From positions 62,001 through 126,000 of the forward strand of contig NZ_JAEHJZ010000010.1 of NCBI RefSeq assembly GCF_016469035.1: a stretch of DNA of 64,000 nucleotides, read 5' to 3'. This stretch comes from Gelidibacter salicanalis (lineage in GTDB: Bacteria; Bacteroidota; Bacteroidia; Flavobacteriales; Flavobacteriaceae). A program made the position numbers and the translations under genes. The notes under the pieces are model-generated. The model ran no database searches, was not told the origin of the DNA, and saw only the letters and a program-made list of their open reading frames with translations. This document shows positions 1 through 64,000 of this stretch, one piece after another; within the stretch, counting starts at the first letter, position 1, and every line of letters starts with the position of its first letter.

Positions 1-508
1 TGATCAGTCGGTTTTGTGCGTTGCTCTTTAAGTTGGACGCCTCAATCTTTTTCATGAGTTGTGCATTCACTTTATTTTTGATTTTGTTGTAATCTTCCGC
101 TTGAAACGGATTCAGAAAATCGGCCGTCACATCATAATATTCAAAATCAGGACTGATATTAATTTCCTCTTTAGGGATGCTTAAAATTTTAAGCGTTTTA
201 GATTTTTCGTCCAATTCATATTCAATTTGGCTCAAATCATACGAAACGGTAACGTCGGCATTGACCACCACCAAAGCTTTCTTTTCGACATTCACCAAAT
301 TGGCAAAAATGGCTTTCGAATTCTTATAGGTAAATACCTGACTGAAATGCCCTTCAGTAACCACTAACTTGCTGACATTCTTTATCTGTTCTTGAATGAG
401 CGCAGAATTTTCCTGTAGTATAGTTTTCTCACTATCATTAAAAAAATAACGATAGCCAAACATGACTACCATAACTAAAATTAGGACATAGAGGAGTTTA
501 CGCATCAT
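1..508 (-). CDS. DUF4230-like anchored protein, C-terminus outside the window
   Basis: From the first of two adjacent ATG codons (508 and 505) the frame stays open for 169 codons to the window edge, so the gene is cut. The product has a single N-terminal hydrophobic segment (about residues 4-22) and then a charged region without cysteines, including a VVVNADVTVSYDLSQIEYE stretch. The overall pattern is that of DUF4230 proteins, a family of unknown function; I see no catalytic motif. It begins 4 nt after the gldC stop, so it is probably the third gene of a gldB-gldC transcript. Membrane anchoring is inferred from the hydrophobic segment only. Confidence 0.7.
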   Translation of the reverse strand, partial: MMRKLLYVLILVMVVMFGYRYFFNDSEKTILQENSALIQEQIKNVSKLVVTEGHFSQVFTYKNSKAIFANLVNVEKKALVVVNADVTVSYDLSQIEYELDEKSKTLKILSIPKEEINISPDFEYYDVTADFLNPFQAEDYNKIKNKVNAQLMKKIEASNLKSNAQNRLI

Positions 509-512
509 AGGG

Positions 513-848
513 TTACTTATTAAGTTCTAACTTCTCAGCAAAATAATCGCAAAAATCTTTCATAGTTGCGGTCATTTTTTCATCTTGGGTTGCACGATGG
601 AAGGTGTTGCTCATTTCCACCAAAGTCTGATGGAAAAACAATTTCATTTCATCGACAGGCATATCTTTCGTCCATAAATCAATCCGCAAGGTTTCCTGAG
701 CTTTACTGTCCCAGACCGAAAGCATCATCGCTTTGGCTTCTTCATTGTTTATGCCACCGTCTTGTGCCGTCCAATTCAATTTTTCGGGAACTTTATTTTC
801 ATCTAATTCCACATGGAGTTCAATGGTAGAGGTTTTATTTTTTGACAT
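513..848 (-). CDS. gldC: Gliding motility protein GldC
   Basis: A 111-residue soluble protein without signal peptide. Its start ELHVELDENKVPEKLNW and its length match GldC, one of the Gld proteins linked to gliding and type IX secretion in Flavobacteriia; its biochemical activity is not known. The ATG overlaps the gldB stop codon (TAATG), which indicates translational coupling and fixes the start. The gldB-gldC order is the usual one in gliding flavobacteria. No missing segments are seen. Confidence 0.92.
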   Translation of the reverse strand: MSKNKTSTIELHVELDENKVPEKLNWTAQDGGINNEEAKAMMLSVWDSKAQETLRIDLWTKDMPVDEMKLFFHQTLVEMSNTFHRATQDEKMTATMKDFCDYFAEKLELNK

Positions 849-1813
849 TATTTACGAGGTTTAAATTTTGAGTTGTTAAAAATTTCGTCAGCATTCTTTT
901 GAAGCATCTCCATCAAGGGGACGTCATTGTTGTTCATATAAGCTCTGACTATTTGCCAACCTATATACTGCCCTAACCTTCCTGGAGATTCGCTGTCCAA
1001 TTCCAAATAAAATTTTGAAAAAGGAGCATCGGCAATAAATCGGCTTGCCAAACTGTTGTCTGTACTAAACAACAATTCGCGCTCAATAAAATAGCGCCAT
1101 ATTTCACTTTCATTTTCACCAGCCCAAGCTAACTGATATTCAGTATACCCTATTTTATCAGCATCTGATGTAAACGGAATCATTTTATCTTTAAAATACA
1201 GCTGCTTTCCAAAATAGACCATATCATCTAATAAGGTTTTTGGCTTATCTTGAAGAATGTACTGCTCGGAATAATTGGCTGCCAAATCACTCACAATTTG
1301 CGAACGTTTCATATTTTGGGTCAGGAACTTTTGGATGCCCTCATAAAAATGATGGTCTACTCCCAAATAGGTGTCTAAGGAAATCAACACAATCGTATCG
1401 GTCACAATCGTCTTGTTACGGTAATCTACATCAGAGTTTACTGTAATAACACGTGGCACTGTAAAGCTCTTATCGTAATATTTTAAATGTTGAAAAAGAG
1501 ACGCGATGGCTTCCTCTTCTTTATTGAAATTAGAAAACGTCGATTTTACTTCGGCCTCCAATTCTTGCTGCAAAGAGTCATTCATGCGCTCCACCCAAAC
1601 AGAATCGGGAATGCGTTCAGAAAACAAAAATGGATAGCTTTTTTTTAATTTGGGCAATTCTTTTGGCTCAGCATTGGCAAAGGCCAAATCAAAACGTTCT
1701 ATAGTAACCGCAACATCAATTTTAGAAATTTCATTTTCTATTTGATTGTCTTCTTTACAAGCACTAAAAAAAAGCAGCAGGACTATTAGAAAACTAGCAT
1801 TCTTCATGGGCAA
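848..1813 (-). CDS. gldB: Gliding motility lipoprotein GldB
   Basis: A 321-residue protein beginning with a lipoprotein signal peptide: a hydrophobic core followed by FFSAC, with the lipidated Cys at residue 19 (16 if the second ATG at 1807 is used, which gives the more typical MKN start). GldB is a cell-envelope lipoprotein needed for gliding and assembly of the type IX secretion machinery. The gene is divergent from nadE across about 90 nt and overlaps gldC by one base. Identification rests on the whole-protein pattern (IERFDLAFA near residue 40, and the gldC partner). Confidence 0.92.
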   Translation of the reverse strand: MPMKNASFLIVLLLFFSACKEDNQIENEISKIDVAVTIERFDLAFANAEPKELPKLKKSYPFLFSERIPDSVWVERMNDSLQQELEAEVKSTFSNFNKEEEAIASLFQHLKYYDKSFTVPRVITVNSDVDYRNKTIVTDTIVLISLDTYLGVDHHFYEGIQKFLTQNMKRSQIVSDLAANYSEQYILQDKPKTLLDDMVYFGKQLYFKDKMIPFTSDADKIGYTEYQLAWAGENESEIWRYFIERELLFSTDNSLASRFIADAPFSKFYLELDSESPGRLGQYIGWQIVRAYMNNNDVPLMEMLQKNADEIFNNSKFKPRK

Positions 1814-1867
1814 TTTTTAAAGGTCTTTAATTTTTATTACTTGGGTGATTACTCTATTTTTGTTGTA

Positions 1868-1875
1868 CAAAGGTA
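1868..1875 (-). promoter_or_regulatory. Candidate -7 element for gldB-gldC
   Basis: On the minus strand this reads TACCTTTG, a perfect match to the Bacteroidota -7 consensus TAnnTTTG, about 55 nt before the gldB start. No convincing TTG is seen at the -33 spacing, so this is a candidate only. Confidence 0.35.
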
Positions 1876-1903
1876 GTATTCTTTGTGTTAAATCTTCCAA
1901 AAA

Positions 1904-2698
1904 ATGCAAACAGAAAAAGTTATTGATCACATTGTAAACTGGTTAAAAGACTACGCCACTAACGCCAATGTAAATGGTTTTGTCATCGGTATTTCTGGCG
2001 GAATTGATTCTGCGGTCACCTCAATTTTATGCGCTAAAACGGGACTGGATGTGTGGTGCATTGAAATGCCCATTCATCAGCCGCCAAGTCATGTGTCCAG
2101 GGGTCAAGAGCATATTCAGCAGTTACAATCGAGGTTTCCAAATGTGAAAAAGGTTTTAGTAGATTTGACGCCTGTATTTGAAGAGTTTAAAACTGAAGTA
2201 TCCTTAGATGGTAAACAAGCTACGGTTGATATGGCACTGGCCAATACCCGTGCACGGCTTAGAATGACTACATTGTATTATCATGCAGGATTGCATGGTT
2301 TATTGGTTGCTGGAACTGGAAATAAAGTCGAGGATTTTGGAGTTGGATTTTACACCAAATATGGCGATGGCGGTGTGGATTTAAGTCCGATTGCGGATTT
2401 AATGAAATCAGAAGTGTATGCCATTGCAAATGCCTTAGGTGTTATTGATGCCATCATAAATGCTGCTCCTAGCGATGGGTTGTTTGGCGATGACAGAACT
2501 GATGAAGATCAAATTGGAGCTTCCTACCCTGAATTGGAATGGGCGATGACCATGAAAGAAAACGGGAAGACTGCTGATGATTTTAAAGGACGCCAACAAG
2601 AAGTCTTCAAACTTTTTTCTAGATTAAATGCGGTCAACAAACACAAAATGGTTCCTATTCCTGTCTGCGAAATTCCCAAAAACTTAAAATACGCATAA
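1904..2698 (+). CDS. nadE: NH3-dependent NAD+ synthetase
   Basis: Final step of NAD+ biosynthesis: amidation of deamido-NAD with ammonia and ATP. The 264-residue protein has the ATP-pyrophosphatase P-loop SGGIDS at residues 31-36 and the NadE-typical GTGNKVEDFGVGFYTKYGDGG segment around residues 143-163. It lacks the N-terminal glutaminase (nitrilase) domain of the longer form, so it should use free ammonia. Length is normal for the short class. It is transcribed alone, divergent from gldB. Confidence 0.95.
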   Translation: MQTEKVIDHIVNWLKDYATNANVNGFVIGISGGIDSAVTSILCAKTGLDVWCIEMPIHQPPSHVSRGQEHIQQLQSRFPNVKKVLVDLTPVFEEFKTEVSLDGKQATVDMALANTRARLRMTTLYYHAGLHGLLVAGTGNKVEDFGVGFYTKYGDGGVDLSPIADLMKSEVYAIANALGVIDAIINAAPSDGLFGDDRTDEDQIGASYPELEWAMTMKENGKTADDFKGRQQEVFKLFSRLNAVNKHKMVPIPVCEIPKNLKYA

Positions 2699-2713
2699 AA
2701 TTTGTAAGTTAAT

Positions 2714-2757
2714 TCACTGAATCTTAGAAAATTTCAGTGGAAATTATGTTTTTTTTT
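2714..2757 (+). terminator. Weak terminator-like hairpin after nadE
   Basis: CACTGAA and TTCAGTG can form a 7-bp stem, followed after about 14 nt by a run of T. The stem is AT-rich and the T run is displaced, so this is a weak candidate for the nadE end. Confidence 0.3.
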
Positions 2758-2842
2758 ATACATTTACGTAACACATCTCCACAGATTGAGCCTCAAATCT
2801 CAAGTATAGCGACCAACATAACTAATTAACACATAAGACATC

Positions 2843-3472
2843 ATGATTAAGGTACTGGTTGTGGACTACCATCCCATAGTAAGAGAAGGATTAACCCTGC
2901 TGTTTGACAAAGATCCGGATATTGAAGTTGTAGGAACAGTGGCAACAGGTATAGAGATTTTTGAATTTATACGACGCCACCAAGTAGATGTACTGATTTC
3001 TGAAATTGATCTTCCTGAGCTCAACGGAATTACTGCATTAAGAGCCATCAAAAAAGAAAATACAGATTTGAAAGTCATCATGTTCAGTCACCAACCTGAA
3101 GAAATCTACGCCATTAGCACTATAAAGGCAGGCGCTTCAGGATATCTTTCTAAAACTGTAGACACCGCAACCATCAAAGACGCAATTATCAAAGTGCATG
3201 GTGGTAACATCTATTTAAGTGATGCCATGGCTAAGCACTTAAATTATAATGACACCCGAAATAAGAAGAGTAAGCTTTATAAACGCCTCTCTACGCGAGA
3301 AGTTGAAGTATTGAAATTGCTGTCTTCGGGTAAGAAAAACAAGGAAATAGCTCTTGAACTCGATATCAATGAAAAGACGGTCAGCACTTACAAAGCGCGA
3401 CTTTTTAAGAAACTAAATGTGAATAATCTGGTAGATTTAATCCATCAGGCGGGACATATGGGCACAATTTAA
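2843..3472 (+). CDS. LuxR/NarL-type response regulator with atypical receiver
   Basis: A 209-residue regulator with an N-terminal receiver (residues 1-120) and a C-terminal LuxR helix-turn-helix (about 150-204; LSTREVEVLKLLSSG, then NEKTVSTYKARLFKKL). The receiver keeps the switch Ser82 and Lys104. The phospho-acceptor position holds Glu54 (VDVLISEIDLPELNG) instead of Asp, and the acidic pair is Asp8-Tyr9 instead of two acids. Glu at this site often mimics the phosphorylated state, so the protein may be constitutively active or controlled otherwise (inference). No histidine kinase is adjacent. It converges on dnaG with only 3 nt between the stop codons. Confidence 0.9.
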   Translation: MIKVLVVDYHPIVREGLTLLFDKDPDIEVVGTVATGIEIFEFIRRHQVDVLISEIDLPELNGITALRAIKKENTDLKVIMFSHQPEEIYAISTIKAGASGYLSKTVDTATIKDAIIKVHGGNIYLSDAMAKHLNYNDTRNKKSKLYKRLSTREVEVLKLLSSGKKNKEIALELDINEKTVSTYKARLFKKLNVNNLVDLIHQAGHMGTI

Positions 3473-3475
3473 AAC

Positions 3476-5440
3476 TTACCCTCCAACAACTTTTCCAAGC
3501 TTTTTGGACAAGAGCGTTTTTAATCTTAAATAATCTCTAACGTCTTCCATAATACTAATTGTGTTGACATCAGGCCTTGTTATATCAGTTTGATATTCCA
3601 CAACTTTTTGATCAATAAGAAAACATCTGAGACTTAAGATTGTTTGGGTTACCAATTGCGCAATGGTCTCCTTCTTTTCTTTAGGAATAATATGATTTCG
3701 TTCCCAATCATGCAAACTATAACGCTCATCATTCATCAAAATGGTAGTGACTTCATTGGCCATATTTTGATCAAGCTTATTGATAAAGTCTTTTAACTGA
3801 AATTCTTTCGCTTGGTGCAAGGCGTCTATAATTACATAATATAAATTTTTAAACCCTTCATCAGAAAATTGCATTTCATCCTCCTGCAAGTCCAAATAAA
3901 TTTTTTCAAAAACTTTGGCTTCATGGATCACAGGCTCTAATTTTAAATCGCCTGATTTTTCATCTTCTTTCATCACCAAATCTTCAAACTGTTCGGTTTC
4001 ATTACCGTAAAGTAGAAGAATTTCAATGATTTTCAGTTCCAGCTCATATTGGTGGTTAATCTTTTTACTAGGTTGCTCCGTACGCACTACGTCAAAAGCG
4101 CGTTGTTCCGGTCTCTGCTGTTTGCCGGGGTCTTGAGTATCCTTTTTATTGATTTGTGCCAAGGTAGTAAACAGAACCTGCTCACTAATATCCATGATAT
4201 TAGAACATTCTCTAATATAGATTTCACGCTTAATTGGATCAGGAATTTTCGCAATACTATTGACGATTTCCCGGATGGTATCCGCTTTTTTTATGGGGTC
4301 ATTTTTAGCATCTTCGACCAATAACGACGCTTTAAACTGAATAAAATCTTTCGCATTTTCTTCAAGATACACTGAAAGTTCTTCCAAAGTATTTTGCCTT
4401 GCAAAACTGTCAGGGTCGTCTCCTTTAGGGAACGAACACACCTTCACGTTCATGCCCTGTTCCAAAATTAAATCAATCCCCCTAACTGACGCTCGTAAGC
4501 CGGCAGCATCCCCATCAAAAAGCACGGTAATGTTTTTGGTCAGCCGATTGATCAACCTAACTTGTTCGGGCGATAGCGCCGTACCTGATGACGCTACTAC
4601 GTTTCTGATTCCCGTTTGATGAAATTGAATCACGTCAGTATAGCCTTCAACCAAATAACAATTGTCCTCTTTGGCTATCGCTTGTTTGGCATGAAACAAG
4701 CCATAGAGAATTTTACTTTTATGATACACTTCACTTTCCGGCGAGTTCATGTATTTTGCCGCTTTTTTATCGGCACCCAAAATGCGGCCACCAAAGCCCA
4801 AAATTCTGCCACTCATACTGTGGATAGGAAACATCACCCGACCTTTAAATCGGTCAAAACGCTTCTCCTCCTTAACAATGGTCAGTCCTGTCTTTTCGAG
4901 AAATTGAATTTGGTATCCTTTTTTTAAGGCTTCATCTGTAAACCCTTGCCACTCATCCAGAGAATAACCCAGATTAAAAGTTTTTATGGTGTCATCTGTA
5001 AACCCACGTTCCTTAAAATAACTGAGGCCAATCGATTTTCCTTGATCGGTTTTGTGAAGGATTTTCTGAAAATAGGTATTTGCGAATTCATTCACCAAAT
5101 ACAGACTTTCGCGCTCATTGGCTTCTTCCTTCTGCTCGTTGGTTTGCTCAGTTTCTTCTATTTCAATATTGTACTTTCTAGCTAAATATTTAATGGCTTC
5201 AGGATAGGTAAAATGCTCGTGCTCCATTAAAAACGTCACTGCATTACCACCTTTGCCACTACTAAAATCCTTCCATATTTGCTTTACGGGGCTCACTACA
5301 AAACTTGGTGAGCGTTCATCACTAAAAGGACTTAAGCCTTTAAAGTTACTTCCCGATTTTTTCAGGTTGACGAAATCGCCAATAACCTCCTCAACACGGG
5401 CGGTTTCAAATACTTGTTCTATGGAGAATCTTGAGATCAA
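3476..5440 (-). CDS. dnaG: DNA primase DnaG lacking the zinc-finger ligands
   Basis: Synthesises RNA primers at the replication fork. The order is an N-terminal CHC2-like domain (residues 1-95), the catalytic core with TOPRIM (EGYTD at 265-269, DGDAAG at 309-314, DDPD at 341-344), and a long C-terminal helicase-interaction region. In the N-terminal domain the positions that normally read CPFH and CFGC read SPFS (37-40) and DFSS (58-61), so all four zinc ligands are absent although surrounding residues (PSF, KQ, GG) are kept. The 654-residue length is normal. The TOPRIM motifs are intact, so it should be an active primase. Confidence 0.95.
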   Translation of the reverse strand: MISRFSIEQVFETARVEEVIGDFVNLKKSGSNFKGLSPFSDERSPSFVVSPVKQIWKDFSSGKGGNAVTFLMEHEHFTYPEAIKYLARKYNIEIEETEQTNEQKEEANERESLYLVNEFANTYFQKILHKTDQGKSIGLSYFKERGFTDDTIKTFNLGYSLDEWQGFTDEALKKGYQIQFLEKTGLTIVKEEKRFDRFKGRVMFPIHSMSGRILGFGGRILGADKKAAKYMNSPESEVYHKSKILYGLFHAKQAIAKEDNCYLVEGYTDVIQFHQTGIRNVVASSGTALSPEQVRLINRLTKNITVLFDGDAAGLRASVRGIDLILEQGMNVKVCSFPKGDDPDSFARQNTLEELSVYLEENAKDFIQFKASLLVEDAKNDPIKKADTIREIVNSIAKIPDPIKREIYIRECSNIMDISEQVLFTTLAQINKKDTQDPGKQQRPEQRAFDVVRTEQPSKKINHQYELELKIIEILLLYGNETEQFEDLVMKEDEKSGDLKLEPVIHEAKVFEKIYLDLQEDEMQFSDEGFKNLYYVIIDALHQAKEFQLKDFINKLDQNMANEVTTILMNDERYSLHDWERNHIIPKEKKETIAQLVTQTILSLRCFLIDQKVVEYQTDITRPDVNTISIMEDVRDYLRLKTLLSKKLGKVVGG

Positions 5441-5543
5441 AGGAGAGTTATAATTTTTTGTAAAAATAGTGTAAACAAATTAATTTACTCAACCCATTTT
5501 GAAACCATCGAGTTTTTCGTAATTTTAATAAAAAAGAAAATCC

Positions 5544-6737
5544 ATGGGTACAACAAAAAGACGAAGCGCCTACAAAAAGAAAAGGTATACAATTTTAATT
5601 ATTATTGTTGTAGTGTTGGTGGCTTTTAGACTCTATTTACCAACATTGGTCAAAAACAATCTCAATAAAATTCTTGCTGACATCCCGGGCTATTACGGTC
5701 AGGTTGAAGATGTGGATATTGCTTTAATACGTGGTGCTTATGTTATAAATGGTATGTATTTAAACAAGGTGAACGCCAAAACTCAGATACCTTTTTTAAA
5801 CTTTCCAAACAACGATATCTCCATTGAGTGGAAATCTCTTTTTAGAGGGAAAATTGTGAGCGAGATTATTATGACAAGTCCTGAAGTCATTTACATTTTT
5901 GAAGATCAGAAGACACCCTCTGAAGGTAAAACTGCAGATGTAGACGACTGGACAAAAGCTTTAACCGAAATCGTTCCTATTGATATCAACCACTTTGAGG
6001 TCCACAATGGTAAAATTGCTTTTGTGCAGTTACAAGCCGAACCAAATATTGATTTGAATATTTCAAAAATAGAGTTGTACGCCGATAATTTACGTAATGT
6101 CATCTCTAAGGAAGGCACTTTACCTTCGCCTATTCATGCCACCGGAGTAACCTTTGGAAATGGAAACATGACCTTAGATGGAGATATTAATTTGATTAAG
6201 GAAATTCCTGATATGAATTTAGAGTTTGCGCTGGAAGGGTCTAATGCTACTGCCCTAAATGATCTGACGCGCCATTATGCAGGTATTGATTTTGAAAAAG
6301 GAACATTTGAACTCTATAGCGAAATAGCCATTGCCAATGGCTACTTGAAAGGCTATATTAAACCGATGATTACAGATTCAAAATTAATTGGAAAAGAGGA
6401 TGGATTTCTAGGGGTGTTGTGGGAGGGCTTTGTTGGCTTTTTTAAATTCGTTCTGAAAAATCAGCGTACGGACACTTTGGCGACAAAAGTGCCCATTGAG
6501 GGCGACTTAAACCATGTTGAATCTGGAGTTTGGCCAACAGTAATAAACATTTTTGGCAATGCGTGGATTAAGGCTTTTAAGGGTGAAGTTGATGACGATA
6601 TCGATTTTGAAGATGCATTTCAGCAGGCTAAAGATGATGCCAATAAAGCTTTGGATAAGGAAAAAAGAAGGGAAGAACGTGAAAAACGAAAAGAACAGCG
6701 CAAAAAGGAACGTGAAAAACGTAAGGCAGAAAATTAA
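5544..6737 (+). CDS. DUF748 / AsmA-like envelope protein
   Basis: A 397-residue protein with a basic N-terminus, one transmembrane segment (about residues 16-31), then a beta-rich extracytoplasmic region and a very charged C-terminal tail of repeated Glu/Lys/Arg from about 355 on. The pattern resembles DUF748, an AsmA-like family linked to the envelope; its substrate is unknown. It is monocistronic, on the opposite strand from dnaG, and ends at a bidirectional terminator. The charged tail may form a coiled coil. Function beyond envelope association cannot be read from the sequence. Confidence 0.75.
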   Translation: MGTTKRRSAYKKKRYTILIIIVVVLVAFRLYLPTLVKNNLNKILADIPGYYGQVEDVDIALIRGAYVINGMYLNKVNAKTQIPFLNFPNNDISIEWKSLFRGKIVSEIIMTSPEVIYIFEDQKTPSEGKTADVDDWTKALTEIVPIDINHFEVHNGKIAFVQLQAEPNIDLNISKIELYADNLRNVISKEGTLPSPIHATGVTFGNGNMTLDGDINLIKEIPDMNLEFALEGSNATALNDLTRHYAGIDFEKGTFELYSEIAIANGYLKGYIKPMITDSKLIGKEDGFLGVLWEGFVGFFKFVLKNQRTDTLATKVPIEGDLNHVESGVWPTVINIFGNAWIKAFKGEVDDDIDFEDAFQQAKDDANKALDKEKRREEREKRKEQRKKEREKRKAEN

Positions 6738-6745
6738 TGGGTTTA

Positions 6746-6784
6746 GAAAAAAAAAGCCTTGAAAAATTTTCAAGACCTTTTTTG
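6746..6784. terminator. Bidirectional terminator between convergent genes
   Basis: CTTGAAAA (6758-6765) and TTTTCAAG (6767-6774) form a stem, with an A run on the left and a T run on the right, so it can end transcripts from both sides. It lies between the stop at 6737 (plus) and the stop at 6820 (minus). Confidence 0.75.
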
Positions 6785-6819
6785 ACTAACACAAATTAAT
6801 GAATTCATTATTTTACTTC

Positions 6820-7881
6820 TTAATCTAATGCCCAACGCAATCCTAAAGACACATTACGCTGGTCAACCATTTGATTTTTAAATAGCGTGTTCAGATTGTA
6901 TTTAGCGTAGACACTAAAGTCTCCCACGCCAACATAACCGCTTAAACCATACACAAAACTGTTGGTATTAAAATCTGATTTTACTTTTTCCTTTTGATTG
7001 TCGCCGTCTACTTCATATTTTAATTTTTGCATCGTGTTTAAATTTAGACCAGCAAATCCACCTATTCCAATCTTAAATTGATTATCATTAAAATATCTGA
7101 TGCGGTCTCCATAATCTTTCAATTTAGACGGTCCAAATTCAAAATGGACAGGAACAACTAAACTCGTGGTTCTCAATTTTGATTTTTTAAGATTTAAAGG
7201 ATAGGTTGCCAAACTGGTATCGTCTCCATTCTCAACAAAGTATTGATTATCCTTGATGCTTAACTTATTCCATTGCAAGGACAAGCCATAATTAACTCTG
7301 ACAAAATTTGAATTTTCGAGTACTCTGGTACTCCAAATCCAACCCAGTTCCACGAATCCAGATCCTCCAATTTCGTAGGGTGAATCGTTTAAACTTTGGC
7401 CGTCCGTAATGGTGTTGTTGAACCCAATGGCAAACAACAATTTATTACCGGTACGGATGTCATATTTTGGTGTGGAATCCTTAGCAAAGGACAAGATTTT
7501 CTTTTGGCCAATCGAAATCACGAAATTAGTATCTGTAGAATGTTTTGCCGCGTAATACTCGGGATTACGCTTTATAAGCTCTATTTGGCTGTCTACAATG
7601 GTCAACCGATTTTCAATATTTAAGGCACGTTTTTTTGCCAACTCTCGTTTCAACTCCTCAGCTTGAGGTTTCGTAATCTCACCATTTTCAAGACGTTGAT
7701 TAATCGCCTCTACCTCAGCTTTTAAAAAGGCTTTTTCCTTATTTGCAATGGTTTCCTTGTACTGCTGAAGTTTTTCAATTCTTATTTGGCTTTGGGCTTT
7801 TTGTAGCGTATCCTGTGCTTGCGTTTTATCCATAATTAAGCATAAGCTTGCCAGCACAATACATTTGATAATTGTGTTCAT
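6820..7881 (-). CDS. Secreted outer-membrane-type protein with N-terminal coiled coil
   Basis: A 353-residue protein with a signal peptide ending near residue 22 (TQAQ), a charged heptad-like helical segment (about 25-85, rich in Glu/Lys/Gln) and a C-terminal half with alternating hydrophobic and aromatic residues ending in SLGLRWALD, as expected for an outer-membrane beta-barrel. I do not recognise a named family. It lies downstream of the ECF sigma/anti-sigma pair on the same strand but is separated from it by about 180 nt with repeats, so co-transcription is uncertain. Barrel topology is inferred. Confidence 0.6.
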   Translation of the reverse strand: MNTIIKCIVLASLCLIMDKTQAQDTLQKAQSQIRIEKLQQYKETIANKEKAFLKAEVEAINQRLENGEITKPQAEELKRELAKKRALNIENRLTIVDSQIELIKRNPEYYAAKHSTDTNFVISIGQKKILSFAKDSTPKYDIRTGNKLLFAIGFNNTITDGQSLNDSPYEIGGSGFVELGWIWSTRVLENSNFVRVNYGLSLQWNKLSIKDNQYFVENGDDTSLATYPLNLKKSKLRTTSLVVPVHFEFGPSKLKDYGDRIRYFNDNQFKIGIGGFAGLNLNTMQKLKYEVDGDNQKEKVKSDFNTNSFVYGLSGYVGVGDFSVYAKYNLNTLFKNQMVDQRNVSLGLRWALD

Positions 7882-7918
7882 AGTGTTCGATTTTTGATTG
7901 ATGTATATTGATTGATGA

Positions 7919-7986
7919 TTGGTGACCCGCCCGAACTTGCCTTTTCGGTACGGGCGGGTTGGTGATTGGTGATTGGTGATTGGTGA
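7919..7986. repeat. Heptad array TTGGTGA interrupted by a GC-rich palindrome
   Basis: Four perfect TTGGTGA units lie at 7959-7986 and one more at 7919-7925. Between them sits a GC-rich inverted repeat (ACCCGCCCG at 7925-7933 and CGGGCGGGT at 7951-7959). The palindrome looks inserted into the array. It is noncoding and lies upstream of the outer-membrane protein gene. Confidence 0.85.
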
Positions 7987-8058
7987 TCTATTAAAATTGA
8001 GAATCCTTACAACTTTATGAGTGCATTTTTTATTAATTATGACACTATTTATCGCGCT

Positions 8059-8817
8059 TTAATTATGACGTTCGGCAACCGCAGTTCTTAGTGTTTCATA
8101 ACTATTTTTGAGTGCTTCGAATATTTTATTTCTAAACGATTCCTGCAAATCTGTTTCGACATCTCGTAGGAGAGCGTTGGCATCAACAGCATAATTACTT
8201 TCGCGGATAGCTGATTGGTAATTCATTTCTTTTTGGGCTTTTACCAATAACGCTTCAATATCCGCATCTGTTACCGTTTCTCCTTTACTTGTTAAATCTT
8301 GAATTTGGGCTACAATTTCTGTAATCTTTATATTTTCCAAGGTTTCCATTTCACTATTAGGGACCATAGGCGAGACTGGTGCTACCTGATTATTTTTAAC
8401 AATTTCAGTTCTTTGTTGTTTTGCTGATGTTATAATATCCTGTGATTTTATCGGTTGCTTTGTAACATCGTTCTTCTCTACTTGAGCAGCTGTATCACTC
8501 TTTTCATTACGCTCTACCAACTGATGTTCCTGTGGTGCTTGCTCCATTTTTAAGGATTGCTCATCAACCTGCTCTTGTGTCTCAACAACAATTTGATTTT
8601 GAAGGTCAGGAGTGTTTCCGTTAAAAAACAGTGTCGTTATAAATAGTAACGTCGTGACACTGGCCGCGATACCGATCCACCAAAACATTGGTTTGATACT
8701 ATGCTTTTCAGAGGCGTCTAATCTCTCAGACAAGGCGCCCCAGGAGGCGTCAGAGGGCGTCATCACTCTCTTTTCAAGCACCTGTTTTATATTATCTTCC
8801 CATTTCACTTGTTTCAT
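8059..8817 (-). CDS. Putative anti-sigma factor (membrane protein)
   Basis: The start is placed at the ATG at 8817 (MKQVKWEDN), which overlaps the sigma gene by 26 nt; a longer reading to 8949 would lie inside the sigma gene and adds a basic, non-homologous stretch. The 252-residue product has a cytoplasmic N-terminus (1-43), one transmembrane segment (44-65) and a Gln/Glu-rich periplasmic region. This layout and the gene order indicate that it sequesters the upstream ECF sigma factor; that role is inferred from context. No zinc-binding HxxxCxxC motif is present. Confidence 0.7.
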   Translation of the reverse strand: MKQVKWEDNIKQVLEKRVMTPSDASWGALSERLDASEKHSIKPMFWWIGIAASVTTLLFITTLFFNGNTPDLQNQIVVETQEQVDEQSLKMEQAPQEHQLVERNEKSDTAAQVEKNDVTKQPIKSQDIITSAKQQRTEIVKNNQVAPVSPMVPNSEMETLENIKITEIVAQIQDLTSKGETVTDADIEALLVKAQKEMNYQSAIRESNYAVDANALLRDVETDLQESFRNKIFEALKNSYETLRTAVAERHN

Positions 8818-9367
8818 TGTGCTGTCTATTTGATGTGTTAATCTTTTGCTGTAGCAGTTGCTTTGCCTTAAATAACTGCGATTTAGAAGTGCCTTCCGTA
8901 ATGTTGAGTAAGGTTGCAATCTCATGATGCTTATAGCCCTCAATAGCATACATTACAAACACAATCTTATAGCCTTCAGGCAAGGCATCAATGTGCCGCT
9001 GAATCTCTTCCAATTCAAATTCCGATTCCATAGTGTTATCGTGCTGATGCACAATTTCAACATCTTCAACTGAAAACTCAAGAGTCTTTTGTTGCCTTAA
9101 AAACGAAATCGCTTCCCTAACCATAATTTTCCGAAGCCATCCTTCAAAACTGCCGTCATTTTTAAAGTTTTTCAGATTGGTTAAGGCCTTAAAAAAACCG
9201 TTGAGCATCACATTTTCCGCATGTTGAAGATCCTTAATATAATAGCGACAAATACTCAACATTTTTGGCGCGTGTGTTTCATAAAGCACATGTTGTGCCT
9301 CACGATTATTTTTAACCGCTTTTTTAATGAGTTGGATGTTGTTATTATGTAACTGGATAACTTTCAA
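8792..9367 (-). CDS. RNA polymerase ECF sigma factor
   Basis: A 191-residue sigma-70 family protein of the extracytoplasmic-function group: region 2 around residues 25-95 (GFFKALTNLKNF, then SFEGWLRKIMVREAISFLR) and region 4 around 120-180 (LPEGYKIVFVMYAIEGYKHHEIA, then TEGTSKSQLFKAKQLL). It should direct RNA polymerase to a small regulon when released by the overlapping anti-sigma gene. The targets are not shown by the sequence; the outer-membrane protein downstream is one candidate. Length is typical. Confidence 0.9.
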   Translation of the reverse strand: MKVIQLHNNNIQLIKKAVKNNREAQHVLYETHAPKMLSICRYYIKDLQHAENVMLNGFFKALTNLKNFKNDGSFEGWLRKIMVREAISFLRQQKTLEFSVEDVEIVHQHDNTMESEFELEEIQRHIDALPEGYKIVFVMYAIEGYKHHEIATLLNITEGTSKSQLFKAKQLLQQKINTSNRQHNETSEMGR

Positions 9368-9497
9368 AAATTGGTCTGATTAAGTCTTCTATTTATAAAG
9401 ACGTCAATCTAATGCAAAAGGTTGCCTGGGGGAGTAAAAAAAAGTCGCCTAATTAAATATAGACACTAATTGTGGAATATAGCAGCTTTAAAAACGC

Positions 9498-10475
9498 CTA
9501 TTTCTTCCTGTCAATTACGTAATTGACCATCAGTAATAGGGAGGCCTTAAATTCAGATTCAGGATAGGTAGTGAGGAGTTGAAGAGCTTCCTCTTGAAAC
9601 GCCTTCATCTTGGCAACCGCATAATCGAGTCCGCCTTTACTTTTAACAAAAGCAATAACTTCCTTGACCCGTTTTTTATTTTTATTTTGGTTTTTAACCG
9701 AATTGATCAACCAAGATTTTTCTTTTTTCGAACAATTGTTGATGGCATAGATAAGCGGCAAGGTCATTTTTTGCTCCTTGATATCGATCCCGGTAGGCTT
9801 ACCGATGGCCTCATTGCCATAATCAAATAAATCGTCTTTAATTTGAAAGGCCATTCCTATCAGCTCACCAAACTTACGCATGGTTTCTACATCGGGTGAG
9901 TTCGGTTTTACGGATGCCGCACCAAGGCTACAACAAGCCGCGATAAGCGTGGCTGTCTTTTGGCGGATGATTTCGTAATAAATCTCTTCTGTAATGTCCA
10001 ATTGACGTGCTTTTTCAATTTGAAGCAACTCGCCTTCACTCATTTCCCTTACCGCTACGGAGATGATTTTAAGAAGATCAAAATCATTATTATCGATGGA
10101 AAGCAATAAGCCTTTAGACAGTAGATAATCACCAATAAGAACTGCAATTTTATTTTTCCACAAGGCGTTTACGGAGAAAAACCCTCGCCTTCTGTTACTA
10201 TCATCCACAACATCATCATGCACTAAGGTGGCGGTGTGGATCAGTTCAATTACGGCAGCACCTCTATAGGTGCGTTCACTTACGTTACCATTGTTGACCA
10301 TCTTGGCCACGAGAAACACGAACATAGGTCGCATTTGTTTGCCTTTTCTGTTTACGATGTAGGTTGTTATCCGATTTAAAAGCGCCACTTTTGAAGACAT
10401 AGAAAGTAGAAACTTTTGTTCAAAAAGTTCCATTTCATATGCAATGGGCTGCTTTATTTGTTCAACAATTTTCAA
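9498..10475 (-). CDS. Polyprenyl (long-chain isoprenyl) diphosphate synthase
   Basis: Condenses isopentenyl diphosphate onto an allylic diphosphate to make a long chain, probably the menaquinone side chain (octaprenyl/solanesyl type; chain length inferred). The 325-residue protein has the first aspartate motif DDVVDD at 87-92 followed by SNRRRG and the second, KDDLFD, at 213-218. Small or aromatic residues upstream of the first motif would set product length. It stands alone on the minus strand between rlmN and the sigma gene. Confidence 0.9.
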   Translation of the reverse strand: MKIVEQIKQPIAYEMELFEQKFLLSMSSKVALLNRITTYIVNRKGKQMRPMFVFLVAKMVNNGNVSERTYRGAAVIELIHTATLVHDDVVDDSNRRRGFFSVNALWKNKIAVLIGDYLLSKGLLLSIDNNDFDLLKIISVAVREMSEGELLQIEKARQLDITEEIYYEIIRQKTATLIAACCSLGAASVKPNSPDVETMRKFGELIGMAFQIKDDLFDYGNEAIGKPTGIDIKEQKMTLPLIYAINNCSKKEKSWLINSVKNQNKNKKRVKEVIAFVKSKGGLDYAVAKMKAFQEEALQLLTTYPESEFKASLLLMVNYVIDRKK

Positions 10476-10503
10476 GTGAATGTCGTCCTGTAGAATTTGA
10501 CAA

Positions 10504-10511
10504 CAAACGTA
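10504..10511 (-). promoter_or_regulatory. Candidate -7 element of the polyprenyl synthase gene
   Basis: Minus strand TACGTTTG matches TAnnTTTG perfectly and lies about 30 nt before the start codon at 10475. I do not see a clear -33 TTG at the expected spacing. Confidence 0.35.
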
Positions 10512-10657
10512 CTAAAAATGGCCATGATATGCTATTATTAAATTTAGAAAGACGTGTGCTTAGTGTAAAAAAACATCACATTCATCAACTTGACTTCCAC
10601 CGTCTCGGTTTTTTTAATTCAGCAAAATCACTTCTAAACAATTAGTCACTAAAATTT

Positions 10658-11698
10658 TTAGGACTTATTAGCCAACTGTCCGCAAGCCGCATCAATATCT
10701 TTACCTCTAGAGCGTCTCACTGTGACGGTAATATTATTCGCTTCCAACATGGAGATATACATATCTAAGGCCGCACTATCGGCTTGTTGAAACTGTCCAT
10801 CATCTATGGGATTGTATTCAATTAAATTCACCTTACTGGGTGCAAATTTGCAGAATTGAATCAAAGCTTCCACATCCTTTCTAGAGTCGTTAATACCATC
10901 CCAAACCACATATTCATAGGTAATTGTATTTTTTGTTTTGGCATACCAATATTCTAAGGCTTCTCTTAAATCAGCCAAAGGGAATGTAGCATTAAATGGC
11001 ATAATAGACGTTCGGACTTCATCAATAGCCGAATGCAGTGATACGGCAAGGCCGAATTTGACCTCATCATCTGCCATTTTCTTGATCATTTTAGGCACTC
11101 CTGATGTAGACACAATAATTCGTTTGGGAGACATGCCCAAACCTTCGGGAGAAGTTATCTTCTCAATAGCCTTCAACACATTGTTGTAGTTCATGAGTGG
11201 TTCTCCCATGCCCATAAACACAATATTGCTTAAGGGTCTATTAAAATATAACCTGCTTTCCTTATCAATGGCCACCACCTGATCAAAGATTTCATCAGGG
11301 TTAAGGTTACGCATGCGTTTAAGACGCGACGTAGCACAGAATTTACAATCCAAACTACAGCCTACTTGAGATGACACACAGGCCGTAGACCGCCTTGAAG
11401 TAGGTATCAATACAGACTCCACAATCAACCCGTCGTGTAAGCGCACGGCGTTTTTAATTGTTCCATCATTGCTACGTTGCATTTGGTCTACTTCAATATG
11501 ATTGATCACAAAATAGTCCTCCAGCACCTGACGCATGTCTTTGGAGATGTTGGTCATGTCCTCAAACTTGTGGGCACCTTTGTTCCATAGCCACTCATAA
11601 ACTTGATTCCCCCTAAATTCCTTATCGCCTTGTGCCACGAAAAATTCACGGAGTTGTTCTTTTGATAGTGCGCGTATGTCTTTTTTTGTTGTTTCCAT
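10658..11698 (-). CDS. rlmN: 23S rRNA (adenine-2503-C2)-methyltransferase RlmN
   Basis: Radical-SAM enzyme that methylates A2503 of 23S rRNA, and position 37 of some tRNAs. The 346-residue protein has the radical-SAM cluster motif C114-x3-C118-x2-C121 (GCSLDCKFC) and the two additional cysteines used in catalysis, C107 and C339 (DAACGQL), both present. The family signature GMGEPLMNYNNV follows. The length is usual for RlmN and the gene appears complete and monocistronic. Confidence 0.96.
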   Translation of the reverse strand: METTKKDIRALSKEQLREFFVAQGDKEFRGNQVYEWLWNKGAHKFEDMTNISKDMRQVLEDYFVINHIEVDQMQRSNDGTIKNAVRLHDGLIVESVLIPTSRRSTACVSSQVGCSLDCKFCATSRLKRMRNLNPDEIFDQVVAIDKESRLYFNRPLSNIVFMGMGEPLMNYNNVLKAIEKITSPEGLGMSPKRIIVSTSGVPKMIKKMADDEVKFGLAVSLHSAIDEVRTSIMPFNATFPLADLREALEYWYAKTKNTITYEYVVWDGINDSRKDVEALIQFCKFAPSKVNLIEYNPIDDGQFQQADSAALDMYISMLEANNITVTVRRSRGKDIDAACGQLANKS

Positions 11699-11743
11699 TG
11701 CTGATGCAAAAATAATGAAAGGAAACTACTTGAAGGTGAAAAT

Positions 11744-11785
11744 GAAATTGAAATTGAAATTGAAGTTGAAGTTGAAGGTGAAGTC
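11744..11785. repeat. Hexamer microsatellite GAARTT
   Basis: Seven consecutive six-base units: three GAAATT, two GAAGTT, then GAAGGT and GAAGTC. It is noncoding, upstream of rlmN and downstream of queA, and looks like simple-sequence expansion with point changes. Confidence 0.8.
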
Positions 11786-11865
11786 TAAATTGAACCTTAA
11801 ATATCTTCTATGCGATAATTCACTGAAAAAATTGACTGAGGACTGAAAACTGAAAACTGCAGACT

Positions 11866-11896
11866 AAAAAAAAGCCCCATCCAAAAGAATGAGGCC
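11866..11896 (-). terminator. Rho-independent terminator after queA
   Basis: On the minus strand GCCTCAT pairs with ATGGGGC (one mismatch) and is followed by eight T. It lies about 20 nt beyond the queA stop. Confidence 0.75.
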
Positions 11897-11916
11897 CTAA
11901 GTATATTATCTGTTTT

Positions 11917-12966
11917 TTAAATAATCAACATAGCGTCTCCATAGGTATAGAAACGGTACTTTTCTTTAACTGCTTCTTCGTAAGCTTGTTTCATGAAATC
12001 ATGACCAGCAAACGCCGAAACCATCATCAATAAGGTCGATTTTGGCGTATGGAAATTGGTAATCATGCAGTTTGCAATGCTAAATTCATAAGGAGGAAAA
12101 ATAAATTTGTTGGTCCATCCTGAAAATTCATTTAATGTCCCACTTGAAGATACTGAACTTTCAACAGCTCTCATTGCGGTTGTACCTACGGCGCACACTC
12201 TCTTTTTCTTCGTTTTGGCATAATTGACAATGTCAGCCGCTTGTTGGTTTACAAAAGCCTCTTCACTATCCATTTTATGCTTAGATAAATCTTCTACCTC
12301 AACTGGATTAAATGTTCCTAAACCAACATGAAGTGTTACCTCAGCAAAATTGATCCCTTTGATTTCCAAACGCTTTAATAAGTGTTTAGAGAAATGCAAA
12401 CCAGCAGTTGGTGCAGCAACGGCACCTTCGTTTTTTGCAAAAATGGTTTGGTAGCGCTCTTCATCTTCTGGCTCTACATCTCTTTTAATGTATTTAGGAA
12501 GTGGCGTTTCACCTAATTCAGTCAATTTTTGACGGAATTCTTTATAAGAACCGTCGTATAAGAAACGCAATGTACGCCCTCTAGAAGTTGTATTGTCAAT
12601 CACCTCAGCCACTAAGGTCTCATCATCTCCAAAATATAATTTGTTACCAATACGTATTTTACGAGCCGGATCAACTAAAACATCCCACAAGCGCTGCTCC
12701 TCATTTAGTTCTCTCAATAAAAACACTTCAATTCTTGCTCCCGTTTTTTCCTTATTACCGTATAAACGTGCCGGAAAAACCTTAGTATTATTAAGGATCA
12801 TGACATCTCCTTCATCAAAATAATCAATAATATCCTTGAACAATTTATGTTCAATCGTCTTATTTTTTCTGTTTAAGACCATCAAACGGGCTTCATCTCT
12901 ATGTTCAGAAGGATGTTCAGCTAATAATTCTTCAGGAAGTTTAAAATTAAAATGGGATAATTTCAT
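11917..12966 (-). CDS. queA: S-adenosylmethionine:tRNA ribosyltransferase-isomerase
   Basis: Transfers and isomerises the ribosyl part of SAM onto preQ1 in tRNA, giving epoxyqueuosine. The 349-residue protein starts [19 protein letters not shown] and contains the QueA-typical segments [10 protein letters not shown] (about 183-192) and TLHVGLGTF (about 207-215), and near the C-terminus [19 protein letters not shown]. Length and motifs are complete. It has its own promoter and terminator and is separate from aroA. Confidence 0.96.
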
Positions 12967-13101
12967 GTTTAAATGTGTTTATTCAAATTGATCAGATCTA
13001 TCTGCCAATAAATCTCAGGACTACGTTTTCTACCAACCCGAATGCCTCTACTCAGTTATAAGTATTTCACAATGCGATTTGTATAGATTTTTTGCAAGCT
13101 G

Positions 13102-13133
13102 CAAATATACAATCTCAAAGTAGGCGTTGTCAA
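13102..13133 (-). promoter_or_regulatory. Candidate promoter of queA
   Basis: On the minus strand a -33 TTG (13131-13133) is followed after 21 nt by TATATTTG (13102-13109), a perfect -7 TAnnTTTG element. The predicted 5' leader is about 130 nt; I see no recognisable riboswitch in it. Confidence 0.55.
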
Positions 13134-13148
13134 GTAAATGACCGATTA

Positions 13149-14381
13149 TTATTTTGATATTTTAAATCCGATCGTTTTAAGATCTTCCCAAAAGGTTGGG
13201 TAGGATTTAGACACCACCATGGCGTCTTCAATCTGGAGATTTGTTTTCAATGCTAAAGGCGCAAAGGCCATAGCCATCCTGTGGTCATGGTAAGTAGCAA
13301 TACTGACGTTATCGTTAATTTGTGTAGAGGAGTGTAATAGTAAAGCCTCATTGGTGATGTCTACTTGAGCACCTAATTTCTCCAATTCTGTTTTCAAGGC
13401 CACCAATCGGTCCGTTTCTTTGATTTTTAAGGTGTGCAATCCAGTCAAATGACATCCAATACCCAAACCAAAACAGGTTACCGCAATAGTTTGTGCAATG
13501 TCTGGTGCATTTTGAAGTTGGCAATTGACAGACCCCAATTGTGCTTCATCTGTCTTTACTAAGGTTATTGTGTTATTGCCAAAGGTCGTGGTCACACCAA
13601 AATCAGTATAAATGCTAGCCAACACCGAATCTCCTTGGAGGCTGTCTTTTTTATAATGGGATAAGGTGATCGTTGTACCAACCGGACTTAACGCTACAAT
13701 GCTATAAAAATAAGATACGGAAGACCAATCACTTTCCACCGTTAACACTTGTTGCTGCGGAGATAACTTTTGGAGGGGTCTGACCGTTATGAGGTTGTTT
13801 TTGAAACTTGTTTCTACACCAATTTGAGTCAGCAAATCCAAAGTCATGTTGATATAGGGCACTGAAGTAATTTTACCTTCTAAGGTTAATTCCAAGCCAT
13901 TTTCTAATTTTGGAGCAATTAATAATAAGGCCGAAATGTACTGACTACTAACGTTTGCTTTTAGTGATACTTGGTCTTTAGTGAGCGGTTTTCCATTAAT
14001 TTTTAATGGCGGGCAGCCTTCTGTTTCAAGATATGAAATGTCTGCACCTAATGCGTTTAAAGCCTGGACCAGCACCTGAATAGGCCGTTCTTTCATTCGG
14101 GCAGAACCCGTTATAGTAATGTCTCTACCTTCTTGGGTAGCAAAAAATGCCGTTAAAAATCGCATTGCGGTACCTGCATGAGACACGTCAATATGATTTG
14201 ACGATGACTTCAATGCTTTTTGCATCGTTTCAGAATCGTCAGAATTGGACACATTTTCAATCTGTAACTCTGGATACAATGCTTGCAAAAGCAAGAGTCT
14301 ATTGGACTCGCTTTTTGAACCGGTAATGATAATTGTTGGGGGATGTGCTATTATGGTAGATTTATGGAGAGTTAACAACAT
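13149..14381 (-). CDS. aroA: 3-phosphoshikimate 1-carboxyvinyltransferase (EPSP synthase)
   Basis: Sixth step of the shikimate pathway: joins phosphoenolpyruvate to shikimate 3-phosphate. The 410-residue protein shows the N-terminal SKSESNRLLLLQAL (about 22-35), the GTAMRFLTAFFA segment (about 66-77) and the C-terminal KETDRL and DHRMAMAFAPLA motifs. It is on its own, apart from the phe/tyr operon further right. The start MLLTLHKST is reasonable, since upstream sequence turns into repeats. Confidence 0.94.
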   Translation of the reverse strand: MLLTLHKSTIIAHPPTIIITGSKSESNRLLLLQALYPELQIENVSNSDDSETMQKALKSSSNHIDVSHAGTAMRFLTAFFATQEGRDITITGSARMKERPIQVLVQALNALGADISYLETEGCPPLKINGKPLTKDQVSLKANVSSQYISALLLIAPKLENGLELTLEGKITSVPYINMTLDLLTQIGVETSFKNNLITVRPLQKLSPQQQVLTVESDWSSVSYFYSIVALSPVGTTITLSHYKKDSLQGDSVLASIYTDFGVTTTFGNNTITLVKTDEAQLGSVNCQLQNAPDIAQTIAVTCFGLGIGCHLTGLHTLKIKETDRLVALKTELEKLGAQVDITNEALLLHSSTQINDNVSIATYHDHRMAMAFAPLALKTNLQIEDAMVVSKSYPTFWEDLKTIGFKISK

Positions 14382-14405
14382 TGGATATACGATTTTTGAT
14401 TTTTT

Positions 14406-14780
14406 GATTTACGCCTGCCCGTACAAAGCTTTTGCGGAGGCGAATTTATGATTTACGAAAATAGAAAAGCTATTCCACAAAGTGACACAAAGAATCACGA
14501 AGTTTCACAAAGAAAAGCCTAAATTGATTGACGATTGACGATTGACGATTGACGATTTGCGATTTGCGATTTGCGATTTGCGATTTGCGATTTGCGATTT
14601 GCGATTTGCGAAAATAGAAAAGCTATTCCACAAAGTGACACAAAGAATCACGAAGTTTCACAAAGAAAACCCTAAAATGATTGACGATTGATGATTTACG
14701 ATTGACGATTGTTGATTGAACTCACAACCCATAACCCACAACCCATAACCCATAACCCATAACTTATAACTTATAACTCA
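14406..14780. repeat. Repeat cluster: heptad arrays, palindrome and 61-bp direct repeat
   Basis: This covers most of the 406-nt gene-free stretch between aroA and the MazG-like gene. It holds a palindromic segment (CGCCT 14412-14416 / AGGCG 14438-14442) flanked by GATTTAC on both sides; four GATTGAC (14526-14553) followed by eight GATTTGC units (14554-14609); two identical 61-bp copies at 14456-14516 and 14609-14669 (offset 153); and eight seven-base units of the CAACCCA/TAACCCA/TAACTTA type (14725-14780). I find no gene or structured RNA in it. Confidence 0.9.
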
Positions 14781-14787
14781 AAAAAGA

Positions 14788-15114
14788 CTATTTCAACTTC
14801 TCATTCTTATGATGTCTATCGTGGTCTCGCTTGGTTTTTTTATCCATTTTTTTATCGAAAGCTTCCTGCAGGTCAATACCCGTTTGGTTGGCTAAGCACA
14901 ATACCACAAAAACAACATCGGCCAATTCTTCACCAAGATCCTTGTCTTTATCGCTTTCCTTCTCACTTTGTTCGCCATAACGACGGGCAATAATCCTCGC
15001 AACCTCACCAACTTCTTCTGTAAGTTGCGCCATATTGGTCAGCTCATTAAAATAGCGTACGCCGTGGGTTTTGATCCACTCATCTACTATTTTTTGGGAG
15101 TTTTGAAGTTTCAT
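14788..15114 (-). CDS. MazG-like nucleotide pyrophosphohydrolase
   Basis: A 108-residue single-domain protein of the all-alpha NTP pyrophosphohydrolase group. The metal-binding pattern is seen as EEVGEVARI (about residues 33-41) and GEELADVVFVVLCLAN (61-76). Members hydrolyse (d)NTPs to monophosphates, often as house-cleaning enzymes; the substrate here is unknown. The C-terminus is Lys/His-rich. It starts 1 nt after the stop of the DUF3857 protein upstream, so it is probably co-transcribed with the two DUF3857 genes. Confidence 0.85.
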   Translation of the reverse strand: MKLQNSQKIVDEWIKTHGVRYFNELTNMAQLTEEVGEVARIIARRYGEQSEKESDKDKDLGEELADVVFVVLCLANQTGIDLQEAFDKKMDKKTKRDHDRHHKNEKLK

Positions 15115-15115
15115 T

Positions 15116-17122
15116 TTATATTTTTTTAAGTACTACTTTTTCGGTTTGCTTTTCTGTCATCAGTTGATAGAATTGCTTGAAATCATCATATTCATTTGGA
15201 AGAATGAAGGACTGGTTGATGTCTAAGGAAACCAAAAATTGTAACATTTTTCCATTTGCCTTCGCAATATACTTAAACTCACCTGCATTTCCCTGAAACT
15301 GCAACACGGAATTCTCCGGCAGGGACTCCACAACATAGCCGTCCGGAATGATCACGTTAATAGTGTATTTATCGTTAAATGAGTACACAAAATCAATTGG
15401 ATACTCTCTTTTGTCTAGCTTAAATGGATTTTCCTTTGGCGCAAAAAACAACATTGGGGTTAAAAACACCTTATCGCCTATTTGCTCTATCCCATTCTTC
15501 AGATTGTAATCATATACATAAATTATTGGATTGTTCAAAACCTCCATATCAGTAATTTCATAATTTGACACTTCTATTTCACCTTTATCCTTTTCAATAG
15601 CCATCAATTTTTCTTCGGCATTATAATTTTGATATTTACTTCTAAAATTCTTGGCAGCAAATGAGGTCATATGACCTCTTATCCTGCCATCAATAGATAG
15701 ATCATCATTAATTTTTGCATTTAATGAAGTGTTCTCTTTAACCATCTCTTTTGGTTTTAGATCAAACCACGCCGAACTACCAGCCTCCCTTATGATCCTG
15801 CCCTGCCAGTTAATTGCTCGTATAGGAAGCACATTGGGTGTTGCGAATTTATCCGTTGCGTCCAGAATAATCACATCGTTGAACACTTCAATTGCGGAAA
15901 CAACATAATTGAAACCACCGGTTGCAGGAAATAACGGAATATCATTACTTCGTGTACTGATCAACATGGGATTGGCATTAATTTTAGCATAACGTAACAT
16001 AGCCGTGAGCATTAAATTAATGTCGGCTACATTACCAACACCTTCTTTATAGGCCTTTCTCACACCATTATCAGTGGTATAACCATTATAATCATTCCAC
16101 TTAACTTTGGATTTTACAAAATTATAAATCAGGTTGATTTTTTCAGAATCACCGGTTACACCTTTAATCAATGCAGACACATCCTCTTCAAAATAATTGG
16201 TCTGTTTTAATTGTGCTCCAAATTCGCTGTCATCAAAAATTGTTTTAGTCACCTCATCCCAGGTGGATGCAAAATTTGTAATTTGACCATTAGGATCTTT
16301 AGAAAATGCATATTCCCATATTAATTTGGTCCTATAGGTATTTAGGTTGCTGACATAACTCTCATTTTTAAGTGCAGGAATATTGGATAATTTTATGTCA
16401 GTCTTGTTCTCTTTGAATTCCCATTTCCTAGCGGAAAATCTTGTACTTGTAGACACAAAGCCCTCTCTGCTCCTAGTACGAATTTCTTCAGTTCTGTTAA
16501 CCTGAGACTCATTGAGTTTTGGAATATAGACAGCTCTTGGATTAACATATTTATTAAAATTATAAAATTCAGGAATTCTTACATACATATCCAATTCCTT
16601 TATTGGAATACCATATTGCAAAATAATGTCACCAATACTTATGTACGGAGAAGTTATCTTATATTCAAATTCTATGATACATCCATCTTTAATATTTGGC
16701 AGGGTGAGCTTTGAAGTTTTCCAATATTTATTGTTTTTTTCATCAAAAACGCCATCTTTCTTTAATTTGGCTCCCTCTATCTTCCCATTCTCCATGGTGT
16801 AGGTTACTGCCTTTAAATTACTGATAGTTTCCCGTTTCGATCCATTATCTCTTAATTGAATCTCTTCAGTAGCCCATTCAAAACCGTCCTTATTATAAAT
16901 TTTTATACGCTTGTATACTTCTGTAATCTGCATGAAACCCTCACTTTGCACGTAATCATAGTAAGTTTTTTGATTGAGATATAAAACTGCAGCATTTGCT
17001 TCAGGATCTTCAGGATATGCCGTTTCCTGAAGTTCATCCATGGATACTTTTCCGAATCTGTAATCTTGGGCATTGGACCAGTTAAATGCAATAACAATAA
17101 ACAGGTAGATAATTTTTTTCAT
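15116..17122 (-). CDS. DUF3857 protein with degenerate transglutaminase domain
   Basis: A 668-residue exported protein (signal peptide 1-18, cleavage near SNAQ). A DUF3857-type beta region (about 40-240) is followed by a transglutaminase-like domain (about 290-430) and a C-terminal beta region. In the transglutaminase fold the usual Cys position reads GNV (Val365) and the His position reads FNYVV (Tyr406); only the Asp (421, ILDATDK) remains. It should be catalytically inactive and may act as a partner of the intact-looking paralogue encoded just upstream in the transcript (4-nt gap). Function unknown. Confidence 0.8.
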   Translation of the reverse strand: MKKIIYLFIVIAFNWSNAQDYRFGKVSMDELQETAYPEDPEANAAVLYLNQKTYYDYVQSEGFMQITEVYKRIKIYNKDGFEWATEEIQLRDNGSKRETISNLKAVTYTMENGKIEGAKLKKDGVFDEKNNKYWKTSKLTLPNIKDGCIIEFEYKITSPYISIGDIILQYGIPIKELDMYVRIPEFYNFNKYVNPRAVYIPKLNESQVNRTEEIRTRSREGFVSTSTRFSARKWEFKENKTDIKLSNIPALKNESYVSNLNTYRTKLIWEYAFSKDPNGQITNFASTWDEVTKTIFDDSEFGAQLKQTNYFEEDVSALIKGVTGDSEKINLIYNFVKSKVKWNDYNGYTTDNGVRKAYKEGVGNVADINLMLTAMLRYAKINANPMLISTRSNDIPLFPATGGFNYVVSAIEVFNDVIILDATDKFATPNVLPIRAINWQGRIIREAGSSAWFDLKPKEMVKENTSLNAKINDDLSIDGRIRGHMTSFAAKNFRSKYQNYNAEEKLMAIEKDKGEIEVSNYEITDMEVLNNPIIYVYDYNLKNGIEQIGDKVFLTPMLFFAPKENPFKLDKREYPIDFVYSFNDKYTINVIIPDGYVVESLPENSVLQFQGNAGEFKYIAKANGKMLQFLVSLDINQSFILPNEYDDFKQFYQLMTEKQTEKVVLKKI

Positions 17123-17126
17123 GAGA

Positions 17127-19046
17127 CTAAGATTTTTTTATGAGTATAATCCTTGATTGATCTTGTTTAACAATTTCTAAATAAAAATTTCTGAAATCCT
17201 CATAGTCTTCCTTGGCATAATCGCCTTTATTCAAAATAAAAATTCGTTTGAATAGTAAGGTATTATCTCCGTTTTCAGTAATGGTATAACTGTATTTGCC
17301 AAACTTGTTTTCGATAAGCGTTTCATTTTGAAGTGCTTCAACCTCAAAGTTTTCTGGAATTAAAATCACATATTCATCCATATCATGAAATCCACGCTCT
17401 ATTTCAAATGGTAGTTTTCTGTCTCTATAACGCGTTGGCACATTTGAAAGCACATTGAAAAAATTTGGACTCAACAGCAATCGGTTCCCTGTTTTGGAGG
17501 CATATTTCTTTGCGGACAATTGAATGTTTTCAGTAAACACTATCGTGTCTTTATCGTTACTGTAGCTCATTGAAAGTATGTCTACATTGTTGATATAACC
17601 CCAGTAATCTTTGTAATGAAGGATTTGTTCTTTTAAGGCACTATTCTGAATTCCCTCCCGATGCCCATATTGAGTGCCGTAGGATTTTAAATTAATTTTA
17701 GCCTCGATATCGCCATCTTCTGTCAAGACGATATTTGCCTTGGCATCCAATAGGTTTTTCGCAGCAGTATAAATTTTAGTACGGACAATTTCACCACCAT
17801 CAGGCCTGATAACAAACACATTCCTGTCGTCAGTAAAATTGGCGTTATACCCAAAGGGCGAGGTTTGACTTGTGCATTCCAACCAGATATTCGTTCCTTC
17901 ATAAGGAAGATTTAAAATGACATGATTTGATTGTCCAAGAAAAGAGACAAAATCCTTATTGATATCCACAATATTGTTAGGAGACGCATAAACCCTTGTA
18001 TAATAAGATTCAACACCAACAAGGTCCAACAAGGCTTTGGTATAGTTGGTAAGTCCTTTACAGTCGCCATATTTGACTTCATCCACTTTTAAGGCCTCAA
18101 TAGGCTGGATTCCTCCAATACCTTCTTGTACACTGATGTATCTTGTGTTATTTTGAACATATTGATACACCAGTCTGGCCCTATCGATGGGATCGTCAAG
18201 TCCTGAAACCAAAGTCATGATTTCATTCTTGGTTTTTTCAGAAACTCGAGTTCTCCCTAGCAACAATTGCTCATGCATCCATTTCCCTAGACCTTCCCAA
18301 TCGTTTGAATTACCAACATATCCTTCATAGGAGAAGTTTTTCAAATTGAGCATAGCATAGGGGGTTATATCCTTTAGGCTCGGGCTGTATTCTTCATAAA
18401 GGATGGCTTTAAGGTTGTTGGCTTCGTAGTGGATTTCACCCGCTTTGGATTGATTTATTATGCCAAACTTCTCAAAATTGCTTTCAGATTTGTTCAATTC
18501 GTTAGAAGGATCATAACGAAACACGTAGCGGCTGTTTTCAGTACTTATTGAAAACCCTTCTATAGGTCTCCACCTTCTTATATATGCCGTGTAATTGTAT
18601 TCAACCTCGGTCTCAAAAAGCACCGTATAAGGATAATCAACTGGGGTGTATCTCAGATATTTAACACGACTGTCTGAATAAAGTGTACCACCAGCAACAG
18701 CACTTACGTCTTCAAAATCATTTTTCTTGATTTTTTTTATTTCCTTCCCTCTAGAATTATAGATTCGAGCTTCCATTTTTCTAATTGAAACATTCTTATC
18801 ATACCCCATTGAAGTACCAACTTGGGAGTTGCCGGAAGAATTTAAAATTGTAACAATGCGTTTATTGGTATACACCATTTTATTATAAGATTTAACTTCA
18901 ATATGGATATCATCCAGTCTTACAACAGCATTTGCATTTTCTCTTAAATCAGAAGGAATGTTGTGGGAGCTCAATAGTTTTTCTTGCTGTGCGACACTCA
19001 AAACAGGAAAAACCAGAAGAAAAATTAAGCGGTAAATTTTTATCAT
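17127..19046 (-). CDS. DUF3857 and transglutaminase-like domain protein
   Basis: A 639-residue exported protein with signal peptide (about 1-19, VLSVAQ), a DUF3857 region (about 45-230) and a transglutaminase-like core (about 270-400). The core keeps Cys329 (YGDCKGLTNY) and His375 (QSNHVIL); the third residue is Glu390 (WLECTS) instead of the common Asp. Such proteins are envelope-located in Bacteroidota; the substrate is unknown. The first gene of a three-gene set with the degenerate paralogue and the MazG-like protein. Confidence 0.82.
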   Translation of the reverse strand: MIKIYRLIFLLVFPVLSVAQQEKLLSSHNIPSDLRENANAVVRLDDIHIEVKSYNKMVYTNKRIVTILNSSGNSQVGTSMGYDKNVSIRKMEARIYNSRGKEIKKIKKNDFEDVSAVAGGTLYSDSRVKYLRYTPVDYPYTVLFETEVEYNYTAYIRRWRPIEGFSISTENSRYVFRYDPSNELNKSESNFEKFGIINQSKAGEIHYEANNLKAILYEEYSPSLKDITPYAMLNLKNFSYEGYVGNSNDWEGLGKWMHEQLLLGRTRVSEKTKNEIMTLVSGLDDPIDRARLVYQYVQNNTRYISVQEGIGGIQPIEALKVDEVKYGDCKGLTNYTKALLDLVGVESYYTRVYASPNNIVDINKDFVSFLGQSNHVILNLPYEGTNIWLECTSQTSPFGYNANFTDDRNVFVIRPDGGEIVRTKIYTAAKNLLDAKANIVLTEDGDIEAKINLKSYGTQYGHREGIQNSALKEQILHYKDYWGYINNVDILSMSYSNDKDTIVFTENIQLSAKKYASKTGNRLLLSPNFFNVLSNVPTRYRDRKLPFEIERGFHDMDEYVILIPENFEVEALQNETLIENKFGKYSYTITENGDNTLLFKRIFILNKGDYAKEDYEDFRNFYLEIVKQDQSRIILIKKS

Positions 19047-19097
19047 GGGAGCTTGTTAAAAAGCTAAAATATAACTTTTTAACAAATATTAAAGTAG

Positions 19098-19550
19098 TTA
19101 TTCAGGATTTTTAGAATCTATAATAACCGTTACAGGACCGTCATTTAAAAGTTCAACCTTCATATCAGCACCAAATTGGCCTGTCTGAATTTTCTTGTTG
19201 AGTTGCCCTTCCAATTGCCTTATAAACTCCTCGTACAACGGGATAGCGACTTCTGGTTTCGCCGCTTTGATATAACTAGGTCTATTACCTTTTTTGGTAG
19301 ATGCATGCAAGGTAAACTGACTGACGACGATGGCCTCTCCGTCAACATCTACCAGCGACGTGTTCATGACGCCTTGCTCATCTTCAAAAATACGCAAATT
19401 GGCTACTTTTCGGGTAAGCCACTGGATATCTTCTTGAGCATCATCTTCAACAATACCCAACAAAATCACAAGTCCGTTACCAATAGAAGCCACTTTTTCA
19501 GTCTCGATAGTAACACTCGCTTTAGAAACTCTTTGAACGACTACTTTCAT
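19098..19550 (-). CDS. dtd: D-aminoacyl-tRNA deacylase
   Basis: Removes D-amino acids, and glycine mischarged on tRNA-Ala, from tRNA. The 150-residue protein contains the two active-site motifs SQFTL (about residues 77-81) and NDGPVT (about 135-140), the usual length for DTD. It lies downstream of rsgA on the same strand with about 90 nt between them. Confidence 0.96.
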   Translation of the reverse strand: MKVVVQRVSKASVTIETEKVASIGNGLVILLGIVEDDAQEDIQWLTRKVANLRIFEDEQGVMNTSLVDVDGEAIVVSQFTLHASTKKGNRPSYIKAAKPEVAIPLYEEFIRQLEGQLNKKIQTGQFGADMKVELLNDGPVTVIIDSKNPE

Positions 19551-19640
19551 GTTATTTTAAATCTCCGAAAAGATGCATTTAATTCTTTACTGTGTTTTGA
19601 AATTCACTCGAGTACAAACTGCCAACTGAAAACTGAAGAC

Positions 19641-20588
19641 TTACTTCATCCATTCTTCCGTCCTGTAGTGCTCATCATCTCCTTCTAAAATTTGCAGGTA
19701 ACTTCTATAGCGCGAAAAAGAAATCTCATCTCGGTCTAAAGCATCTTTTACAGCACATTTAGGCTCTTCAACATGTAGGCAATTATTGAACTTACACTCT
19801 TGTTTTAAGGCGAAAAATTCTGGAAAATAATCGCCAATTTCTTCTTTGTCCATATCTACCACACCAAAACCTTTAATTCCTGGCGTATCTATAATTTTTG
19901 CATCAAAGCTTAAATCATACATTTCTGCAAAAGTAGTGGTATGCTGTCCTTGCATATGCTGCATGGAAATTTCTTTTGTTTTCAAATCCAAATTGGGTTC
20001 AATAGCATTGACCAAAGTTGACTTCCCAACCCCTGAATGTCCCGCAAACATACTTGTTTTATTCAACATTAATCTCTTTAACTGATCAATATTCTGTCCC
20101 GTTACCGCAGATACTTCTATACACTCATATCCTATTTTTCTATAAACAGACTCTAGATATTTTACTTCCATCACGTTATCCTCTTCATAAGTATCCATCT
20201 TATTGAATACCAAAACAGTTTTAATACCATAAGCTTGGGTGGTGACCAAAAAGCGGTCTATAAAACTGGTGAGTGTAGGCGGATTATTTATGGTGATGAG
20301 CAAAAAAACCTGATCAATATTGGACGCAATGATATGGGTTTGTTTAGAAAGATTGACCGATTTTCGAACAATGTAGTTCTCTCGATCATGAATGGTATGG
20401 ATAACTCCGGTAGTCACATTGTCTAAGGTTTCCACATCAAATCCTACCACATCTCCCACGGCAATGGGATTGGTGCTTTTGATGCCCTGTAGTCTGAACT
20501 TTCCCTTTATCCGGCAGTCATACACCACACCCAATTCTGTTTTTACGGTGTACCAACTTCCTGTGGATTTATAAACAATTCCTGTCAT
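19641..20588 (-). CDS. rsgA: Ribosome small subunit-dependent GTPase A
   Basis: Circularly permuted GTPase that helps late maturation of the 30S subunit. The 315-residue protein has an N-terminal OB fold, then the permuted motif order: G4 NKMD (129-132), G1 GHSGVGKST (183-191), G3 DTPG, and a C-terminal zinc knuckle CKFNNCLHVEEPKC. All motifs are intact. Confidence 0.96.
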   Translation of the reverse strand: MTGIVYKSTGSWYTVKTELGVVYDCRIKGKFRLQGIKSTNPIAVGDVVGFDVETLDNVTTGVIHTIHDRENYIVRKSVNLSKQTHIIASNIDQVFLLITINNPPTLTSFIDRFLVTTQAYGIKTVLVFNKMDTYEEDNVMEVKYLESVYRKIGYECIEVSAVTGQNIDQLKRLMLNKTSMFAGHSGVGKSTLVNAIEPNLDLKTKEISMQHMQGQHTTTFAEMYDLSFDAKIIDTPGIKGFGVVDMDKEEIGDYFPEFFALKQECKFNNCLHVEEPKCAVKDALDRDEISFSRYRSYLQILEGDDEHYRTEEWMK

Positions 20589-20716
20589 TAATCAAGTTTA
20601 AACAACAAAATAACAATTTTTAAATTGAGCAAAAGTATATCTTCTAATTAAAATTTGTAAAACTGACCACCTATATATTTAGCTTTATTACATGTATATT
20701 TTTAAAAATTTCACAA

Positions 20717-20738
20717 TAACATGATATATATCATGTTA
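20717..20738. promoter_or_regulatory. 22-bp perfect palindrome, candidate operator
   Basis: The two 11-base halves TAACATGATAT and ATATCATGTTA are exact reverse complements. It lies in an AT-rich gap upstream of the decayed lipoprotein gene and about 130 nt upstream of rsgA. It is too AT-rich and lacks a T run for a terminator; a dimeric regulator site is possible but unproven. Confidence 0.4.
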
Positions 20739-20784
20739 AACACATTTAAAAAAAGCTACCTTTTAATGTAATTTCTGACATAAT

Positions 20785-21022
20785 TTAAAATTAAAAGCAA
20801 ACTGTGAAGACGTTATAAACGCTAATGAATCTGTTAATGTTTGTATCCCATGGATGGAAGAAAATTCAGAATATCTTAAATGGTATTCTTCGGTGGAAGA
20901 TGGAGCCATATTGACCATTACGAGCTACGATTATGAAAAAAGGATTGTGTCAGGTCCTTTTAACCGCACTATCCAAGGACAATCCTTTGGATCGAATTGA
21001 AATTACCAAGGGGGCGTTTTGA
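20785..21022 (+). pseudogene. Decayed 3' part of a lipoprotein gene
   Basis: Translated in the frame of 20797, this reads ANCEDVINANE and later LKWYSSVEDGA and YDYEKRIVSGPFN, which align with the C-terminal part of the intact lipoprotein encoded just downstream (residues about 115-180). A stop occurs at 20998-21000, but in another frame the match resumes as DRIEITKG, showing a frameshift. No start codon or signal peptide is present. The similarity continues past the stop into the downstream hairpin, so a gene-plus-hairpin unit was duplicated in tandem and the left copy is now dead. Confidence 0.85.
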
Positions 21023-21071
21023 CATCAACTAGAAATCTTTGCCATACACCAACTTCTCATAACAAAAAAAA

Positions 21072-21096
21072 CGTATCGCGACAACGATACCTGCCA
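21072..21096. repeat. Hairpin repeat, copy 1
   Basis: GTATCG and CGATAC pair around CGACAA; the segment then reads CTGCCAT. It follows the pseudogene and matches the copy after the intact gene at 21828-21852. Confidence 0.75.
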
Positions 21097-21201
21097 TAAA
21101 TTGTAAAAAAGGTTGTCCTATTATTATCCAAATTGGATGCTTTCGGTCTTTTTTTAAAATTCAACTTACTAATTTTATAAAGTAATTTAAAATAAAAAAT
21201 T

Positions 21202-21813
21202 ATGAAGAGTCTAAAAAAATTTATGATGCTATTATTAGTTCTTGTTTTGTTCACTTCTGGCTCATGTAGTGATGATGATGAATTTGGACCAACCTTACCA
21301 CCAATAACCCAAACTGGTGAAAATACTTTTGGTTGTTATGTGGATGGCAAATTATTGATACCGAGAGATGGTACTGGAACGCTTCATACCCAAGATAAAG
21401 GGGTGTCTTTTTGGGGATCCCCTAATCAATTTGAATACAATGAAATCTCAGTACGTGATTTTAAAACCGGTAATTGGGGTTTGCTCAATTTGCATATTGT
21501 TGATTTACATAAAAACGGAAAAGGATCATACACAATCTATAATAGTAATTGCGAGGATGGAATTGATGCCAAAGAAAACATTAATATAACTACTAGATGG
21601 TTAGATAGTGCTTCAGGGAATCTGAAATGGTACTGTTCTGTAGAAAATGGAGGAACATTAACGATTACCAGATATGATTTTGAAAACAGGATTGTTTCTG
21701 GAACATTTAACTGTACAGTACAAAATAGAGATGACCCTTCAGATCGTATTGAAATTACCGAGGGACGTTTTGATTTAAAATGGGATACGGTAATGTACAC
21801 CAATTTTCCTTAA
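21202..21813 (+). CDS. Lipoprotein of unknown function, intact member of a duplicated pair
   Basis: A 203-residue protein with a lipoprotein signal (FTSGSC, Cys22) followed by an acidic DDDE stretch. The mature start contains GENTFGCYVDGKLLIPRDG, a pattern common in small Bacteroidota lipoproteins with a beta-rich domain. I do not recognise a specific function. A truncated, frameshifted copy lies immediately upstream. An Asp at +2 after the Cys is not seen (Ser23 first). Confidence 0.75.
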   Translation: MKSLKKFMMLLLVLVLFTSGSCSDDDEFGPTLPPITQTGENTFGCYVDGKLLIPRDGTGTLHTQDKGVSFWGSPNQFEYNEISVRDFKTGNWGLLNLHIVDLHKNGKGSYTIYNSNCEDGIDAKENINITTRWLDSASGNLKWYCSVENGGTLTITRYDFENRIVSGTFNCTVQNRDDPSDRIEITEGRFDLKWDTVMYTNFP

Positions 21814-21827
21814 CACATAATAAACAG

Positions 21828-21852
21828 GTATCGCGACAACGATACCTGCCAT
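21828..21852. repeat. Hairpin repeat, copy 2
   Basis: Same sequence as 21072-21096 apart from the first base or two (GGTATCG). It may act as a weak hairpin at the transcript end; there is no T run directly after it. Confidence 0.75.
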
Positions 21853-21904
21853 TAATGATAAAACAACGGCTTAACAATTGTTTCACTTTTAAAGCTTTAA
21901 AATT

Positions 21905-22552
21905 ATGAAAAAATTATTACCCGCTATTTTCTTAATTGCATTTATCTTTAATGCGAAAGCGCAAACAAACCTCTATGAAAACCCTCAATTTGATGACATT
22001 GCTAAAACACATAAAAGCATAGCCATTACACCGTTTAAAACTCAAGTAAAACTGAGACCTAAACAAATGAAAGATATGACTAATGAACAATTGGATCGTA
22101 TTGAGAAATCAGAAGGCGAGGGCATCCAAACGGCAATGTACTCTTGGTTTTTAAAACGTAAAAAAAGAGGTGATATGCAAACTATCGAAATTCAAGATCC
22201 AAAGGCAACAACTGCCCTATTGAATAAAAAAGATATTAATTATATGAACATTTCAAATTACACGCCGCAAGAGTTAGCTCAAATTCTTGGCGTAGATGCC
22301 ATAATAACTGGAGCCTTTGAAACTGACAAACCAATGTCAGAAGGCGCTTCAATTGCTTTAGGATTACTTGCCGGATTTTGGGGCGCTACAAACAGCGCAG
22401 TTATAAATATGAGTGTACACAATGCCGAAGATGGAATCTTATTATGGAATTACAATAAAAAAGTAAAAGGTGGCATGGGAAGCAGTTCTGAAGATTTAAT
22501 CAATGTATTAATGAGAAAAGCTTCAAGAAGATTAAGCTATACTAAAAGTTAA
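21905..22552 (+). CDS. Secreted protein of unknown function, possibly CsgG/GNA1162-like
   Basis: A 215-residue protein with a signal peptide (MKKLLPAIFLIAFIFNAKAQ, cleavage after about 19). The mature part has KSIAITPFKTQVKLRP, an ELAQILGVDAIITGAFETD segment and a C-terminal MSVHNAEDGILLWNYNKK strand. This combination recalls periplasmic or outer-membrane proteins of the CsgG/GNA1162 superfamily, but the match is by pattern only. The glycine-rich segment at about 148-165 may be membrane-associated. It follows the lipoprotein gene by about 90 nt. Confidence 0.6.
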   Translation: MKKLLPAIFLIAFIFNAKAQTNLYENPQFDDIAKTHKSIAITPFKTQVKLRPKQMKDMTNEQLDRIEKSEGEGIQTAMYSWFLKRKKRGDMQTIEIQDPKATTALLNKKDINYMNISNYTPQELAQILGVDAIITGAFETDKPMSEGASIALGLLAGFWGATNSAVINMSVHNAEDGILLWNYNKKVKGGMGSSSEDLINVLMRKASRRLSYTKS

Positions 22553-22619
22553 ATTCAGGAAGCGCAACAACAGAAGCATATAATTTTTAAAATTACATGA
22601 CGGCAATACTAAATATAAA

Positions 22620-22656
22620 AGAGGCTATCACAATTTCATGACAGCCTCTTTTTATT
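22620..22656. terminator. Bidirectional terminator
   Basis: AGAGGCT (22620-22626) pairs with AGCCTCT (22643-22649); T-rich runs follow on both strands. It separates the plus-strand secreted-protein gene from the minus-strand phe/tyr operon end. Confidence 0.8.
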
Positions 22657-23739
22657 TTACCCGTTAATAATCTTCTCCTGATGATTAATGGATTCCTGGT
22701 GAATGGCTTTAAACATTTTAAGAATAAACTCTTCACTCAATCCATTTTGCTCACCTTCCAAGACCATATTGCCTAAAATTTCATTCCAACGTTTACTTTG
22801 TAAAACCGCAACGTTTTTTTGTTTTTTCAGGACACCAATGCCGTCAGAGAACCTCATACGCTTGCCCATCATTTCAATAAGTTGATTGTCTACAACATCA
22901 ATTTGAGCTCTCAAATTACTTAAGTTGGTATTGTATTCCATTTCAGGATCGGACTCTTTTCTGATTTTCAAATCTTTCATCATTTGAATCAACGCTTTTG
23001 GTGTAACTTGTTGCGCCGCATCACTCCATGCCGCATCCGGATCCGTATGTGTTTCAATCATAAGTCCGTCAAAATTCAAATCTAAGGCTGTTTGAGACAC
23101 GTCAAAAATCATATCGCGTTTTCCTGTAATGTGCGATGGGTCATTGATTAAAGGCAAATCAGGGAATTTGGTTTGCAATTCAATGGCCAACTGCCATTCC
23201 GGGTTATTTCTATATTTTGTTTTGTCATACGTTGAAAAACCTCTGTGTATGGCTCCCAATCTTTTGATATCTGCAGAAGCCAAGCGCTCAATGGCACCTA
23301 ACCAAAGCGGCAAATCTGGGTTGACCGGATTTTTTACCAATACAATTTTGTCGGTTCCTTTTAAGGCATCTGCAATTTCCTGAACAATAAAGGGGCTTAC
23401 GGTAGACCGTGCACCAATCCAAAGCAAGTCAATATCATGTTCTAAAGCCAACTCCACATGCGCTCTATTGGCCACTTCCGTAGCGGTTTTCATGCCTGTT
23501 TCTTGCTTCACTTTTTGCAACCATTTTAAACCTAAAGCACCGACACCTTCAAACATCCCAGGGCGTGTACGTGGTTTCCATATTCCAGCCCTGTAATAAC
23601 TCACATCCGTATCTTTTAACTGATGGGCGATACCTAAGACTTGTTCTTCTGTTTCTGCGCTACATGGGCCTGCAATGACCAATGGATGATCCAATTTTAA
23701 ATCATCCAACCATGTTCTTAACTCTTTCTTGTTTTCCAT
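22657..23739 (-). CDS. Bifunctional DAHP synthase / chorismate mutase
   Basis: Catalyses entry into the shikimate pathway (phosphoenolpyruvate plus erythrose 4-phosphate) and rearranges chorismate to prephenate. Of 360 residues, the N-terminal 250 form the 3-deoxy-7-phosphoheptulonate synthase domain (VIAGPCSAET at 21-30, then AGIWKPRTRPGMFEG) and the last 95 an AroQ chorismate mutase (LRAQIDVVDNQLIEMMGKR). The fusion lets the mutase domain control the synthase, as known in this family. It is the last gene of the phe/tyr operon, with a 119-nt gap to tyrA. Confidence 0.93.
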   Translation of the reverse strand: MENKKELRTWLDDLKLDHPLVIAGPCSAETEEQVLGIAHQLKDTDVSYYRAGIWKPRTRPGMFEGVGALGLKWLQKVKQETGMKTATEVANRAHVELALEHDIDLLWIGARSTVSPFIVQEIADALKGTDKIVLVKNPVNPDLPLWLGAIERLASADIKRLGAIHRGFSTYDKTKYRNNPEWQLAIELQTKFPDLPLINDPSHITGKRDMIFDVSQTALDLNFDGLMIETHTDPDAAWSDAAQQVTPKALIQMMKDLKIRKESDPEMEYNTNLSNLRAQIDVVDNQLIEMMGKRMRFSDGIGVLKKQKNVAVLQSKRWNEILGNMVLEGEQNGLSEEFILKMFKAIHQESINHQEKIING

Positions 23740-23827
23740 GTTATTCTTAAATTACTATTTTGATTCTTTATTTTGTCGAGAAAACTTCACAATCAATTTC
23801 TTGTTCTCTTCTCTCTTCTCTCTATTC

Positions 23828-23862
23828 TATTTTCTATTTTCTATTTACTATTTTCTATTTAC
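23828..23862. repeat. Heptad repeats at the 3' end of tyrA
   Basis: Five seven-base units TATTTTC or TATTTAC in tandem; the last unit contains the tyrA stop codon (TTA on the plus strand at 23859-23861). Confidence 0.85.
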
Positions 23863-24710
23863 TCAATCCCGTTCAAAATCTCCTTAATATGATTGGTATC
23901 CTTCATTTCTGAATAAATGGCCTCAAAATCATCAGCATGCATCAGCGTCCTGAATTTTGTGAGATTGTTGATATATTCATCCAAAGTTTCAAGGACGTTG
24001 GTTTTGTTTTGCTTAAAGATTGGTGTCCACATTTCTGGAGAACTTTTTGCCAAACGTACCGTTGATGCAAATCCACTGCCCGCCATATCAAAAATATCGC
24101 GTTCATTTTTCTCTTTATCAATCACTGTTTTTCCTAACATAAACGCACTGATGTGCGATAAATGCGACACATAGGCAATATGTTTGTCGTGTGCCTCAGG
24201 ATTCATATAGCGGATGCGCATGCCCAAATCCGTAAACAATTGCAATGCCCTTTCCTGAAGTTTGAAGGCTGTTTTTTCCACTTCGCAAATAATATTGGTC
24301 TTGTTTTTATACAACCCCAAAATAGCTGCTTTAGGTCCTGAAAATTCAGTTCCTGCAATAGGATGCGTGGCCAAAAAATTACGACGCTTCGGATGTTGGT
24401 CGATGGCTTTGCAAATTTCGGCTTTTGTAGAACCGACGTCCATCACCAAAGTATCATCTGAAACTAATTCCAATATTTTTAAAATTTCAGTAACTGCGGC
24501 ATCTACAGGGATGGATAGAATTACCAAATCGGCATGCTTCAACTCTTCATACGTAGCTTTAGCGTCAATTACGTTGAGCTGAAGGGCATCCTCCAAGTGT
24601 GCATCGTTATGATCAATGCCGAATACTTTTATGCTGGAATCATGTTTCTTAATATCGAGCGCCAAACTACCGCCAATCAATCCAACACCTATGATGTATA
24701 TGTTTTTCAT
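23859..24710 (-). CDS. tyrA: Prephenate dehydrogenase
   Basis: Oxidises and decarboxylates prephenate to 4-hydroxyphenylpyruvate for tyrosine. The 283-residue protein starts with the NAD-binding GVGLIGGS (residues 7-14), and includes ATHPIAGTEFSGP (about 115-127), which carries the catalytic His and substrate-binding residues. No ACT domain is present. The start lies 1 nt from the stop of the aminotransferase gene; the 3' end is made of heptad repeats. Confidence 0.93.
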   Translation of the reverse strand: MKNIYIIGVGLIGGSLALDIKKHDSSIKVFGIDHNDAHLEDALQLNVIDAKATYEELKHADLVILSIPVDAAVTEILKILELVSDDTLVMDVGSTKAEICKAIDQHPKRRNFLATHPIAGTEFSGPKAAILGLYKNKTNIICEVEKTAFKLQERALQLFTDLGMRIRYMNPEAHDKHIAYVSHLSHISAFMLGKTVIDKEKNERDIFDMAGSGFASTVRLAKSSPEMWTPIFKQNKTNVLETLDEYINNLTKFRTLMHADDFEAIYSEMKDTNHIKEILNGIE

Positions 24711-24711
24711 A

Positions 24712-25857
24712 TTATTTTACTCTAGCAATCGCTTCATCCAATTCTTCTACAGTCGCACATAATGAAAACCTAATATACCCTTCGCCATTGCTTCCAAAAA
24801 TGGTTCCGGGGGCCACGAATATGGAGTGCTCCTTTAAGATCATATCAATATAGGCTTCGGCTGTTTTATGTGATGGTAACTTTGCCCAGACAAATAACCC
24901 TGTGGCAGTTTTATCATAAGTACAGTTTAATGCGGTTGCCAAATCCCACACTTTTTGACGACGTTCTTCATAGACGCTATTTAAACTTATAAACCACATT
25001 TTTGAGCACTTTAAAGCTTCAATAGCGCCTTTTTGGATGCCATAGAACATGCCAGAGTCCATATTGCTTTTCACTTTTAAAATGGCATCAATATATTCTG
25101 AACGTCCCGAGACCATGCCCACGCGCCATCCGGCCATGTTGAAGGTTTTACTTAAAGAATTCAATTCTAAACAGACGTCTTTGGCGCCTTTGTATTTTAG
25201 AATACTTCGTGGGTATTTGTTCAGGACAAAACTGTAGGGGTTGTCATTTACCACTAAAATATTGTGTCGTTTTGCAAACGTAATAATGTCTTCAAAAACT
25301 TTATTGCTTGCCGTAGCACCTGTTGGCATATGCGGGTAACTGATCCACATCAATTTTACTTTAGACAGGTCGCTTTTTTCTAAGGCTATCAAATCTGGGC
25401 ACCAATCATTTTCTGCTAACAAGTCGTAAAACACAGGTGTTGCCCCTACAAGTTTGGTTACCGATTCATAAGTTGGATATCCCGGATTTGGAATCAGGAC
25501 TTCATCACCTTCATTCAAAAACGCCATTGAAATATGCATGATGCCTTCCTTACTTCCTATTAAAGGCAACACCTCAGACAAAGGACTTAAAGATACGCCA
25601 AAATGTTCTTTATAGAACCCGGCCATGGCTTCCCTTAACTCTGGCAGACCTTGATAACTTTGGTATTTATGCGCTACGGCATCATTCAAACTTTCTGTCA
25701 TTGCTGCAATAACGCGTGTTGGAGGCTCCAGATCTGGACTTCCAATTCCTAAATTGATAATAGGCTTTCCCTGAGCTTTAAGCAAGTTAACCTCTCTCAA
25801 TTTCTTGGAGAAATAGTATTCTTCTACTGTGTTTAATCGATTTGCAAAAGTGATCAT
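24712..25857 (-). CDS. Class I/II aminotransferase, probably aromatic
   Basis: A 381-residue PLP-dependent fold-type I aminotransferase. The PLP lysine is K237 in SLSKTFNMAGWRVG; the substrate carboxylate Arg is expected near the C-terminus (YIRFSLC). Its place between pheA and tyrA indicates transamination of phenylpyruvate, 4-hydroxyphenylpyruvate or prephenate (inferred). The ATG overlaps the pheA stop (ATGA). The common YPNNPTG motif reads YPHMPTG (174-180). An aspartate or LL-diaminopimelate specificity cannot be excluded. Confidence 0.85.
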   Translation of the reverse strand: MITFANRLNTVEEYYFSKKLREVNLLKAQGKPIINLGIGSPDLEPPTRVIAAMTESLNDAVAHKYQSYQGLPELREAMAGFYKEHFGVSLSPLSEVLPLIGSKEGIMHISMAFLNEGDEVLIPNPGYPTYESVTKLVGATPVFYDLLAENDWCPDLIALEKSDLSKVKLMWISYPHMPTGATASNKVFEDIITFAKRHNILVVNDNPYSFVLNKYPRSILKYKGAKDVCLELNSLSKTFNMAGWRVGMVSGRSEYIDAILKVKSNMDSGMFYGIQKGAIEALKCSKMWFISLNSVYEERRQKVWDLATALNCTYDKTATGLFVWAKLPSHKTAEAYIDMILKEHSIFVAPGTIFGSNGEGYIRFSLCATVEELDEAIARVK

Positions 25858-26681
25858 TGTCGTGCGTTTTTATATTCGCCCAAAACCTTAAAGTCTTGTG
25901 CCATAATTTCCATTATTGATTTTGCTTTTTGATAATCTTGATACGCTTCAAAAGTGACATCCACAAAAAAAGCATACTTCCATGGTGTCTCTATTTTTGG
26001 TAAGGATTGAATTTTGGTAAGGTTTAATCTACAATCACTCATCACATTTAAAATAGACGCTAAACTGCCCCGTTTATGATCAAGTTCAAATTTTAGTGAG
26101 GCCTTGTTAATTTTAACTTCGTCAACATCAAAATTGGATGTCCTAGCGATCACAAACCTAGTTTCATTGTGTTTGATGGTTTGAATACTCTCTGAGATAA
26201 TTTCCAATTCAAACAATTCTGAAGCTAAGCGACTTGCAACAGCACCCACATTTTTCAGTTGTTTTTGTTGAATACGCTGCGCAACTTCAGCGGTATCTTT
26301 ATCTTCCACCAGTTTGATATGCGGATATTGTTTAAAAAATTGTTTACACTGTAAAAGTGCCATAGGATGGGAATACACCTCCTGGATATCTTCAATGGAC
26401 TGTCCTGACAGGCCCATTAAGTGATGTTGAATATCTAAATAATGTTCCCCGATAATGTGCAAATGATTATTATCTATGAGCGCATAATTAGGAATAATTG
26501 AGCCTGCAATGGAGTTCTCAATAGCCATAATTACAGCATCTGTTTTATGGGTCAGTACACTTTGCACTGCCCCATCGAACGTCATACACTCGTCAACATT
26601 TACAGGCGTTTCAAAGTATTGCATGGCAACGATATGGTGAAACGATCCTTTAATTCCTTGTATGGCAACAGATTTTATCAT
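25854..26681 (-). CDS. pheA: Prephenate dehydratase
   Basis: Converts prephenate to phenylpyruvate. The 275-residue protein has the periplasmic-binding-like catalytic domain with NETRF (172-176), including the catalytic Thr174, and a C-terminal ACT domain (about 195-275). In ACT the Phe-binding ESRP motif of classic enzymes reads QSLP (225-228), so feedback by phenylalanine may be altered. It is the first gene after the long leader with a Phe-rich peptide and attenuator. Confidence 0.95.
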   Translation of the reverse strand: MIKSVAIQGIKGSFHHIVAMQYFETPVNVDECMTFDGAVQSVLTHKTDAVIMAIENSIAGSIIPNYALIDNNHLHIIGEHYLDIQHHLMGLSGQSIEDIQEVYSHPMALLQCKQFFKQYPHIKLVEDKDTAEVAQRIQQKQLKNVGAVASRLASELFELEIISESIQTIKHNETRFVIARTSNFDVDEVKINKASLKFELDHKRGSLASILNVMSDCRLNLTKIQSLPKIETPWKYAFFVDVTFEAYQDYQKAKSIMEIMAQDFKVLGEYKNARQ

Positions 26682-26780
26682 TGTTTATGTTATATGTTCC
26701 CTGTTGGGATTCAGTTTTACTTTCTACTGATTAGTTTACTTATGCCGTGGTGAATTCAATTTATGAACTCAAACACTTTA

Positions 26781-26971
26781 CGCTTTAATAGACCCCGTCT
26801 TTTGACGGGTTTAGTTCTACTAGTTCATTTTATGTCGTTCTTCTAACTTATAAAATAAGCTTGTTTCTGACTTGAATTCAATAGCCTCGAACTTTTTATA
26901 GATCCCGCCCTATGGCGGGATTAGTTCAACTAGTTCATTTTATTTCGTTCTTCTAACTTCTAAAATGAACG
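26781..26971. repeat. Two hairpin-bearing direct repeats in the pheA leader
   Basis: Copies at about 26781-26861 and 26891-26971 (offset 110). The segments 26821-26849 and 26931-26959 differ at one of 29 bases. Each copy has a hairpin: CCCGTC-TTTT-GACGGG in one and CCCGCC-CTAT-GGCGGG in the other. The stem difference is a compensated base pair. They lie between the attenuator and pheA on the transcript. Confidence 0.85.
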
Positions 26972-26981
26972 TTTCACTAAC

Positions 26982-27013
26982 AAAAAAAAGTCCCGATTTT
27001 CATCGAGACTTTT
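26982..27013 (-). terminator. Attenuator terminator of the phe/tyr operon
   Basis: On the minus strand AAAAGTCTCGAT (27013-27002) pairs over 12 bp, with one G-U wobble, with ATCGGGACTTTT (26997-26986), closed by a GAAA tetraloop. Eight T end the element. Its 5' arm can instead pair with part of the leader-peptide coding region. Confidence 0.9.
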
Positions 27014-27036
27014 ACATTAAATTTATAGTTTATAAA

Positions 27037-27114
27037 TTACACATACGAAGTCTCGTCTTTTCTGCTAAAAAAGAAATAAAACGAGTTATGATATGTATTA
27101 GTTATTGTTTTCAT
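27037..27114 (-). CDS. Phe/Tyr-rich leader peptide of the pheA operon
   Basis: A 25-codon reading frame (start 27114, stop 27037-27039) just after the candidate promoter. Residues 12-16 are FYFFF, preceded by Y8 and followed by Y24. Codons 10-13 overlap one half of a hairpin (27078-27085) whose other half (27052-27061) lies in codons 18-21. The latter also pairs with the terminator 5' arm: CGAGACTT (27048-27055) with AAGTCTCG (27004-27011). This is the classical 1:2:3:4 attenuator layout, in which stalling at Phe/Tyr codons would favour the antiterminator. Confidence 0.85.
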   Translation of the reverse strand: MKTITNTYHNSFYFFFSRKDETSYV

Positions 27115-27126
27115 AATTTGATTTTG

Positions 27127-27156
27127 CTAAAGTAGATAATTAATTTTATAAACAAA
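27127..27156 (-). promoter_or_regulatory. Candidate promoter of the phe/tyr operon
   Basis: On the minus strand TTTG (27156-27153) is followed after 18 nt by TACTTTAG (27134-27127), a seven-of-eight match to TAnnTTTG. Transcription would begin just upstream of the leader peptide. Confidence 0.6.
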
Positions 27157-27244
27157 ATATTTTTTTAATTCTTTTTACATTACAACGATTTCGTTGATTC
27201 TTAGCGTACTTAAAATGCTTATTTTTGAGTAAATATTTCGAATC

Positions 27245-28141
27245 ATGTCCATTGAAGTCACTAATATCACCAAACTATACGCCGACCAAAAGGCACTCAA
27301 CAATATTTCCTTTAAAATTAATAAAGGTGAAATTGTAGGGTTTTTAGGACCTAATGGTGCCGGGAAATCCACTATGATGAAAATATTGACCACCTATATT
27401 GATGCTTCTGAAGGTGAAGCCAAAGTAAATGACTTTGATGTTCAAAAAAATGCGCTCGACGTTCAAAAACGGGTCGGCTATTTACCTGAGCACAATCCGT
27501 TATATTTGGACATGTATGTTAAAGAATATTTGATGTTTAATGCCAATGTGTATCATGTTTCCAAAGAACGGATAACAGAAGTGATATTGCTTACTGGCTT
27601 AACTTCTGAAGCCCATAAAAAAATTGGACAACTCTCTAAAGGCTATCGTCAGCGGGTTGGTTTGGCAAATGCTTTATTACACGATCCTGAGGTGTTGATT
27701 TTAGATGAACCTACTACAGGATTGGATCCAAACCAATTGGTGGATATCCGTCAGTTAATTAAATCACTGGGCAAGGAAAAGACAGTATTCCTATCTACGC
27801 ACATTATGCAAGAAGTAGAAGCCATTTGCGACCGCGTGATCATCATTAATAAAGGGGAAATTGTTGCCGATAAGAAACTTACCGAATTAAAAGCCGATCA
27901 GGAACAAATCGTAGAAGTAGAATTTGACTATCGTGTTGAAGATGTGCTATTGAACCGCTTAAAACATGTTAAGGGCGTTAAGAATACACATGACTTTATT
28001 TACGAATTGACCTTTTCAACCAAAGCGGATATGCGATCTACAGTATTTGACTTTGCGCATGATAATGGTCTTAAAATTTTACAGCTGAATCAAAAAAACA
28101 AAAATCTAGAAAGCTTGTTTAGAGAATTGACAGCCCAATAA
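27245..28141 (+). CDS. gldA: Gliding motility ABC transporter ATPase GldA
   Basis: ATP-binding subunit of the GldAFG ABC transporter, needed for gliding. The 298-residue protein has Walker A GPNGAGKST (35-43), an ABC signature LSKGYRQRVGLANALL (about 134-149) and Walker B VLILDEPTTGLD. The membrane partners gldF and gldG are not in this window, as in other flavobacteria where gldA is separate. It is divergent from the phe/tyr operon and converges on the GIN-domain gene with 3 nt between stop codons. Confidence 0.93.
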   Translation: MSIEVTNITKLYADQKALNNISFKINKGEIVGFLGPNGAGKSTMMKILTTYIDASEGEAKVNDFDVQKNALDVQKRVGYLPEHNPLYLDMYVKEYLMFNANVYHVSKERITEVILLTGLTSEAHKKIGQLSKGYRQRVGLANALLHDPEVLILDEPTTGLDPNQLVDIRQLIKSLGKEKTVFLSTHIMQEVEAICDRVIIINKGEIVADKKLTELKADQEQIVEVEFDYRVEDVLLNRLKHVKGVKNTHDFIYELTFSTKADMRSTVFDFAHDNGLKILQLNQKNKNLESLFRELTAQ

Positions 28142-28144
28142 CTG

Positions 28145-28894
28145 TTATTCTACAATTAAACGGCCCGTATAATAGGTTTGCACATCTACAACTGGGGGCT
28201 CATTGACCATAATTACATTGCCAGTGCTTCTTATTTCTCCTGTAAGAGATTGCTGAGGATTTATAATCATGTCATTGCTACTACGCTGAAAAATCTGGAT
28301 ATTTTGGACTATCAAGTTCCGTCCTTCAAAACGTGAATCTCCGGCATAGAACCCGATGAACAAATTCTCAACCGTTCCGCTTAGAAACATATTGGACAGG
28401 TTGTTATTGATCACACTCAAATTCTTACAGTTAATTTCCAAGTTAAAATCGCCGTCGGTATGGTAATCTTCTTCTGCTCCAAAATCTTCAGATATCAGGG
28501 TTAAATTGGGATAATTGAGAATACCATTACTCAACACCGGCAATCCGGTACTAGATCTGATTTCGGTAATATTGGGGGCGCTGACGTATATTTTGGTAAT
28601 TCCGTAATCTCTACTGATATTGCAGCTATTAGTATTGCGCAAGATAAGTTGACCCTCGAGAACGCTCACTTCAATATCCTCTCTCAAATATTCGCCAGTT
28701 TCCACAATAATTTGGTGCTCAGGCGCTTCTTTTAAAATCAACTGTACCCGTTCAAAAACAATAATTTTATTGAATTCAGATACGACCACTTCGTTTTGAA
28801 TGATATCGCCTGAGTTTTGAAAACAATCCGGTACATTCTTGCTATTGCAAGAAAGCAATACGAAGGTGATTAAGAGGTAAATAAATTTCTTCAT
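28145..28894 (-). CDS. GIN-domain (DUF2807) lipoprotein
   Basis: The start is set at 28894 (MKKFIYLL), which gives a typical lipoprotein signal with LLSC and Cys16; the longer reading to 28927 adds an unsuitable N-terminus overlapping the previous gene. The mature 249-residue product carries beta-helix-like GIN/DUF2807 strands (FNKIIVFERVQLIL, VSVLEGQLILRN). Such proteins are envelope-anchored with a putative adhesin-head fold; the ligand is unknown. It overlaps the PagL-like gene stop codon. Confidence 0.75.
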   Translation of the reverse strand: MKKFIYLLITFVLLSCNSKNVPDCFQNSGDIIQNEVVVSEFNKIIVFERVQLILKEAPEHQIIVETGEYLREDIEVSVLEGQLILRNTNSCNISRDYGITKIYVSAPNITEIRSSTGLPVLSNGILNYPNLTLISEDFGAEEDYHTDGDFNLEINCKNLSVINNNLSNMFLSGTVENLFIGFYAGDSRFEGRNLIVQNIQIFQRSSNDMIINPQQSLTGEIRSTGNVIMVNEPPVVDVQTYYTGRLIVE

Positions 28895-28904
28895 GGTTGT
28901 AACT

Positions 28905-29999
28905 TTATAATCGTACGCCAATACCAAATTCTACAGCTTCCGCTTTGGCACCGTGAGATTTAAGCGTGATTGCTCCAAAAAACTGTTCTCCAAAATGCCG
29001 TTTTAAACCGATCCTATTGTACACGCGTCCTTCAAAATCGTACGGATAATACACATAGTACCCCAATTGGGTGATAAAGGACAATTTATTGATAAACAAT
29101 TCGTGGCCAACAAAAACACCAAGTCGTTTGTAATCTGTATTCGCATCGATGTTGCGTTCTGGGTACGCCACGGAATAGAAATAAATCAGTTCCTTTAAAA
29201 ATTCAGCAAAAAACACATCTGTTCCGAGCTGAAAAGCGCTTTTTCTATTGATGCGTTTATCGGCATAAAACGATAAATTATAAAACGGATATTGGCCCGT
29301 GCCCACGATATCACTCTCGTTGACACCCGTTCTAAAGGCAATGTTGTACTTTATTTTTTCGGTAAACTTTCTCTCTTCTGTGGATGGCTGAAAGTCCTGT
29401 GGTTTTTTATAACCTACCATATAGGTTGCACCCACATTAAAAGCAAACGTATTTGTAGAAGTGTTTGGCGCCTTGACGTTGGCATTGGAATAATGAATGA
29501 TTGAAAACCCTGCCTGAAACCCCAAACCTTTATACACGTTTTCCTTTTTGTAATTGAGCATCATAAACGTTGAACTCAACAAATGCGAACCAAAAGCATT
29601 ATTGTTATAGTTGGTTTCTCTATCGTACGGATTGGTGGTGTAGGCAAGACCTTGACCAATTCTAAAATTGACATTCCGATTTAAAAAATAAAAATTATAA
29701 TGGGCATACAGACTGTAATTATCGCCTAAATAGGTATTCTTTAAATCTTGGTAAACGAAAGAAAATCCCCAATCAGGATAGTTGTAACGACTTTCCCAAG
29801 GCTGAAACCCGTAGGTTTTTTTGTTATAACTCAAAATTAATCCTGTAGGATGATCGGTAATAAGATGTGAGATGCTTGGATTATGCTCCAATACAGTTCC
29901 GTAGAAATGATTGGCATCTAAAGTGAACACATCAGGATCTTCTTGAGCGCACAGCAATGAACTTATTAAACACAGTAAAGCAACTAATAAATACTTCAT
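28905..29999 (-). CDS. PagL-like acyloxyacyl hydrolase / lipid A deacylase
   Basis: A 364-residue outer-membrane protein with signal peptide (about 1-18, SLLCAQ). The segment IIHYSNANVKAP has His169 and Ser171 in the arrangement of the PagL/acyloxyacyl hydrolase family, which removes fatty acyl chains from lipid A in the outer membrane. The C-terminus ends GIGVRL, as in beta-barrels. The precise reaction is inferred from this motif. It precedes the GIN-domain gene on the same transcript. Confidence 0.75.
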   Translation of the reverse strand: MKYLLVALLCLISSLLCAQEDPDVFTLDANHFYGTVLEHNPSISHLITDHPTGLILSYNKKTYGFQPWESRYNYPDWGFSFVYQDLKNTYLGDNYSLYAHYNFYFLNRNVNFRIGQGLAYTTNPYDRETNYNNNAFGSHLLSSTFMMLNYKKENVYKGLGFQAGFSIIHYSNANVKAPNTSTNTFAFNVGATYMVGYKKPQDFQPSTEERKFTEKIKYNIAFRTGVNESDIVGTGQYPFYNLSFYADKRINRKSAFQLGTDVFFAEFLKELIYFYSVAYPERNIDANTDYKRLGVFVGHELFINKLSFITQLGYYVYYPYDFEGRVYNRIGLKRHFGEQFFGAITLKSHGAKAEAVEFGIGVRL

Positions 30000-30097
30000 T
30001 TATTTAAATTATGAAGCAAATTTAATGCAATAATTAAAATTGAGATGCTTGCGATAATCTATCTTTAGATATTAATGTTTAAAAATCACCACTGTCG

Positions 30098-31054
30098 CTA
30101 AAAAATGTGCGAAGCTATCGTTTGAATATTATCACTCTTCCCCATAGAATAATAATGTAATACCGGAATTCCTGCTTGTTGCAACTCTTTTGATTGTTGA
30201 ATGCACCATTCAATACCCACTTGTTTGACTTCAGAATTATCCTTGCATTTTATAATTTCAGATATCAAGGCTTCAGGCAGATCCACATGAAAACGGTGTG
30301 GCAATAAGTTTAATTGCTTTTTTGTCGCAATGGGCTTTAATCCTGGAATAATTGGAATGGTGATGCCTTCACTTCGACATTTTTCTACAAAATCGAAGTA
30401 CTTCTGATTATCAAAGAACATTTGAGTCACGACATATTCCGCGCCATTTTTAATTTTCTTTTTCAAAAAATGAATGTCACTGTCCAAACTTGGAGATTCC
30501 ATATGTTTTTCTGGATAAGCGGCAACACCAACGCAAAAATTAGTTTTTGATGTATTTAGAAGTTCCTCGTCCAAATAACTCCCTTGATTAAGGGCATGAA
30601 TTTGTTGTACCAAACCATTGGCGTATTCGTGACCCTCTTTTTCTGGCGTGAAATAAGTTTCCGTTTTAACCGCATCTCCTCTTAATGCCATTACATTTTG
30701 AATGCCCAAAAAATCGAGATCTATCAAAAAATTCTCGGTGTCTTCTTTGGTAAACCCACCACATAAAATATGAGGAATGGCATCCACTTTATACTTATTT
30801 TGGATAGCTGCACAAATCCCGACCGTTCCTGGGCGTTTCTTAACCACCTGCTTTTTAAGTAATCCGTTGTCCTGTTCTTTAAAAACATATTCCTCCCGAT
30901 GGTAGGTCACATCAATAAAAGGGGGGTTAAAATCCATTAACGGGTCAATATTATCGAAAATAGATTGGATATGTTGCCCTTTTAATGGTGGTAATATTTC
31001 AAATGAAAACTGTGTGTTTCCGTTGGCTTTTTTGATGTGATCAGTTACTTTCAT
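30098..31054 (-). CDS. metF: 5,10-methylenetetrahydrofolate reductase
   Basis: Flavoprotein that makes 5-methyl-tetrahydrofolate, the methyl donor for MetH. The 318-residue protein has the family pattern FSFEILPP near the N-terminus with the catalytic Glu, NVMALRGD (about 118-125), and CVGVAAYPEKH with an Ala-rich FAD-binding strand. It is the last gene of the metH transcript, with about 150 nt between. Confidence 0.95.
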   Translation of the reverse strand: MKVTDHIKKANGNTQFSFEILPPLKGQHIQSIFDNIDPLMDFNPPFIDVTYHREEYVFKEQDNGLLKKQVVKKRPGTVGICAAIQNKYKVDAIPHILCGGFTKEDTENFLIDLDFLGIQNVMALRGDAVKTETYFTPEKEGHEYANGLVQQIHALNQGSYLDEELLNTSKTNFCVGVAAYPEKHMESPSLDSDIHFLKKKIKNGAEYVVTQMFFDNQKYFDFVEKCRSEGITIPIIPGLKPIATKKQLNLLPHRFHVDLPEALISEIIKCKDNSEVKQVGIEWCIQQSKELQQAGIPVLHYYSMGKSDNIQTIASHIF

Positions 31055-31137
31055 GTTTAATTTCCCCTTAGGTGGGATTTTTTTTTTGCCACGAATACAC
31101 GAATGTTTTCTTGGCAGCTTTATTAATATTTAAATTC

Positions 31138-31178
31138 CTCTGTGTAGCTCTGCGCAAACTCTGTGCATCTCTGCGACA
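31138..31178. repeat. CTCTG decamer repeats between metH and metF
   Basis: Four consecutive 10-11-base units each beginning CTCTGYG. A GCCACGAATACACGAAT segment lies just before. Both look like common low-complexity intergenic sequence of this group. Confidence 0.7.
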
Positions 31179-31206
31179 TCGCTATTGTCAAAATGCTGAG
31201 TGTTTT

Positions 31207-33882
31207 CTAATCCGCTAAATTAGGATTCAACCATTTCTCCGCTTCCTCATTGCTCACCCCACGCCGTTTGGCGTAGTCTTTCAATTGGTCTTGGGTAATT
31301 TTTCCTAATCCAAAATACTTGGCTTCCTTATTTCCAAAATAATAGCCTGAAACGCTGGCTGCAGGCCACATAGCCAAACTATCCGTAATTTCCACACCAA
31401 TATTTTCCTTGACCTGCAACAGTTTCCAAATTGTTTTTTTCTCCAAATGGTCTGGACATGCGGGGTAGCCTGGCGCTGGACGGATGCCTTTATAACCCTC
31501 TTGTATCAATTCATCATTAGATAAATTCTCATGGGTATCATAACCCCAATGTTTGATTCTAACTTCTTTATGTAAATATTCCGCAAAAGCTTCCGCAAGT
31601 CGATCTGCCAGTGCTTTAATCATAATAGCATTGTAATCGTCCAGATCTTTTTCATATTGCTTTGCCAATTCTGCTGTTCCAAAACCTGTAGACACACAAA
31701 AACAACCCATATAATCTTGTTTTCCAGAATCCTTTGGTGCTATAAAATCGGCTAAAGCGATATTGGGAACCCCCTCGCGTTTGTCCAGTTGTTGGCGAAG
31801 GGTTAAAAAGGTGACTTTCGTTTTGCCCGATTCATCGTAAATCTCAATATCATCGTCATTGACAGTATTTGCTGGATACAATCCGAAGATTGCCTTTGCT
31901 TTCAGGAGCTTCTCATCCAATACTTTTTTCAACAATGCTTTCGCATCTGCAAATAACTCGGTGGCCTGTTCTCCTACCACCTCATCTGTGAGAATATCGG
32001 GATATTTCCCATGCAAATCCCAACTTCTAAAAAACGGACTCCAGTCAATAAATTCCTCTAATTTTTTAAGCTCAAAGTCTTGAATGACCTGAACGCCAAA
32101 GTTGTTAGGCTTGCCAATTTCTGTGGATTTCCAATCGATTTTAAATTTCCGTTTTCTAGCTTCTTCAATAGTTACGAAATTCTTCTGTTTCCCACGCTTT
32201 AAAAATTGTTCGCGGAACTTTTCATATTCTTCACGGATTTGCTCTTTGTAAACGCGATTGTCCTTTTGAAGCAAATTACCTACAACGGTTACAGCCCGAG
32301 ACGCATCGTTGACATGTATAACGGTATGTCCGTAATTAGGAGCGATCTTTACGGCAGAATGCGCCCTAGAAGTTGTCGCGCCTCCAATCAGTAACGGAAT
32401 ATTGATGTTCTTCTTTTCCATTTCCTTGGATACATATACCATTTCATCCAAAGACGGGGTAATCAATCCGCTCAATCCAATGATATCGACATTTTCTCTA
32501 ATAGCTGTTTCTATAATTTTTTCTGGCGGCACCATCACCCCCAAATCGATAATTTCATAGTTATTACAGCCTAATACTACGCTGACAATGTTTTTACCAA
32601 TATCATGCACATCACCTTTTACCGTCGCCATTAATACACGCCCTGCAAACGATTGTTTGCCATCTTTTTCGGCTTCAATAAAGGGTTGTAAATACGCCAC
32701 TGCCTTTTTCATCACACGCGCCGATTTGACCACTTGGGGCAGGAACATTTTTCCACTTCCAAAGAGATCGCCAACAACGCTCATCCCATTCATCAAATGG
32801 CCTTCAATGACTTCAATGGGTTTTGCGCTTTCTTGACGCGCTATTTCCACATCCTCAATAATAAAAGTCTCAATACCTTTTACTAAAGCATGGGTAATTC
32901 GATCTTGCAACGGATCATTTCGCCATTCTAAAATTTTAGCAACATCTTCCTTTTTATCACCTTTAACTGTTTCGGCAAAATCCAATAACCGCTCTGTAGC
33001 GTCTTCACGTCTATTGAACAACACATCTTCAACATGCTCCAAAAGATCCTTAGGAATTTCGTCGTAAATCTCCAACATGGTCGGGTTTACAATGCCCATG
33101 TTCATGCCGTGCTGAATGGCATGATACAAAAATGAAGAATTGATTGCTTCCCTGACGACATCATTCCCTCTAAAAGAGAAGGAGACATTACTCACTCCGC
33201 CCGAAACATTAGCATAGGGCAGATTTTCGCGAATCCATTTGGTAGCCTTGAAAAAATCCAAAGCGTTCAAACGGTGTTCGTCCATCCCGGTTCCAACCGG
33301 AAAAATATTGGGGTCAAAAATGATATCCTGAGCTGGAAATTTTACTTTATTTACTAAAATATCGTAAGAACGCTTGCAGATTTGGATGCGTCTCTCAAAA
33401 GTATCCGCTTGTCCGTCTTCATCAAATGCCATCACAATTACCGCGGCGCCGTAGCGCTTTACCAATTTAGCCTGATGTATAAAGGTCTCTTCGCCTTCCT
33501 TTAAACTTATTGAGTTGACCACAGATTTCCCCTGCACTACTTTCAATCCTGCTTCAATGATTTCCCATTTGGAACTATCAATCATAATGGGCAATCTGGA
33601 AATATCGGGCTCTGAAGCGATCAAATTCAAAAATTTGGTCATCGCGTACACCCCGTCCAACATGCCTTCATCCATGTTGACATCAATAATTTGCGCACCG
33701 CCTTCTACCTGATCACGGGCCACATCTAAAGCTTCACTATAGTTTTCGTCCTTTATGAGACGTAAAAATTTACGCGATCCTGTAACGTTAGTGCGTTCGC
33801 CTACATTAATAAAATTGCTTTCAGGGCTGACGATTAATGGTTCGAGTCCTGAAAGTGATAGGTATTTATTTGTCTTGCTCAT
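31207..33882 (-). CDS. metH: Methionine synthase, C-terminal part (folate, B12 and activation domains)
   Basis: Cobalamin-dependent methionine synthase without the homocysteine-binding domain, which the preceding gene encodes. The 891 residues contain the pterin-binding domain (about 1-330), the cap and B12 domain (about 340-575; D424-x-H426-x2-G429 in GDVHDIGKN) and the activation domain that binds SAM for reactivation (about 590-891; [13 protein letters not shown]). It transfers methyl from methyl-tetrahydrofolate to homocysteine with the separate subunit. A SAM-I riboswitch lies upstream of the pair. Confidence 0.95.
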
Positions 33883-33906
33883 GTTCTTTCTATTTTACCC
33901 TTTCGT

Positions 33907-33959
33907 CTTCATTTCCTTTACTAGAAATGAAGCCACCTTCCCTTGGAAAAAAGGGAAGG
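33907..33959 (-). promoter_or_regulatory. Two hairpins between the metH halves
   Basis: CTTCATTTC pairs with GAAATGAAG (33907-33915, 33924-33932) and CCTTCCCTT with AAGGGAAGG (33936-33944, 33951-33959). Both are perfect 9-bp stems inside the 81-nt gap separating the two metH genes. No long T run follows on the minus strand, so processing or stability rather than termination is likely. Confidence 0.6.
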
Positions 33960-33963
33960 AATT

Positions 33964-34965
33964 TTAAATAATTATTTCTATTTGGCGAGGTTGGTAATTT
34001 TTAGTGGTGTCCGCAATTTTCTTAATGTGTTCTGGGGTGGTACCACAACAGCCCCCAATAATATTGATTAGACCATCTTTAAGATAGTCTTCTATTAAAA
34101 CATTCATTTGACCAGCAGTTTGCTCATATTCACCAAACGCATTTGGCAGGCCTGCATTGGGATGTGCTGACGTATAAAATTCTGTCTCATTGGATAGGCG
34201 TTGCAGGTAAGGTTGCAACTGATCTGCGCCTAGTGCACAATTAAATCCGACGCTGAGCAGCGGAATATGGGAAATTGACAATAAAAATGCTTCCACGGTT
34301 TGTCCTGATAAGGTTCTCCCCGAAGCATCTGTAATGGTTCCGGATACCATGATAGGAATATCAATGTGCCGTTCTTCCTTGACTTCTTCAATAGCAAATA
34401 ATGCGGCTTTTGCATTTAAGGTATCAAAAATGGTCTCAACTAATAGGACATCAACGCCACCATCAATCAATGCTTCCACTTGCTGTTTATAGGCAATGCG
34501 CAATTCGTCAAAAGTAATAGCACGATATTCTGGCCTGTTAACGTCTGGAGATAAACTCGCCGTTTTATTGGTTGGCCCAATGCTACCCGCCACAAAACGT
34601 GGTTTATCAGGGTTGGCTTTGGTAAACTCTTCCGCAACTTGCTTCGCAATTTTAGCCGATTCAAAATTCAGTTCGTACACCAAATCTTCCATGTCATAAT
34701 CGGCCATGGCGATGCTAGTCCCTGAAAAGGTATTGGTTTCCACAATATCGGCCCCCGCTTCAAAATACTTGCGGTGCACGTCAGCAATAGCCTGGGGTTG
34801 GGTGAGAGACAACAAATCATTATTGCCTTTAACGGAGCTTGGATAATCTTTAAAACGCTCGCCCCGAAAATCGTCTTCAGAGAAGTTATAGCGTTGTAGC
34901 ATGGTGCCCATGGCGCCATCTAAAACTAAAATACGGTGTTGTAATGCGGTTTTTATATCTGACAT
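33964..34965 (-). CDS. metH: Methionine synthase, homocysteine-binding subunit
   Basis: Zinc-dependent homocysteine S-methyltransferase domain as a separate 333-residue protein. It shows the start LDGAMGTMLQRY and three zinc cysteines, one in VGFNCALG (about residue 242) and two in GGCCGTTPEH (about 307-308). It lacks the other MetH domains, encoded by the next gene. It is the first gene after the SAM-I riboswitch. Both halves have complete ends, so this is a stable split rather than a recent frameshift. Confidence 0.94.
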   Translation of the reverse strand: MSDIKTALQHRILVLDGAMGTMLQRYNFSEDDFRGERFKDYPSSVKGNNDLLSLTQPQAIADVHRKYFEAGADIVETNTFSGTSIAMADYDMEDLVYELNFESAKIAKQVAEEFTKANPDKPRFVAGSIGPTNKTASLSPDVNRPEYRAITFDELRIAYKQQVEALIDGGVDVLLVETIFDTLNAKAALFAIEEVKEERHIDIPIMVSGTITDASGRTLSGQTVEAFLLSISHIPLLSVGFNCALGADQLQPYLQRLSNETEFYTSAHPNAGLPNAFGEYEQTAGQMNVLIEDYLKDGLINIIGGCCGTTPEHIKKIADTTKNYQPRQIEIII

Positions 34966-35017
34966 TCTTGTAAAAAAATAAAAATGTCATCAGGAAAGTG
35001 AGAGAAAATACACTTTG

Positions 35018-35133
35018 GTTATCTGTCTAAATCCTGAAATAAATTCAGCATAAAGTAGAATTTAGCACCTTCTTTATAAGTAAAGGGTTGCTAAGGCTTC
35101 AACGGGTCTAATCCCTCTGCCTTTCGTGATAAC
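35018..35133 (-). ncRNA. SAM-I (S-box) riboswitch before metH
   Basis: On the minus strand GTTATC (35133) and GATAAC (35018) close the element. Between them lie AGAGGGATTAGACCCG, GAAGCCTTAGCAACCC and GAAGGTGCTAAATTC, the conserved core of the SAM-I aptamer. It precedes split metH and resembles closely the copy before metY. A long T run is not seen immediately after, so control may be translational. Confidence 0.93.
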
Positions 35134-35192
35134 AAATATTAATAATATGAACTGTGGACGAAATTAAGTCATAAAAAATGGTTTACCAACTT

Positions 35193-36083
35193 TTAGTCGA
35201 ATAAATTTGATGACAAATACCGATCGCCGATATCACAGATGATGGCGACAATGATCCCTTTATCCAAATTTTCGGCGATTTTTAAAGCTGCAGCAACTGA
35301 ACCGCCGCTGCTCATGCCGGCAAAAACTCCTTCTTCTTTTGCCAATCTATTGGTCATAGCAGTGGCCTCTTCTTCACTCACTTCAATGACCTCGTCCACT
35401 TTTGAACGATCAAAAATACTTGGAAGATAGGCTTCAGGCCATTTTCGAATTCCTGGAATTTTAGCCCCATCCGTAGGTTGAGCCCCAACAATAGTGATGT
35501 TCTTATTCTGCTCTTTTAGAAATGTAGAAACGCCCATAATGGTTCCTGTGGTTCCCATGGCCGACACGAAATGTGTGATTTCGCCGTTGGTATCTTTCCA
35601 AATTTCAGGTCCCGTGGTTTTGTAATGGGCTTTCCAATTGTCGTCATTACCAAATTGATTTAATCTAAAATAACCCTTATCCTTCTCCAGTTTTTCAGCG
35701 ACATCCCTTGCCCCTTCAATACCATCATCGGCTGGCGTTAAAATTAACTCTGCACCGTAAGCGCGCATTGTTTTGATGCGTTCTTCAGTTGAATTCTCGG
35801 GCATGATCAACACCATTTTCAAGCCTAATAATTGCGCTATAAATGCCAGAGCAATACCCGTATTACCACTGGTAGCTTCCACTAAGGTGTCTCCTTTTTT
35901 GACATCTCCGCGATGCAAGGCTTCTGAAATCATATTAAACGCAGCACGATCTTTCACACTTCCTCCCGGATTTTGACCTTCCAATTTTAGGAATAAACGC
36001 ACCCCTTTTTTAGAAATTATATGCTTGACCTCAACAAGTGGCGTGTTACCAATTTGATCTATTATGGATTGACTTTTAATCAT
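35193..36083 (-). CDS. cysM: Cysteine synthase (CysM-like)
   Basis: Makes cysteine from O-acetylserine and sulfide. The 296-residue PLP fold-type II protein has the PLP lysine K44 in NPGGSVKDRAAF, the SGNTG loop (ATSGNTGIALA) and GTTGTIMG. It overlaps cysE by 4 nt. CysK/CysM assignment is by overall similarity. Confidence 0.92.
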   Translation of the reverse strand: MIKSQSIIDQIGNTPLVEVKHIISKKGVRLFLKLEGQNPGGSVKDRAAFNMISEALHRGDVKKGDTLVEATSGNTGIALAFIAQLLGLKMVLIMPENSTEERIKTMRAYGAELILTPADDGIEGARDVAEKLEKDKGYFRLNQFGNDDNWKAHYKTTGPEIWKDTNGEITHFVSAMGTTGTIMGVSTFLKEQNKNITIVGAQPTDGAKIPGIRKWPEAYLPSIFDRSKVDEVIEVSEEEATAMTNRLAKEEGVFAGMSSGGSVAAALKIAENLDKGIIVAIICDIGDRYLSSNLFD

Positions 36084-36841
36084 ATTTTACGCGTACTAAT
36101 CTTAATTTCTGTTTTATAGGTGACCAGTGAGTTTGGGGGCACCGATACTGTAATCCAAACGTTAGCACCAATTATACTATTGGCACCAATAACAATATCG
36201 CCTCCCAAAACCGTAGCATTTGCATAAATAGTCACATTGTCTTCTATGGTAGGATGACGTTTTGTTTCTGAGAATTCCTTTTTAATTTGAATACCACCCA
36301 AGGTTACCCCTTGATAAATTTTCACGTTGTTTTTGATGATGGCCGTTTCGCCGATAACAATCCCCGTACCATGGTCTATATAAAATGAATCACCAATGGT
36401 CGCCCCGGGATGAATGTCAATTCCGGTTACCCCATGCACATGTTCACTCATCATTCTAGAAATAACAAATGATTTCAGGTTGTATAAGGCATGACTTAAT
36501 CTATGGATGGCAATCGCGTGAAAACCTGGATACGCTAAATAAATTTCTGTTAAACTCTTAGCGGCAGGATCGCCTTTCTCGATAGCAATGGCATCTAGAT
36601 CAAGTTTCTCTCGAATATGACTGAATTGTTTTTCAAATTGTGACCATGTTTCTTCACCGTCATCCAATTTCAGTTTTGTTGTAATTTTAAGAAAGGTATC
36701 CTTTACAAATTGACAGTTAAGATTTCGATATTCTTCATCAAACAGCATATAAAATAGGGCCTTTGTGAAGGTTTCGACAGGATCTTTCAAACAGATATTA
36801 TAGGTTTGAAACTGATTTAGGTGATGTGACACTTTACTCAT
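36080..36841 (-). CDS. cysE: Serine O-acetyltransferase
   Basis: Acetylates serine with acetyl-CoA, giving the substrate for CysM. The 253-residue protein has an N-terminal helical part and a C-terminal left-handed parallel beta-helix of hexapeptide repeats (about 145-240), including the catalytic DIHPGATIGDSFYIDHGTG. The 3' end overlaps cysM by 4 nt, giving a two-gene unit. Confidence 0.93.
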   Translation of the reverse strand: MSKVSHHLNQFQTYNICLKDPVETFTKALFYMLFDEEYRNLNCQFVKDTFLKITTKLKLDDGEETWSQFEKQFSHIREKLDLDAIAIEKGDPAAKSLTEIYLAYPGFHAIAIHRLSHALYNLKSFVISRMMSEHVHGVTGIDIHPGATIGDSFYIDHGTGIVIGETAIIKNNVKIYQGVTLGGIQIKKEFSETKRHPTIEDNVTIYANATVLGGDIVIGANSIIGANVWITVSVPPNSLVTYKTEIKISTRKI

Positions 36842-36903
36842 ATATTAATATTACACGATATTCTTGTTTGTAATATCAAAATTAAGCAATTATTTTCTGC
36901 CAT

Positions 36904-37953
36904 CTAATGAATAGCTTGCACAACTGCTTTTGGCGCTTCCTTTCGTGACCCATCAAAACCATTAATCCCACTGACTGTTGTGTACTTAAGCACATACTTT
37001 TTACCAGGGTTAAGGATTTGATATGCTGATTGGCACATTAGTGTCGCTTCGTGAAAGCCACAGAGAATCAACTTCAATTTTCCTGGATATGTATTGACAT
37101 CGCCTATGGCAAAAATCCCTGGAATATTAGTTTGGTAGTCAAACGTATCCACTTTTATGGCGTTTTTTTCAATCTCTAATCCCCAATCTCCTATCGGTCC
37201 CAATTTTGGCGACAATCCGAAAAGAGGAATAAAATGATCAGCTTCATATAAAATGTGCTCTCCTTCGCGTTCTATGGTAACTCCCTCTAACCTTTTGTTA
37301 CCGTGTAATGCTGTGACTTCAGATGGTGTGATAAGATTGATTTTTCCTAACAGTTTTAATTCCTGCACCTTTTCTACGGAATCTAAAGCGCCCCTAAATT
37401 CGCTACGTCTATGTACGAGTGTAACTTCTTCAGCAATATCAGCCAAAATAATACTCCAATCTAAGGCGGAATCACCACCTCCAGAAATGATAACTTTTTT
37501 ATTTCTGTACACTTCAGGGTCTTTGATAAAATAGTCCACCCCTAAATCTTCATAATATGCAATATTATCAATCAAAGGTTTTCTCGGCTCAAACGAACCC
37601 AAACCACCAGCAATAGCTACAATTGGCGCATGATGTTTGGTGCCTTTATTTGTCGTGACAATAAAACTACCATCCTCTTGTTTTTCTATTGTTTCTGCTC
37701 GTTCACCTAAGGTAAAGCCCGGTTCAAATTGTTTGCCTTGTTCCAATAGATTTTTTGTTAAATCTCCAGCCAATATATCAGGAACGCCGGGAATATCATA
37801 AATAGGTTTTTTAGGGTATAATTCCGAACACTGGCCTCCAGGTTGTGGTAATGCGTCAATCAAATGGCATTTGAGTTTTAACAATCCAGCTTCAAAAACG
37901 GTAAAGAGTCCTGTAGGTCCTGCTCCTATTATTAAAATGTCTGTTGTAATCAT
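36904..37953 (-). CDS. Ferredoxin-NADP reductase-like flavoprotein
   Basis: A 349-residue two-domain FAD/NADPH oxidoreductase of the thioredoxin-reductase fold, without the redox-active CxxC. The FAD motif GAGPTG lies at 9-14 and the NADPH motif GGGDSALDW at about 158-166; GDVNTYPGK is the C-terminal FAD loop. This is the ferredoxin-NADP reductase type of the family. Its position next to siroheme and sulfite-reductase genes suggests it supplies reduced ferredoxin to the sulfite reductase (inferred). Confidence 0.85.
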   Translation of the reverse strand: MITTDILIIGAGPTGLFTVFEAGLLKLKCHLIDALPQPGGQCSELYPKKPIYDIPGVPDILAGDLTKNLLEQGKQFEPGFTLGERAETIEKQEDGSFIVTTNKGTKHHAPIVAIAGGLGSFEPRKPLIDNIAYYEDLGVDYFIKDPEVYRNKKVIISGGGDSALDWSIILADIAEEVTLVHRRSEFRGALDSVEKVQELKLLGKINLITPSEVTALHGNKRLEGVTIEREGEHILYEADHFIPLFGLSPKLGPIGDWGLEIEKNAIKVDTFDYQTNIPGIFAIGDVNTYPGKLKLILCGFHEATLMCQSAYQILNPGKKYVLKYTTVSGINGFDGSRKEAPKAVVQAIH

Positions 37954-37954
37954 G

Positions 37955-38530
37955 TTATTTACTAATTAAGGTTTCGGTTATTTTGTTGAGCGCCTGTACT
38001 TTTTGCTCAAAATTTCCTTTTATTGTTTTTCTGTACTGATTTAAATTTTCTACCATCTCATTCACATCTTCCGGAATGACGTCTTCAAAAAACTGACGCA
38101 GTCGTTTAGCTGTTGTTGGCGATTTTCCATTGGTAGAAATTGCTATTTTAACGTTGCCTTTTGTGACAATGCCACCTAAGTAGAAATCGCAGAACTCAGG
38201 TGTATCGGCAACATTGACCAATAGATTTCGTTGTTTCGCGTCCTTGTAGACTTGTTTGTTAACGTCCAAATTATCAGTTGTTGCAATGACCAAATCCTTA
38301 TCGCATAAAAATGAATCTTCATAGGCCATATAAATTAATCGAATATTGAATTGTTCCGCCAAATCCTTGACCTCATCTCTAAAAAAAGGTGCCACCATCT
38401 CTACATTGGCATTAGGGCTCGATTTTAATAAAAACGTGAGTTTTTCTAAAGCGACATTGCCGCCACCAACAATCAAAGTTTGAATGTTATGCATTTTTAA
38501 GAAAATGGGATATAAATTATTTCTTTCCAT
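37955..38530 (-). CDS. Precorrin-2 dehydrogenase / sirohydrochlorin ferrochelatase (siroheme synthase N domain)
   Basis: A 191-residue protein equivalent to the N-terminal CysG/Met8p domain, with NAD-binding VGGGNVALEKL near residue 20. It oxidises precorrin-2 and inserts iron, giving siroheme for sulfite reductase. The methyltransferase domain of CysG is a separate gene just upstream (1-nt gap). Confidence 0.92.
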   Translation of the reverse strand: MERNNLYPIFLKMHNIQTLIVGGGNVALEKLTFLLKSSPNANVEMVAPFFRDEVKDLAEQFNIRLIYMAYEDSFLCDKDLVIATTDNLDVNKQVYKDAKQRNLLVNVADTPEFCDFYLGGIVTKGNVKIAISTNGKSPTTAKRLRQFFEDVIPEDVNEMVENLNQYRKTIKGNFEQKVQALNKITETLISK

Positions 38531-38531
38531 T

Positions 38532-39299
38532 TTAGGCGCTTATTAATTTATGGTTGACTTCTTTTTTTATAGAATTCAATTGAACACGCTGATTGACGAC
38601 TTCTCCAATAACAATAATTGCTGGATTGGACAAGTTCTGTTTTTCTACGACATCACAAATTGTTGAGACCGTCCCCACACCGAATTTTTCGAATTTAGTA
38701 GTGCCATTTTGGATAATAGCCACAGGTGTATTTTGTTGTCCCTCAGATGAAAACACTTCCATAATCTCAGCCAATTTACCCATACCCATTAAAATTACGA
38801 CCGTTGCTGTAGATTGGGCAGCAAGCTTCACATCATTGGATAATTGATGAGACTTTGTGGTACCGGTAATAACCCAAAAACTTTCAGAAGCACCCCGTTT
38901 TGTCAATGGAATACCCTGATAGGCAGGAACGGCTAAGGCTGATGAAATTCCTGGCACCACATACGTTTCTATACCGTATTGGCGTGCAACATCTATTTCT
39001 TCCGCGCCACGACCAAAAATAAAAGGATCTCCTCCTTTCAGACGGAGCACGTGTCCGTGAGATTTTGCCCGTGCCACAATCAGATCGTTGATCTGGTCTT
39101 GCTGATAGGCATAACACCCTTTACGTTTGCCTACGAAAATGAGTTCTGCATTTGGCGAAGCATAATCTAACAAAGCCACATTGATTAAGGCATCATATAA
39201 AATGACATCAGCAGATGCAATAGCTTTTATAGCTTTTAAAGTGATGAGTTCTGGATCTCCTGGCCCTGCACCAACGACTGTTAATTTTGGAGTTTTCAT
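38532..39299 (-). CDS. cobA: Uroporphyrinogen-III C-methyltransferase
   Basis: The start is set at 39299 (MKTPKLTVVGAGPGD); the upstream in-frame ATG at 39341 would add a non-homologous 14-residue tail. The 255-residue SAM-dependent enzyme makes precorrin-2, the siroheme precursor. The motifs VGAGPGDPELIT and LKGGDPFIFGRG are clear. In the sulfate-reduction operon. Confidence 0.94.
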   Translation of the reverse strand: MKTPKLTVVGAGPGDPELITLKAIKAIASADVILYDALINVALLDYASPNAELIFVGKRKGCYAYQQDQINDLIVARAKSHGHVLRLKGGDPFIFGRGAEEIDVARQYGIETYVVPGISSALAVPAYQGIPLTKRGASESFWVITGTTKSHQLSNDVKLAAQSTATVVILMGMGKLAEIMEVFSSEGQQNTPVAIIQNGTTKFEKFGVGTVSTICDVVEKQNLSNPAIIVIGEVVNQRVQLNSIKKEVNHKLISA

Positions 39300-39350
39300 T
39301 TTTTTTGTTTTTTGTAACCCACAAAGTCTTGAAAACTTCACAGGTTGATT

Positions 39351-41444
39351 TTAAACTGCAACGGATTTTTTTTGCGCTCTATAAGCTCTTGCTGTATCCA
39401 AAAACACGGATGCATTTTTGATATATGCTTTAGCGAATGCTTGTGTTGGCGCGTTTTCTTTAATTTGATAGATGACTTCTGAAAAGGATGTTTCCAAACT
39501 TATTTTCTTGGAATCAATAAACGTTTCATCAAACTGACTAATAATTCCCGCTTGGGTATTTGTAGTGATGTCTTCAGAAATTAAGAGCGCTTTTGCCGTA
39601 TTTACCATAGCACTGTAAGCAAAGTAGATGGCGTTAGAATATACTTTATGGCCTAAAGCTTCATTGGCCCTTTCTATTTTTTCTTCACTTTCTAAAAACA
39701 AGGTGGTTATCAAATCAATCATTACACCCGCACATTCGCCAATTCCTATGGCTTTTATATAGGCTTCATTGGTACCCCAATCAATAAAATCGTCCTGAGA
39801 TAAATTGGTAACGTCAGACAAATCGGTTAAAAGATTATAAAAATACTTTTCGCCTTGGGCTATATAATAGTCCAAGAAAGCTTGACCATTGGCATTAGCT
39901 TCAAAATCATTTAAAATACGGCGCAAGGCCTCTGGCCCTCTTTTACTTGGAATTTTTACCACTTTATCCGCATACACCCCTTTCCCATTGCCCAAGTTTC
40001 CGCCGCCAAGCAACACTTGAAGTGCAGGTGCCACAAGCTTATCTGGGGTTCTTACAGACATGCCCTGAAACCCGATATTGGCCATGTTGTGTTGGCCACA
40101 AGCGTTCATACAGCCGCTAATTTTAATGACCAAATCAGTATTATTGACATAGTGTGGATACTCGCTTTTGATAACACGCTCCAATTCTGCCGCAATGCCC
40201 GTGCTACTGGCAATGCCTAAATTACAAGTGTCTGTACCAGGACATGCCGTAATATCAACCGCTTTATTATAGCCCACTTCCGTAAAACCGAGCTTATCTA
40301 ATTCCTGATAGAAGTATGGCAATAATTCCTCCTTCACAAACGGAATAAGAATATTTTGACGTAAGGTCAATCGGATTTCTCCTGCGGCATATTTCTCAAC
40401 CAAATCAGCCAATAAACGTGCTTTATCGGTATAGAAATCGCCCAACAATACTTTAATTCCAATTGCCACATAGCCTTCCTGCTTTTGAGGAATGACGTTG
40501 GTTGATTTCCACAGGTCAAAAGCCTCTTTATTTTTGAGGGCTACTCTTGGTGCTTCAATTTCGACTGGTACTGAAACTGGATAATTTTTAACATCGATAG
40601 GAATAGAAGTCTGCGCAATTGCCTCTTGTTCTTCATCAACCAAACGCTTAAATTCTTCTAATCCAATAGCATTAATTAAAAATTTCATACGGGCCTTAGC
40701 GCGACTTTTACGTTCGCCATGACGATCAAAGACTCGTAACACGCCTTCCATGAGTGGAATTATTCTGTCAGTTGGTAGAAATTCATAAAGCACATCTGCA
40801 AGTCGTGGTTGCGAACCCAATCCGCCACCTAACATCACTTTAAAACCTCTGACACCATTTTCAGTTTTTGCAATAAACCCTAAATCGTGCATGTATGACA
40901 AACCCGAATCTTCATCGGAAGCCGAGAATGACACCTTGAATTTCCGTCCCATTTCTTGACAGATCGGGTTCCTCAGAAAAAAGTTAAAAACAGCATCGGC
41001 ATAAGGCGAAACATCAAAAGGCTCATTAATATCAATCCCGGCAGTTTCGCTAGCCGTGACATTCCTTACAGTATTGCCACAGGCTTCGCGTATGGTCATC
41101 GCATCTTTTTCTAATTCAGACCAGAGTTCTGGCGTTCTATCAACATCCACATAATGAATTTGAATGTCCTGCCGGGTAGTGATATGTAAACGTCCGCGGG
41201 AATATTCGTCAGAGACATCCGCAATCCGCTTTAATTGTTGACTCAACACTTTCCCGTAAGGCAACTTGATTCGTACCATCTGCACCCCTGGTTGTCTTTG
41301 CCCATAAATACCGCGTGCCAAACGCACACTTCTAAATTGATCGTCATCAATCTTGCCATATTTGAAAAGCTCAATTTTTTGGGCTAAATCGATTATGTCC
41401 TTTTCGACGATTGGATTTTCTATTTCTGATCTAAACGTTTGCAT
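39351..41444 (-). CDS. Ferredoxin-type sulfite/nitrite reductase with C-terminal HEPN domain
   Basis: A 697-residue protein. The siroheme/4Fe-4S reductase core fills about residues 1-560, with cluster ligands C401-x5-C407 (CPGTDTC) and C445-x3-C449 (CMNAC). The last about 120 residues (575-692) match a HEPN domain (NAIYFAYSAMVNTAKALL). Usual sulfite reductases lack this tail. Its neighbours (cysD, cysN, cysH, siroheme genes) argue for reduction of sulfite to sulfide. The HEPN part has no clear RNase RxxxxH motif, so a scaffold or dimerisation role is possible (inference). Confidence 0.88.
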   Translation of the reverse strand: MQTFRSEIENPIVEKDIIDLAQKIELFKYGKIDDDQFRSVRLARGIYGQRQPGVQMVRIKLPYGKVLSQQLKRIADVSDEYSRGRLHITTRQDIQIHYVDVDRTPELWSELEKDAMTIREACGNTVRNVTASETAGIDINEPFDVSPYADAVFNFFLRNPICQEMGRKFKVSFSASDEDSGLSYMHDLGFIAKTENGVRGFKVMLGGGLGSQPRLADVLYEFLPTDRIIPLMEGVLRVFDRHGERKSRAKARMKFLINAIGLEEFKRLVDEEQEAIAQTSIPIDVKNYPVSVPVEIEAPRVALKNKEAFDLWKSTNVIPQKQEGYVAIGIKVLLGDFYTDKARLLADLVEKYAAGEIRLTLRQNILIPFVKEELLPYFYQELDKLGFTEVGYNKAVDITACPGTDTCNLGIASSTGIAAELERVIKSEYPHYVNNTDLVIKISGCMNACGQHNMANIGFQGMSVRTPDKLVAPALQVLLGGGNLGNGKGVYADKVVKIPSKRGPEALRRILNDFEANANGQAFLDYYIAQGEKYFYNLLTDLSDVTNLSQDDFIDWGTNEAYIKAIGIGECAGVMIDLITTLFLESEEKIERANEALGHKVYSNAIYFAYSAMVNTAKALLISEDITTNTQAGIISQFDETFIDSKKISLETSFSEVIYQIKENAPTQAFAKAYIKNASVFLDTARAYRAQKKSVAV

Positions 41445-41449
41445 GATTG

Positions 41450-42697
41450 TTATTGTATAAAGCCCGCACCAACGGTATTATTGGATTGTGAATCGATTAA
41501 AATAAAGGAGCCATTGGTTCTATGGTTTTTAAAACGATCGAAAAAAATGGGCTTGTTCAACTTAAAAGTGACGGAGGCAATATCATTCATCCCTAAGGCA
41601 CTTATATTTTCTTCAATGCCTGAATAGTCTGGATGAATCTTATGGTGAATAGCATCTACCTTTGCCAAGACCTTATTCACGCCATGTTGCAATACATATT
41701 TGTTGCCCGTGACTAAATTTTGAGAATCCATCCAAGAAATGGTTGCGGTAAACTGTTTGTCAATAGTTGGCAAGTCGTCAACTTTTACCAACATATCCCC
41801 TCTACTCACATTGATATCATCTTCCAATGTGATGGTCACTGAAGAGCGTCTTGAAGCAGTTTGATAGGATTGATCATACAGATAAATCTCTTTTATTTTT
41901 GACTTGGTTTGTGATGGCAAAGCGACCACGTCGTCGCCAACACTTAATTCACCACCATATACTTTGCCCGCATAGCCTCTAAAATCATGAAATTCTTCCG
42001 TTTTGGGCCTGATGACATATTGTACAGGAAATCTTGGAGTACCCACATTATAAACATCTTGAGTATCTAACACTTCAAAGTGTTCCAATAAGGTTTGTCC
42101 TTTGTACCATGGCGTGTTTTTAGATTTATGCACGACATTATCGCCTTTTAATGCACTTACCGGAATGAAGGTGATGTTCTGATCTTGATAATCGCGTTTC
42201 TCCATCAAGGTTTCAAAATCAGCCTTGATCTTATTATAAATGTCTTCTGAAAAGTCAACCAAATCCATTTTATTGATAGCCACGATCACCTCTTTGACAC
42301 GCAATAAATTATTGATAAAAAAATGACGGTTGGTTTGCTCAATAACCCCCTTTCGGGCATCAATTAAAATGATGGCTGCTTGTGAAGTAGAAGCACCTGT
42401 AACCATATTTCTTGTATATTCTACATGACCAGGGGTATCTGCTATGATATAACTCTTGGTTTGTGTGGAGAAATAGATGTGCGCCACATCAATGGTGATG
42501 CCCTGTTCTCTTTCCGCTACCAATCCATCTGTCGCCAATGAAAAATCAAGATAATCGTATCCTTTTTGTTTGCTGGTTTTTTCTATGGCTTCGAGCTTAT
42601 CGCTCGTTAATGATTTTGTATCATAGAGGATTCTTCCAATTAAGGTGCTTTTTCCGTCATCTACACTTCCTGCTGTTGCTATTTTTAAAACTTCCAT
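41450..42697 (-). CDS. cysN: Sulfate adenylyltransferase large subunit (GTPase)
   Basis: GTPase subunit that energises formation of adenosine 5'-phosphosulfate (APS). The 415-residue protein has GSVDDGKST (10-18), the G3 DTPGHVEY and NKMD. No fused APS kinase (CysC) domain follows: the protein ends after the beta-barrel domains. cysD lies upstream with a 120-nt gap. Confidence 0.95.
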   Translation of the reverse strand: MEVLKIATAGSVDDGKSTLIGRILYDTKSLTSDKLEAIEKTSKQKGYDYLDFSLATDGLVAEREQGITIDVAHIYFSTQTKSYIIADTPGHVEYTRNMVTGASTSQAAIILIDARKGVIEQTNRHFFINNLLRVKEVIVAINKMDLVDFSEDIYNKIKADFETLMEKRDYQDQNITFIPVSALKGDNVVHKSKNTPWYKGQTLLEHFEVLDTQDVYNVGTPRFPVQYVIRPKTEEFHDFRGYAGKVYGGELSVGDDVVALPSQTKSKIKEIYLYDQSYQTASRRSSVTITLEDDINVSRGDMLVKVDDLPTIDKQFTATISWMDSQNLVTGNKYVLQHGVNKVLAKVDAIHHKIHPDYSGIEENISALGMNDIASVTFKLNKPIFFDRFKNHRTNGSFILIDSQSNNTVGAGFIQ

Positions 42698-42817
42698 TTT
42701 TGTTTAGTATTAAGTATTAAGTAGGTAGAATTAAGAATTTACCTTGGTTATACTTATATGTTTATTATAATGCGATGATACTCTTAGTACTCAATGCTTT
42801 GTACTAACTTCTTATAT

Positions 42818-43723
42818 TTAGAAGTATCCCTGTTGTTTCCTTTTCTCCATGGCGGCTTCTGAGCGTTTATCGTCAATACGCGCACCACGTTCTGAAATGG
42901 TGGAATCTCTGATTTCCTGTACTACAGAAGCAATATCAGCTGCATCTGAGAGTACTGCAGCGGTGCAACTCATATCGCCCACCGTTCTAAAGCGTACCAA
43001 TCGTTCTTCAACCAATTCATTTTCATCTCTGTATACCACCTCATCATCTGAAGACCAAATCAATCCATCTCTTAAAAACGTTTCTCTGGTATGGGCAAAA
43101 TAGATGGACGGAATTTCAATGTTTTCTCTTTCGATATAAGACCACACGTCCAACTCGGTCCAGTTGGAGATAGGAAACACGCGTACATTTTGTCCCAAAT
43201 TAATTTGACCATTCAACATATCAAACAATTCTGGGCGCTGATTTTTTTCATCCCATTGTCCAAAATCGTCCCTTACAGAAAAAATACGTTCTTTAGCTCT
43301 CGCCTTTTCTTCGTCTCTTCTGGCCCCTCCAATACAGGCATCAAATTTAAATTCTTCAATAGCATCTAAAAGCGTTGTGGTTTGAAGACTGTTTCTGCTG
43401 GCATATCTGCCAGATTCTTCTTTTACTTTTCCTTCATCAATAGAATCCTGAACATTTCTCACAATTAATTCCAATCCCAATTCTTTTACCAGCGCATCTC
43501 TAAACGCGATGGTTTCAGGAAAGTTATGACCGGTATCAATGTGCATTAAGGGGAACGGTATTTTTGCAGGATAAAAGGCTTTTTGCGCCAATCTTACCAA
43601 AGTGATGGAGTCCTTTCCACCAGAAAATAATAGGACGGGTTTTTCAAATTGCGCAGCCACTTCTCTAATGATATAAATAGCTTCATTTTCTAACGGATTA
43701 ACTTTTGAGGTATCTTTTGTCAT
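42818..43723 (-). CDS. cysD: Sulfate adenylyltransferase small subunit
   Basis: Start set at 43723 (MTKDTSKVNPLE); the earlier ATG at 43753 lies inside cysH. The 301-residue ATP-pyrophosphatase-type protein has the PP-loop FSGGKDSITLVRLA and forms the catalytic half of CysDN, adenylylating sulfate. It follows cysH by 11 nt. Confidence 0.95.
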   Translation of the reverse strand: MTKDTSKVNPLENEAIYIIREVAAQFEKPVLLFSGGKDSITLVRLAQKAFYPAKIPFPLMHIDTGHNFPETIAFRDALVKELGLELIVRNVQDSIDEGKVKEESGRYASRNSLQTTTLLDAIEEFKFDACIGGARRDEEKARAKERIFSVRDDFGQWDEKNQRPELFDMLNGQINLGQNVRVFPISNWTELDVWSYIERENIEIPSIYFAHTRETFLRDGLIWSSDDEVVYRDENELVEERLVRFRTVGDMSCTAAVLSDAADIASVVQEIRDSTISERGARIDDKRSEAAMEKRKQQGYF

Positions 43724-43734
43724 AAGTCTATTTT

Positions 43735-44349
43735 TTAGGCATGTAAGCCACATTCTCTATTCTCTAATTGCTTTGTTGGATCAAAATACTTGAACTCATT
43801 AGGCAGATTGTTATCAGTTAAATACTTATCAAGCGCTTCATCCGACCAGTTGTAAAAAGGGCTGACTTTGATAACTCCATCAGCCCCTTGAGAGACAATA
43901 TCAATGCTATCTCTAAAAGCCGTCTGTCCTTTGCGCAAGTTTGTAAACCACAAATCAGGTTGGTGTTCTGCCATTGCTCTTTTAAAAGGTTCTAGTTTTA
44001 CCTGCTCCGTAAATAGTTTATGCTCTGGTTCATCAACATGAGGAATCCCCAATACAACTTCGCGATGTGCGGTGGTTTGTTTGGGCACATATAAATGGAC
44101 GTTTAAATCCAGTTGTGCTATAACCACCTCAGCATGCTTATACGTTTGTGGGGTGTTATAACCCGTATCGCACCATATGACTTTCAAATCCTTTTTAACG
44201 GTGATGACGGCATGCAAAATAGCCGCTTCGTAAGGTCTAAAATTGGTAGTTACCACCGGGTTATTTGCAAACCCAACTGCCCACTGGATGATTTCCGATG
44301 GTGTTTTAGTGCTTAACTCCTTATTGATATGTTTTAAATTGATCTCCAT
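43735..44349 (-). CDS. cysH: Phosphoadenosine phosphosulfate reductase-type CysH
   Basis: Start set at 44349, whose ATG overlaps the upstream stop (TAATG). The 204-residue protein carries the C-terminal ECGLH nucleophile motif (Cys200). The paired Cys-Cys and CxxC that bind a 4Fe-4S cluster in APS reductases are absent; apart from C-terminal Cys200 there is only a Cys in WCDTGYN. By these residues it is a PAPS-type reductase giving sulfite. No APS kinase gene is in the window. Confidence 0.88.
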   Translation of the reverse strand: MEINLKHINKELSTKTPSEIIQWAVGFANNPVVTTNFRPYEAAILHAVITVKKDLKVIWCDTGYNTPQTYKHAEVVIAQLDLNVHLYVPKQTTAHREVVLGIPHVDEPEHKLFTEQVKLEPFKRAMAEHQPDLWFTNLRKGQTAFRDSIDIVSQGADGVIKVSPFYNWSDEALDKYLTDNNLPNEFKYFDPTKQLENRECGLHA

Positions 44350-44618
44350 TATTTTCCCCATTTTATAGTATTCCAAGCGCGTTCATGAAAAAAGTATAAG
44401 ATCATTTTTGAAACCAATTCTATAGCGCCTATTGAAAATGCCAAGGCTAAAGTGCCGGTAATCACATAAGAAATGACCACGGTTGCCAAGGTGCCTACAA
44501 CGCGCCAGCTGATGGTTTTCAGCAAGGTTCTTTTGATGTTTTCTTTGGTTTCCACGTTCGTATTCGTGATAGTTTCGTTGTGTTCTTTTGTTATATGAGT
44601 TTCAAAAGTTGTCTCCAT
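44349..44618 (-). CDS. DUF2061 membrane protein
   Basis: An 89-residue protein with a polar N-terminus (about 1-28), then LLKTISWRVVGTLATVVISYVIT and a further hydrophobic segment up to about residue 78, the DUF2061 pattern. It is predicted to span the membrane twice. It sits at the head of the cysH-cysD-cysN operon and is translationally coupled to cysH. Function unknown; no sulfate permease is seen here, so a transport-related role is a guess. Confidence 0.8.
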   Translation of the reverse strand: METTFETHITKEHNETITNTNVETKENIKRTLLKTISWRVVGTLATVVISYVITGTLALAFSIGAIELVSKMILYFFHERAWNTIKWGK

Positions 44619-44649
44619 TCTTAAAAATATTTTATTACTTTATTATAGT

Positions 44650-44666
44650 CCTATAGAACTAGTAGG
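44650..44666 (-). promoter_or_regulatory. Candidate Rrf2 operator CCTA-N9-TAGG
   Basis: CCTA and TAGG are inverted arms separated by 9 nt, containing CTATAG and ACTAGT. The site lies a few bases downstream of the predicted transcription start of the cys operon, the position expected for repression. Confidence 0.45.
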
Positions 44667-44674
44667 GCATTATG

Positions 44675-44705
44675 CAAACCTAGAGATTAATTTTAAACAG
44701 GACAA
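44675..44705 (-). promoter_or_regulatory. Candidate promoter of the cys operon
   Basis: On the minus strand TTG (44705-44703), 20 nt, then TAGGTTTG (44682-44675), a perfect -7 element. It would read DUF2061-cysH-cysD-cysN and the genes beyond. Confidence 0.6.
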
Positions 44706-44743
44706 CCCGAATTCAATAAAAATAATAGGTTTTTTTTGCGAAT

Positions 44744-45157
44744 TTAATATTTGATTAAATCAGCTAAGGATGTTTCTCCATAAATTTTTAAGTTACTATC
44801 CCGCACCCGAATCATCAGATGATGTACGGCACAGGCCGCCTCATCAGGGCAATCAGCACACTTTTCGTAATAATTTAAACTTACACAGGGTATCATGGCA
44901 ATTGGACCTTCCAAAACTCTCATGACCGTTGACAATTTAATTTCCTTAGGATCCTTAAGGAGATAATAACCGCCTCCTTTTCCCTTTTTAGACCCTAGCA
45001 GTCCGCTTTTACGAAGGGTCAGTAGGATGGTTTCTAAAAATTTAAGCGAAATATTTTCCATTTGAGAGATCGTCGCAATCGATACTGGAACGCCTGTCTC
45101 TCGTTTGGCCAGATAGGTTAGGGCCTTAATTCCGTATTTCGTCTTTTTTGAAAGCAT
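44744..45157 (-). CDS. Rrf2-family transcriptional regulator
   Basis: A 137-residue winged-helix regulator. The N-terminus (KTKYGIKALTYLA) and the winged helix are typical of Rrf2 (IscR/NsrR/CymR). Four cysteines (91, 100, 103, 109) could bind an Fe-S cluster or sense thiols. Its location between metZ and the cys operon points to control of sulfur metabolism, as CymR does in other bacteria (inference). It is 18 nt after metZ. Confidence 0.9.
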   Translation of the reverse strand: MLSKKTKYGIKALTYLAKRETGVPVSIATISQMENISLKFLETILLTLRKSGLLGSKKGKGGGYYLLKDPKEIKLSTVMRVLEGPIAMIPCVSLNYYEKCADCPDEAACAVHHLMIRVRDSNLKIYGETSLADLIKY

Positions 45158-45175
45158 GCCGCAAAGATACTTTTT

Positions 45176-46354
45176 TTATACATATGCCAAAGCTTGTTTT
45201 AAATCGGCAATAATATCATCCACATGTTCCAATCCCACTGAAATACGCACCAGTCCGTCAGAGATTCCAGTTTCTAATCGGTCTGCTTCACTCAATTTGC
45301 TATGGGTGGTACTTGCAGGATGGGTGGCTATTGACCTGGTGTCTCCCAGATTTGCTGAAAGCGATAACATTTTGAGATGATTTAAAAACTGGCGTCCCGC
45401 ATCTATCCCACCCTTCACTTCAAACGCAACAACGTTACCACCTTGTTTCATCTGTTTTTTAGCCAAGGCATACTGTGGATGTGATTTTAAAAAGGGATAT
45501 TTCACTAATGCTACTTTGCTGTGCGTTTCTAAAAACTCAGCCACTTTAAGTGCATTTTCACAATGTCTATCTACCCTAACTCCTAAAGTTTCTAAACTTT
45601 TGGAAAGAATCCAAGCATTAAATGGCGACAATGCTGGACCGGTATTTCTTGAAAACAGATAAATTTCTCGAATTAAATCTGCTCTTCCGACGGTGGCACC
45701 TCCTAGTACACGTCCTTGCCCATCAATTAGTTTTGTGGCCGAATGAATAACCAAATCGGCACCAAATTTTATGGGATTCTGAAGGTAAGGTGTCGCAAAA
45801 CAGTTGTCAATAATGAATATTAAATTGTGCTTTTTGGCAATCTGTCCTAATTCTTCTAAATCTAAAATATCTACTGCTGGGTTTGTGGGACTTTCCACAT
45901 ATAAAATCTTGGTGTTGGACTGAATCAGACTTTCAATGTTGTCAACCTCACCCACTTTAAAATAGCTCGTTTCTATATTCCATTTGGGTAGAAACTTGGT
46001 GAATAACGTATGTGTAGATCCAAAAATACTGCGCGCCGACACAATGTGATCCCCGGCATTCAATAAGGCGGCAAAGGTTGAAAACACTGCGGCCATTCCC
46101 GTTGCAAACGCATAGCCACTCTCCGCCCCTTCAAGCTTGCACATTTTATCTACAAATTCTGAGGTGTTCGGATTCGTAAATCTGCTGTAAATGTTTCGTT
46201 CCTTTTCTTCAGCGAAAGAAGCACGCATGTCTTCAGCATCTTCAAAAACGAAACTGGAAGTTAAATGTAGTGGTGTGGAATGTTCCAAAAATTCTGAACG
46301 TTCCATTTGTGTTCTGATCGCGTCGGTTTCAAATTTGTTTTCTCTACTCATCAT
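45176..46354 (-). CDS. metZ: O-succinyl/O-acetylhomoserine sulfhydrylase, MetZ-like
   Basis: A 392-residue Cys/Met-metabolism PLP enzyme. The PLP lysine is in VIHSATKLIDGQGRVLGG, and the family segments YSRFTNPNTSEFVDKM and YVESPTNPAVDI are present. It makes homocysteine from an activated homoserine and sulfide, or may have cystathionine activity; the acyl donor cannot be read from sequence. The start may be the second ATG at 46351. Confidence 0.87.
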   Translation of the reverse strand: MMSRENKFETDAIRTQMERSEFLEHSTPLHLTSSFVFEDAEDMRASFAEEKERNIYSRFTNPNTSEFVDKMCKLEGAESGYAFATGMAAVFSTFAALLNAGDHIVSARSIFGSTHTLFTKFLPKWNIETSYFKVGEVDNIESLIQSNTKILYVESPTNPAVDILDLEELGQIAKKHNLIFIIDNCFATPYLQNPIKFGADLVIHSATKLIDGQGRVLGGATVGRADLIREIYLFSRNTGPALSPFNAWILSKSLETLGVRVDRHCENALKVAEFLETHSKVALVKYPFLKSHPQYALAKKQMKQGGNVVAFEVKGGIDAGRQFLNHLKMLSLSANLGDTRSIATHPASTTHSKLSEADRLETGISDGLVRISVGLEHVDDIIADLKQALAYV

Positions 46355-46372
46355 ATGATTCTATTGGTCAGA

Positions 46373-46420
46373 TCGAGCGCAGTCGAGATCTCTAGTTTAA
46401 AACCTCTCTACTACGCTCGA
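46373..46420. repeat. Large imperfect hairpin between metX-thrA and metZ
   Basis: TCGAGCGCAGTCGAGA (46373-46388) pairs with TCTCTACTACGCTCGA (46405-46420) at 14 of 16 positions. It resembles dispersed CTCGACT-type palindromes of many Flavobacteria. Confidence 0.7.
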
Positions 46421-46432
46421 GGGGACAGGGTA

Positions 46433-49400
46433 TTAATTAATATGTTTTGATAATCTCAAGATATCTCCAAAAACACCTCTTGCGGTAACTTCTGCTCCTG
46501 CACCAGCACCTTGAATGACGATAGGCTGCTCACCATAAGATTCTGTAAAGATCTCAAAAATAGCGTCAGAACCTTTGATATGACCTAAAGTGCTATCTAG
46601 AGGAATGGATACCAATTTGACCTCCAAATTCCCTTTATCTTGCGATAAATCTCCTGATAGATCGCCTACATAGCGCAACACATGACCTTCTTTTTGTTGG
46701 TCTTTTATCGCTTGAAATTTATCATCTAAAACCTCTAATTGTTCTAAGAATTGTGATGTCGGAATTTCCTGATAAGCTTCTGGAATGAGATTTTCAACAG
46801 AAATATCCGCAAACTCATTCTGCAAATCGAGCTCCCTCGCCAAAATCAGCAGTTTTCTTGCTACATCATTTCCTGAGAAATCTTCACGAGGATCTGGCTC
46901 GGTAAAGCCTTTGTCAATAGTTTCTTTAATGATGGTACTAAACGGTTTATCCTGAACTGAAAAATTATTGAACAGATAACTTAAGGTGCCTGAAAACACC
47001 CCTCTAATACGTGTGATATTTTCTCCCGACTCGTGCAATAATTTGATGGTATCAATCAACGGCAAACCCGCACCAACCGTAGTTTCGTATAAATAATTCT
47101 TTTTATTTTGATCTAAATTCTTTCTGAGTTCTGTATAAAAATCATGAGAAATGGTATTGGCAATTTTGTTGGAAGACACCAAATCAAAACCAGCCTCTAC
47201 CAATGGGATATAATTAGTATAAAACTCAGCGCTGGCCGTATTGTCCACAGCAATTAGATTCTCCAAATGATGTGCTTTTGAAAAGTCGATTATATCTTCA
47301 ACGGTATAGCCTTTTGACGTGTTTTCTAAAGTGTTTTTCCAGTTCTCATCTGCACCTTTTTTATTTAAAAGTACCTGTTTGGAATTGGCAATTGCAAAAA
47401 TATTCAAGCTAATGCCTTTTCGCTTTTCAATATCATTCGTTGACTTCAGAATTTGATTGATCAAGGCACCGCCAACGCCACCGTGTCCAAAAATGGCAAT
47501 ATTGATTCTTTTTGAAATCCCGAAAACTTCACCATGCATGACATTAACGGCTTTGTGCAAATGCTTTTTACGCACCACCAAACTAACGTTTCTGCCAGTA
47601 ACGGTATTGTTGAATAATAACGGCGTGATCTGATTTTTGATCAGGGCATTGAACGGTTTATGAAACGACCCCAACTCAATCCCAATTATGGAAATTACTG
47701 ATACGTCATCAATTACTTCAATTTTGTTGACATCTTGCGAGTAAAAATCATTTTCAAACTCGCGTTCTAAAGCGATCACCGCTTGGGTGGCTTTATCAGC
47801 ATCAATTACCAAACCGATCCCTCGTTCTGAAGATCCCTGAGACACGATGCTGACACTGATATTATGCTGGCTCAAAGCCTTAAAAATTCTAGCATCAACA
47901 CCTACTTTTCCAAGTAAGCCACGTCCTTCTAGGTTTAACAACGCCACGTTGTCCAAAACGGATAAAGACGTCACTTCTTTAGAATTGGCTTTTGCCGAAA
48001 TCAACGTCCCTTCATCATCTGAATTGAACGTATTTAAAATTCGGAGTTTGATATTTTTTTCCAATAAGGGAATAATGGTTTTTGCATGTAAAACTGTGGT
48101 TCCAAAATTGGCAAGCTCATTGGCTTCGGCAAATGACAATTCCCTTATTTTTTGTGCATCGGCTACCAAATCTGGATTGGCAGTATAAATACCATTGACA
48201 TGCGTATAATTTTGAAGCTCTTCCGCATCTAAGTAATTGGCCAATAAAGAAGCCGAATAATTACTGCCATTTCTTCCCAATAAAGTGGTTTCATTTTTTG
48301 CATTTGAACCAATAAAACCGGTCACTACATTAACAATTGTGCCATTGAAATTTTTGAAATGTGCCAGAACATTTTCTCGGGAAATTTTTTCAGAAGGTTG
48401 CGAATTGAGATAATCCCCTTCTGTTTTAAGAAGCGTTGTAGCATTTGTCGCGTTGGCATTGATGTTCTCAGCTTTTAATAAAGCTGCAATCATTTTAGAC
48501 GAAATAATTTCGCCAGAGGCTAAAACTTCGGCTTTTATTTTATCACTGTAATCCCCCAAAAGGGTCACACCTTTGAATATGTTTTCCAACGCTGAAAACT
48601 CTGCAGTAAAATCAACCGTTCTTAAAGGCTCTGACTGGTAAGCTTTAAAAGCCTCAAAATCATCTTGATAGGTTTCTCTGTAAGACGCTTTGTTCAAAAT
48701 AGTTTCTAAATCGTTAGTAGCACTACCACGAGCGGAAACCACAACCGCAATTTTCTCTTGCTCTTCTACTTTCTTCTTTATGATGGCAATGGTGCGTTGC
48801 AGACCTTCACCATTTGCTAAAGATTTTCCCCCAAACTTTAATATTTTCATCTTTTTGTTTGCTGTATTAGGCCTAAAAATGGGCTCTATAATTTTTTCCA
48901 ATTGTTCAAATTCTATTAAAAAAGCGTCGTGTCCATGGTCTGAATTGATTTCACTGTAGGTCACATTCGGATGTATTAACGCCAATTGCTTTTGGGTTTC
49001 TCGATTTTCTTCAGCTGTAAAAAACAAATCTGAATCGACGCCAACAATCGTGATGTTAGAATTGATGGTATTTAAAATGTCGGCATTATCGCCATTGTTT
49101 TTGGTAACGTCTATCGTTCTCAACAACTGATTCATTAGTTTATAAGCTGATAATTGGAAGCGTTCCTGTAATTTATTACCATGATGTAGCAACCAACTCT
49201 CTACATTAAAGATTTCCAAAGCGTCATTTTTGCTACGTTGAAAACGTTCCTTAAATGATTTTGGTGTTCTGTAACACAACATAGCATGCATTCTGGCATC
49301 ATGCACAGGATTGCTTGAATTGACCAAGAACTGCTCCTGAATTTGACAATTAGCAATGAGCCAGTCGGTCGACTTCCAATCGGTTGCCACAGGAATGAGG

Positions 49401-49828
49401 TGTTCTGCCAATTTTGGAGCCAAAAATGCCATTTCCCAAGCAATTCCGCCACCTAATGATCCACCAATCAAGGCGAAAATCTTATTGATTTTGAGCTGCT
49501 TCAAGCCTTCTAAAAATAATTTGGCAATATCTCGTGCTATAAAATCTTTATAGTTTTCAATCACAAATCCGTCATAACCGTTTCCAGGAATGTTGAATGA
49601 CAAAATGGTATACACATTAGTATCAATGACTTTATCAAGACCAATAAGGTCCAACCACCAGCCGCCCTCTCCCGCCACGTTACTGTTTCCCGTCAGGGCA
49701 TGATTAACCAATACAATAGGTGCCGTACCTAAAGCTTGACCAAAAAGTTGGTAAGACAATTTTAAAGAGATTGTCTTACCACTTTCTAATTTGAAATTCT
49801 GAATTTGTATATAATTTAATTCTGACAT
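46433..49828 (-). CDS. thrA: Trifunctional MetX-aspartokinase-homoserine dehydrogenase fusion
   Basis: A 1131-residue protein. Residues 1-320 are a homoserine O-acyltransferase-like alpha/beta hydrolase with the catalytic Ser124 in GGSLGGG, Asp265 or 267 in VDSD and His in HGHDAFL (298-300). Aspartokinase starts at residue 327 (KILKFGGKSL), followed by ACT-like regulatory repeats. Homoserine dehydrogenase starts near 775 (AIFGHGGVGGALI). One polypeptide would phosphorylate aspartate, make homoserine and acylate it. It is downstream of the SAM-I riboswitch with metY and osmC, so the branch would be SAM-controlled. Confidence 0.92.
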   Translation of the reverse strand: MSELNYIQIQNFKLESGKTISLKLSYQLFGQALGTAPIVLVNHALTGNSNVAGEGGWWLDLIGLDKVIDTNVYTILSFNIPGNGYDGFVIENYKDFIARDIAKLFLEGLKQLKINKIFALIGGSLGGGIAWEMAFLAPKLAEHLIPVATDWKSTDWLIANCQIQEQFLVNSSNPVHDARMHAMLCYRTPKSFKERFQRSKNDALEIFNVESWLLHHGNKLQERFQLSAYKLMNQLLRTIDVTKNNGDNADILNTINSNITIVGVDSDLFFTAEENRETQKQLALIHPNVTYSEINSDHGHDAFLIEFEQLEKIIEPIFRPNTANKKMKILKFGGKSLANGEGLQRTIAIIKKKVEEQEKIAVVVSARGSATNDLETILNKASYRETYQDDFEAFKAYQSEPLRTVDFTAEFSALENIFKGVTLLGDYSDKIKAEVLASGEIISSKMIAALLKAENINANATNATTLLKTEGDYLNSQPSEKISRENVLAHFKNFNGTIVNVVTGFIGSNAKNETTLLGRNGSNYSASLLANYLDAEELQNYTHVNGIYTANPDLVADAQKIRELSFAEANELANFGTTVLHAKTIIPLLEKNIKLRILNTFNSDDEGTLISAKANSKEVTSLSVLDNVALLNLEGRGLLGKVGVDARIFKALSQHNISVSIVSQGSSERGIGLVIDADKATQAVIALEREFENDFYSQDVNKIEVIDDVSVISIIGIELGSFHKPFNALIKNQITPLLFNNTVTGRNVSLVVRKKHLHKAVNVMHGEVFGISKRINIAIFGHGGVGGALINQILKSTNDIEKRKGISLNIFAIANSKQVLLNKKGADENWKNTLENTSKGYTVEDIIDFSKAHHLENLIAVDNTASAEFYTNYIPLVEAGFDLVSSNKIANTISHDFYTELRKNLDQNKKNYLYETTVGAGLPLIDTIKLLHESGENITRIRGVFSGTLSYLFNNFSVQDKPFSTIIKETIDKGFTEPDPREDFSGNDVARKLLILARELDLQNEFADISVENLIPEAYQEIPTSQFLEQLEVLDDKFQAIKDQQKEGHVLRYVGDLSGDLSQDKGNLEVKLVSIPLDSTLGHIKGSDAIFEIFTESYGEQPIVIQGAGAGAEVTARGVFGDILRLSKHIN

Positions 49829-50281
49829 TTATTGAATTGCAAATTGTTTTTCTACACTCACATTTAAAGGTGTTATATTGGTTAAGTTATCTTTAACAGG
49901 ACATCTGTCTTCAACAATTCTCAACCATTCTGCCAAGATCTCTATTGAAGCATCTGTTTCTGGAATTAACTTTAAATCAATTTTCTTAAAGCCTGCTCGT
50001 TCATCATTAGAAGATCCAAATAATTTATTGGGATTTATATTTCCTGAAATTTCAATAGTTAACTTCTTAATTGAAAACCCCAATTCTTTGGCAACTAAGT
50101 GACCAACCACATTGATACACCCCGCTAAACCAGCTAATAAATATTCTACTGGATTTGCATTTTCATCAGTGCCTCCTAAATCTTCCGGTTCATCGACAAC
50201 TAATTTAAACTGTCTTGTTTTAGCAATAAATTTCGCCGCTGACGAGCTTTCTCCTTGCACACTAAATATTAAATCGCTCAT
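49829..50281 (-). CDS. OsmC-family peroxiredoxin-like protein
   Basis: A 150-residue OsmC/Ohr-type protein. The two reactive cysteines are present: AGCINVVGHLV (about residue 55) and DRCPVKDNL (about 130). These proteins reduce hydroperoxides by thiols. It is the second gene after metY, with thrA 1 nt downstream. Its role in a methionine operon is unexplained; it may protect thiol intermediates (inference). Confidence 0.88.
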   Translation of the reverse strand: MSDLIFSVQGESSSAAKFIAKTRQFKLVVDEPEDLGGTDENANPVEYLLAGLAGCINVVGHLVAKELGFSIKKLTIEISGNINPNKLFGSSNDERAGFKKIDLKLIPETDASIEILAEWLRIVEDRCPVKDNLTNITPLNVSVEKQFAIQ

Positions 50282-50295
50282 GATTATCTTATGTA

Positions 50296-51600
50296 TTAGT
50301 TAGATGAATTTTTTAACAAATTTTCCTTAACTACTTTAAATGCCTGTGTTAAATCGGCTTTTAAATCATCAATATGCTCTAGACCAACGGACAAGCGGAT
50401 CAAATCTTTTGTGACTCCAGTAGCTTCTTGAGCTTCTACCGATAATTGTTGGTGCGTCGTACTAGCTGGATGAATAATTAGCGATTTGGTGTCACCAATA
50501 TTTGCTAATAACGAGAATAACTCCGTTTTATCGGCAATAGTTTTTGCAGATTCATAGCCACCAACAACTCCAAAAGTCACTAATCCACTCTGACCTTCAG
50601 GCAAGTATTTTTCTGCTAAAGGTTTATACGGACTACTCTCAAGACCAGGATAATTGACCCAAGTTACCTCTTTTTGTTCCTGTAGCCATTTGGCTAATTC
50701 CAAAGCACTTTTACTGTGTTGCTTGATACGCAATTCTAAAGTTTCCAACCCTTGAATAATTTGAAAGGCATTAAACGGACTCAACGCTGAACCATAATCA
50801 CGCAAACCTTCAATACGTACTTTTGCAATAAATGAGGCTTCTTTTAGAACATCAGTATATACCAAACCGTGGTATCCTGCCGATGGCTCTGTAAACTCAG
50901 GGAATTTACCATTGGCCCAATCAAAAGTTCCGGCATCAATAATGGCACCTCCAAGGGCTGTCCCATTACCGTTTACATATTTTGTTAAGGAATGAATAAC
51001 AATATTAGCACCGTGCTCTATAGGTTTTACCAAGTATGATGTGGCAATGGTATTGTCTACAATCAAGGGCACTTTATGCGCCTTAGCTTCTTTAGAAATG
51101 GCTTTGATATCCAAAACATCTAATTTTGGGTTTCCTAAAGATTCAATAAAGAACACTCTTGTGTTTTCTTGAGCAGCTTCATTAAAGTTTTCAGGATCAG
51201 AAGGATCTACAAAAGTAGTGGTAATGCCATGTCTTGGCAATGTCACGCTCAATAAATTGTAAGTTCCACCATACAAACTACTAGACGCCACAATATGGTC
51301 TCCAGCTCTCAAGAGTGTTAATAAGGTTGTGGCAATAGCTGCGGTTCCTGAAGCGGTAACCACGGCTGCAATGCCGCCATCGAGTGCTGCTAAGCGCTGC
51401 TCTAAAATGTCGTTTGTAGGGTTGTTTATTCTGGTGTAAATGTTTCCTGGTTCTGCCAATGCAAAGAGGTTTGCTGCATGGTCAGAATCTTTAAAAACAT
51501 ACGCTGTAGATTGATAAATAGGCACTGCTCTGGTGCCTCCATTTGCTTGAACATCGTGTCCTGCGTGCAACGCTTGGGTTGCGAATTTGTGTGTACTCAT
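50296..51600 (-). CDS. metY: O-acetylhomoserine aminocarboxypropyltransferase
   Basis: A 434-residue PLP enzyme that makes homocysteine from O-acetylhomoserine and sulfide. The PLP lysine is in VIHSLTKYVNGNGTALGG; the AHS-sulfhydrylase insert around IIDAGTFDWANGKFPEFTEPS distinguishes it from MetZ. First gene after the SAM-I riboswitch. Both metY and metZ occur, so two homocysteine-forming enzymes are present. Confidence 0.94.
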   Translation of the reverse strand: MSTHKFATQALHAGHDVQANGGTRAVPIYQSTAYVFKDSDHAANLFALAEPGNIYTRINNPTNDILEQRLAALDGGIAAVVTASGTAAIATTLLTLLRAGDHIVASSSLYGGTYNLLSVTLPRHGITTTFVDPSDPENFNEAAQENTRVFFIESLGNPKLDVLDIKAISKEAKAHKVPLIVDNTIATSYLVKPIEHGANIVIHSLTKYVNGNGTALGGAIIDAGTFDWANGKFPEFTEPSAGYHGLVYTDVLKEASFIAKVRIEGLRDYGSALSPFNAFQIIQGLETLELRIKQHSKSALELAKWLQEQKEVTWVNYPGLESSPYKPLAEKYLPEGQSGLVTFGVVGGYESAKTIADKTELFSLLANIGDTKSLIIHPASTTHQQLSVEAQEATGVTKDLIRLSVGLEHIDDLKADLTQAFKVVKENLLKNSSN

Positions 51601-51638
51601 TTTTCTAGTTTTTTGAGTTAATAAATGAATTAAAACAA

Positions 51639-51654
51639 TCCCGAGCTATCGGGA
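51639..51654. repeat. Short hairpin in the metY leader
   Basis: TCCCGA and TCGGGA pair around GCTA. It lies between the SAM-I aptamer and the metY start and could act in termination or be a dispersed palindrome; the following T run is broken. Confidence 0.5.
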
Positions 51655-51733
51655 CAAATGCATCATCACTGACGTACCAAATAGAAAAATGTTAAAAAGA
51701 AAATTATAATTACAGATGAGTAATTATGTTTAG

Positions 51734-51850
51734 TTATCTATCCAATTGCCCGATAAATGAATCAGCAATTAAGTAGAATTTAGCACCTTCTCTATTGCTA
51801 GAGGGTTGCTAAGGCTTCGTCGGGTCTAATCCCTCTGCCTTTCTTGATAA
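51734..51850 (-). ncRNA. SAM-I (S-box) riboswitch before metY
   Basis: On the minus strand TTATC (51850) and GATAA (51734) form P1. The core holds AGAGGGATTAGACCCG, GAAGCCTTAGCAACCC and GAAGGTGCTAAATTC, nearly identical to the metH copy. The expression platform may involve the hairpin at 51639-51654. Confidence 0.94.
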
Positions 51851-51880
51851 CACTTCAATAAGTTTTGAACTTTGTGAACG

Positions 51881-51913
51881 CAAATATTGCAACACAAATG
51901 TTACAATTCCAAA
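51881..51913 (-). promoter_or_regulatory. Candidate promoter of the metY operon
   Basis: On the minus strand TTTG (51913-51910), 21 nt, then AATATTTG (51888-51881), seven of eight to TAnnTTTG. The RNA would start close to the riboswitch. Confidence 0.45.
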
Positions 51914-52059
51914 TTAATTAAGGTTTAATTTTAAAAAAAGCAATCTAGACTTTGCAAAAAAATAGGCATTACCCTAGGGCATACAAGGGTTTTATCTAAA
52001 ACAATTCTCACTCAAAAAAAATCCAAACGTTAATTTTAAATGAAATAAAATTAAAAGGA

Positions 52060-52089
52060 TTTGCCATCCGTTTAATTTTTTTACTTTTG
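52060..52089 (+). promoter_or_regulatory. Candidate promoter of metK
   Basis: TTTG (52060-52063), 18 nt, then TACTTTTG (52082-52089), a perfect -7 element. The transcript would begin about 52095, right before the SAM-II-like element. Confidence 0.65.
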
Positions 52090-52102
52090 CCTCATATTAA
52101 TT

Positions 52103-52234
52103 GAGAGGAAAGATTTGACTGATTGCAACCTCTTCTGAATCGGAAAATCCGAGGACGAGATCCCCTATCAAGTAGGAGATTAAAAATGCTAAAGGCAGTG
52201 TAAACTACCTTCGACGCGCAACGTCAAATCTTCC
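52103..52234 (+). ncRNA. SAM-II-like riboswitch candidate with long loop before metK
   Basis: GAGAGG (52103-52108) pairs with CCTCTT (52129-52134) around a loop containing GATTTGACTGATTGCAA, which resembles the SAM-II L1 loop. After a roughly 50-nt insert, AATGCTAAAGG (52185-52195) matches the second conserved part of SAM-II. The later GTCAAATC (52223-52230) can pair with GATTTGAC (52112-52119), which would compete with the pseudoknot and could be the expression platform. The family call rests on memory of SAM-II, so a long-loop SAM-II variant is the best reading. Confidence 0.75.
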
Positions 52235-52259
52235 GTAAACCTATAATAAATAAAAGGTT

Positions 52260-53555
52260 ATGGCGTATTTATTTACTTCAGAGAGTGTGTCTGAAGGACA
52301 CCCAGATAAAGTAGCAGATCAAATTAGTGATGCTTTAATCGATAATTTTTTAGCTTTTGATAAAGACTCAAAAGTAGCTTGTGAAACCTTAGTCACTACA
52401 GGACAAGTTGTTCTTGCTGGAGAAGTAAGGTCTAACACCTACATAGACGTTCAAAAGATAGCTAGAGATACCATTAATAAAATTGGGTACACCAAAGGTG
52501 CCTATATGTTTGATGGCAATTCTTGTGGCGTATTTTCTGCAATTCATGAACAATCTGAAGACATCAATAGAGGTGTGGACAGAGCTAATAAAGAAGAGCA
52601 AGGCGCTGGAGACCAAGGCATGATGTTTGGCTATGCCACAAACGAAACTGAAAATTATATGCCTCTGGCTTTAGATCTTTCACATCGGTTGATGATTGAA
52701 TTGGCAGCTTTACGTAAAGAAGAAAAGGTCATTACATATTTACGTCCCGACTCCAAAAGTCAAGTGACTATTGAATATAGCGATGACAACGTGCCGCAGC
52801 GCATTGATGCCATTGTGATTTCTACCCAGCATGACGATTTTGTAAAACCCAAATCAAGTTCTAAAGCTGATGTTGATGCCGCTGAAACTGAAATGTTAGA
52901 AAAAATCAGAAAAGATATCGTTGATATTTTGATCCCGAGAGTTGTTGCCGGACTTCCTGAACATATTCAGGTGTTATTTAATGAGGATATTGCCTACCAT
53001 ATCAATCCTACAGGGAAATTCGTTATTGGAGGACCACATGGCGACACCGGACTTACAGGACGCAAAATTATTGTAGATACCTATGGCGGAAAAGGCGCCC
53101 ATGGTGGTGGTGCTTTTAGCGGAAAAGACCCGAGTAAGGTAGACAGAAGTGCTGCTTATGCTACGCGTCATATTGCTAAAAATCTAGTAGCTGCAGGCTT
53201 ATGTGACGAAATTTTGGTTCAGGTAAGCTATGCCATTGGCGTTGTAAAACCGACTTCTATATATGTGGACACTTACGGCACCTGCCCGTTTAACTTGACG
53301 GACGGAGAGATTGCTGAGAAAATTTTCGAAATTTTCGATATGCGTCCAGCCGCCATTGAAACACGTTTAAATTTACGTCAACCCATGTATAGTGAAACGG
53401 CTGCTTATGGCCATATGGGACGCGTTAATGAAACAGTTTCTAAAACTTTTGAGCAATTTAATGGGAAAACTGTCACTCTTGACGTAGAGTTGTTTACTTG
53501 GGAGAAATTGGATTATGTAGAGAAAGTGAAGGCTGCGTTTGGAATTTCTGAATAG
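52260..53555 (+). CDS. metK: S-adenosylmethionine synthetase
   Basis: Makes SAM from methionine and ATP. The 431-residue protein shows the start [31 protein letters not shown] (about 116-127) and [18 protein letters not shown] (about 278-295), the nucleotide and metal loops. It is longer than E. coli MetK, as usual in Bacteroidota. Preceded by the SAM-II-like element and followed by a terminator. Confidence 0.97.
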
Positions 53556-53618
53556 AATAGAGACCGCTGCGCTGCTATAATTAAGACCGCTGCGCTTTTA
53601 GAATTAAGACTTATAAAC

Positions 53619-53666
53619 AAAAAGAGGCTGTCTCATAACTCATGAAATAGCCTCTTTTTCTGTTTT
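53619..53666 (+). terminator. Terminator after metK
   Basis: AAAGAGGCT (53621-53629) pairs with AGCCTCTTT (53649-53657), followed by T-rich sequence. Confidence 0.8.
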
Positions 53667-53767
53667 ACATTCGGACTCCTACCGGAGAACACATCTCAAA
53701 TATGCAATTCTCAAGGACTTGTTTTAGTTTTGAGACTCCTTCTTTTTATGAACTCTATTCTTGAAAA

Positions 53768-55315
53768 TCAATCCAATCCGCCTTTACGTTCTGGAGAACG
53801 TTGTGTTGGCCATTCTAGTTGCTTTCCTGTACGTTCACTTACCGGTAATATGATTTTTTCAGTTGAAACTTTGGTATCGTCTTCACTAGCCATATACGCT
53901 AAAATAGCTGTTAAGATGGCGTTGCTTCTCACATCGTCAAATACAATTTTATCATACGTATCTCTGTTGGTGTGCCAGGTGTAATTCCAATAAGACCAGT
54001 TTAAGGAACTCAAGTTAAATGCAGGTGCGCCAGCCGCTACAAAAGAGGCGTTATCTGAACCCCCGCCACTTGGAGAGCCAGGGAAATGCGTTTCAATATG
54101 CTTTGTGATTTCTTTAGGCGCTGCACTTAACCAACGGGTCAAATACTCATAAGAATGTAAAAATCCTGCACCATTCATATTTACCACACGTCCTGTACCA
54201 TTGTCTTGATTGAATACCGCTTGGATATTTTCTATCATCTCAGGATGATCTTCAACAAAAGCACGAGAACCATTTAAACCTTGTTCTTCACTTCCCCAGT
54301 GCCCCACTAAGATGGTACGTTTTGGGTTAGGGTAAAATTTCTTCAATAAACGCATGGCTTCCATCATCACAAGAGTACCAGTGCCGTTATCTGTTGCACC
54401 TGTAGCCCCATCCCAAGAGTCAAAATGTGCTGAAAGAATCACATATTCGTCTGGTTTTTCACTTCCTTTTATTTGTGCCACTGTATTAAATGTGGGTGCT
54501 ACGCCCAAATCTTTAGACTCCGCTACCACTTTAATTTTCGGTTTATCACCATATTCTGCCAAACGGTACAGCATGCCATAATCTTCCAGCTCCAGATCAA
54601 TGGTTGGGATTTTCTTGGTTCTTGAAGCAAATATTTTATTCGCTCCAAATCCTTTTGACCAATACGAAGATACAATACCTACAGCGCCTACATTTTCTAA
54701 AGCTTCAATGATAGAACGAGAATTGTATCCTGTTCTTCGCATATTATCCTGAAAATTTTTAGACAACGAATCGCGATCTTTTTTCATTTTTTCAAAAGAT
54801 TCTGGCGTTGCAAATTCTTCCCAGTTATAATCTGGTCTTCCTGTAATTTGGTACTCCGAAATCATTACGAACTTACCCTTGGCATTTTTCAACCAATTTT
54901 TAAATTCCATTGAATCTTTTACGGTGGGAAGGGTAATCACCTCAGCAGTTATGCCTTTTGGACCTGTACTTGGGCTCCATGCCAATTGCATACCGTCCAA
55001 ACTTTGAATACGAGGTGATACCATATCGATATGGCTGATACCACGTTGCCAAGCTTTCCATTCGCCATACTGTTGGTTTTCTGCTGGGATTCCCCATTTT
55101 TCATACGTTGCCACAGCCCAATCGTGAGCTTGTTTCATTTCAGGTGTGCCCACCAAACGCGGACCAATAACGTCCAGTAATTCATGCCCTAAATTTTCCA
55201 ACTGGGAATTTTCAGTGGCTTCTTTAATCATGTTTTCAATAACTGCATTTTTCTCTTGAGCGGTTACAGTTAGCATAGCGCACAAAAGGAATAGGCCTAA
55301 AAATAGTCTTTTCAT
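53768..55315 (-). CDS. M28-family metallopeptidase, secreted
   Basis: Start set at 55315 (MKRLFLGLF), giving a clean signal peptide (to about residue 19); the longer reading to 55405 adds a poor N-terminus. The 515-residue protein carries metal-binding motifs LSAHFDSWDGATGATDNGTG, WGSEEQGLNGS and VFNQDNGTG, with a final His in TWHTNRDTYD. It is an aminopeptidase or carboxypeptidase of clan MH, exported. The exact substrate is unknown. Confidence 0.9.
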   Translation of the reverse strand: MKRLFLGLFLLCAMLTVTAQEKNAVIENMIKEATENSQLENLGHELLDVIGPRLVGTPEMKQAHDWAVATYEKWGIPAENQQYGEWKAWQRGISHIDMVSPRIQSLDGMQLAWSPSTGPKGITAEVITLPTVKDSMEFKNWLKNAKGKFVMISEYQITGRPDYNWEEFATPESFEKMKKDRDSLSKNFQDNMRRTGYNSRSIIEALENVGAVGIVSSYWSKGFGANKIFASRTKKIPTIDLELEDYGMLYRLAEYGDKPKIKVVAESKDLGVAPTFNTVAQIKGSEKPDEYVILSAHFDSWDGATGATDNGTGTLVMMEAMRLLKKFYPNPKRTILVGHWGSEEQGLNGSRAFVEDHPEMIENIQAVFNQDNGTGRVVNMNGAGFLHSYEYLTRWLSAAPKEITKHIETHFPGSPSGGGSDNASFVAAGAPAFNLSSLNWSYWNYTWHTNRDTYDKIVFDDVRSNAILTAILAYMASEDDTKVSTEKIILPVSERTGKQLEWPTQRSPERKGGLD

Positions 55316-55634
55316 TTCTAGAAGTTTTATATAGTAAATTAAGCGACTGAAAATACAACTATTATTTAAGATAGTGTCCCAAACCACTTGATAAAAGAAT
55401 TTCAAATACTGATATTTTTCGCAGAAGTATTTAAGATTTCCATTGTTTTGAGAATCTTATATAACCTTCGCTCTCGTGCCTATTCAAGACGAGGATTTCA
55501 ATTGAAATTTTCATTGGGAATCTATAATGTTGTTTTAACACCAGTTGATTATAAGCAGACCCTACTATTCCAAAAATAGAAATCGGCAATCTCATATGAA
55601 ATTGCCGATTTGAATTGGTGAATTTTTATTTTGC
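55316..55634. other. Gene-free stretch between peptidase and barrel genes
   Basis: About 320 nt with no coding region I can support. It holds the strong terminator at 55580-55611 near the barrel gene end and otherwise AT-rich sequence with no repeat or RNA I recognise. Confidence 0.7.
55580..55611 (-). terminator. Terminator after the outer-membrane barrel gene
   Basis: AAATCGGCAAT (55580-55590) pairs perfectly with ATTGCCGATTT (55601-55611); on the minus strand it is followed by CTATTTTTGG. Confidence 0.8.
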
Positions 55635-58391
55635 TTACAATGTATAAATAACTCTAAAAGTTACAAAACGCGGCAAGACAAAGGTTTCTGAACTGTAAAC
55701 TGAAATATTATTAGATCCATTGTTGATATTGGAATCAATATTCAATAAGTTGGACGCTCTTAGCTCATATTCCCATTTAGCATCCTTATCTTTTCTATAG
55801 GCTAAACTTGCGTTCCAGGTTTGGTAAGAATCTGACGGACCAATATCACTAGTTTGCTTTGTATAAGAATAATCCGTTCTAAGGGTGAAGGCATTCCAAA
55901 TATAGGCGTCAAATTCTACAGACGGTGCACTAGTAATAAACTGCGTATCATTAGTGCCTTGATTATTGTTTGTTACTCGGTATTGATATTTTAGAGAAAT
56001 ATTAGGAGCGGTCTTAAAATTAGTTCTTAATTCTGGGGTATAGCTTTGAGAAAAACTTTCATTAACCGATCTTCTGTCCTGTATAAATTGATTGCTTTTA
56101 CTATAATTATAATTAACACCAAATCCCGCTCTCAACTTGCCAAAGGTGCGTTGTACACGGCCAAATGCTGATACACTTTCATCCGCAAAATTTGAATTGA
56201 AATAGGTACTGGTTCTAATCACATTGTCAAACTGAGTGATGGATCTAATTTGATCTATATTTTTATTATAGTTTAAAACAGCAAAAATGTTGGTATAATT
56301 AAACAAATTGAAACTAAAGTAGCGTAAACTTAAATTGTGCGATAAGGCATTTTGTAAATCTGGTGTACCGTATTGAATGCTATTATAATTATTCAAAATT
56401 AAACCTTCAGCTAACTTTGTAACATCTGTAAATGAGTTTTGCATGCTATAACGAAAGGTTAAACTTTCGCTCTTCTTAAATTGAATCAGCGTTTCGAAAT
56501 CTGGTAAGATCTTGAAAAAATTATCTTCATACCTTTCTCCAAATTGCGTATTATTATTTCCATAAGCATGAAGAGAGAACCCAGGAGTAAAGGTGAATAT
56601 TCCAGATTTCAATCTGTAATGCACCCCTAAATAGACATCGCTAAAACTGTACTCGGTATCGTTTTCATTGCGCAACACGTTACCGTCACTATCGGTTATG
56701 TTTGCTTCAGGATCAAAGTAGGAACCATCATCTAAAAATTGGAAAATATTGGAATCAAATTGTTGATTGCTCAAAATCGTACCTAAGGTGAAATTGATAT
56801 TACTCTTTGCATTCAAAATATAATAATAGTCTAGCTTGGCATCCAGTTGATTGGATTTAATACGTCGTTCCTGATTTAAGTTATAAGCCAATTGATCTCT
56901 GTTAAACCCTAAACCAGCTGCCGTATTATCAAAAGCATCACGTTCATTTGGTACTCCATCATTATTGGTAGGATCATTCACCAAAAGGGCATTGTAAAAC
57001 GGATCTTCGTCCTTAAATAAATGTTGGGCTTCAAAAGCAAAAATGTGCTTTTCATTTAAAGTGTAATAGTAATTGATATTTTGATTGATACTAAAGGGTT
57101 TCGCTTCATCTAATTGATTGGTATTTCCAACTACCGATGAAACTATTCCGTTGGCTTCAGAATCGTTGGAAATTCGACCTAATACATCATAATCCAACTG
57201 ATTATTTACATTAGGTTTATAACGTAGACTCAATTTCCCCAACCCTTGACTTGTTGCTTCCCTCCCAATCTCTACCTTTTCTTCATCCGGAATCCCCAAA
57301 TCTGAATCCGTATAACGCACAAAACTCTCTTGGCGCGTTTTTAGTCTGTTGCTGTTATATATTGCAAATCCGCTAATATCCAGATCTTTGTTTGGTGCGT
57401 AACTAAAATTAAAGGCACTTAATTTTGATTCTATGGTTTGGGCATTCCCAAGATTGGTTAAACTCCCCAAACCATTATCGCCTAAATTAATGCGTGTGCC
57501 ACTATTGCTGCTTGGGCGTCTAAAACCACCTCCAAAATTTCTAATGTCACGTCCTGTAAGTGCAACCTCGCCAGTATTATTGATGTCACCAATAACGTTG
57601 ATACTGTATTTGGGGCTGTAATAAAACAATTTGGGCTGTACCAAATACAACTCGTCATTTGGCGAAGGCGCAACACCTCCCCCAACGGTTACATTACCAA
57701 ACCAAAAGTTCTCCTTGCCTTCTTTTAATTTAATATTAATGGCCACATTATCCTGGTTATTTTGCACCCCGCTCAACTGACCAACTTCAGCATAATTGCG
57801 CAGTACTTGTATTTTGTCTACAGCGTTTGATGGAATATTTTTAGTGGCTAATTTTGAATCGCCATCGAAAAAGTCCTTTCCGTTGACCATTAATTTATTG
57901 ACCACTTTACCCTCTACTTCAATTTTCCCATCGGCATTAATTTCTACGCCAGGCAAATTCTTTAAAACATCTTCAAGTTTTCGTTCTGTGCCTTTATTAA
58001 ACGAATCGGCATTATACGTCAGTGTATCCCCCTTAATGGTTACTGGCATATCATAGGTCAGATGAATCGCATCTAGCGTGTTGTCATCTTTTAAAGTGAA
58101 ATTCTTGGTGAGATCCGCCTCTTTTATCGCTAAAACCTCTTCAAAAGTCTTCATCCCTATGTAACTCACTTGAATGGTATAGGTGTTATTTTTGGTCAGA
58201 GCGAGTTTGTACTGGCCCTGCGCATTAGAAATACCGTAGGACTCCAAACCCTTGGTTTCTTGATTTATGGCGATAACATTAGCAAGCTCTAATGGGTTGC
58301 CAATACTATCTTTTACAACGCCTTCTACTTTTATTTGAGCAACAGCCGTGCCTACTACTAAAAGTAGCGCCAGTGTAATGAAATGTTTCAT
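55635..58391 (-). CDS. TonB-receptor-like outer-membrane beta-barrel protein
   Basis: A 918-residue exported protein (signal peptide 1-18, cleavage near AVAQ). A carboxypeptidase-regulatory-like beta-sandwich (about 20-110; GVVKDSIGNPLELANV) is followed by a plug-like region (about 115-235; GVEINADGKIEVEGKVVNKLMVNGKDF in part) and a long beta-barrel ending in FVTFRVIYTL. It lacks the SusC length and no SusD partner is nearby. It lies downstream of two GLPGLI genes. Transport substrate unknown. Confidence 0.85.
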   Translation of the reverse strand: MKHFITLALLLVVGTAVAQIKVEGVVKDSIGNPLELANVIAINQETKGLESYGISNAQGQYKLALTKNNTYTIQVSYIGMKTFEEVLAIKEADLTKNFTLKDDNTLDAIHLTYDMPVTIKGDTLTYNADSFNKGTERKLEDVLKNLPGVEINADGKIEVEGKVVNKLMVNGKDFFDGDSKLATKNIPSNAVDKIQVLRNYAEVGQLSGVQNNQDNVAINIKLKEGKENFWFGNVTVGGGVAPSPNDELYLVQPKLFYYSPKYSINVIGDINNTGEVALTGRDIRNFGGGFRRPSSNSGTRINLGDNGLGSLTNLGNAQTIESKLSAFNFSYAPNKDLDISGFAIYNSNRLKTRQESFVRYTDSDLGIPDEEKVEIGREATSQGLGKLSLRYKPNVNNQLDYDVLGRISNDSEANGIVSSVVGNTNQLDEAKPFSINQNINYYYTLNEKHIFAFEAQHLFKDEDPFYNALLVNDPTNNDGVPNERDAFDNTAAGLGFNRDQLAYNLNQERRIKSNQLDAKLDYYYILNAKSNINFTLGTILSNQQFDSNIFQFLDDGSYFDPEANITDSDGNVLRNENDTEYSFSDVYLGVHYRLKSGIFTFTPGFSLHAYGNNNTQFGERYEDNFFKILPDFETLIQFKKSESLTFRYSMQNSFTDVTKLAEGLILNNYNSIQYGTPDLQNALSHNLSLRYFSFNLFNYTNIFAVLNYNKNIDQIRSITQFDNVIRTSTYFNSNFADESVSAFGRVQRTFGKLRAGFGVNYNYSKSNQFIQDRRSVNESFSQSYTPELRTNFKTAPNISLKYQYRVTNNNQGTNDTQFITSAPSVEFDAYIWNAFTLRTDYSYTKQTSDIGPSDSYQTWNASLAYRKDKDAKWEYELRASNLLNIDSNINNGSNNISVYSSETFVLPRFVTFRVIYTL

Positions 58392-58433
58392 TCTAAAAAT
58401 TTTGATGTGGTTAGTTAAGTTAGATCAGGGAAG

Positions 58434-59291
58434 TTAGTTACGGCCACGACCTCTACCGCCGTTCATTTCCCGCATTTCTTCTGTTTTTTCTTTTACGATA
58501 GCTTCGTATTCCGTTTTGGTAACTTCCTTGCCTTTTGATGGCGCCTTAATCTCCAGTTTATCTGTTGGATTGATTTCAATTTTCGTACACAAAATTGTAG
58601 TACGACCTGCGTTGACTTCTAATATCAGACCCGGAAGACCCCAATATTCACCAGGACCTTGGTTGACCGGAATTTGTGGCGTATACCAAGCGGTAACTAT
58701 TATTTCCTTTGGCACTTCAAGGGCATCGGCCGAATTCGTTTTAGTAGAATCTTTCCTGCTTTCATCAGTTCTATTACGACGACTCATATTAGTGACATCC
58801 AAATCATTCCCCTTTTTAACGGCCGTTGCCTTAAAACTTAAATACTGACCAATTTGTTTGGACTCATTTTCCATTTTCCATTCCAGTTGCGGGATCGAAT
58901 CCTTAATTAGAAACTGCTTCCCAAAAAACTCTTGGTCTTGAATGAGTTGTTGATCTTTTACATTTTTATATTGAGGACCCGCGGTAAAACTACCCATTAT
59001 ACCGCCCATTCGGCCACCGCCACCACCGCCTGGAGCTGCTAATTTTTCTTCTTCTTTATAAATGGACTCTGTCCTATTGAAACTTAAGACGTAAGTTTTC
59101 TCTAGCATATTCTTCATGCGTTCCGCAAACATTTTCTTCTGTTGCTCGCTCATTTGGTCACCACCAAAGTTGCTCATGTCCATGCTGGTTTTGGACATAT
59201 AAATTGCCCTTCCCTGAAATTCTTGCGCCATTAAGCTCCCAGAACCTAAAAGCATTAGAAATGAAAAAAATGTAATTGTGACTAATTTCAT
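58434..59291 (-). CDS. GLPGLI-family protein
   Basis: A 285-residue exported protein (signal about 1-22, SLMAQ). It contains the name-giving motif GLPGLILEV, preceded by AWYTPQIPVNQGP. The C-terminus is Arg/Gly-rich (GGRGRGRN). GLPGLI proteins are of unknown function and often sit next to TonB-type receptors, as here. About 42 nt from the barrel gene. A glycine stretch lies at about 88-97. Confidence 0.85.
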   Translation of the reverse strand: MKLVTITFFSFLMLLGSGSLMAQEFQGRAIYMSKTSMDMSNFGGDQMSEQQKKMFAERMKNMLEKTYVLSFNRTESIYKEEEKLAAPGGGGGGRMGGIMGSFTAGPQYKNVKDQQLIQDQEFFGKQFLIKDSIPQLEWKMENESKQIGQYLSFKATAVKKGNDLDVTNMSRRNRTDESRKDSTKTNSADALEVPKEIIVTAWYTPQIPVNQGPGEYWGLPGLILEVNAGRTTILCTKIEINPTDKLEIKAPSKGKEVTKTEYEAIVKEKTEEMREMNGGRGRGRN

Positions 59292-59398
59292 ATTTTAAAG
59301 TTTAATAACGGGATGTGCTGTTCAGATGACATACCGTTGCCGTTTGACTCTCTAAAGATTGAATAGTTAAACGGCTAAACGTTAAATTTATCTTAAAA

Positions 59399-60229
59399 CT
59401 ATCCGCCTGAACTAAATATCACCGTATTCCCGTTTTTACTTCTAGAATTCATTTGATCCATCATTTCGTTGTTTTTCTTTTCTAGAATCTCGTTAAATTC
59501 CTGTTGTGTGACTTCCTTTCCCTTCTTAGGTTCAACAATGGCGATTTCTTCTGCAGGATTGATTACAATTTTAGTGCAAACCAGAGTTAAATCACCATCA
59601 TTTATTTCCAAGATTAACCCTGGAAGTCCGAAAAACCGTGCAGGCCCATTACTTATAGGCACTTGTGGCGTGTACCATGCTGTAGTTATAACTTCTTTCG
59701 TTATTGTTTCCATACCGTTATCTTCAGTAAGCGTTTGTGTTTTTACCTCTGCCTTAAACTGTGCCTTGAAACAGGTGTACTGCCCAATGTTTTTGGTTTC
59801 GTTGAGTAGTTCCCAAGTTTTTCCTGCTAAAGAATCCTTAACTAAAAATTGCTTTCCGTAAATTTCTGTTTGATTGGTAAACCTTTGTTCTTTAATGTTT
59901 TTGTAAATGATGTCCGAACCGTCTGAAATTGTAATTTTAATACCGCTGCTTGAAGGCATTGGCGCTTCCAATTTTTCGTTTTTCTTATATAGCGATTCAT
60001 TTTTATTGAAGGTCAATGTGTATTCCTGTTGGAATTGTCTTTTTAATTGTTCTTGAATTTGTTTTTGAACTTCTTTGTTTTCATTGCCTTCCTTGACTTT
60101 AAAGTCAACTTTACGATGAGATTTGTAGGTGGCGACGCCTTGAAAATCTTGAGCATTCATTAGCAAAACCATAAACAAGGCTGCCACTACTAATACTTTT
60201 TGTGTTACTTTTTGTGTGCATTTCATCAT
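59399..60229 (-). CDS. GLPGLI-family protein, second copy
   Basis: A 276-residue exported protein with a signal (about 1-26, LLMNAQ) and the same architecture: KSLYKKNEKLEAP-like early part, AWYTPQVPISNGPARFF, GLPGLILEINDG. Paralogue of the next gene. It heads the minus transcript that diverges from the two-component system. Confidence 0.85.
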   Translation of the reverse strand: MMKCTQKVTQKVLVVAALFMVLLMNAQDFQGVATYKSHRKVDFKVKEGNENKEVQKQIQEQLKRQFQQEYTLTFNKNESLYKKNEKLEAPMPSSSGIKITISDGSDIIYKNIKEQRFTNQTEIYGKQFLVKDSLAGKTWELLNETKNIGQYTCFKAQFKAEVKTQTLTEDNGMETITKEVITTAWYTPQVPISNGPARFFGLPGLILEINDGDLTLVCTKIVINPAEEIAIVEPKKGKEVTQQEFNEILEKKNNEMMDQMNSRSKNGNTVIFSSGG

Positions 60230-60292
60230 TCTATACGTTTTGATTAATTATATTACAGATTACAAAGATTGATCATATCTCAATCAAATTGC

Positions 60293-60317
60293 GTTAATGA
60301 GTGTTAACGAGTGTTAA
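60293..60317. promoter_or_regulatory. Three GTTAA direct repeats, candidate response-regulator site
   Basis: GTTAA begins at 60293, 60303 and 60313, a period of exactly 10 bp; the first two units read GTTAAYGAGT. They lie between the divergent GLPGLI and histidine-kinase genes, about 42-66 nt upstream of the kinase start. The spacing fits tandem binding of an OmpR-type regulator. Confidence 0.6.
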
Positions 60318-60346
60318 CCGATATACACTGATCACACCCAACTCAT

Positions 60347-60354
60347 TACCTTTG
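60347..60354 (+). promoter_or_regulatory. Candidate -7 element with near-leaderless start
   Basis: TACCTTTG matches TAnnTTTG perfectly and ends 4 nt before the kinase ATG at 60359. Transcription would start at or next to the ATG. No -33 TTG is seen, consistent with activator dependence. Confidence 0.55.
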
Positions 60355-60358
60355 ATCT

Positions 60359-61921
60359 ATGACGACAAAGAATTATTTATGGATTTTATATGCCATTACG
60401 GCCACCATCGTCATTACAATTGGTGTGCAAGTTTATTGGAACTATACTAATTACGAACTGAATAAGCAACGCGTAACCAATGAAATTCAGCTAAGCATTG
60501 ATAATGCTTTGGAGGAATATTATGCCGAAATTGCCAAATCCAGCTTTTTTACCATCATAAAGCCTGACACATCCTCAAAAGCTGATACCACTGTTAAAAA
60601 TTCCAACCTATCAAATTTATTAAAGAAAGGAACCCAATTCGAATCCATGAAAATTTCTTCCCTTAAATTTGAATCTCAGACTAATATTGATTCAATGATT
60701 TTGAGTGTGAAAGAAGAAATGAACAAAACACTACTATCGGCAGGTAAGACACTTTTAGACAGTGTTTCTGGTTTTACGCAGTTATCCGACAATACTATTG
60801 GATATCATGTTGAAAAAGGGAAGCAGGGCGAAGTCGTTCAGATATTAAAAGGTAAAAAAGTATATGACAGCATTACTAAGCTCAAAAGATTAAATACCAT
60901 TATGATTTCAATGGATCGTAATACTTTGGAGTATGCCCAGGTGGATTCTTTATTGAAAATCCAGTTTGAACAGAAGAATATTTCTCCTAATTATAATATT
61001 AAACATTTTAAAAGTGATTCACTTGTTTATAGTTTAAATTCAGACTTAAATAGTGAAGAACTAATGTCGGTCAGTTCGAAATCGACCTACCTAAAACCAA
61101 AGGAGCTTGTCGTTTTAGAATTCGAAAATCCGCTGAAAGATGCTTTAAAGTTAAGTTTTACTGGCATTTTGATTTCATTCTTTCTTGCCGCGGCCATCAT
61201 ATCCTGTTTGTTTTATTTACTCAACATCATCAGAAACCAAAAACAAGTGGCAGAAGTTAAAAATGATCTCATCAGCAATATCACCCACGAGTTTAAAACG
61301 CCTATTTCAACAATTGGCGTGGCGCTTGAAGGCTTAAAGAACTTTAATGCACTAGATGATAAGGTTAAAACACTAAACTATTTGAGTATTTCCAACGATC
61401 AATTGGAGAAGCTCAATGTGATGGTCGAAAAATTATTGGAAACGGCAACCTTGGATAGTGACAACCTAGAATTGCATAAAGAACACATAAATATGGTTGA
61501 GATTATTCAACAATTAGTTGAAAAACACGATTTACGAAACGAAGGAAAAAAGATTAATTTTCATAATGCTAATGATACCATTTCTGCCAACGTCGATACT
61601 TTTCATATTGAAAACGCCATCAATAATATTATCGACAATGCGATTAAGTATGGTGGAGAGAAAATTACAATTGAGCTTAAGCAAAATTCATTTGCAACCG
61701 CAATTTCTATAGCTGACAATGGTAACAGCTTAAAAAACATCAACAAAGATAAGATATTTGAAAAATTCTATCGTGTACCCAAAGGAAACACACATGATGT
61801 TAAAGGTTTCGGAATAGGATTATATTACTCCAAAAAAATTATTGAAAATCACGGCGGCACCATCCAGTTGAATTTAGATAATCAACTGACCACTTTTAAA
61901 ATCAGCCTCCCAAATGAATAA
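60359..61921 (+). CDS. Sensor histidine kinase
   Basis: A 520-residue membrane kinase with two transmembrane segments (about 7-27 and 266-288) around a roughly 240-residue sensor region without a recognised domain. The H-box is SNITHEFKTP with His310; the N-box NAINNIIDNAIKYGG and the G-box GFGIGLYYSKKI follow. No HAMP domain is evident. It overlaps the response regulator by 8 nt. The signal sensed is unknown; the divergent GLPGLI/TonB genes are candidate targets. Confidence 0.92.
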   Translation: MTTKNYLWILYAITATIVITIGVQVYWNYTNYELNKQRVTNEIQLSIDNALEEYYAEIAKSSFFTIIKPDTSSKADTTVKNSNLSNLLKKGTQFESMKISSLKFESQTNIDSMILSVKEEMNKTLLSAGKTLLDSVSGFTQLSDNTIGYHVEKGKQGEVVQILKGKKVYDSITKLKRLNTIMISMDRNTLEYAQVDSLLKIQFEQKNISPNYNIKHFKSDSLVYSLNSDLNSEELMSVSSKSTYLKPKELVVLEFENPLKDALKLSFTGILISFFLAAAIISCLFYLLNIIRNQKQVAEVKNDLISNITHEFKTPISTIGVALEGLKNFNALDDKVKTLNYLSISNDQLEKLNVMVEKLLETATLDSDNLELHKEHINMVEIIQQLVEKHDLRNEGKKINFHNANDTISANVDTFHIENAINNIIDNAIKYGGEKITIELKQNSFATAISIADNGNSLKNINKDKIFEKFYRVPKGNTHDVKGFGIGLYYSKKIIENHGGTIQLNLDNQLTTFKISLPNE

Positions 61922-62597
61922 ACCAATCACTATACTTTTAGCCGAAGACGAACCTGCTTTAGGGCATATCATAAAAGAGAGTTTAGAAACACGAAACTTT
62001 AAGGTTCTGCTTTGCGACAATGGCGAAAAAGCAAAACACGTTTATCAAGAGCAAAAACCCGAACTTTTAGTGCTGGATGTGATGATGCCAAAAAAAGATG
62101 GTTTTACCTTAGCCAAGGAAATTAGAACCTTGGACCGCACCATTCCCATCATCTTTTTGACTGCAAAATCACAAACCAAAGACGTCGTTGAAGGTTTTAC
62201 CATTGGTGGCAATGATTATTTAAAAAAACCTTTTAGTATGGAGGAGTTGATCGTTAGAATAAATAATCTGTTAGAGAGAACCAATCTTCAAAAGACAACA
62301 GAAATATTAACGCTAGGCGATTACACCTTTAATTTCCCAAAACAAACGCTTAAATTGAGAAATGATGGGATTACGCAACTTACACATCGGGAAGCACAGT
62401 TATTGTTTCATCTTATAAAAAATAAAAATCAGGTTTTAGACCGCAAGCTTATTCTTAATAAGCTTTGGGGAGATGATGATTTTTTCAACGGCAGAAGTAT
62501 GGATGTTTTTATATCTAAGCTCCGTAAGAAGTTGAGCGCCGATGAAAAAATTCAAATTTTAAATGTTAGGGGGTTTGGTTATAAGTTAATCTGCTAA
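61914..62597 (+). CDS. OmpR-family response regulator
   Basis: A 227-residue regulator with a receiver (1-115; acidic pair E11-D12, phospho-acceptor D55 in LLVLDVMMPK, KKPF) and a winged-helix DNA-binding domain (about 130-227; LTHREAQLLFHLI, FINKLWGDDDFF-like, DVFISKLRKKL). All receiver residues are intact. Coupled to the kinase by overlap. It is a candidate to bind the GTTAA repeats upstream. Confidence 0.94.
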   Translation: MNKPITILLAEDEPALGHIIKESLETRNFKVLLCDNGEKAKHVYQEQKPELLVLDVMMPKKDGFTLAKEIRTLDRTIPIIFLTAKSQTKDVVEGFTIGGNDYLKKPFSMEELIVRINNLLERTNLQKTTEILTLGDYTFNFPKQTLKLRNDGITQLTHREAQLLFHLIKNKNQVLDRKLILNKLWGDDDFFNGRSMDVFISKLRKKLSADEKIQILNVRGFGYKLIC

Positions 62598-62651
62598 TTA
62601 TGGTTTGATTTTTGTAAATTGTAACGAGTTGATAACAAATACATAATTAAA

Positions 62652-62849
62652 ATGGAACAGTTGGCAAAAAAGAAAGAACTTATTGAGTGGTTGATGGGTT
62701 TAGAAAATGACGTGATTTTAGATAAAATAGACGAATTAAAGAAACAGAACACGTATGATTTTGGAAATAATTTCCAGACTGGTCTCAAATTAGAAGAGTT
62801 CAGAAGTGAAATCAAGAAGCGAATACAGAATTACAGCTCAAATAAATGA
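62652..62849 (+). CDS. Small antitoxin-like protein
   Basis: A 65-residue protein rich in Lys/Glu and helical, with no recognised DNA-binding motif. Its stop overlaps the start of the next gene (ATGA). The pair size and coupling are typical of type II antitoxin genes in Bacteroidota; the role is inferred from the toxin-like neighbour. Confidence 0.6.
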   Translation: MEQLAKKKELIEWLMGLENDVILDKIDELKKQNTYDFGNNFQTGLKLEEFRSEIKKRIQNYSSNK

Positions 62850-63169
62850 TTATTTTTCAAGACAATGTCATTAAAGAATTTGATGATTTGATTTTCGACC
62901 TCTATTCCAAAGACTATTTTTCTCCGAAACAATCAGCCGAAGTCTATGTCGATAGAATTATTGATTTCATTAAAGAAAGCATTGAAACTTTTCCTTCACA
63001 AAAAACACCTCAAAAATTACATCATTTTGGTTCAAAGTATATGTTCTATAAATCTAATAGTAGAACCACTTGGTTTATTTTTTACGAAAGCGAATACCAG
63101 AAATATTTAATAACGAAAATCATAAACAATCATATTCGAGACTCAAATTATCTCCATGGAGATAAATAA
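62846..63169 (+). CDS. RelE/ParE-type toxin-like protein
   Basis: A 107-residue protein with the ParE/RelE pattern: an N-terminal helical part (FDDLIFDLYSKDYFSPKQSAEVYVDRII) followed by strands YMFYKSNSRTTWFIFYE. It is coupled to the preceding gene by a 4-nt overlap. The active site cannot be named. RelE cleaves ribosome-bound mRNA and ParE poisons gyrase; which applies here is not clear. Confidence 0.65.
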   Translation: MIIFQDNVIKEFDDLIFDLYSKDYFSPKQSAEVYVDRIIDFIKESIETFPSQKTPQKLHHFGSKYMFYKSNSRTTWFIFYESEYQKYLITKIINNHIRDSNYLHGDK

Positions 63170-63201
63170 TTAAGGATATCGAGTCTCATTATCGGCACAC
63201 T

Positions 63202-63981
63202 ATGAAAAATCTAATGTACGTTTTGATTTTTGTTTCAACATCACTCCTTTCACAAGAAAGGATAGCGACTACTGCTTTGAAAACCGTTCCACTAAAGGCA
63301 GATCAATTGATCACCATTGACAATTTCGGGACGCTTTTTTACGCCTTAGGCAACACCTTTTATAAAACATCACCAGAACACAGTTATACGTATAGCAATG
63401 TGCAGTTGGGACCAATCACCTCAGCCAATGTTTTCAATCCGCTAAAAATCAATGTGTTTTACAAAAATTTTAATACCGTAATGATCCTAGACAATCGGTT
63501 ATCTGAAATTTATAAAATCGACTTCAATACCATTCAGCCTTACAAAAACATAACACATGTATCTACGGGATATGACAACACCATCTGGATTTTTAATCAA
63601 GATATCCAACAATTAGAACTTTTTGATTTTAGATTAAACCAACAAAGAGCAACAACCATGCCCGTACAATCCAAAGTCTTGGATTTGAAAAGCAATTACA
63701 ATTACAGTTGGTTGTTAACGGAAAACTTCCTGTATACCTACAACTATTTTGGAAGTACGGTTGCAAAAATGAAAAATGAAAAGTTCTTAAAAATAGCAGA
63801 AGACAATGGCAATTTGATCATCCAAACTAAAAAGGGACTATTTTATCTCCCCAAAAATACAGACCAACCCGTACCCATCCAACTGCCTGAAATGTTGATA
63901 AAACAGTTTTTAGTAACCAATGAAAGCTTGTATATTTACGCCGATGAAACGCTTTATCAATTCCAACTAAAACTGAAATAA
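63202..63981 (+). CDS. Secreted protein of unknown function
   Basis: A 259-residue protein with a signal peptide (about 1-17, cleavage near LLSQ). The mature part is rich in strand-like repeats (LITIDNFGTLFYALGN, WIFNQDIQQLELFD, LYIYADETLYQF), suggesting a small beta-propeller. I do not recognise a family. It is 32 nt after the toxin gene and just before a probable deoxynucleoside kinase. Confidence 0.65.
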   Translation: MKNLMYVLIFVSTSLLSQERIATTALKTVPLKADQLITIDNFGTLFYALGNTFYKTSPEHSYTYSNVQLGPITSANVFNPLKINVFYKNFNTVMILDNRLSEIYKIDFNTIQPYKNITHVSTGYDNTIWIFNQDIQQLELFDFRLNQQRATTMPVQSKVLDLKSNYNYSWLLTENFLYTYNYFGSTVAKMKNEKFLKIAEDNGNLIIQTKKGLFYLPKNTDQPVPIQLPEMLIKQFLVTNESLYIYADETLYQFQLKLK

Positions 63982-63983
63982 AT

Positions 63984-64000
63984 ATGCATGTTGCAATAGC
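63984..64000 (+). CDS. Start of a probable deoxynucleoside kinase, cut by the window end
   Basis: Only M-H-V-A-I-A is visible. Flavobacterial deoxynucleoside kinases commonly start MHIAIAGNIG, so this is a weak guess; the beginning of a gene at 63984 is likely because it follows the previous stop by 2 nt. Confidence 0.3.

Follow-up and report, generated by a model that had tools for sequence, protein, structure and literature searches.

The pheA operon of the 64-kb stretch of Gelidibacter DNA analyzed here (referred to as the window) is very probably controlled by ribosome-mediated transcription attenuation in response to the charging of tRNA-Phe and tRNA-Tyr. Sequence and comparison with relatives show the anatomy of the attenuator, the promoter motif, the conserved aromatic codons, the 2:3 and 3:4 pairings, which are conserved and exclude each other, and the genes of the operon (Table 1). 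Transcription would start a few bases ahead of the leader open reading frame (ORF), at a putative start site. When Phe and Tyr are ample, the ribosome would reach the stop codon at 27037 and hide segment 2, whereupon segments 3 and 4 would pair and RNA polymerase would halt at the T-run. When Phe or Tyr is short, the ribosome would stall in the FYFFF codons and leave segment 2 free for the emerging segment 3; this 2:3 pairing would exclude the terminator, and pheA, the aminotransferase gene, tyrA, and the gene for the DAHP synthase-chorismate mutase fusion (DAHPS/CM) would be transcribed. The parts of this scheme that we infer are the translation of the leader ORF, the starvation response, and a sufficiently close coupling between ribosome and polymerase.

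RESULTS

Anatomy of the leader and its operon

Between the promoter and the first gene lies a short ORF in which codons for the operon's products form a run; an intrinsic terminator follows this ORF, ahead of that gene. This layout had been proposed from the letters of the DNA alone (referred to here as the sequence-only reading), and its elements stood up to analysis. The 25-codon frame with FYFFF at codons 12 to 16 is exact, TTTG and TACTTTAG are found ahead of it at the proposed 18-nt spacing, and folding returns the 12-bp, GAAA-looped terminator with its eight T (stem, 27013-27002 paired with 26997-26986). The proposed complementarity is also exact, with CGAGACTT (27055-27048) matching AAGTCTCG (27011-27004) in the terminator 5' arm. 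The leader RNA (26980-27130) has a folding energy of -34.3 kcal/mol, compared with -18.6 ± 3.0 kcal/mol for shuffled sequences (z = -5.2; 0 of 200 shuffles as good). The AT-rich hairpin at the stop codon (27038-27020, minus strand) is kept in the core clade and is possibly a pause site.

Table 1 Features of the pheA leader and operon in the window
Feature	Position	Strand	Basis
Promoter -33 element TTTG	27153..27156	-	Sequence and motif scan
Promoter -7 element TACTTTAG, spacer of 18 nt to TTTG	27127..27134	-	Sequence and motif scan
Leader peptide ORF MKTITNTYHNSFYFFFSRKDETSYV, 25 codons, stop TAA	27037..27114	-	ORF reading and relatives
Regulatory codons 12-16, Phe-Tyr-Phe-Phe-Phe (FYFFF)	27067..27081	-	ORF reading and relatives
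Outer helix 5' arm ATACATAT, partner 27046-27039	27091..27098	-	Fold; 94.2% of cells paired (54 rows)
Segment 1, overlapping the aromatic run; window partner 27063-27052	27072..27085	-	Fold
Segment 2 CGAGACTT, antiterminator 5' strand, within the ORF end	27048..27055	-	Complementarity, model, duplex test
AT-rich hairpin between segments 2 and 3, beginning in the stop codon	27020..27038	-	Fold; 83.5% of cells paired
Segment 3, terminator 5' arm (segment 2 partner, 27004-27011)	27002..27013	-	Fold and alignment
Segment 4, terminator 3' arm	26986..26997	-	Fold and alignment
Terminator T-run, eight T (four inside the stem)	26982..26989	-	Sequence
Interspersed repeat, two copies (26965-26895 and 26855-26785), between terminator and pheA	26785..26965	-	Genome repeat search
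pheA, prephenate dehydratase	25854..26681	-	PF00800, 179.8 bits
Class I/II aminotransferase	24712..25857	-	PF00155, E = 1e-57
tyrA, prephenate dehydrogenase	23859..24710	-	NF006307 above its cutoff; PF02153, PF20463
DAHP synthase fused to chorismate mutase (DAHPS/CM)	22657..23739	-	PF00793 and PF01817

TTTG and TACTTTAG, with their 18-nt spacer, form a Bacteroidota-type promoter motif. The pattern TTTG-N16-20-TAnnTT has a single match on the minus strand of 27200-26682, and the motif scan found no second promoter of this type between the leader promoter and pheA (27126-26682). Among the 80 core leaders, i.e., the window and 79 further loci without the contig-cut locus L079 (a set also used for the T-run-gap and ribosome-model counts below), 71 carry the pattern no more than 75 nt from the ATG of the leader, compared with 222 of 6966 background tiles of 75 nt (3.2%).

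The genes identified in the operon fit the earlier proposal that the combined Phe/Tyr run would match an operon making both amino acids. gldA is divergent from this operon. A profile search found two PF00793 proteins in the genome, one of them in the pheA operon; the other, of 273 amino acids, is probably a KDO8P synthase, class II DAHP synthases lying outside the scope of this search. The gap between terminator and pheA measures 300 nt in the window and 514 nt in the Gelidibacter locus L035, and the length of the insert between attenuator and pheA varies among Gelidibacter. The T-run ends 0 to 6 nt from the start of the PheA match in 33 of the 80 leaders, which leaves no space for a second promoter there. 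The repeat copies in the gap of the window contain a GC-rich hairpin and were considered as a component of the switch, a role that we rejected given that they belong to an interspersed repeat with at least 40 matches in the genome, both window copies included (40 of 52 candidates scored).

Conservation of the leader across relatives

When both strands of the window were scanned for ORFs that have 5 or more aromatic residues in 7 and a terminator behind them, the leader was the one site found, and a scan with ten residue classes returned the leader again as the sole find of a peptide with a terminator. Among relatives, we confirmed 153 pheA loci and kept the closest 80, which are thus a nonrandom sample; the nine nearest named PheA loci are all labeled Gelidibacter, with 84 to 93% identity. 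A complete aromatic-run ORF and then a T-run precede pheA at 79 of these 80 loci, and at the remaining locus, L079, where the contig begins inside the leader, the sequence present keeps the frame.

For wider sampling we used a joint criterion, i.e., an aromatic-run peptide together with a terminator in the pheA upstream region, with dinucleotide shuffles as the null. At the level of the family, where the sample beyond the genus comprised all 53 genomes with a PheA match (some of which are also among the closest 80 loci), the criterion held for 51/53 regions compared with 1/1060 shuffles. For the order, 30 of 70 matching genomes were sampled (14 of 16 from the smaller families, 13 of 26 from family f5, and 3 of 28 from family f16), and the other families yielded 8/15 regions compared with 0/300 shuffles. 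The other orders of the class, represented by 40 of 45 genomes with a PheA match, yielded 25/40 regions compared with 0/800 shuffles. This reach across the class covers matching genomes alone, 52 of 198 sampled class genomes having had a PheA match to this query. The joint criterion found no leader in the 12 regions of f5 (shuffles, 0/240), whose PheA is only 28 to 33% identical, nor in the 3 regions of f16 (shuffles, 0/60), whose genomes measure 0.6 Mb. One f5 locus with a closer PheA, L160, was counted among the 15 other-family regions, and the leader is absent there. Regions failing the criterion numbered 2/53 in the family, 7/15 in other families, and 15/40 in the class, and these failures are partly threshold misses, since the ribosome-model set described below recovers L122, L029, L137, L138, L155, and L201.

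The core clade retains more than the run, with TY..NWFYFFFS and E..YV present in many rows; beyond it, little except the aromatic run persists, and across the class the leader ORF persists while RNA sequence and length change. The sequence-only reading had named two outcomes that would tell against it. One was loss of the peptide or of the 2:3 pairing in relatives; instead, the peptide codons and the pairing are conserved across genera and families and as far as other orders of the class. The other was a transcript beginning beyond the terminator, for which the motif scan found no promoter of the same type.

Codon content of the aromatic run

Phe is present in the aromatic runs of all 169 leaders that we compiled and Tyr in 168 (577 F and 381 Y), these leaders having been selected by aromatic density. 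Trp falls within or beside the run in 85/169 leaders, with no Trp there in the window, and was therefore rejected as an obligatory component of the run. Since the operon serves Phe and Tyr synthesis and has one of the two PF00793 proteins of the genome, our guess is that the Trp codon present in many relatives may be a readout of the shared precursor. The regular mixture of Phe and Tyr codons resembles a natural sensor with two inputs.

Alternative pairings and the stalled ribosome

Pairing was examined in an alignment of 54 of the 80 core leaders, 26 rows having been removed as too similar. The 2:3 helix is paired in 86.1% of cells and the 3:4 helix in 93.5%, and the pairing arms are nearly invariant, with little covariation. 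The terminator-state structure has 4 doubly changed pairs compared with 4.4 in shuffles, and the antiterminator structure has 5 compared with 2.4, three of them in the stop-codon hairpin. In 9 rows, C-G replaces U-A at one pair of the outer helix (27098-27091 paired with 27046-27039). The sequence-only reading had proposed a search for conserved Phe/Tyr codons with covarying arms; the codons are conserved and the covariation is weak, because the arms hardly vary. The 1:2 pairing that it had placed at 27078-27085 is present in the fold of the window, CTCGTTTT (27085-27078) starting the 5' arm of a 12-bp hairpin (27085-27072 paired with 27063-27052), but the exact pairs are poorly kept in relatives, with 77.2% of cells paired and two of the 12 pairs broken in 43 and 46 of the 54 rows. 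RNAalifold favors another register, with segment 2 paired to the F-codon run itself.

Between clades, both strands of the 2:3 helix are rewritten: they read CGAGACTT/AAGTCTCG in the window, TCAGGATT/AATCCTGA in L117, and AGCGGGA/TCCCGCT in L199. The 2:3 duplex of a leader's own strands gave -11.97 kcal/mol, compared with -7.10 kcal/mol when segment 2 was foreign (92 leaders; Wilcoxon P = 1.4e-16, relatedness uncorrected). The own duplex was among the best 10% for 59/92 leaders and outside that range for 33/92.

We modeled a ribosome that has its A-site at the midpoint of the run and covers the 11 nt that follow this codon, and compared it with one positioned on the stop codon; the readout was the upstream pairing of segment 3 at a point when segment 4 has yet to be made. 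The set comprised 169 leaders (80/80 core, 51/53 family, 12/15 other-family, and 26/40 class); it overlaps in genomes with the set of the duplex test, and the members of both are related. Group means of segment 3 upstream pairing were 0.75 to 0.79 for the stalled ribosome, 0.04 to 0.20 for the ribosome at the stop codon, and 0.42 to 0.45 when the intervening sequence was shuffled; the leader of the window gave 0.71, 0.02, and 0.40, respectively. Stalled pairing exceeded 0.5 in 168/169 leaders, and the empirical P value against 30 shuffles was ≤0.1 in 156/169, the remaining 13/169 failing to beat 90% of their shuffles. The ORF picker took a wrong or overlong ORF in a few leaders (e.g., L120, L148, and L181), and the terminator call of L142 could not be evaluated in the model. 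By this computation, stalling within the run would expose an antiterminator that excludes the terminator, whereas a ribosome that has reached the stop codon would conceal it. The conserved peptide, the 2:3 pairing, and the model together argue for the ribosome-mediated attenuation that the sequence-only reading had proposed.

Leaders in series and ahead of other operons

Two aromatic leaders in series, each with its terminator, precede pheA at L151, L190, L198, and L208 (4 of 123 pheA upstream regions). In the ribosome model, support extends to both leaders at L198, to one at L190, and marginally to the first at L208, and neither leader at L151 is supported. Two Trp leaders in series were seen at a further locus, L284.

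Similar leaders lie ahead of other operons in this genome. In the trp operon, the leader MYTILNHTWWWNFSKQLS (WWW) and a terminator stand ahead of trpE (L217), and this leader matches the Rfam family RF01692 (Bacteroid-trp) with 63.8 bits. A Trp-rich ORF with a terminator was found at 28/28 TrpE loci scanned, the own locus included (28 of 30 loci were scanned, two distant paralogues being excluded). Ahead of hisG, the leader MKFIQSHHHHHHICTQAN (HHHHHH) precedes a terminator (L219). Two leaders rich in Ile, Leu, and Val, MNKINLNISSNISVVILSQR and MNQVLVIISVVIINSS, lie in series before ilvE-ilvD (gene names assigned by eye and with PF00920), and each has a separate terminator (L230 and L232 on contig C325, upstream of an ilvE-like gene at 159170). 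These tandem ilv leaders occur in 9/9 Gelidibacter genomes with this ilvE, the own genome included; a tenth Gelidibacter genome is without this ilvE homologue, and the distant locus L241 is without such a leader (10 of 30 IlvE loci were scanned, the rest being distant homologues). The ribosome model gave stalled segment 3 pairing of 0.64 to 0.96 compared with 0.31 to 0.48 for shuffled sequences at the ilv leaders of five of the nine Gelidibacter genomes. For the his leader it gave 0.61 compared with 0.30 and for the trp leader a weak 0.44 compared with 0.37. Upstream of thrA we found one Thr/Ile-rich ORF and no terminator.

Elsewhere in the window, a SAM-I riboswitch (51731-51853, minus strand) and a SAM-II riboswitch (52099-52202, plus strand) are arranged back to back with 245 nt between them, and each precedes one of two divergent genes, which by eye resemble those for O-acetylhomoserine sulfhydrylase (50296-51600) and metK (52260-53555). 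A further SAM-I riboswitch (35016-35135, minus strand) precedes a metH-like two-part gene pair (34965-33964 and 33882-31207), also named by eye.

Alternative explanations

The same hairpins could act partly or mainly on translation, with 3:4 blocking the pheA start and 2:3 freeing it. We consider this unlikely: hairpin and pheA start do adjoin in the 33/80 leaders with the T-run within 6 nt of the PheA match, but they are 300 nt apart in the window and 514 nt apart in the Gelidibacter locus L035, and a T-run with a 12-bp stem is typical of an intrinsic terminator. It appears highly improbable that the stall is set by the nascent peptide in the exit tunnel, as in arrest peptides, and not by scarce charged tRNA. 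The residues that many rows of the core clade conserve outside the run (TY..NWFYFFFS and E..YV) speak for such a peptide; however, several of the conserved flanking codons sit in pairing arms, little but the aromatic run remains beyond the core clade, and the leader codons fit the product in four operons.

Rfam covariance models bear on the idea of a riboswitch, T-box, or protein-bound leader in which the short ORF is incidental. None matched the leader at its gathering score or came near the cutoff, and a riboswitch, a T-box, or another curated RNA family at the leader was rejected on this ground; twelve matches were below threshold, the best being RF02621 (BSnc120) on the other strand, with 31.7 bits against a cutoff of 114 (E = 1.9e-5). 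The strong structure of the leader RNA would suit this idea, but the ORF outlives the changes in RNA sequence and length across the class, and we assign the idea only a very slight chance. We give next to no credence to a constitutive terminator that yields a small RNA of ∼130 nt while pheA is transcribed from another promoter. A terminated product of ∼130 nt is to be expected anyway, but 27126-26682 holds no further promoter motif of the same type, 33/80 leaders have no space for a promoter, and the antiterminator is conserved.

DISCUSSION

Attenuation by leader peptides is a classical mechanism that has been best studied in Proteobacteria, and a work on attenuation in bacteria by Lopatovskaya et al. 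from 2010 may reportedly treat Bacteroidetes. The enterobacterial pheA leader combines a Phe-rich peptide run with an intrinsic terminator and alternative pairing. With this leader (RF01859, Phe_leader), the Gelidibacter leader shares the Phe run, the terminator, and the alternative pairing before pheA. It scores 26 bits against the gathering cutoff of 55 (E = 0.046), and it differs in that Tyr is mixed with Phe in 168/169 runs and in that the operon adds the aminotransferase, tyrA, and DAHPS/CM. RF01692 is of the same phylum and kind but concerns another amino acid and operon, and it has no match at the gathering score at the pheA leader or within the window.

Earlier publications bear on how much of this is new. 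According to one of them, leader peptides were known only from Proteobacteria and Actinobacteria by 2010, when Firmicutes were added (PMC2965389). RF01692, the Bacteroidete tryptophan peptide leader RNA that covers trp, is listed in PMC2864571, and leader-like short ORFs are mentioned in PMC7366714. For Bacteroides thetaiotaomicron, an attenuator was predicted in 2005 before pheA > hisHb > aroA-aroQ > tyrA (PMC1173090, Table 7), which is the same gene set in a member of the Bacteroidota, the leader peptide being unnamed in the portion consulted. PMC9723704 describes strong clues for leader-peptide attenuation before amino acid operons of Flavobacterium psychrophilum and reports structured 5' elements of its pheA and hisG that are conserved in Flavobacteriaceae and without Rfam hits. 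This pheA element is probably the same as the Gelidibacter leader, which is also carried by a genus (g48) that we take to be Flavobacterium; the portion consulted gives for it no peptide, 2:3 pairing, or reach beyond the family.

Leader-peptide attenuation is therefore already known as a kind, also in Bacteroidota, and the novelty for this phylum that the sequence-only reading had claimed was overstated, given the RF01692 match at the genome's own trp operon and the elements described in PMC9723704. Added here are the peptide, its pairing, its reach beyond the family, the mixed Phe/Tyr codons, and the tandem leaders. In the literature searched, we found no publication that reports the peptide, the pairing, or an occurrence outside the family, any priority being provisional. 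For the tandem leaders, before pheA in relatives and before ilv, the Salmonella mgtCBR leader is a precedent, with tandem attenuators and two short ORFs in one leader (PMC3641672); it differs in that it is not amino acid biosynthetic, whereas the tandem leaders here carry the same type of run in both peptides.

Taken more broadly, the element may be an ancient aromatic attenuator in the Bacteroidia, whose mixed Phe/Tyr(/Trp) run would be an OR gate for shortages fed by the operon's DAHP synthase and which would be serially doubled in several lineages, as well as before ilv in Gelidibacter, for multiplicative control. We offer this reading tentatively, as a possibility that on balance we doubt. 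If true, it would require close transcription-translation coupling in a phylum without reliance on classical Shine-Dalgarno initiation.

With this attenuator, leader-peptide attenuation extends to aromatic operons in many Bacteroidota; in one genome, four amino acid operons share the leader layout. Given that such leaders need a ribosome close behind RNA polymerase, they would offer a test of transcription-translation coupling in the phylum, and the tandem leaders of relatives would provide a simple route to studying serial attenuators.
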